Origin: a virus | Direction: 5' to 3' (one strand) | Virus record (IMG/VR): IMGVR_UViG_3300005663_000618 | Coordinates: 1 to 21,288 of that record | DNA length: 21,288 nucleotides | In this document: positions 1-21,288 of the stretch, one piece after another | Layout of the letters: each line of letters starts with the position of its first letter | Numbering within the stretch: position 1 is the first letter of the stretch | Notes under the pieces: generated by a model | Told to the model about the DNA's origin: nothing | Database searches by the model: none | What the model saw: only the letters and a program-made list of their open reading frames with translations | Program-made: the position numbers and the translations under genes

Positions 1-61
1 CCAGAAGAAGCATTATAGCATCACCGATGAACTCCTTTAACCAATACCAGTTACTTCTCAT
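1..61 (-). CDS. Hypothetical small protein, partial at the left edge
   Basis: An ATG at 61 opens a frame that runs off the left edge after 20 codons. The visible N-terminus is MRSNWYWLKEFIGDAIMLLL, with aromatic residues followed by a hydrophobic run. A GGAG seven bases upstream of the ATG is a plausible ribosome binding site. The start overlaps the end of the preceding 48-residue gene by 11 bases, a spacing typical of this operon. The hydrophobic run could be the beginning of a membrane helix, but too little is visible to say. Function unknown. Confidence 0.4.
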   Translation of the reverse strand, partial: MRSNWYWLKEFIGDAIMLLL

Positions 62-197
62 AAATAAACTCCATAATTCTTTTTAAGAGCTTCTCATCTC
101 TTTTGAACGAAGATTCTACATCTAACATTATATCAAGGGCTTCTGTAACCCGTTCCTTGTAGCGTTTATTCTCTTTAAGTAATTCGGCGTAGGTCAT
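51..197 (-). CDS. Hypothetical 48-residue charged helical protein
   Basis: This small gene starts at the ATG at 197, which shares its A with the TAA stop of the preceding gene (TAATG), and stops at a TAA at 51-53. The product begins MTYAELLKENKRYKERV and is rich in Lys, Glu and Arg with regularly spaced Leu, Ile and Met, so it is probably all helical and may form a short coiled coil. The overlap suggests translational coupling with the membrane protein upstream. I do not recognise a family. Similar short helical proteins occur near phage lysis or tail-end genes, but no role can be assigned. Confidence 0.6.
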   Translation of the reverse strand: MTYAELLKENKRYKERVTEALDIMLDVESSFKRDEKLLKRIMEFIYEK

Positions 198-382
198 TAA
201 CCCCCTATAATAAATGCTAGAATAAGACCTATCAGAACCAATACCAAGCCCATAAAGCCTAGCACGAAGTTTAGCTTAATATCCTGTGTTTTTAATTTAC
301 TCATAACGTGGTTACACATAACATCCCACAATACAGAAGTTTGCTCTTCGTGGGTCTCTGGCTTTTTGGGCATATTATTCAT
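197..382 (-). CDS. Small single-pass membrane protein (holin-like candidate)
   Basis: The 61-residue product has a charged, Met-rich N-terminal half and one strong hydrophobic segment at about residues 39-60 (FVLGFMGLVLVLIGLILAFI), ending in Gly-Gly. There is no signal peptidase site, so the segment is probably a transmembrane anchor with the N-terminus cytoplasmic. A helical stretch before the membrane segment followed by a C-terminal anchor recalls small phage proteins of the XhlA/holin-accessory kind, but there is no diagnostic motif. The start at 382 overlaps the stop of the preceding gene (ATGA). A second Met, residue 4, at 373 is also possible. It could be a holin, a lysis regulator or an unrelated membrane protein. 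Confidence 0.65.
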   Translation of the reverse strand: MNNMPKKPETHEEQTSVLWDVMCNHVMSKLKTQDIKLNFVLGFMGLVLVLIGLILAFIIGG

Positions 383-498
383 TTCTTCCCCTTCTTAATC
401 ATTGCCTTATTCCCAAAAACATATGCCCCCGTCCGTTCCTTCCCGTAACCTCGTTTCTTAGCCGTTCTCTTTATTTTTTCCTCAACTTTTTTCGGCAT
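379..498 (-). CDS. Very short, highly basic 39-residue protein
   Basis: The frame runs from an ATG at 498 to a TGA at 379-381 that overlaps the next start (ATGA). The product begins MPKKVEEKIKRTAKKRGYGK, continues KERTGAYVFGNK and ends KKGKK. About a third of its residues are Lys or Arg. From memory, tiny basic proteins opening with MPKKVEEK and containing a TGAYV-like stretch are scattered through tailed phages without a known function. That recollection, plus the exact overlap with its neighbour, is the main reason to accept the gene. The Shine-Dalgarno sequence is weak, so translation probably depends on coupling to the gene that stops 3 bases upstream. Confidence 0.65.
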   Translation of the reverse strand: MPKKVEEKIKRTAKKRGYGKERTGAYVFGNKAMIKKGKK

Positions 499-500
499 TG

Positions 501-770
501 TTAATACTCAATAACTATTTTACGGAATGGAGCTTTTCCGTTCTGCGGTTGCCCGCCTGGTCTTCCACCGCCTTGTCCCATCGGGGGTCTTTGCCCACCT
601 GGATGTTGTCCTGGCCCGCCTTGCACGAAAGGCGGTCTCGGTTGTCCTAGCGGTTGTCCAGGTCTTTGCCCCATAGGCGGTTGCATCAGCCCCATAGGTG
701 GTCTTCTTAAACCTCCCGTAGGCTGTTGTCCTATAGGTGGTCTCTGTGGTGTTCTTCTTCCATTTGGCAT
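501..770 (-). CDS. Pro/Gly/Gln-rich low-complexity protein
   Basis: The 89-residue product is almost entirely Pro, Gly, Gln, Arg and Met. Motifs like RPPMGQ and PGGQ recur over residues 8-80, followed by a more ordinary C-terminus (KAPFRKIVIEY). It has a good ribosome binding site, AGGAGG five bases before the ATG. It is expected to be disordered or a collagen/polyproline-like extended chain. It has no membrane segment or signal peptide. It lies directly after the 777-residue distal tail protein, with a 9-base gap. Possible roles are a linker or decoration on the virion, or an assembly helper. Composition is very unlike its neighbours, but the frame is open, well started and in the operon. 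Function unknown. Confidence 0.65.
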   Translation of the reverse strand: MPNGRRTPQRPPIGQQPTGGLRRPPMGLMQPPMGQRPGQPLGQPRPPFVQGGPGQHPGGQRPPMGQGGGRPGGQPQNGKAPFRKIVIEY

Positions 771-779
771 TTTCTCCTC

Positions 780-3113
780 CTAAGAAAGCGTTATCTCCTC
801 AAGTAATAAATCGTATAAACTTTCAGGGCTTTTTTGCCCTTCTGTCCATTTAACATTTCTTTCCATAGCACTAATACAGGCGACATATTTTTTAGTTGAC
901 CCCTTACTGTCTATGTCGTAAAAGGTATTCGGCCAGACTTTATTTATGGCTTCCTCTATGGCGTCCTTCATTGAAGTGTAGGTTTCACTCTCTTCCGAAC
1001 CATCTCTGGTCTTATGTTCGTCTGCTAGTTTAACCGTCGTAGCGATTAGCATTCGTCTTGTAGGCCGCCAAATGCCACGACAATCATAATTTACTAATTT
1101 AGGTGTAGTTGAGGTAGCGTCTGTTACTAAAGTAAAACGAAATCTTATCATCTCACCCGTTACGGAAGAGAAGTATTTTGTCTGGGAAGGCGATGTGATG
1201 AAGTTACCCAGATTAGTCCAAGTCCCCGTTAAAGCTGTAAAATATGTCTGATAATCTACGGTAATGTAATTGGTAGCATCACACCCTTCAGTAGTCAAGG
1301 TCAATTTAAAGTAAGCCTTGTTATCTGCTTTCAAGTTAGCGTGTAACCACGAAGTTATTACATATCCCCCTGTTTGGAACGAGTAATTAGTATCGCCAGT
1401 TATATCACCATATTTAGTTGTAAGCGATATCCACCACACACTGTCACTAGAACTCGTTGATGCTATCCATAGTCTTTTCTTATAGACACTTGTGACTTTA
1501 GCAGTCTCACAGCCCGTTAATGTTATTTGTTGAATAGGATGCCAAGCCCACAAAACCGACCCGTCAACAGTTCTTAACTGCCCAGCGACAATTTCTAGTT
1601 TAGTAGTGTTATCTAATATAGCGTAAAGATAATCTTCATCCGCAGCTAACGCTTGAACCTGTCCCGCAAAGTCCGATAAGTTGGTAGAATATAGAGAAGG
1701 AGACCGCCAAGTTATAGTCCCACCATCGTATTCTACTAATCCATTCTCACCAGCGGGGATATAGACTTTAGTGTGCCAAGGCAAAAGGTTTTTAGCATTA
1801 TCGCTTCGTTTTAGAGACTGCATATCCTCTACTAGTGCAAAGTCGTCATCTGAAGTGTCAAAATACCAAGCCGTATCTTCTTTCCCGATATAGATAGTAT
1901 CAGTATCACCTATCATATCGGTTATGTCTTCTGATGCGTTACCTACTGTTAAAATCGTCCCCCAAGAACCCGCATTTGTAGGGTCAGTAGATTTATAACA
2001 ACTTCTAGGTTTAAGTCCCTTGACCATTGTCTGACCGCTTGCCGTTCCTCTAACCGCAGCATAAAGCATATATCCGTCCACCGCACCCGCAAGAGTAGAT
2101 TGGGTAAAACTTTCAGAGGTGGACATATAGAAGTATTTAGCAGACGCACCTAATAGAATATACAAATTACCATCAGAGAAAGGAACGAGGTCGGTTATAA
2201 CACTGCCCATACTCTTAACAAAAGTCCAGCCATCGCCAGTAGCATTTAGCTTAACTAGAGTATCCCCATATGCCATATACCAAACATCATTAAATTCGGC
2301 AAAGGCTTTGGGATTGCCGTGAGTGGGGCCTCCCCAGACTACGGCATCAAAATAAACTGAGGCAGAGGAAGAAATATAATCGTAATTCAGGCGTATTTGT
2401 AATTCTGTGGCATTTCCGCTTATAGTTCGGGTAACACTTATTCGTGTCCAAGTATCGTCAACCGCTAAAGATGTGCCGTTTGTCGTTCCGATACCGTCAT
2501 AGATAGATAGGAAACCTGTAGCGTTAGCAGATAAATCAGCTTGGCAGTAAGCGAAGAAAGTTACTTCTTGGTTTCTAAACCCTACATCCCAAGTGATACT
2601 CTGTTTTAGATAACCATCTTGGTTTGTCCCTATTTTAGCGGAATAAGTCCCAGCATATACTATAGTGCTTTCTCTGTTAATCGTTCCTAAAGTAACATTA
2701 GTCCAGTTGGTTAAAGTAGTAGAATTAGTCCAAATCTCAAGCCCGCCATCGGTTATACTCGCCCCGTAAGAATAATCCGTTATAGCAATCCCTGTCGCTT
2801 TCGGCCCGCAGATTATATTATCCCTAAATCTAGCGTCTGCTCCTTTGGATAGATAATACCTTTTCTTATCTATACTGTCAGCGAACTCTAACCCATAACC
2901 ACTGTCATAAGTAGATTGAGTTAAGGCCAATTCCTTTTCGGGCGGTAAAGCCCCATAGGAAGGTTCACCAGTAAAGTATTGCTGAGCCAATGCGGGGTCG
3001 TCAAAACGCCTGTATAACTTATGTCCGTTCTTATCTTCTGCTAACATAAGACCGACATCAGTCCCATCGGTTCTCTCAAGAGAAATATCGTATTTTAACC
3101 CACCCTTACTCAT
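780..3113 (-). CDS. Large distal tail protein, probable beta-propeller with carbohydrate-binding-like module
   Basis: The 777-residue product appears beta-rich. Residues 120-260 resemble a jelly-roll carbohydrate-binding-like module: GLEIW near the start, AGTYSAKI, a central DTWTRISVT, and SVYFDAVVWGG at the end. Residues about 265-530 contain recurring blade-like units (FNDVWYMAYGDTLVKL, DGNLYILLG, DTIYIGKEDTAWYF, DEDYLYAILD), which suggests a beta-propeller. Residues about 560-685 form another beta domain ending in STTPKLVNY, and the last 90 residues are mixed helix/strand. Such proteins sit at the tail tip or as fibres and can recognise the cell surface. The start overlaps the previous stop (ATGA). 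The exact tail role, whether nozzle, hub or receptor-binding protein, cannot be fixed from sequence alone. Confidence 0.7.
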   Translation of the reverse strand: MSKGGLKYDISLERTDGTDVGLMLAEDKNGHKLYRRFDDPALAQQYFTGEPSYGALPPEKELALTQSTYDSGYGLEFADSIDKKRYYLSKGADARFRDNIICGPKATGIAITDYSYGASITDGGLEIWTNSTTLTNWTNVTLGTINRESTIVYAGTYSAKIGTNQDGYLKQSITWDVGFRNQEVTFFAYCQADLSANATGFLSIYDGIGTTNGTSLAVDDTWTRISVTRTISGNATELQIRLNYDYISSSASVYFDAVVWGGPTHGNPKAFAEFNDVWYMAYGDTLVKLNATGDGWTFVKSMGSVITDLVPFSDGNLYILLGASAKYFYMSTSESFTQSTLAGAVDGYMLYAAVRGTASGQTMVKGLKPRSCYKSTDPTNAGSWGTILTVGNASEDITDMIGDTDTIYIGKEDTAWYFDTSDDDFALVEDMQSLKRSDNAKNLLPWHTKVYIPAGENGLVEYDGGTITWRSPSLYSTNLSDFAGQVQALAADEDYLYAILDNTTKLEIVAGQLRTVDGSVLWAWHPIQQITLTGCETAKVTSVYKKRLWIASTSSSDSVWWISLTTKYGDITGDTNYSFQTGGYVITSWLHANLKADNKAYFKLTLTTEGCDATNYITVDYQTYFTALTGTWTNLGNFITSPSQTKYFSSVTGEMIRFRFTLVTDATSTTPKLVNYDCRGIWRPTRRMLIATTVKLADEHKTRDGSEESETYTSMKDAIEEAINKVWPNTFYDIDSKGSTKKYVACISAMERNVKWTEGQKSPESLYDLLLEEITLS

Positions 3114-3415
3114 ATCTCACACTTTACACGAAAGTAACATTCATAAATATTAGAACCTACTGTAAATTTAACCTCTATTCTGTATGCGTGCCCTACACTT
3201 AAATCCCTAAGTAACGATAAACTTATGACATCACCGTTTACAAAAGGGCTGTTAGTTGGGTAAACAGTTGACGTTACATCACTCCCGTCATTTTCATCAT
3301 AAGCCACAACCGCAGGTGAAGTCGGGCTACTTACCCAATGGGTCGTTGTTATCTGGTGGGCGAGCCTCTCATCTGCACTCATATATTGGAGACCTTCAGC
3401 TACTTCTAGTACCAT
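3110..3415 (-). CDS. Small beta-rich tail-region protein
   Basis: The 101-residue product appears to be one small beta-sandwich. Strands are visible as AVVAYDENDGSDVT, VISLSLLRDL, AYRIEVKFTVG and a final YECYFRVKCEI. The pattern 'hydrophobic-x-V-x-F..G' before a C-terminal strand is common in small immunoglobulin-like phage proteins that accompany tail genes. It has a GGGAG site five bases before the ATG and begins one base after the stop of the repeat protein. Its stop is overlapped by the start of the 777-residue tail protein, so the two are probably translated together. No family is named with confidence. A virion accessory or tail-assembly role is inferred from position. Confidence 0.55.
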   Translation of the reverse strand: MVLEVAEGLQYMSADERLAHQITTTHWVSSPTSPAVVAYDENDGSDVTSTVYPTNSPFVNGDVISLSLLRDLSVGHAYRIEVKFTVGSNIYECYFRVKCEI

Positions 3416-3416
3416 T

Positions 3417-4259
3417 TTATCTCCCTTTTACTGTTAAACTTAAAGAGCGTGGCAGGAGCGTGAAAGCAACACTCCGACTTTGTAGTGATAAACTTAGGGT
3501 TCTACTTTCCAGAGTTAGAGCAACTACTCTTGTCTTAAATGTAAAACCAAAGAGGCGAGACCTTAGCGTGAGTTTTATCCACTCAGATATATGCTGGACT
3601 ACACCAAGAACACTAATCCCAAACAAAACGGTTGCAGACCTTATGTAACCGAATGTCCTTGTAGCCGAGACCGCTATCCCGATAGCAACGGTGGCTGTTT
3701 CAACAATTTGCTGTATTACAGACGCCGTTCCAACTGCCGTTATAAGTTCACCAATACTAACAGTTGCAGACCGAACAAAGGCTACAACTCTGGTAGCAGT
3801 GGTCAGGATACCTACACTGACGCTGGACAATCTTGTTACTGTCCTTGCCCTAGTCGCACTAACAAGTTCTCCGATTAGAACAGTAGCTGACCTAATAACA
3901 TTCCTTGTCGCTGTGGCGGTGACTAGCAACCCCACTAATACTGCCGAAGCTCTAGTATAGGTAGCTACCCTTGATGTGGTAATCAACTCACCTATGAGAA
4001 CAGTGGCACTTCTAATCCAAGTAACCGACTTTGCAGCCGTCACCAGTTCCCCTATAAGGACGGTAGATGTGCGGACAAAACCTTGTACCCTTGTTGCTGT
4101 TACCAATAACCCGACAGAGACACTGGCGGTAACAGTGATGGCTGCTCCCGTAGTATCAATAACTACATAGGCTTGACCAAGAACCCATATTATTACTTCA
4201 TCTTCATTGCTAAGATGGGCTTCACCTAATACCCAAACCTGCTTATCGCCCAGAGCCAT
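3417..4259 (-). CDS. Tandem-repeat structural protein (20-residue then 9-residue repeats)
   Basis: The 280-residue product is almost all repeat. Residues 9-14 and 25-30 carry twin WVLGEA/WVLGQA motifs. Residues 45-229 are nine tandem units of about 20 residues, with a consensus like ATVLIGELVTATR followed by a short variable strand ending in RS. Residues 230-280 are five and a half 9-residue units of the form LTLxSRxxx. Gly at position 6 and Arg near position 13 recur. The alternating hydrophobic pattern predicts beta-strands, so an extended beta-solenoid or fibre shaft is possible. It lies between a beta-helix adhesin (TAATG overlap) and the distal tail genes, which favours a virion fibre. 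Membrane insertion is an alternative given how hydrophobic the units are. I cannot name a characterised family. Confidence 0.65.
   Translation of the reverse strand: MALGDKQVWVLGEAHLSNEDEVIIWVLGQAYVVIDTTGAAITVTASVSVGLLVTATRVQGFVRTSTVLIGELVTAAKSVTWIRSATVLIGELITTSRVATYTRASAVLVGLLVTATATRNVIRSATVLIGELVSATRARTVTRLSSVSVGILTTATRVVAFVRSATVSIGELITAVGTASVIQQIVETATVAIGIAVSATRTFGYIRSATVLFGISVLGVVQHISEWIKLTLRSRLFGFTFKTRVVALTLESRTLSLSLQSRSVAFTLLPRSLSLTVKGR
3420..3572 (-). repeat. C-terminal 9-residue coding repeats
   Basis: Residues 230-280 of the repeat protein divide cleanly into LTLRSRLFG, FTFKTRVVA, LTLESRTLS, LSLQSRSVA, FTLLPRSLS and a final LTVKGR. An aromatic or Leu at position 1 and Arg at position 6 recur. 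The period of 9 differs from the 20-residue units just before it, so it is a separate repeat family joined to the first. Confidence 0.75.
3573..4127 (-). repeat. Nine tandem coding repeats of about 60 bp
   Basis: These are the 20-residue units of the repeat protein, covering residues 45-229. Seven of the first eight units are exactly 20 residues. The seventh is 24 and the last about 21. The amino-acid pattern is well kept (VxxGxLVTATR then RS), while the codons differ between units. This indicates old duplication with selection on the protein rather than recent slippage. Confidence 0.75.
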
Positions 4260-6175
4260 TACGACACCCCAATCTTGGTATCACAGAAGAATATGTTAGC
4301 GTTAGTAGCCTCCTTGGGCTTGCAGTAATACCCCCTGAGATAAAGAACACCTGTCTGTAATGGCGTGACCGTTACCGTCAGAGTATCCCATATGGTATCA
4401 TCAGCATTAAAGTTGTTACATACACCCGTTGACTTGAGTATCTTCCTAGCTTTATTGGTAGCGTGCCCCCAGTATTCAGCCTCTATCCATAACTCAGTAT
4501 TGGTGGGGTCAGCATCCCAGTCCGTATCATCATCAGAACTCAGATAAGCCGTATATGTCTTTTCAACATCTTTTACTGCATAGATAGGGTATTCAAACAA
4601 CAGTATCTTTGAGAACTCATAACCCGCAATGAGATTGGTTGATGGTGTTACCTTAATAGATGATGCCCCGCCACCAGCACGAACTTTAGTCGTTTCACTT
4701 TGAAGTATGGGTGTCCCCTCAGCGGTAGATAAAAATGTTAGCTGTCTGTTATCCCCTAAAGTCCCGTCATGGTCTTCAGAATATACCTCAGCGAATGGGC
4801 TTGCTTGATTAGTGTAAATTTCGAGTGCCGAAGTTAATAGACAATTCCGTAGAAAAACCCTACCTGCCTTTTGAGGTTGTGAATTGGAATAGCAAGTAAT
4901 ATCAGCCCTATCATGGTTTTTGAACTCTGTATCTATGAAAAGGGCATCTGAATAAGTCAGAACTTGATAGCCAGAACAGAGGCTCACGTTATTACCATCT
5001 AATAGACAATCCTCTACCCTACCCCGAAATTGACCAGTACCCTCAGTGGAGGTCAATCCTGCAGCAAAGTTGTAGAACCGAGTCTTCTTTATGAAGATAG
5101 TGCTAACATCATCTGTACCACGTAAGCCCCAATCACTGACGCCATTACCCTCAATAATCATGTCTATAAGAACCAATCCTCCAGAGCTATCATTCTCAAC
5201 AACCCCATTTGTATCTGTACCCCTAAGATGTAAACCCTGTAACCTCCAAAAATGGTCATTATCAAAATTTACCTCATAGTCTCCCGCAGCAGTATTCCAG
5301 ATAGGAGCATCTTGAAGATTATACATTGTCTTGCCTGAGCCAGCTTGTCCGCCTTTATAGGGTAGGTATAGAGTAACAGTAACAGTAGACACGCTAGCTA
5401 CCTCGTAGGCAAAGTCTTTAGCAGCATCACCAGAGGCATAAATCCAATCGCCAGCAACTAGGACTCCAGAAACATCAGCAGAAAAGGTAACTGTTTTAGA
5501 GCCAAAGGTCAAGGTTGCTGTTCCAGTTATACTAAGGTCGACAAGGTCACCCCAAGCATCCCCATAGTCAGCCTCTATAGTAATAGGAGATGCAATAGTT
5601 CCATCATTAGTAAAGTTGAGGTCTTGTGTTACTGTCTGTGTCATGCCACGCCTGACAATACAAACATCCCCAGCAGCTAAAGTGGTAGCAGCCTTGTCCA
5701 GCGTAGCCCATGGGCCATCACCATTAGTCTTTACTGCTGTAGTACCATCATTATTTACATCGTGTCCATTAGTAAAGTCCACATAATAAGTTGTGCCAAT
5801 AGGTTTCCTTACCACCAGCCCATCAGCCCTTAACTCCATTTCCTTCTGACAGGTTTCTAGTTTCTCTTTAAGCCAAGCCACCTTGTTCTGGTAGAACTGT
5901 AGCCTTGAGAGATATTCACTATCTATAATAAACCGACTGGCAGGGTTTAGCTTAGTCGCATCCAGTGGCTCAACTTCAATCTCACCACTATCAACTAACT
6001 GTAAGTATATCTCCCTCTTGATAGCATCAGGAAACATCCTATGCTCAAACAAGTCCTGAGACACACGAGGTATCTTGGTATCAAGACTTTCCTCAAGAAA
6101 GAATAATTGGGAGTCATACTTCAAGTGCAGAGAGTGTTGTCTTATTAAGGCATCCCATTTTGCTATCGTTGGCAT
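4259..6175 (-). CDS. Right-handed beta-helix virion protein (tail spike/adhesin-like)
   Basis: The 638-residue product has three parts. Residues 1-125 are mainly helical and include a Lys/Glu-rich heptad-like stretch around 88-115, probably a virion-attachment or trimer-forming segment. At 128-139 the motif TTYYVDFTNGHD, followed by GPWATLDKAATTLAAGD, is the usual opening of phage and pectate-lyase-like right-handed beta-helices. The helix continues to about residue 480 with short turns rich in Asn, Asp and Gly. The last 150 residues look like a beta-sandwich, with WDTLTVTVTP near the end. Such proteins bind or cut surface polysaccharides. Catalytic residues cannot be assigned by eye. The start follows directly on the previous stop (TAAATG), and the stop overlaps the next start (TAATG). 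Confidence 0.75.
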   Translation of the reverse strand: MPTIAKWDALIRQHSLHLKYDSQLFFLEESLDTKIPRVSQDLFEHRMFPDAIKREIYLQLVDSGEIEVEPLDATKLNPASRFIIDSEYLSRLQFYQNKVAWLKEKLETCQKEMELRADGLVVRKPIGTTYYVDFTNGHDVNNDGTTAVKTNGDGPWATLDKAATTLAAGDVCIVRRGMTQTVTQDLNFTNDGTIASPITIEADYGDAWGDLVDLSITGTATLTFGSKTVTFSADVSGVLVAGDWIYASGDAAKDFAYEVASVSTVTVTLYLPYKGGQAGSGKTMYNLQDAPIWNTAAGDYEVNFDNDHFWRLQGLHLRGTDTNGVVENDSSGGLVLIDMIIEGNGVSDWGLRGTDDVSTIFIKKTRFYNFAAGLTSTEGTGQFRGRVEDCLLDGNNVSLCSGYQVLTYSDALFIDTEFKNHDRADITCYSNSQPQKAGRVFLRNCLLTSALEIYTNQASPFAEVYSEDHDGTLGDNRQLTFLSTAEGTPILQSETTKVRAGGGASSIKVTPSTNLIAGYEFSKILLFEYPIYAVKDVEKTYTAYLSSDDDTDWDADPTNTELWIEAEYWGHATNKARKILKSTGVCNNFNADDTIWDTLTVTVTPLQTGVLYLRGYYCKPKEATNANIFFCDTKIGVS

Positions 6176-6604
6176 TTACGCCCCCTGTTTAAACTGCATC
6201 TTTAGCTCACAGGTAAGGGTATCGTTGTTTTCCATAGAAGCCGCCGCATTAAAGCAGCACTCGGCTAGAACGACATCATCATCGTCATTCTCTACGGCAA
6301 ATCCCGACACCGACTGAGTGCCTGTGGCTGTGAATACGTGGTCAAGCTCACAGGTGTCGTTGGTCTCTGTTGTGGTTGACTGAACTACCGTATCGGCATC
6401 TACTAAAGTAAACCCATTAGCAGCCAACTTAGTTGCACCTCCAGGGTTAGCAAAGGTTGAGGCTTCCGCTGCCGTGCAAGCACCAGTCAAGCCCACGATA
6501 CTTTTCATACCACTGGCCCCTGCTGCCATAGCCGTTGTTACGGCCTGCACCAACTTACATATTTCGGCAAACCCTAATGCTGTTGCCTTCTGTGTTTGAG
6601 CCAT
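6176..6604 (-). CDS. Minor structural protein, 142 residues
   Basis: This small Ala/Thr-rich protein has an N-terminal helix (residues 8-30) and then a beta-rich body that ends in CCFNAAASMENNDTLTCEL followed by KMQFKQGA. The ending 'NDTLT-C/V-x-L-x-x-x-F' is typical of small phage virion proteins found among tail or head-decoration genes, from memory. Five Cys residues, three of them near the C-terminus, are unusual for its size. It has an excellent GGAGG site five bases before the ATG. It sits between the 118-residue gene and the large beta-helix protein, so a role as a tail or surface component is likely but not proven. Confidence 0.6.
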   Translation of the reverse strand: MAQTQKATALGFAEICKLVQAVTTAMAAGASGMKSIVGLTGACTAAEASTFANPGGATKLAANGFTLVDADTVVQSTTTETNDTCELDHVFTATGTQSVSGFAVENDDDDVVLAECCFNAAASMENNDTLTCELKMQFKQGA

Positions 6605-6606
6605 AA

Positions 6607-6963
6607 TTACCTCCTACCCGATAGTGGGTCAACATTATATTTCCTGCATATAGGACAGGCAAGTTTGATATTAGCGTGGATAGCTTGCCACATAGTTTTT
6701 GGCGAAGGCTCTCCTGTCCTGTAACGCTCAAGGATTTTTGTATTCCTGTGAGACTCAGCAAAAGCCGTTCGCCTAGCGTGGTAGGAACATATCAATACAT
6801 AGGTAATCGCTTGGTATAGATACTTCAACAGGCAACTTGGCTTTATACAGGTCGGTTGCACTGGTACCGATATACTGGCTTGCCTTGATATAAGGTTACC
6901 ATCTCCATCCCGATGCTCTGCCTCCCAAAGTATCCCTATACCCCCACCCGTTTTAACTGCCAT
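6607..6963 (-). CDS. Hypothetical 118-residue protein with a frame conflict
   Basis: It has an excellent ribosome binding site, GGAGG four bases before the ATG, and an N-terminus that reads like a real protein (KTGGGIGILWEAEHRDGDG). The C-terminal third also looks genuine and carries a Cys pair in LACPICRKYNVDPLSGRR, possibly half of a zinc site. The middle (about residues 29-65) is odd: rich in Cys and Tyr and unlike both ends. In the frame offset by one base, 6773-6895 instead reads as 40 codons with a more typical phage-protein composition (see findings). The gene may therefore have a compensated pair of frameshifts or a sequence error. No function assigned. Confidence 0.5.
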   Translation of the reverse strand: MAVKTGGGIGILWEAEHRDGDGNLISRQASISVPVQPTCIKPSCLLKYLYQAITYVLICSYHARRTAFAESHRNTKILERYRTGEPSPKTMWQAIHANIKLACPICRKYNVDPLSGRR

Positions 6964-6971
6964 TTAACCTC

Positions 6972-8318
6972 CTATAAAGGATTTATATGTATCGTCCCCG
7001 ACCTTACGGGTTTGGAGTGTTTTAGTAGTCTTATGTAGTCATTATAGGCAAAATACATTTCCCTTTCGTAACTTTCTTTGTCCATAGAAGATACGACCCC
7101 CTTCTTCTTCTGATAAAGCAAGTATTTAGCGAAAGCAATTATAAGCTCTATCTCACCTGCCTTATTAGTAGCGATTGTATCCGTAGAAGCTGATAGGGTT
7201 TCGTAGGGTTTAGTGCCTGTTATTCTAAGTCGTCTTTTACTGAAACTACGATAAGCGTATGGTAATCTCAAGAATAAATCCGACCCGTCATCTACCAAAT
7301 CCCAACCAAAAACACGCTCATAGTCGTTGTCAGGAGAGAAGTCATCGCACATATTATCTGTAGCATTTGGTGGATTGCCTGTTAGTTGATACTCTACTAA
7401 ATCAATCCCCCCAGACTGTAGGTCAGAAGAGAGTAGATAATCATTCATCGGGAAGCTACCTGTAATATAGCAGTCGTCAAAGATAACATATTTGGTATCA
7501 GTATTAACCCTTAGACGGATTTCAGCCTCCCGTAAATTGTCGTTTATGCTTTGGTCTTCTAATTGGAGAATGGTAAATTCCCCTGCAGGGCAAGATGTCG
7601 TAGAAGTTAGGGTTTGTGCCGTCCCGTCTGCCTGTTTGGTATAAATGGTAATGTCGGCATCATCTGCGACCTCAGGTAACACAGCACAATAAACACTTAT
7701 CGTTCTACCCTGAATGGTAGGGAGTAATCTTCTCCAGTTATCGGATTTTAAGGTCATATATCCATTGGCAGCAGAGGCAGTTACCTTAACAGCGTTTACC
7801 CCACCCCAAGTATCGGTAGTTTCTTTCGCTCCTGTTGCATTAGAGTAAGCCCATTTATCAGGCGTTCCGCTTGTGGTTTGGGTTTCCAAGTGAGCATTAG
7901 GTAACGGATTACCCAAAATTAAAGTAAGGTCGTCTATGGACTTATAAATTGAGGGATAGAGTTCACCGATTGCCCTTGATATACTATCTTTTCTATCTGC
8001 CCAACTTGACCGTGCTATTCTAACTTTGGCTAAATTAGCTCCGTCAGTTAAAAGATTAGCTCCATAGACATACGCCGTCCCTGAAGATGTAACATAAGGA
8101 GTTGAACCTAGAAGTCTTGACACTCCAGCGTTGGCTTTGTCTTCAATATAAACCCATCGGTTGTCAAAATATCCGTTCTGGGCGTGGTCATAGTTATTTA
8201 ATTCAGTAGAGACAATAAGTTTAGACGCAGCTATAGCCGTTGTTAGCGTAACCTGCGTAAAATCTCCTTGTGCTTCTAAAAGTTTTTCGTCTAATGAAAG
8301 TAGTGTTGTAGTCGGCAT
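6972..8318 (-). CDS. Connector/neck-like structural protein with jelly-roll insert
   Basis: In this 448-residue protein, residues 1-130 contain a beta-rich start and then a helix with ISRAIGELYPSIY, a pattern seen in phage head-tail adaptor-like proteins. The C-terminal 60 residues are again helical (AFAKYLLYQKKKG, YEREMYFAYNDYIRLL). Residues 136-288 look like an inserted carbohydrate-binding-like jelly roll: PNAHLE with a Trp nearby, GRTISVYCAVLP, and VIFDDCYITGS at its end. The helical halves would contact the portal or neck and the insert would be exposed. A GAGG site lies six bases before the ATG, right after the 30-residue basic gene. It could instead be a tail fibre subunit, so the adaptor call is only moderately supported. 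Confidence 0.5.
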   Translation of the reverse strand: MPTTTLLSLDEKLLEAQGDFTQVTLTTAIAASKLIVSTELNNYDHAQNGYFDNRWVYIEDKANAGVSRLLGSTPYVTSSGTAYVYGANLLTDGANLAKVRIARSSWADRKDSISRAIGELYPSIYKSIDDLTLILGNPLPNAHLETQTTSGTPDKWAYSNATGAKETTDTWGGVNAVKVTASAANGYMTLKSDNWRRLLPTIQGRTISVYCAVLPEVADDADITIYTKQADGTAQTLTSTTSCPAGEFTILQLEDQSINDNLREAEIRLRVNTDTKYVIFDDCYITGSFPMNDYLLSSDLQSGGIDLVEYQLTGNPPNATDNMCDDFSPDNDYERVFGWDLVDDGSDLFLRLPYAYRSFSKRRLRITGTKPYETLSASTDTIATNKAGEIELIIAFAKYLLYQKKKGVVSSMDKESYEREMYFAYNDYIRLLKHSKPVRSGTIHINPL

Positions 8319-8321
8319 CCT

Positions 8322-8414
8322 TTACCTCTTCTTTTTCTTCAATTCGTGGGCTTTCTTACCCGAAATAACTTTGCCTTTCTTGTCTTTGTATACACCACCC
8401 CGTTTGTCAGCCAT
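8322..8414 (-). CDS. Very short, highly basic 30-residue protein
   Basis: An AAGGAGG lies five bases before an ATG at 8414, which is one of the best ribosome binding sites in the window. The frame stops at a TAA three bases before the next gene. The product begins MADKRGGVYKDKKGK and ends in ELKKKKR. About 40 percent of residues are Lys or Arg and none is Cys or Trp. It could bind nucleic acid or an acidic virion surface, but no family is known to me. The initiation signal and exact fit between genes argue that it is expressed. It could also serve mainly as a translational coupler for the downstream connector-like gene. Confidence 0.6.
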   Translation of the reverse strand: MADKRGGVYKDKKGKVISGKKAHELKKKKR

Positions 8415-8452
8415 TTATTCCTCCTTAATTATCCACATACCCAGTTTAATTC

Positions 8453-8575
8453 TTAAAAGCCGCTTGTGCTTATAGCAGCTTGAGTTAGTTGATGTGGTTC
8501 GTCTGATGTCTCTGTATAAGTAATCACCAGCTTGGGGGCAAACTCAGTAGAGCCATCATAGGAGTAGGCTACCCC
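8453..8575 (-). pseudogene. Coding relic, C-terminal fragment with PKLVITYT motif
   Basis: Directly after the TAA of the surface-protein gene, and in the same frame, 40 further codons are open up to a TAA at 8453-8455. They read GVAYSYDGSTEFAP, then KLVITYTETSDE, and end in AAISTSGF. A Pro-Lys-Leu-Val-Ile-Thr-Tyr string is a common final beta-strand of carbohydrate-binding-like and DNRLRE-type domains in phage structural proteins. No usable start codon lies in the segment. It is best read as the leftover end of an older gene, or as a C-terminus cut off by a stop mutation. Readthrough is less likely. Confidence 0.5.
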
Positions 8576-9322
8576 TTAATCCGCCATTGTCCTATAGTAA
8601 ACACCTACGATAACACCATTGGTAGAAGTTGTGGATAATGTAGCCTGACAAGCAGTGGCTGAGGCTAGGTCAATATAGCCAGGCAGATGGTAATTGATAC
8701 TTGAACCATCCTTAGTACTGAAACTGGCAACGCTTGTAATAGTTGCTGTTGCCTGCTCTGTGCCTTCGTTAGAGATAGTGTAGCCGTAAATCCTCAAGTG
8801 AAATCCAGCACTAGGGGCAGCAACAATATCTTGAGCAGCAGTAGTCGTCTTATCAATAGACGCATAGGTAAGCTTTTGCCCACTTGCTATATAGAGGTTG
8901 CCAAAGTTGTCTGAAAAGACATCCGAGCGGTCGGCATCTGCCATTTCTGAGGGAGCAGACCGTTCAACCTTAGTCCCAATTTTAATTGGATTCCCACTAT
9001 CTGCAGCATCGTGGGCTACCAAACCCCCACCTATGTCAACATCTCCTATATCTACCCCTGAATTGGTTGCTAGTTTCCCAATGGCTGCCGTGCCTGCTAA
9101 AAGTGTTACATCTCCGATATCTATACTGGGTGATGTTTCCAATCTAACAATGGTATCTTTTTCTACCCAATTAGTGCCATCGTGGGTGATATACATTATC
9201 CCAGTGTCGTATTCGTAAAATGTGCCACCTGGTAAGGTGCCGTGTGTAGCGGCAGTTGGTTTTGTGTCTCCCGAAGCACCTATATATTTTGTGGTGCTTC
9301 CCTTCGCTACTGTTAACGCCAT
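8576..9322 (-). CDS. Virion surface/decoration-type protein
   Basis: In this 248-residue beta-rich protein, residues 32-56 (GTFYEYDTGIMYITHDGTNW) form the 'T-x-Y-x-x-D-T-G-x-x-Y-x-x-x-G-T-x-W' motif common near the start of phage fibre, appendage and capsid-surface proteins. Residues 67-100 repeat a GV/S-DIGDV-type unit. Residues 104-145 contain AADSGNPIKIGTKV and GNLYI, a segment recurrent in phage structural proteins. The C-terminal 80 residues look like a small beta-sandwich ending in GVIVGVYYRTMAD. It has an ideal GGAGG five bases before the ATG. It follows the capsid and beta-helix genes, which suggests a head-surface or neck location. It is followed in frame by a coding relic. Confidence 0.6.
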   Translation of the reverse strand: MALTVAKGSTTKYIGASGDTKPTAATHGTLPGGTFYEYDTGIMYITHDGTNWVEKDTIVRLETSPSIDIGDVTLLAGTAAIGKLATNSGVDIGDVDIGGGLVAHDAADSGNPIKIGTKVERSAPSEMADADRSDVFSDNFGNLYIASGQKLTYASIDKTTTAAQDIVAAPSAGFHLRIYGYTISNEGTEQATATITSVASFSTKDGSSINYHLPGYIDLASATACQATLSTTSTNGVIVGVYYRTMAD

Positions 9323-9356
9323 TATAACCTCCTTTTTTCGGTTAATGACTATTTAG

Positions 9357-9383
9357 TGGGGGCATTTATTAAGCCCGCCCCCA
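9357..9383 (-). other. GC-rich 7-bp inverted repeat between two genes
   Basis: A perfect TGGGGGC/GCCCCCA inverted repeat with a 13-base loop lies in the gap between the beta-helix gene and the surface-protein gene. It is not followed by a run of T on either strand, so it is not a normal intrinsic terminator. It could shape mRNA stability or processing between a head gene and its downstream neighbour, or be chance. Confidence 0.35.
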
Positions 9384-9394
9384 AAGGCTTTAGG

Positions 9395-10330
9395 TTACGA
9401 ACCAGAGGCTGGAGCTTTGTTGTTGACCGCAAAACCAACCCAATTACCCTGCCAAAAGTCAGTAGTGCCACCCTGACAACTTCCGCTAGTTTCATCATAT
9501 TGACCCGCACCTGTTCCATCAGCAATACCAAGATGGTTTTCAGATACTTGGTTCATACCAAGAGTCCCGCCAGTTATATTTAGAAGGTTGGCGTCTTTGG
9601 CACTTCTGGTAGAACCAGTGCCCTGAAAGATATTGCGGTAGATGAAGCTCTGGTTCATTGGTAGATAGATGTGGGAAGCGTTCTCACTGAAGTCGTTGCC
9701 ACGGATAGTCCATTTCCGTGCATTCGCCCAACTTGAGTCCGTATGATATATCGCCCCAGTAGTTAGGTTGAAGAATGTGCAATTTCTTATCACAACTTCA
9801 TAAGGGGCACCAGTGACTTCAATCCCGTATTTCCCAGTGACGAAAGCACAGTTGTCAATCTGCGTGTAGTCTGACCTATTAACTCCACCTGATTCACGAA
9901 CCAGTTTGATACCTGCAGCCGCAGAGCCAGATTCAAACTCAAAACCAGATACTCTCCAGCCCCTAGCGTTGATTGTTAGGATGTTCGTGGTTCCTACAGA
10001 ATACAGATAACATCCAGACCCTGTATCCCTTGCCTCCATTCCAATCAACTGACCAAACGGTGCCGTGGCATTGTTAGGGGTAGTTAGTGTCTCTTGGTAA
10101 GCACCAGAGGCTACTAGAACTGTGTGGAGACCTCGCCCGCTACACTTGTCTAGGGCAGCCTGAATTGTTAACAGTGCCCTACCGCCTCCCCAACCCAAAC
10201 CATCATTACCATCGTTGCCAGTTTTATCCACGTGGTAGACGTTTCCTGGATAATCGGGAGCCAGACCTATTTTGGCAGCACCCGAAAAATCTACTTCCCT
10301 TGTTACTCTTAGTTGTTGAAAACCAGCCAT
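9395..10330 (-). CDS. Right-handed beta-helix protein next to the capsid gene
   Basis: The 311-residue product has a short N-terminal piece, then NVYHVDKTGNDGNDG at residues 30-44 and ALLTIQAALDKCS, the usual opening of a phage right-handed beta-helix. The remaining residues show recurring short strands with Asn/Gly turns (VSGFEFESG, IDNCAFVTG, VVIRNCTFFNL, WTIRGNDFSEN), consistent with about eight to ten coils. The 'I-x-N-C-x-F' ladder is typical of pectate-lyase-like folds. It is about half as long as the window's other beta-helix protein and lacks that protein's long helical N-terminus. Its position just after the major capsid gene suggests a head-surface fibre or spike. It has AGGAGG close before the ATG. 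Catalysis is unknown. Confidence 0.7.
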   Translation of the reverse strand: MAGFQQLRVTREVDFSGAAKIGLAPDYPGNVYHVDKTGNDGNDGLGWGGGRALLTIQAALDKCSGRGLHTVLVASGAYQETLTTPNNATAPFGQLIGMEARDTGSGCYLYSVGTTNILTINARGWRVSGFEFESGSAAAGIKLVRESGGVNRSDYTQIDNCAFVTGKYGIEVTGAPYEVVIRNCTFFNLTTGAIYHTDSSWANARKWTIRGNDFSENASHIYLPMNQSFIYRNIFQGTGSTRSAKDANLLNITGGTLGMNQVSENHLGIADGTGAGQYDETSGSCQGGTTDFWQGNWVGFAVNNKAPASGS

Positions 10331-10411
10331 TACATCCTCCTGTATATTTTTTAGAGACCCATCGCCCAGGTAGGCTTAGGTCTTATTCGCTTCAAGGTTT
10401 TACCCCTGTGC
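10331..10411. other. Short gap after the capsid gene
   Basis: Eighty-one bases separate the capsid stop from the next start. It holds the ribosome binding site of the beta-helix gene and a weak imperfect hairpin (AGACC pairing with GGTCT at 10355-10359 and 10379-10383). On the coding strand the hairpin is followed by A-rich, not T-rich, sequence, so I do not call a terminator. No ORF of note is present. Confidence 0.4.
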
Positions 10412-11290
10412 TTATGCTAACCGAGTGTAGAACGACTTACCGAATGTAGTTCTTAACACATCGCTTCCAAAGACAGCACTCACGTTGATTATATCGGAAT
10501 GCCGTTTGGGTTCACGCCACTTCTCAACCGTGGGGCCGTCTTGGATGACAAGACCGATAGCGTCTCTGTGAATTAACGCACCGTAAGACCCTGTTCCAGA
10601 ACCAACAGCCGTAAGGTTGTTGGTAACGAATACGGGCACATTATACGCAGGAAGTGTGCCAACATACCCGTCAGTGCTAAAGGTCTTTCGGCTGTAGTCG
10701 TAGGTCATAAATTTGTCTATCTTGTATATATCCGCCACTGTAGACGGGTCAACAATCAACGACCTATCCGTTCTTGGGACGTCAGCCTCGTCAAGAAGTT
10801 CCATTAGGGCAATCATTATATCGTCTGTGAATGTCTGCCCGTCTGTGCCATAGACTGTGCTTGATGTTAATGTAGAGAATAGAGCATTGACATCGGTGTC
10901 AATCTTCTTCTCTAACGCATAAGCACAGTTTGCGGCTGCTTTCTCGGCAAGGTCGCCCACTTGAGTTTGTAACTTAACACTGTCGTCAAGTTGCCAAGGC
11001 ACTTCCCACCAAGTGTCAACCGTGATAAAAACATCCGTTCCACCAACGGTTGTGTTCATATTAGTGAGAACACCTGTGGTAGTTACATCAACAGCAGCTC
11101 CAGTCATAGCTGCCAAAAGTGGTATCCAGACCTTGTCTCCTATTTTTAGTTCGCTTTTCCAAGTTGTATTGACGGCATTTACACATACTAGATTAGATTT
11201 TACGTGGTCTAATACTTTCGCCGACCACATTTGGGGAACGAATTCTCCAGTAAGTGCATCACTAGGCCGTCTATCTGTAGGCCAAGCCAT
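10412..11290 (-). CDS. Major capsid protein (HK97 fold)
   Basis: The 292-residue protein forms the icosahedral shell. The N-terminal motif EFVPQMWSAKVLDHVK (residues 16-31), then ELKIGDKVWIP, is the standard opening of many HK97-fold capsid proteins. The centre has a long helix (GDLAEKAAANCAYALEKK) as in the spine helix. The end (VSAVFGSDVLRTTFGKSFY) matches the usual 'V-x-x-x-F-G-x-x-V-L-R' C-terminus of the family. Length is at the small end for the fold and there is no N-terminal delta domain; a separate scaffold-like gene lies immediately upstream. It has an AAGGAG site seven bases before the ATG. Position between scaffold and surface proteins supports the call. Confidence 0.9.
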   Translation of the reverse strand: MAWPTDRRPSDALTGEFVPQMWSAKVLDHVKSNLVCVNAVNTTWKSELKIGDKVWIPLLAAMTGAAVDVTTTGVLTNMNTTVGGTDVFITVDTWWEVPWQLDDSVKLQTQVGDLAEKAAANCAYALEKKIDTDVNALFSTLTSSTVYGTDGQTFTDDIMIALMELLDEADVPRTDRSLIVDPSTVADIYKIDKFMTYDYSRKTFSTDGYVGTLPAYNVPVFVTNNLTAVGSGTGSYGALIHRDAIGLVIQDGPTVEKWREPKRHSDIINVSAVFGSDVLRTTFGKSFYTRLA

Positions 11291-11307
11291 ATCTTTACTC
11301 CTTTATT

Positions 11308-12060
11308 TTATTTTAGCCCTAACGGCAACGCAGCGATTTCCTTTACCCTCGCAGACCGTTCTGCAGGGGACATTTCTTTTATTTGCTCTACCGTTAGTTG
11401 TGCCCCATCACCAGAGGGGCTAATAGGGTCTTGTATCTTGTATTTAGCCGTTAATTCGGCTGTTACTTCAGTCCTTATTTCCTCTTCGGTTTTTACCTTT
11501 TCTTTCACTTCTTGCTCCTTTGGTTTTTCCCCTTGGTGTTCTGCGATAGCCCTATTGAGCCATTTCCTCGCTACTTGAGGATTGTTGTTATCCCACGCAA
11601 GCTCAACAAGGGCTAAATCTTTCCCATCTGGGTCTAACCCAGCTTCCTCAGCTTCTTTACGCATTTTCTGGCGTTCCCCATCTGCCGCTGCACGCTGTCT
11701 CACATTAAAGTCTCGTTGTTTAGCAATAGCAAGTTGGCGTTCAAGTTTTTTTATTTCTGGTGATGCGATGGTGTTGCCATAGTCGTCTTTCTGCTGGGGG
11801 ATAGCTTTAAGCATTTGTTCAAGGATTTCTGTGTTCCCCGAAGATTGCGGTAGGCTTTTGAGCCTTTTAACTTCTAAGTCTGCTTCGGATTGTAACTTCC
11901 TGATACCTTTAAGTTGGCTCTCTAGGTCAACAATCCTTTTATCTTTTTCTCCTACTATCTCGTCTACATCTTCTTTAGAGTATTCTGTTGCCTTCGGGGG
12001 AGCTTCAAGTTCTACCTTCGGCTCAACATCTCCAACAACTTCTACCTCTTGTTCGGACAT
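11308..12060 (-). CDS. Capsid assembly scaffolding protein
   Basis: The 250-residue, strongly charged, Glu/Lys-rich protein is mostly predicted helix. Residues about 27-70 and 105-145 look like coiled coil (IVGEKDKRIVDLESQLKG, SPEIKKLERQLAIAKQRD). An acidic start, a long central helix region, a Glu/Lys stretch at 178-205 and a short helical C-terminus (VEQIKEMSPAERSARVKEIA) are the usual layout of phage scaffolds, which fill the procapsid and leave or are cut during maturation. It lies 17 bases upstream of the capsid gene, the normal place for a scaffold. No protease domain or Ser/His catalytic motif is visible, so a separate protease may not be used. It has an AAGGAG site five bases before the ATG. 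Confidence 0.8.
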   Translation of the reverse strand: MSEQEVEVVGDVEPKVELEAPPKATEYSKEDVDEIVGEKDKRIVDLESQLKGIRKLQSEADLEVKRLKSLPQSSGNTEILEQMLKAIPQQKDDYGNTIASPEIKKLERQLAIAKQRDFNVRQRAAADGERQKMRKEAEEAGLDPDGKDLALVELAWDNNNPQVARKWLNRAIAEHQGEKPKEQEVKEKVKTEEEIRTEVTAELTAKYKIQDPISPSGDGAQLTVEQIKEMSPAERSARVKEIAALPLGLK

Positions 12061-12069
12061 TTTAACTCC

Positions 12070-12279
12070 TTATGTTTTTTCTTTATTGTTTATTTCAGGA
12101 ATGACTTCTAGGTTCAAAAACTGTTTGACCGCAGTTAAAATCCCTGGCGGTAAAACGAGTTCAACCTTCCCGTCTCCCTGTATCCCGCCGTCCATTGTGT
12201 TATACCTACAAGCAAATGTTAGGTTTCCACTTTCATCGGTCATAAAATACAAGGTCTTACTTTCACTTATGGTCTTCAT
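12070..12279 (-). CDS. Hypothetical 69-residue protein
   Basis: The small protein begins MKTISESKTLYFMTDESGNL, with beta-strand-like alternation, and then has a segment VELVLPPGILTAVKQFLNLE that looks like a strand followed by a helix. The ATG follows the previous stop directly (TAAATG), with an AAGGAG overlapping the end of the 1080-residue gene, and a short gap separates its end from the scaffold gene. It has no membrane segment and no Zn or nucleotide motif. Position between a large virion protein and the scaffold suggests a head-assembly accessory. Function unknown. Confidence 0.6.
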   Translation of the reverse strand: MKTISESKTLYFMTDESGNLTFACRYNTMDGGIQGDGKVELVLPPGILTAVKQFLNLEVIPEINNKEKT

Positions 12280-15200
12280 TTAGCTCCTTGAATAAAAGAG
12301 GTCAAGATAATATCCGATTAGCGGATTACCCCGCTTAATCGCTTTTCTACGCCTTGCTATAAAGGCGTCCTTTCGTGGGTTGTCTAACCCTCCGAAATAC
12401 TTGTCAGCTTCACTTAGCACCTCCCAATATGGTTTTAGTATCATTTGAGCTTCTTTTAGTTGTAGAAACTCAGGCGGGTAATCATCGTATTTTAAGGCAC
12501 GATATTCTTCAACATAATTAAACATCTCCTGCCCCATATCTCTGAGGAGTTCTTCCTTCCTCGCATCAGCCTCTCCGTATTTGTAATTCCCGAACTCGTC
12601 ATACATATCCTCGCCCCAAAGGGCATCGCTATAAGCTCTTATGGCTAACTGTTCGGGGCCAAGCCCTACTACCGCCTCTGCCATATCCTGAACCCCTAAG
12701 CGTTTAACTATATCCTCAAAGCGTAACTCCTGTTCCCTCGCCTGATAACCCCCATTCCTGCCGTCATATGCTTTGCCTACCTTCACTCTAAATTGATAAC
12801 CATCACCAGTTTGTCGGTATTCCGCCGCCGCTAACTCTACATTCGTTCTAAACACTTCATCTATTGCCTTACCAGATTGGTGCCAATCACTCCAAGCAAA
12901 CCCCATAGTTTGTCTATCAAACGCAATCATAGCCGCTTGAAGTTCTGGGTTCATATTTTCTATCTCTCTGCGTCTCTTAGGGTCTATTGCATCCCACGCT
13001 TCATACCCCATATCTCTGGCTATTTTCTGCTGAATACGGTTAAGGTCATTAACATGGGTAAGAACGCCTATGCCAAGAAAAGCTGGGACTCCTGTCCATA
13101 TACCATTCACCCCGTCCATCTCCATAGCATCCATCACATCCTGAACAGCTAACGGAAGAAGGCGGTCTCTAGCTACTTTGATAAATCCAGTCGTTTCTTC
13201 AAATATCGGTTCTCCCAGATAATTCTCACCCTTCCATAAATCAGCTAATAAACCAACAGCAGGAGAGAACTTGGTTTGAGCAAATCTTAAAGCTACGTCC
13301 CACCTTTCAGCCTTATTCATATTCCCAAAGGCTGACTTTCTTTCACCCGTTAGCATCTGTGCAGCAAATCGGGCGTATTGGATATAACCTCTCCACGGGT
13401 CTAATCTGGTTTCACTATATATCGGATTTCCTTGAGCGTCTTCTCCTGTCCTAATCCTAATCTTCCCAAAATCACCAGCACGGGGGTCTAATTCCACTTT
13501 AGCCGCCCCTGTAATGTTAAGTAGTCCTATTAGAGATACCCCACCACCTACGAATGTCGCAAGAGCCAACCCCCCCTGCTTTCTTAGATAAGGGTTTTTA
13601 GAAAGTAACATTCGCCCTATTATTTTGGGTAGTCCGAGAGTTGACATCTGGTATCTAGGTGAAAACAGAAGTGCATTTAATACGGGAGCGTATTGGGTCA
13701 TATTAAGAGGTAAAGTCCCCCTACCAGAGGCATAGTTAATAAAATCCCCAAACAATTTGAGATGTTCAGGTAGTAATTTTGTAAGTCCTTCACTACCCGC
13801 CGCTTGGGCTTGTAGAACACCATAACCCGCCTCCACTGCACTCATTCTCATTTCATTAAGATACCCCGTGAATGCTCTTTCCGACCTTCTAACAAATGGA
13901 ATGTTTTGGGCTAGGTTGGAGAAAAACGGTTCTTCTTTCACCCTTGATAAAGCACCCCTTTCCATCGCTTGAAATTCAACCCTCATTTCTCTGACGGCTA
14001 CAGGATACAAGGGGCGACTTCGCAACGCATTGTGCATCTCTAGGGATAACTTTTCAGAACCAAAGTATTTTAATTGTCTCCAAAAAGCACGGGGGACATC
14101 TTGCGGTCTCACTAACCCTAAAATCAAACCCTGTCTAAAGGTAGCTGAAAGGTCAAGCGTAGCAAGAACGGCACGAGGTAAGTTAAGCCCATCTATAATC
14201 TTTGCTCTAATGCTTGGTTTTAGGTTGATAAACTTCCCCGTAGCTTCGGCAAACTCTTTACCAAAAACTGACGACCATTGCTCTAAGAAACGAGGTTCTG
14301 GTATTAAGCCAAGAATTAAAAGGTCATCTAGTGCATTTACACTACCAAGAGCCACAAAGCCGTCTTGTTCTGCTTTATTTATCTTAGCCATAAACTCTGC
14401 CATTTCCTCTTTTCTAAAAGGCACAGCAGTAAATTCGGGGCTTTTCTGTATTTTAGTTTTTAGAGCCTTAGCTACCGATTTATCAAGCCCTTCGCTTATT
14501 ACCCTAGCGTCAACTTCAGCGATGGCTTTTGCCTGTCTAGCTGCTAGAGCTTCGGGGGTTAAGGCGAACTCTTCCTTTGTTCCACCAAGTTTTGCCAAAT
14601 CCCTATCTACTCTTCTGCGCCACTCTTGTTGTAAAATTCTACCCTCTGCGAAAGTAGCTCTATGTTTTTCTATAACCGCCCTTTGGGCGGGTCTCAACTC
14701 TTCAGGAATGAGACGATGCACCTTCCCAAAGGCAGGCATCACTGCTTCCTTCCAGTATTTAGTTAGTTTGGTTTCAGCTATAGTTGGCGGTAAAGGGTCG
14801 GGCATTTTACCCCAGAGTTTCTCACTAACCGATTTGCCCACTCTTTCGCTAATAAAACCTATGCTTTTTATTCCACCTTTAATAGCTTTACCAGCAGTCT
14901 TTTCTACCAAACCCCAAGGGGAGTATTCAACTACATAGCCTAATGCCTTGCCAGCAGGAGCTACTGCCTGAAATGCACCAGCTAGGGCGGTCTTCTGTCC
15001 TATAGTTTCTAGTTTGCCTAATTTACCAGCTATACCAACCCCCCGCCCAACCTGTCCCACTCCAGGGATTAACAACCAAGGTGCGATTTCCATTACGCCC
15101 TTTAGGTCAAGTCTGTAAGGTTCATCACTCCAGGGGACATTATAATTAAATCCAGGTGCATCCCACCCAGACCAAGACCTCTTCTTCCACTCCCAGAAAT

Positions 15201-15522
15201 CCTCACCTTCGTCTCTTTCTACCTCATCTACAAACCCTAAAGTAGTCCCCGACATGGCAAGCCCTGGTTGAATAATGTTCTCATCCACCCACACAAAGGG
15301 GGTAGCGAATACCTGTAACGCCCTCTTCCAAAAAGGTAGGGGTTCTTCTATTTGTGGTGCGGTAACTTGAGGAACACCAATCTGTGGTATTTGGGGCATC
15401 CCACCTTGAATTAGAGGAGAAGGCGGTTTAATCAAAGGTTGAGGTTTTATCTGCCCACCCCAAGATATAGGTGGTGGTTCATAAGGTGGATATACCACTA
15501 ATAACCCCCTGACGGTGCCCAT
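12280..15522 (-). CDS. Very large internal (ejection-type) virion protein candidate
   Basis: The 1080-residue protein starts with a Pro-rich, possibly disordered segment (residues 10-62). Hydrophobic stretches occur at about 143-190 (IAPWLLIPGVGQVGRGVGIA), 650-672 (GLALATFVGGGVSLIGLLNI) and 805-823. Residues 449-475 (RAVLATLDLSATFRQGLILG), an ERAFTGYLNEMR segment near 548-559 and a LLFSPRYQMS segment at 618-627 recall a recurrent block in very large phage proteins, including those with polyvalent domains. I recall this from memory and have not checked it. Helical, charged regions fill the rest. Being large, helical and partly membrane-seeking, it may be packaged and ejected to form a channel. 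Its start overlaps the previous stop by 25 bases and has a GAGG site nine bases before the ATG. Confidence 0.6.
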   Translation of the reverse strand: MGTVRGLLVVYPPYEPPPISWGGQIKPQPLIKPPSPLIQGGMPQIPQIGVPQVTAPQIEEPLPFWKRALQVFATPFVWVDENIIQPGLAMSGTTLGFVDEVERDEGEDFWEWKKRSWSGWDAPGFNYNVPWSDEPYRLDLKGVMEIAPWLLIPGVGQVGRGVGIAGKLGKLETIGQKTALAGAFQAVAPAGKALGYVVEYSPWGLVEKTAGKAIKGGIKSIGFISERVGKSVSEKLWGKMPDPLPPTIAETKLTKYWKEAVMPAFGKVHRLIPEELRPAQRAVIEKHRATFAEGRILQQEWRRRVDRDLAKLGGTKEEFALTPEALAARQAKAIAEVDARVISEGLDKSVAKALKTKIQKSPEFTAVPFRKEEMAEFMAKINKAEQDGFVALGSVNALDDLLILGLIPEPRFLEQWSSVFGKEFAEATGKFINLKPSIRAKIIDGLNLPRAVLATLDLSATFRQGLILGLVRPQDVPRAFWRQLKYFGSEKLSLEMHNALRSRPLYPVAVREMRVEFQAMERGALSRVKEEPFFSNLAQNIPFVRRSERAFTGYLNEMRMSAVEAGYGVLQAQAAGSEGLTKLLPEHLKLFGDFINYASGRGTLPLNMTQYAPVLNALLFSPRYQMSTLGLPKIIGRMLLSKNPYLRKQGGLALATFVGGGVSLIGLLNITGAAKVELDPRAGDFGKIRIRTGEDAQGNPIYSETRLDPWRGYIQYARFAAQMLTGERKSAFGNMNKAERWDVALRFAQTKFSPAVGLLADLWKGENYLGEPIFEETTGFIKVARDRLLPLAVQDVMDAMEMDGVNGIWTGVPAFLGIGVLTHVNDLNRIQQKIARDMGYEAWDAIDPKRRREIENMNPELQAAMIAFDRQTMGFAWSDWHQSGKAIDEVFRTNVELAAAEYRQTGDGYQFRVKVGKAYDGRNGGYQAREQELRFEDIVKRLGVQDMAEAVVGLGPEQLAIRAYSDALWGEDMYDEFGNYKYGEADARKEELLRDMGQEMFNYVEEYRALKYDDYPPEFLQLKEAQMILKPYWEVLSEADKYFGGLDNPRKDAFIARRRKAIKRGNPLIGYYLDLFYSRS

Positions 15523-16370
15523 CTTACCGTCCCTCTGGGCGAAGTTTTAGGTAAGAGTTGCTCACTTCTGTAATACCAGTCTTCAAAACTAGCAGGTGCT
15601 CCTTGAACCTGACCAGCAGACCAATTAATAAACCCCCCCAAACCTTTCAGTTGGGATGGATTAAATTTCTTTAATGTTTGACCACTGGCTAGTTTGGTTG
15701 GTGCTGGTAAAAGATGTTGCCCAGGCGTTAAGGGAGTTATTTCATCTATAGCCATCCAAGCAGGTGCTGGTGGGCCTTGGGGTATTGGAGGAGGAGCGAA
15801 ACCACCATACACAGGCGGGGTGTATCCTGCTCCAGCGGTTCTATCATTCGCTACCGCCCAAGCGTAAGCATCTTCGTAGTTATATGCAATAATCTCATCA
15901 GGATGCCCTTCGTGTCTGGCAAAATATGTAAGGACGTTAGTATCCCCACTAACCCCTTCGTAAATATCAAACTGCCCTAAATCAAGTTGAGGTTCTACGC
16001 CATAACCCCCCACATCAAGGGCAAACATCCAAAACTGAGCATCCGCCCCAAAGACACTTAGCCATAAATTATCTCTCTCTTCATTACTGAAACCTTGACC
16101 TGATGGACGGATTTCGTTAAACCACCTTGAGTAAGCGTTTTGGTATTCTTCTAAACTAATACCATAATCAGCTAGTCCTCTTTGTTGATACCACGCTTCG
16201 TTGGGGATAGTCCCCATATAGTTTTCTTGCTGCCAATTCGGGTCAAAGTAATCAGGATTCGCCTCTAGCCAAGCGTTACGGTCTTCTTCCTCTAAACCAG
16301 CTAAATACTCATCCCAACCCTGCGGTTGCCAATTAGGTAGTTGATAGGGATAAACTTCTCCATGTGCCAT
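15498..16370 (-). CDS. Trp/Tyr/Pro-rich virion protein of unknown function
   Basis: I chose the ATG at 16370, giving 290 residues, because it has GGAGG six bases upstream and overlaps the previous stop as TAATG. An upstream ATG at 16445 would add 25 implausible residues. The N-terminal half is unusually rich in Trp, Tyr, Asn and Gln (PYQLPNWQPQGWDEYLAGLE, YQNAYSRWFNEI). The centre is a Pro/Gly linker (GGFAPPPIPQGPPAPAW). The C-terminal part (KKFNPSQLKGLGGFINWSAG) is basic and probably structured. It has no signal peptide or membrane helix. It sits between the coiled-coil protein and the 1080-residue protein and may be one of three internal virion proteins. No family recognised. Confidence 0.6.
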   Translation of the reverse strand: MAHGEVYPYQLPNWQPQGWDEYLAGLEEEDRNAWLEANPDYFDPNWQQENYMGTIPNEAWYQQRGLADYGISLEEYQNAYSRWFNEIRPSGQGFSNEERDNLWLSVFGADAQFWMFALDVGGYGVEPQLDLGQFDIYEGVSGDTNVLTYFARHEGHPDEIIAYNYEDAYAWAVANDRTAGAGYTPPVYGGFAPPPIPQGPPAPAWMAIDEITPLTPGQHLLPAPTKLASGQTLKKFNPSQLKGLGGFINWSAGQVQGAPASFEDWYYRSEQLLPKTSPRGTVRWAPSGGY

Positions 16371-17566
16371 TAACCACCTCCTAATTGAGGAAAGGACTGG
16401 ACTGGAGGAGGCGTTCCCGTTGGTTGCCCATACACTCCCGCCCATTTGGGGTTTTCAAATCCCCATCTCGCTAACCAGTCCATAGGATGTCTTTGTAATT
16501 CAGCCCCTATTTGCCTTTCTCTTAATGCTCTGTCTAATCCCTTCTGCTCAAATTCACCCGTTTGATAAGCTGATAAGTTTTCAAATTCAAATTCCTGCCT
16601 AGCCATTGAGTCCGCCCACTGTTGCTTCTCAAACTCAAACTTCTCTCTATCAAAGTCAAACTGCATCTGTTCCGCCATAGTTAGCTGTTCGTAAGGCTTC
16701 ATCAACATTGCAAGATATTGAGACTGGTATTCACTTAAATTACCGAACTCAAAAAGGTCTTGTAGGTATTTATCTCTCTCAAGTTGGATGCGTTCTTCTT
16801 CAAGCCCTAGCCCTGCTTCTGCCACCCCCACTCGGCGTTCCTCAAGCCCGACACGCTCTTCTTCAAGCCCGAACATCCTCTCCCACTGTTCTTGTGAGAT
16901 GTTGCCTTGCTGCTTCTGCCATTCAAACTGTTCTTGGCTTAAACCAAATACAGCCTGTTGGTTGGCTGTTAGTTCGTTCCACTCACGCTCCATTAAAGCA
17001 AGTTGGGCAGCTTGGAACTGCGTCATACCCAACGCTTCTTTTTGGCTGATAGAGGCATAGAAATCTAATAGTTGGTCTCTTAATTGGTCGCTTACGGGAT
17101 TACCAGCGGTATCTGTCCATTTGCCCTCAGCGTCTTGCATTAACCCGCCATCTATCTCTTGCGGGACATAGATTACGCCTTGTGCTACCTCTTCGGCAGC
17201 ACTAGCTTGAATAACCCAAATGGGGTCTCCTAGTGGGCCGACAAACACCCCTTCCTCATCTACTTCCCATTCTTGTAATGCCCACTCAAGACCTTCAGGT
17301 AAATCTAGTGTGGGCATATCAGAAGATATGCTTTGGGGGAGACCTCGCCCCTCCTTGTAAATATCCCAAAGTTCGTCTTCGGGAGAACGGACTTCTTCAG
17401 GCAGAGGCGTATTCGGTGCCCCTCTTGATAACCAGTCCCAAACACCAAGAGTTCCGCCAACCTGTAAGTAAGCGATATAATCATCTGCGGTCAAAGGATT
17501 ACCAGTAAACCAAGTAGCAGCACGAATTAGCCAGTCATCCCACACATTACTTTCGTATTCGGGCAT
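16370..17566 (-). CDS. Gln/Glu-rich coiled-coil virion protein
   Basis: In this 398-residue protein, residues 1-115 are Trp- and acid-rich with short motifs (DDWLIRAATWF, LGVWDWLSRG). Residues 185-350 form a long, Gln/Glu-rich helical region that includes a heptad array at 233-260 (GLEEERV, GLEERRV, GVAEAGL, GLEEERI), followed by more coiled-coil-like sequence (FDFDREKFEFEKQQW). The C-terminal 20 residues are Pro/Gly/Gln-rich. The start shares an A with the previous stop (TAATG), with a G-rich site five bases upstream. Such helical rods near the portal are often internal core, scaffold-like or ejection proteins. The family is not recognised. Confidence 0.65.
   Translation of the reverse strand: MPEYESNVWDDWLIRAATWFTGNPLTADDYIAYLQVGGTLGVWDWLSRGAPNTPLPEEVRSPEDELWDIYKEGRGLPQSISSDMPTLDLPEGLEWALQEWEVDEEGVFVGPLGDPIWVIQASAAEEVAQGVIYVPQEIDGGLMQDAEGKWTDTAGNPVSDQLRDQLLDFYASISQKEALGMTQFQAAQLALMEREWNELTANQQAVFGLSQEQFEWQKQQGNISQEQWERMFGLEEERVGLEERRVGVAEAGLGLEEERIQLERDKYLQDLFEFGNLSEYQSQYLAMLMKPYEQLTMAEQMQFDFDREKFEFEKQQWADSMARQEFEFENLSAYQTGEFEQKGLDRALRERQIGAELQRHPMDWLARWGFENPKWAGVYGQPTGTPPPVQSFPQLGGG
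16787..16870 (-). repeat. Four 21-bp (7-residue) coding repeats
   Basis: Four tandem 7-residue units of the type GLEEERV encode a continuous heptad in the coiled-coil protein. The DNA also repeats: CTTGAGG or CTTGAAG-type blocks recur every 21 bases. The third unit (GVAEAGL) has diverged, which argues against a very recent expansion. Confidence 0.65.
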
Positions 17567-17832
17567 TATAACCCCCTAGCCTCTTTATTCCGTAAGGCTT
17601 CCTTCTCCAGTCCCACATAAGCACCCATCCCGTATTTCATAATCAACTGTTGTTTTATATCTTGATTTTCAGGGAGTTCTAACTTATCGTATAAATACAA
17701 CATATCTACAGGAGGGGTAAGGTCGGTATTAAAAGGTTTAACATTCCCCCATTCCTTATCAATATAGGACATAACATTTTCTACATTCTTACTGACTTCT
17801 TGTAGGACTTTATCGCCTATGTTTTCTTTCAT
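17566..17832 (-). CDS. Hypothetical 88-residue protein downstream of the portal
   Basis: The 88-residue product is mixed helical: an N-terminal Lys/Glu/Val helix (residues 5-27, VLQEVSKNVENVMSYIDKEW), a short extended segment, and a second helical part (DKLELPENQDIKQQLIMKYG) ending in a basic tail. It has no membrane segment, Cys pair or recognisable motif. It overlaps the portal stop by 4 bases (ATGA) and its own stop overlaps the next start (TAATG), so it is probably translationally coupled to both. Position suggests a head-assembly helper or a portal-associated protein. Function unknown. Confidence 0.6.
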   Translation of the reverse strand: MKENIGDKVLQEVSKNVENVMSYIDKEWGNVKPFNTDLTPPVDMLYLYDKLELPENQDIKQQLIMKYGMGAYVGLEKEALRNKEARGL

Positions 17833-19535
17833 CCTAATCCTGGAGACATTCTTGGCGGTCTATTCGCTAATTGCATATCAGCGTCTTTAGCCAATGCGTC
17901 TATACTTTTTCTATTACCGGTTCTTGGGGGGCCGCCTCTTGCTCCCCGTTGACCTGGAACGGGGCCCGTAGGCGGTGCTCCCTCCGCTGGCGGGGGTTCT
18001 ATCCCTAGTTTCTCTAAAGCTGCCATACCAATAGTAGTAGCGAACTCAGGACTATTCATAAACTTTTCTGCCCTAGTTTTGACTATTATCCTTTGTGCCT
18101 CGTCTAAAGATTTACCCTGAAACTCAATGAGGTTCGTTTCGTGGTCTATCTCGCCTATTTGCCATTTTGATGTCCCTATCTGGGCTTGGGCTTTGTCTTC
18201 TATGGGGTCGGCTGCTTTAAGTTTGAGAGTGCAACGGAGGTCATCTATATCGCTGTCCTCAAGTATGATTGCTTTTCTAACACCTTCGGCTGGGACTGTC
18301 GCTCTTAGAGTAAGAGGTAGTAAACCTAAGTCTTTGTTCTTCATCATCCTCAATGTCAACGAAAGTGCCATAGCCCAAGCTGTAGAAGCGTTGTCAACAA
18401 CAGACGCATACTGGGATAAAGAGTGTTTCGTTTCTATATCTTCTGCCCTACCCGAAGAACCACTCCCCATCCCCATCATAAGAGGTGGGGTTGCTCTGGT
18501 AATCTCATACCTTAACATAGACATAAAGTTAAATACTTCAGCTAAAGGAGGCGAACCACCCCTCTCTATAATATTGACACCCCAAGGGACTACATTAGCC
18601 GAGCCATAGTTAAGGTCGTAGTTCTTCACATCATCTTGAGTGAATTTAATTTCTTTGTCGGTAGGTTGGAAATCGTATCTCTTATGAGCGTAGAGTTTCA
18701 GTTGACTTGCTATAGATGAAGCCAATTCGGTGTAAGCTAATATCTTTCCCCTAACTGGTCTAATCCTTGAGACAGCCAACTCTTCGGGGTTTCCATCTGG
18801 GGAAGACTTGCCATACCCAGAGTAACAATGCACAATAGGTGTAAAACCTAATATATTCAGTTGTATTCCACCTTCCAGAACAGGCACACCATCAGCCTGA
18901 AAATACCTTATACCTTTATCAAAATACACCAGCCAATCAACATACTTATCTTTACCTCCCCGACCTAGGGGGTTAGGCCAATGTTCGTATTTGTTTATAA
19001 CCGACTGGAAGTATCTCTTATAAGAAATGAAAAAATAATCAGGTATTCCATTTCTCTCGTCTGCGGAAGCATAAATAATCTTCGGGTCGGGGATACTAAA
19101 GGTTATGGGAATGTCGTCAGGGAATATATCATCCTTAAATTGGTCGTTATTGACTAAATGTATCCACGCCTCACCACTAACTAATTGGTTCTTGACTGTC
19201 TCTTTGAATGGCTGGGGAGACTGGAATGTAAGAAAGTCAACCAGATGGTTTAGGAACGTCCCTCGTTTTAACGCCCTCTCTCTGGCTGTAGTATTGTCAG
19301 CGGTAGCCTCAACATATACTTGGGGTTCAGATGTCACAATGTGCGAAACAGGCACATCAACAATCTCAACACCCACCCCCAATCTTGTTGCCTTATAAGG
19401 AGATTTGATAAAGGGGACGGGAAAGTCGTCTTTGTAATAACTCCAGTCCATCGTTTGCTCTGATATTCTTTTACTGTGATGGGTTACGCTTTCCCATTCG
19501 TAAAGCTCTTGTATTTCCTGTATTGTTCTTGTCAT
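17829..19535 (-). CDS. Portal protein
   Basis: The 568-residue protein forms the ring at one head vertex through which DNA is packed and ejected. Residues 10-60 carry the usual portal start (YKATRLGVGVEIVDV follows a helical N-terminus). Residues about 110-240 form the wing/stem-like mixed domain (QLVSGEAWIHLV, PDPKIIYASADERNG). Residues 255-285 form a long helix. Residues 338-400 contain the characteristic segment with PPLMMGMGSGSSGRAEDIET and a helix HSLSQYASVVDNASTAW, typical of crown/stem regions of portals. The C-terminal 60 residues are a Pro/Gly-rich tail of low complexity. It follows TerL with a 4-base ATGA overlap, the classic gene order. Length is within the family's usual range. 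Confidence 0.85.
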   Translation of the reverse strand: MTRTIQEIQELYEWESVTHHSKRISEQTMDWSYYKDDFPVPFIKSPYKATRLGVGVEIVDVPVSHIVTSEPQVYVEATADNTTARERALKRGTFLNHLVDFLTFQSPQPFKETVKNQLVSGEAWIHLVNNDQFKDDIFPDDIPITFSIPDPKIIYASADERNGIPDYFFISYKRYFQSVINKYEHWPNPLGRGGKDKYVDWLVYFDKGIRYFQADGVPVLEGGIQLNILGFTPIVHCYSGYGKSSPDGNPEELAVSRIRPVRGKILAYTELASSIASQLKLYAHKRYDFQPTDKEIKFTQDDVKNYDLNYGSANVVPWGVNIIERGGSPPLAEVFNFMSMLRYEITRATPPLMMGMGSGSSGRAEDIETKHSLSQYASVVDNASTAWAMALSLTLRMMKNKDLGLLPLTLRATVPAEGVRKAIILEDSDIDDLRCTLKLKAADPIEDKAQAQIGTSKWQIGEIDHETNLIEFQGKSLDEAQRIIVKTRAEKFMNSPEFATTIGMAALEKLGIEPPPAEGAPPTGPVPGQRGARGGPPRTGNRKSIDALAKDADMQLANRPPRMSPGLG

Positions 19536-21037
19536 TCAAACCCCATCAGTTTACCCGAAGTGATATTAACCTCTTGACCTACCGCTTGGGTTTCTCTTTT
19601 AATCTGCAAAAGACCTCCAAGCATTATAATTAAATCGTCATTCTTACCACGAGGCACTTTGGGTTCTTCGCCTTCTTTTCTGGTCATATAATCAAGTTCG
19701 TTGGGAATTTCACTATAATGTATTCTAAGTCTTTTGTTTCTGATAGCTTCGTCTAATCCTGGAAGCATTAAATCGTTACGCATTTTATCCGAAGTCCATA
19801 AACCGTATTTGTTTTTTCTATCTCTTGAAATCCCAGTTACTCTGCGATTAGGCGTCCCCAAATCTGTTAGAGCTTGGTTGACCTTTAACCCCGCAGCCCC
19901 AGTAAGCTCAAACTCGTTAAATGAATTATTGTAAATCCTATTATACTTGTCAAAAATCTCGGCACACTTTTCAGCTTTTACTCTTCCGTGTGATACGCAA
20001 ACTAATCTATTCGTAGAAATATCCAACCATCCCGCAGCGTGGGGGTCGCTTCCGTCTGACGGGTCTAAAAATGAGCAATACTTTCTTCCGTGAACGGGTT
20101 TCTCCCAAATTCTAACCATCCCGTCATAATCAGTTTCTGGGGGGTCGTAGCAATCCCTTCTAATATAATCCACCCCCTCTTTTTCAAAGAACATTGTCTT
20201 TCTAGCCTCTGCTAAAAAGTCCTCTTCTGTTTCGGGATAATGGGCGTCAATCTCCCACGCTGGGTATCTTTTTAGAATTCTCTCCGCAAACCATTCATCC
20301 TGTGTCATCCCTTCGGCACGAGTAGGGCGTTCCCTCCAACCTAAAAAGACAGCCTTTCCAGGGATTGCTCCTGACCGCATTTTAATATACCGCTGCGTAA
20401 AGTGAGAAAGTTCTCTAGCAACATCAGGGTTTCTCGTAGAAGCGTCTACTAACTTTGCATTTCCTGAGTCAATAGTTGGACTTATAAAGGCAAAATTTGC
20501 TTCAGCGTATGGATGTAAGTCAAGCTCATCCCGAAATACCCACGAGGCGTTAAAACCAGCACCCGCTTTTGGTGTTGAAGCCAGAGCTAATACCCGTGAG
20601 TCGTTACTTGAAAAAGCTATTTCACTCTTGCTATCGCTACTTAATGGTCTTTTGAGAAAATCAGGTAAGCGGTTGATAATATAGTTGCATTTCCTAATTA
20701 ACTCCTGCGAACCACCTTGTTCTTTCCAAGATAAAAGAAGGGAATTAACATTAGCGTGGAATAAGGGTAACCAAACCCCACCATAACCACACGCCAACCA
20801 AGAAATCCCCAGTTGGTTAGCCTTACCTATTGTTATTTCACGCTCTGTTTCAAATAAGTCAATTAAATCTAATAGGTATGGCCAAGCTCCCCACTTTACC
20901 TCTCTTTGATTATTAGAGTCTTGGATGAAAACATATTTACTGAAGAAGTAATGTGGGCTATCCGTGCACTTTTTCTTTTCTTTCCAAATCCTTTCTAAGT
21001 TCGTCTTCTGCTTCTTTTGTAAGTCTGTCAAGGTCAT
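19532..21037 (-). CDS. terL: Large terminase subunit (ATPase-nuclease)
   Basis: The 501-residue motor pumps DNA into the procapsid through the portal and cuts it. Residues 71-79 (GKANQLGIS) are a deviant Walker A: the expected late Lys is missing, and Lys72 sits early, as in lambda gpA. Walker B is WVFRDE at 166-171, with Asp170 and the catalytic Glu171. A coupling motif (VDASTRN) follows at 197-203. The nuclease domain shows FLDPSD (Asp325), FNEFELTG (Glu375/Glu377) and KNDDLI (Asp467/468), matching the usual acidic triad. YPETEEDFLA at 267-276 is the common linker before the nuclease. The start overlaps the end of the small-subunit gene by about 80 bases, with GGAGG 12 bases upstream. The stop overlaps the portal start (ATGA). 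Confidence 0.9.
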   Translation of the reverse strand: MTLTDLQKKQKTNLERIWKEKKKCTDSPHYFFSKYVFIQDSNNQREVKWGAWPYLLDLIDLFETEREITIGKANQLGISWLACGYGGVWLPLFHANVNSLLLSWKEQGGSQELIRKCNYIINRLPDFLKRPLSSDSKSEIAFSSNDSRVLALASTPKAGAGFNASWVFRDELDLHPYAEANFAFISPTIDSGNAKLVDASTRNPDVARELSHFTQRYIKMRSGAIPGKAVFLGWRERPTRAEGMTQDEWFAERILKRYPAWEIDAHYPETEEDFLAEARKTMFFEKEGVDYIRRDCYDPPETDYDGMVRIWEKPVHGRKYCSFLDPSDGSDPHAAGWLDISTNRLVCVSHGRVKAEKCAEIFDKYNRIYNNSFNEFELTGAAGLKVNQALTDLGTPNRRVTGISRDRKNKYGLWTSDKMRNDLMLPGLDEAIRNKRLRIHYSEIPNELDYMTRKEGEEPKVPRGKNDDLIIMLGGLLQIKRETQAVGQEVNITSGKLMGFE

Positions 21038-21288
21038 CTGCTGTCCATACCTCCACTCTATGTAGATTATCTGTTTTCTCTACCAATTCACCTGTTAATT
21101 GCTTAATAGCCTTAAATAGCTGGGAGTTGGGGCGGGCAACACAAGCGTCAGCGGCAGCCTTATCAATCTCCTTTTTCCTTGATAAGAAGTAATCCTTAGA
21201 ATTGTAATCTTTATATTCCCTCTTCCAAGTTTGGAGCGTAGCCGCCGTGACCGCTAATTCCCGCCCCATTGCTTTTATACTGCGTGGA
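20958..21288 (-). CDS. terS: Small terminase subunit-like protein, 5' end cut by the window
   Basis: The frame is open to the right edge. An ATG at 21269 would give 103 residues but has no Shine-Dalgarno, and the codons before it continue PRSIKA into MGRELAVTAATLQTWKREYK. That reads as one helix-turn-helix, so the real start is outside the window. The HTH would bind the packaging site on DNA. The C-terminal half (residues about 35-103 from that ATG) is helical and charged and could be the oligomerisation and TerL-contact part. Immediate position before TerL, with overlap, is the main support. A small HTH regulator is the alternative. Confidence 0.65.
   Translation of the reverse strand, partial: PRSIKAMGRELAVTAATLQTWKREYKDYNSKDYFLSRKKEIDKAAADACVARPNSQLFKAIKQLTGELVEKTDNLHRVEVWTADDLDRLTKEAEDELRKDLERKEKVHG

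Follow-up and report, generated by a model that had tools for sequence, protein, structure and literature searches.

The question raised by this locus is what is done for a virus by three large proteins encoded one after another between its portal gene and a scaffold-like gene. The window, by which is meant the whole stretch of DNA analysed (21,288 bases; IMG/VR virus record IMGVR_UViG_3300005663_000618), has all of its structural genes on the minus strand. They begin with a small terminase-like ORF and TerL and continue with the portal, the 88-aa, 398-aa and 290-aa ORFs, the giant, a 69-aa ORF, the scaffold-like gene and the major capsid protein (MCP), with tail-type and unknown genes downstream of the MCP (Table 1). 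Sequence comparison points, with a probability of about 70%, to an ejection-protein (internal virion protein) set that is encoded among the head genes, between portal and scaffold, and not after the tail genes. The set probably helps to push the viral DNA into the host, a role proposed because it is conserved beside the portal and because its giant is swapped with that of a podoviral (BPP-1) family.

Table 1. Features of the window, in the order in which they occur on the minus strand.
Feature	Coordinates	Strand	Evidence
Portal protein, 568 aa, locus anchor	17829..19535	-	Homologs in 12 other contigs of the portal tree
Small conserved protein, 88 aa, opening the set	17566..17832	-	Follows the portal in 12/12 contigs aligned
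Gln/Glu-rich coiled-coil-like protein, 398 aa	16370..17566	-	34% to the 367-aa protein of L001; 35% to part of the 512-aa protein of L021
Trp/Tyr/Pro-rich protein, 290 aa, bearing the ~90-aa C-terminal module	15498..16370	-	Module HMM
Type A giant, 1080 aa (ATG), probably 1072 aa from GTG	12280..15522	-	Homologs in relatives
69-aa ORF between giant and scaffold-like gene	12070..12279	-	ORF call
Scaffold-like protein, 250 aa	11308..12060	-	Precedes MCP, highly charged; 59% identity to the 246-aa protein of L001
MCP, 292 aa	10412..11290	-	phrog_267 major head protein, E 4.9e-31
Tail adaptor-like protein, 448 aa (weak assignment)	6972..8318	-	80% to L001 record, 43% to L026
Nozzle-like beta-rich protein, 777 aa (assigned by position only)	780..3113	-	56% to L001, 38-39% to L026 record

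The initial annotation described the three proteins as a translationally coupled series with the largest last, and this is confirmed by the ORFs and their junctions, which read TAATG (88 aa/398 aa), TAATG (398 aa/290 aa) and TAGTG (290 aa/giant). The 290-aa ORF has that length from its TAATG start, upstream of which is an AGGAGG, and would have 315 aa with an upstream ATG; the alternative GTG start of the giant overlaps the stop of the 290-aa ORF. The coordinates also place the trio between portal and scaffold-like gene as described, with the term scaffold reflecting position and charge, since no PHROG or Pfam family matches that protein. Comparison of the trio with PHROGs and Pfam returned chance-level matches (none better than E 0.014 for the 398-aa protein), in keeping with the earlier description of the proteins as unknown. 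The list of parts needs amendment: its three ORFs are real, but it left out the conserved 88-aa gene and the 69-aa ORF, for the latter of which a homolog at the same position is absent among the relatives compared. The portal, which anchors the locus, matches phrog_64 at E 0.045 in the window and at 1e-4, 3.4e-4 and 4.2e-4 in the related contigs L024, L030 and L034. No relative of the portal was detectable in the annotated phages searched, and a host search of genome contigs found no relative of either the giant or the portal.

Relatives were gathered by scanning viral contigs with the giant, TerL and the portal, which gave 13 distinct related contigs besides the window (L001, L003, L021, L024, L026, L027, L028, L029, L030, L031, L032, L033 and L034). 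L028, which agrees with L027 in protein lengths and identities, was excluded from the HMM table and from the tree, each of which comprises 13 contigs, the window included. Co-conservation in related phages, which had been proposed as a check on the trio, is borne out: by HMM, the order portal, small gene, C-terminal-module protein, giant is found in 11 of the 13 contigs, a proportion that applies to relatives of the window, which retrieval by the portal pattern favours, and not to phages generally. The other two, L021 and L033, stop before the giant and are uninformative, and a contrary order occurs in none. The MCP follows the giant in 10 of the 11, with the L029 contig stopping within the giant. 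Contigs L030-L034 were retrieved by the portal alone and withheld from HMM building; L033 is too short, and in all four long enough to be informative both module and giant are present, the giant HMMs giving E values of 2e-29, 4e-37 and 6e-166 for giants of type A, the window's type, and 3e-141 for one of a second type, B. The conserved unit is made up of the small protein, a coiled-coil/C-terminal-module protein and the giant, not of the three large proteins as first listed.

The small ORF behind the portal encodes 83-108 aa across the contigs. The 88-aa protein has the pattern MKEN..D...KPF, and a KPF-like motif is present in all 12 contigs aligned. The C-terminal module, of about 90 residues, is located in the protein adjoining the giant; an HMM built from 7 sequences, with L030-L034 held out, recognises it in 4/4 held-out neighbours (L030 4e-14, L031 1e-23, L032 1e-7, L034 3e-11). 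In nine contigs the module is borne by a single ORF of 342-492 aa (L003, L024, L026, L027, L029, L030, L031, L032 and L034), and in the window and L001 by a 290-298-aa protein that is preceded by one of 367-398 aa. The gene order, together with a weak resemblance between the 398-aa protein and the single-ORF middle proteins (L024, E 0.006), suggests that the 398-aa and 290-aa ORFs are probably one middle protein split in two, with the former as its N-terminal part. Family scans and comparisons found no described relatives of the small gene or of the coiled-coil protein. The short conserved module, now named, could be a docking part.

Type A giants are present in nine contigs (the window and eight others) and are unrelated in sequence to those of type B. 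The window giant is 79% identical to that of L001, 48-53% to that of L024, 51% to that of L026 and 45% to that of L027, and the type A profile matches the held-out L030, L031 and L032. Among annotated phages, a type A giant is recognisable only in ctf1B273 (MW202497.1), which is podovirus-like and has a 1582-aa protein similar to type A (profile E 5e-22; tblastn 9e-17) and a portal of the SU10 type (PF23899, E 7e-16). Unlike the window, its giant comes after a protein annotated 'phage stabilization protein', and the 331-aa neighbour of the giant is without the C-terminal module; the title of its record, 'Siphoviridae sp.', counts against the ejection reading.

The initial annotation pointed to hydrophobic segments that could span a membrane, one of which, at residues ~652-670, is indeed found in seven of ten type A giants, but the number of such stretches in the window giant (two) is no more than expected by chance (mean 1.48 in 500 shuffles, 42.6% of which have at least two), and they lend the ejection proposal weak support. 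Structure prediction, also proposed as a check, did not help, as the AlphaFold model of the giant from three sequences was unusable (pLDDT 37.8, pTM 0.25). No match was found between the window proteins and T7 or P22 ejection proteins, transglycosylase or solved structures in PHROG, Pfam and PDB comparisons, and PDB sequence searches with alignments of the giants, nozzle-like, adaptor-like and portal proteins returned nothing usable.

Type B giants, present in the two contigs L003 and L034, belong to the Bbp10/phrog_9880 family. Their matches to phrog_9880 are at E 8e-66 for L003, whose giant has 1225 aa, and at E 5e-53 for L034; by tblastn the L003 giant matches Bbp10 of the podovirus BPP-1 (8e-18), and also the giants of Pseudomonas phages AF and PfDIW6, Cobetia phage Carin1, a Vibrio phage and others. 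In six of the seven annotated phage records examined, the type B giant lies downstream of tail tube/nozzle-type genes, the seventh record being cut at the origin. What precedes these post-tail giants is a gene for a lysozyme, a transglycosylase or a peptidase, or else a mid-size gene without a name, and none of their neighbours has the C-terminal module. A further contig, L012, has a giant that is a 51% relative of that of L003 and is preceded by the MCP gene and by adaptor-like, nozzle-like, fibre and LysM/coiled-coil genes; between its portal-like gene and MCP the only ORFs of at least 90 aa are of 112, 198 and 178 aa.

The exchange of giants was followed on a maximum-likelihood tree of 13 portals, with 200 bootstrap trees. 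L003 (type B) is sister to L024 (type A), with support of 100/99, and L034 (type B) is sister to L032 (type A), with 95/95, so that supported branches force at least two A/B switches; none of the 200 bootstrap trees has only one. The L027 branch is long, and the portal may itself have recombined. Regardless of these caveats, the slot that follows related portals and a common module protein is occupied by giants of two families, which range from 896 to 1432 aa, with the other genes without visible change. Type A and type B giants showed no similarity to each other by blastp, hmmsearch or hhalign, nor, by the same methods, did the window giant to the conserved C-terminal ~800 residues of Bbp10/phrog_9880. 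A direct link between the two types was looked for and rejected, leaving common descent unsupported: the hhalign value of 22.7 lies within those of 30 column-permuted controls, the top two of which reach 25.3, and the link is likewise unsupported against reversed controls. A motif noted by eye in both types (a hydrophobic helix after an F..R/NQ stretch) is unsupported by blastp, hmmsearch and hhalign, and is not claimed. That one type is replaced in place by the other, in the same slot, suggests that type A and type B giants do the same job.

Comparison with known systems bears on what that job may be. In the cassette of BPP-1 (Rauchvirus and relatives), bbp12 encodes an internal virion protein, bbp11 a transglycosylase and bbp10 the giant (phrog_9880). 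The L003 and L034 giants are of the same family, in the same slot of the window's lineage, and in both arrangements the largest gene is last. By contrast, the BPP-1 cassette comes after the tail tube and nozzle genes, the type A giant of the window has no detectable homology to Bbp10, and a transglycosylase neighbour was not recognised. The available portions of PMC3863775 and PMC9239159 yielded no proteomics for Bbp10. The set also resembles T7 gp14/gp15/gp16 and P22 gp7/gp20/gp16 in consisting of several coupled genes, roughly from small to large with the largest last; it differs from them in sequence, in which there is no similarity, in genome position, and in the shortness of its first gene product, 85-108 aa. 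In SU10 (Kuravirus), to which the portal of ctf1B273 provides a link of type, the ejection genes gp20-24 are numbered after the nozzle gene; according to the accessible part of PMC9509320, gp20-24 belong to the virion and are lost when the genome is released, gp17 being the nozzle. Their comparison with the window proteins was by family scans.

The internal proteins of T7, P22 and SU10 exit via the portal before the DNA does, forming a channel, as described in the parts of PMC8954989 and PMC9509320 that are available, and podoviral ejection genes run from small to large, with the largest last (PMC8954989). The ejection proposal is made for the present locus because the order small, coiled-coil, largest fits this podoviral pattern (PMC8954989). 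A divergent ejection apparatus, as the initial annotation suggested the trio may be, is the best-supported reading in view of co-conservation and the podoviral giant in the same slot, but homology to T7 or P22 was not found. Packaging, ejection, a conduit function, a short tail and the role of each part are what we infer, in the following form. The small, coiled-coil/C-terminal-module and giant proteins would be packaged in the head, probably at the portal or close to it, would exit before the DNA, and would then lengthen the short tail through the host envelope. By analogy, the giant may correspond to T7 gp16 or BPP-1 Bbp10 as the envelope-crossing or effector component, while a gp15-like part as tube or adaptor may fall to the coiled-coil protein.

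An alternative is that the giant and its partner resemble minor head proteins of the MuF type (SPP1 gp7), or are polyvalent proteins, which would be packaged close to the portal and delivered into the host as effectors, and would form no DNA conduit. In SPP1 the MuF-type minor head gene comes after the portal and before the scaffold, and the set occupies this usual MuF slot. MuF proteins are reported as effector carriers in the available part of PMC5512222, and type B giants elsewhere have effector-like domains, i.e. LPD22 (E 3.5e-25) and PBECR1 (E 1.9e-7) in BPP-1 Bbp10, and weak DnaJ (E 2.6e-5) and ART-PolyVal (E 0.04) matches, both under the Pfam cut-off, in the L012 giant. However, no MuF or polyvalent domain was found in the type A giants scanned, Pfam scans of the window proteins and six other type A giants giving no MuF domain at E up to 1 or 0.1, so that the likeness is one of slot and not of domain. 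The exchange partner of the giant is, moreover, the last gene of T7-like cassettes, and the layout of several genes with the largest last also argues against this alternative, which we regard as unlikely. It overlaps with the ejection reading, as both roles could be filled by these proteins.

Procapsid-assembly or portal-associated factors, or an enzyme, that are not ejected would also be at home between portal and scaffold, and the lack of described relatives for the small gene and the coiled-coil protein is compatible with such roles. A giant of ~1000 residues that is interchangeable with one of the Bbp10 type is, however, no known kind of assembly factor, and an enzyme unrelated to ejection, named from the start as a finding that would count against the trio, gains nothing from the Pfam scans, in which an enzyme domain was not found. 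This explanation is judged highly improbable.

The remaining alternative turns on the type of tail. In the two longest relatives, of 43.0 and 41.2 kb, the only ORFs over 700 aa are the giant and the nozzle-like gene, and there is no ORF of at least 250 aa downstream of the nozzle-like gene on its strand; from these ORF sizes, neither a tape measure nor a second ejection cassette is seen in the two records, which are without terminal repeats and may be incomplete. The nozzle-like and adaptor-like labels derive from position and a beta-rich outline: the 777-aa and 448-aa proteins have no convincing similarity to the known nozzles and adaptors compared, the former matches nothing in PHROGs, Pfam or PDB at better than E 0.08 and has an unusable AlphaFold model (three sequences; pLDDT 38.8, pTM 0.25), and the L026 homolog of the latter matches the phrog_10775 tail protein only at E 0.05. 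Viruses of this uncultured group are probably short-tailed; the BPP-1 and Carin-1 relatives are short-tailed according to the accessible parts of PMC3863775 and PMC13317679. That the giant is instead the tape measure of a long tail, relocated beside the portal, as its rank as largest gene, its alpha-helical outline and hydrophobic stretches and the Siphoviridae label of ctf1B273 might suggest, and as had been named among the findings that would undo the ejection proposal, is the least probable explanation of all, as the type A giants scanned match no PHROG tape-measure family, the giant gene precedes the MCP, the window is without similarity to other tail-tube or tape-measure families, the slot takes the giant of short-tailed BPP-1/Carin-1 relatives (PMC3863775, PMC13317679), and the giant varies widely in length in one slot while the other genes do not visibly change.

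With an ejection set as the preferred reading, what appears to be new here is that the set sits beside the portal and that unrelated giants are exchanged there; no report of ejection genes between portal and scaffold, or in a similarly unusual order, was found in the literature covered, from which most subscription journals are absent. For giant internal proteins, size and gene order are usually the only grounds for a match. The one-slot exchange ties an uncharacterised giant family (type A) to the Bbp10 family, and so to a probable function. Ejection-type genes, it would seem, can sit among head genes, which fits the proposed location of their products on the portal inside the head. It may be, as a tentative proposal with odds below even, that the ejection module of this lineage is an exchangeable cartridge, in which a fixed dock, comprising the portal, the small KPF-motif protein and the C-terminal module of the coiled-coil protein, accepts two unrelated giant families, with at least two replacements of one by the other. 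If this is true, delivery across the host envelope could be re-equipped without a change to the head.

Repeated VLIGELVTA/TATR-like units make up the 280-aa protein of the window, which is probably a beta-repeat or fibre-like protein; the 89-aa ORF is extremely rich in Pro, Gly and Gln, and a PHROG search with it gave no match. In the related contig L001, radical-SAM, NeuB-like and methyltransferase-like genes (so named by eye) lie between the MCP and the tail genes, where the window has different genes, and in two other relatives (L024 and L027) glycosyltransferase-like ORFs lie directly behind the MCP.

Both phages with a giant placed after the tail genes, i.e. the L012 contig and ctf1B273, also have a GroEL-like gene. 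The ATPase-motif region of the L012-contig TerL is, by eye, apparently split by an intein-like insertion ending in ...VTHNS and containing a LAGLIDADG-type-looking stretch. The weak matches of the L012 type B giant, to DnaJ and an ADP-ribosyltransferase, lie in its N-terminal half, both below the Pfam cut-off, and suggest effector cargo as a candidate reading.

Features of the window and related contigs (L040, L012 contig; L025, ctf1B273)
Feature	Coordinates	Remark
280-aa repeat protein	window 3417-4259	VLIGELVTA/TATR-like units
Pro/Gly/Gln-rich ORF, 89 aa	window 501-770	downstream of 777-aa gene
Type B giant	L012:7973-12427	weak DnaJ and ART-PolyVal matches
Radical-SAM, NeuB-like, methyltransferase-like genes	L001:14913-19596	named by eye
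GroEL-like gene	L040:1372-2955	by eye
GroEL-like gene	L025:899-2467	by annotation
TerL, 797 aa	L040:5388-7781	insertion near ATPase motif
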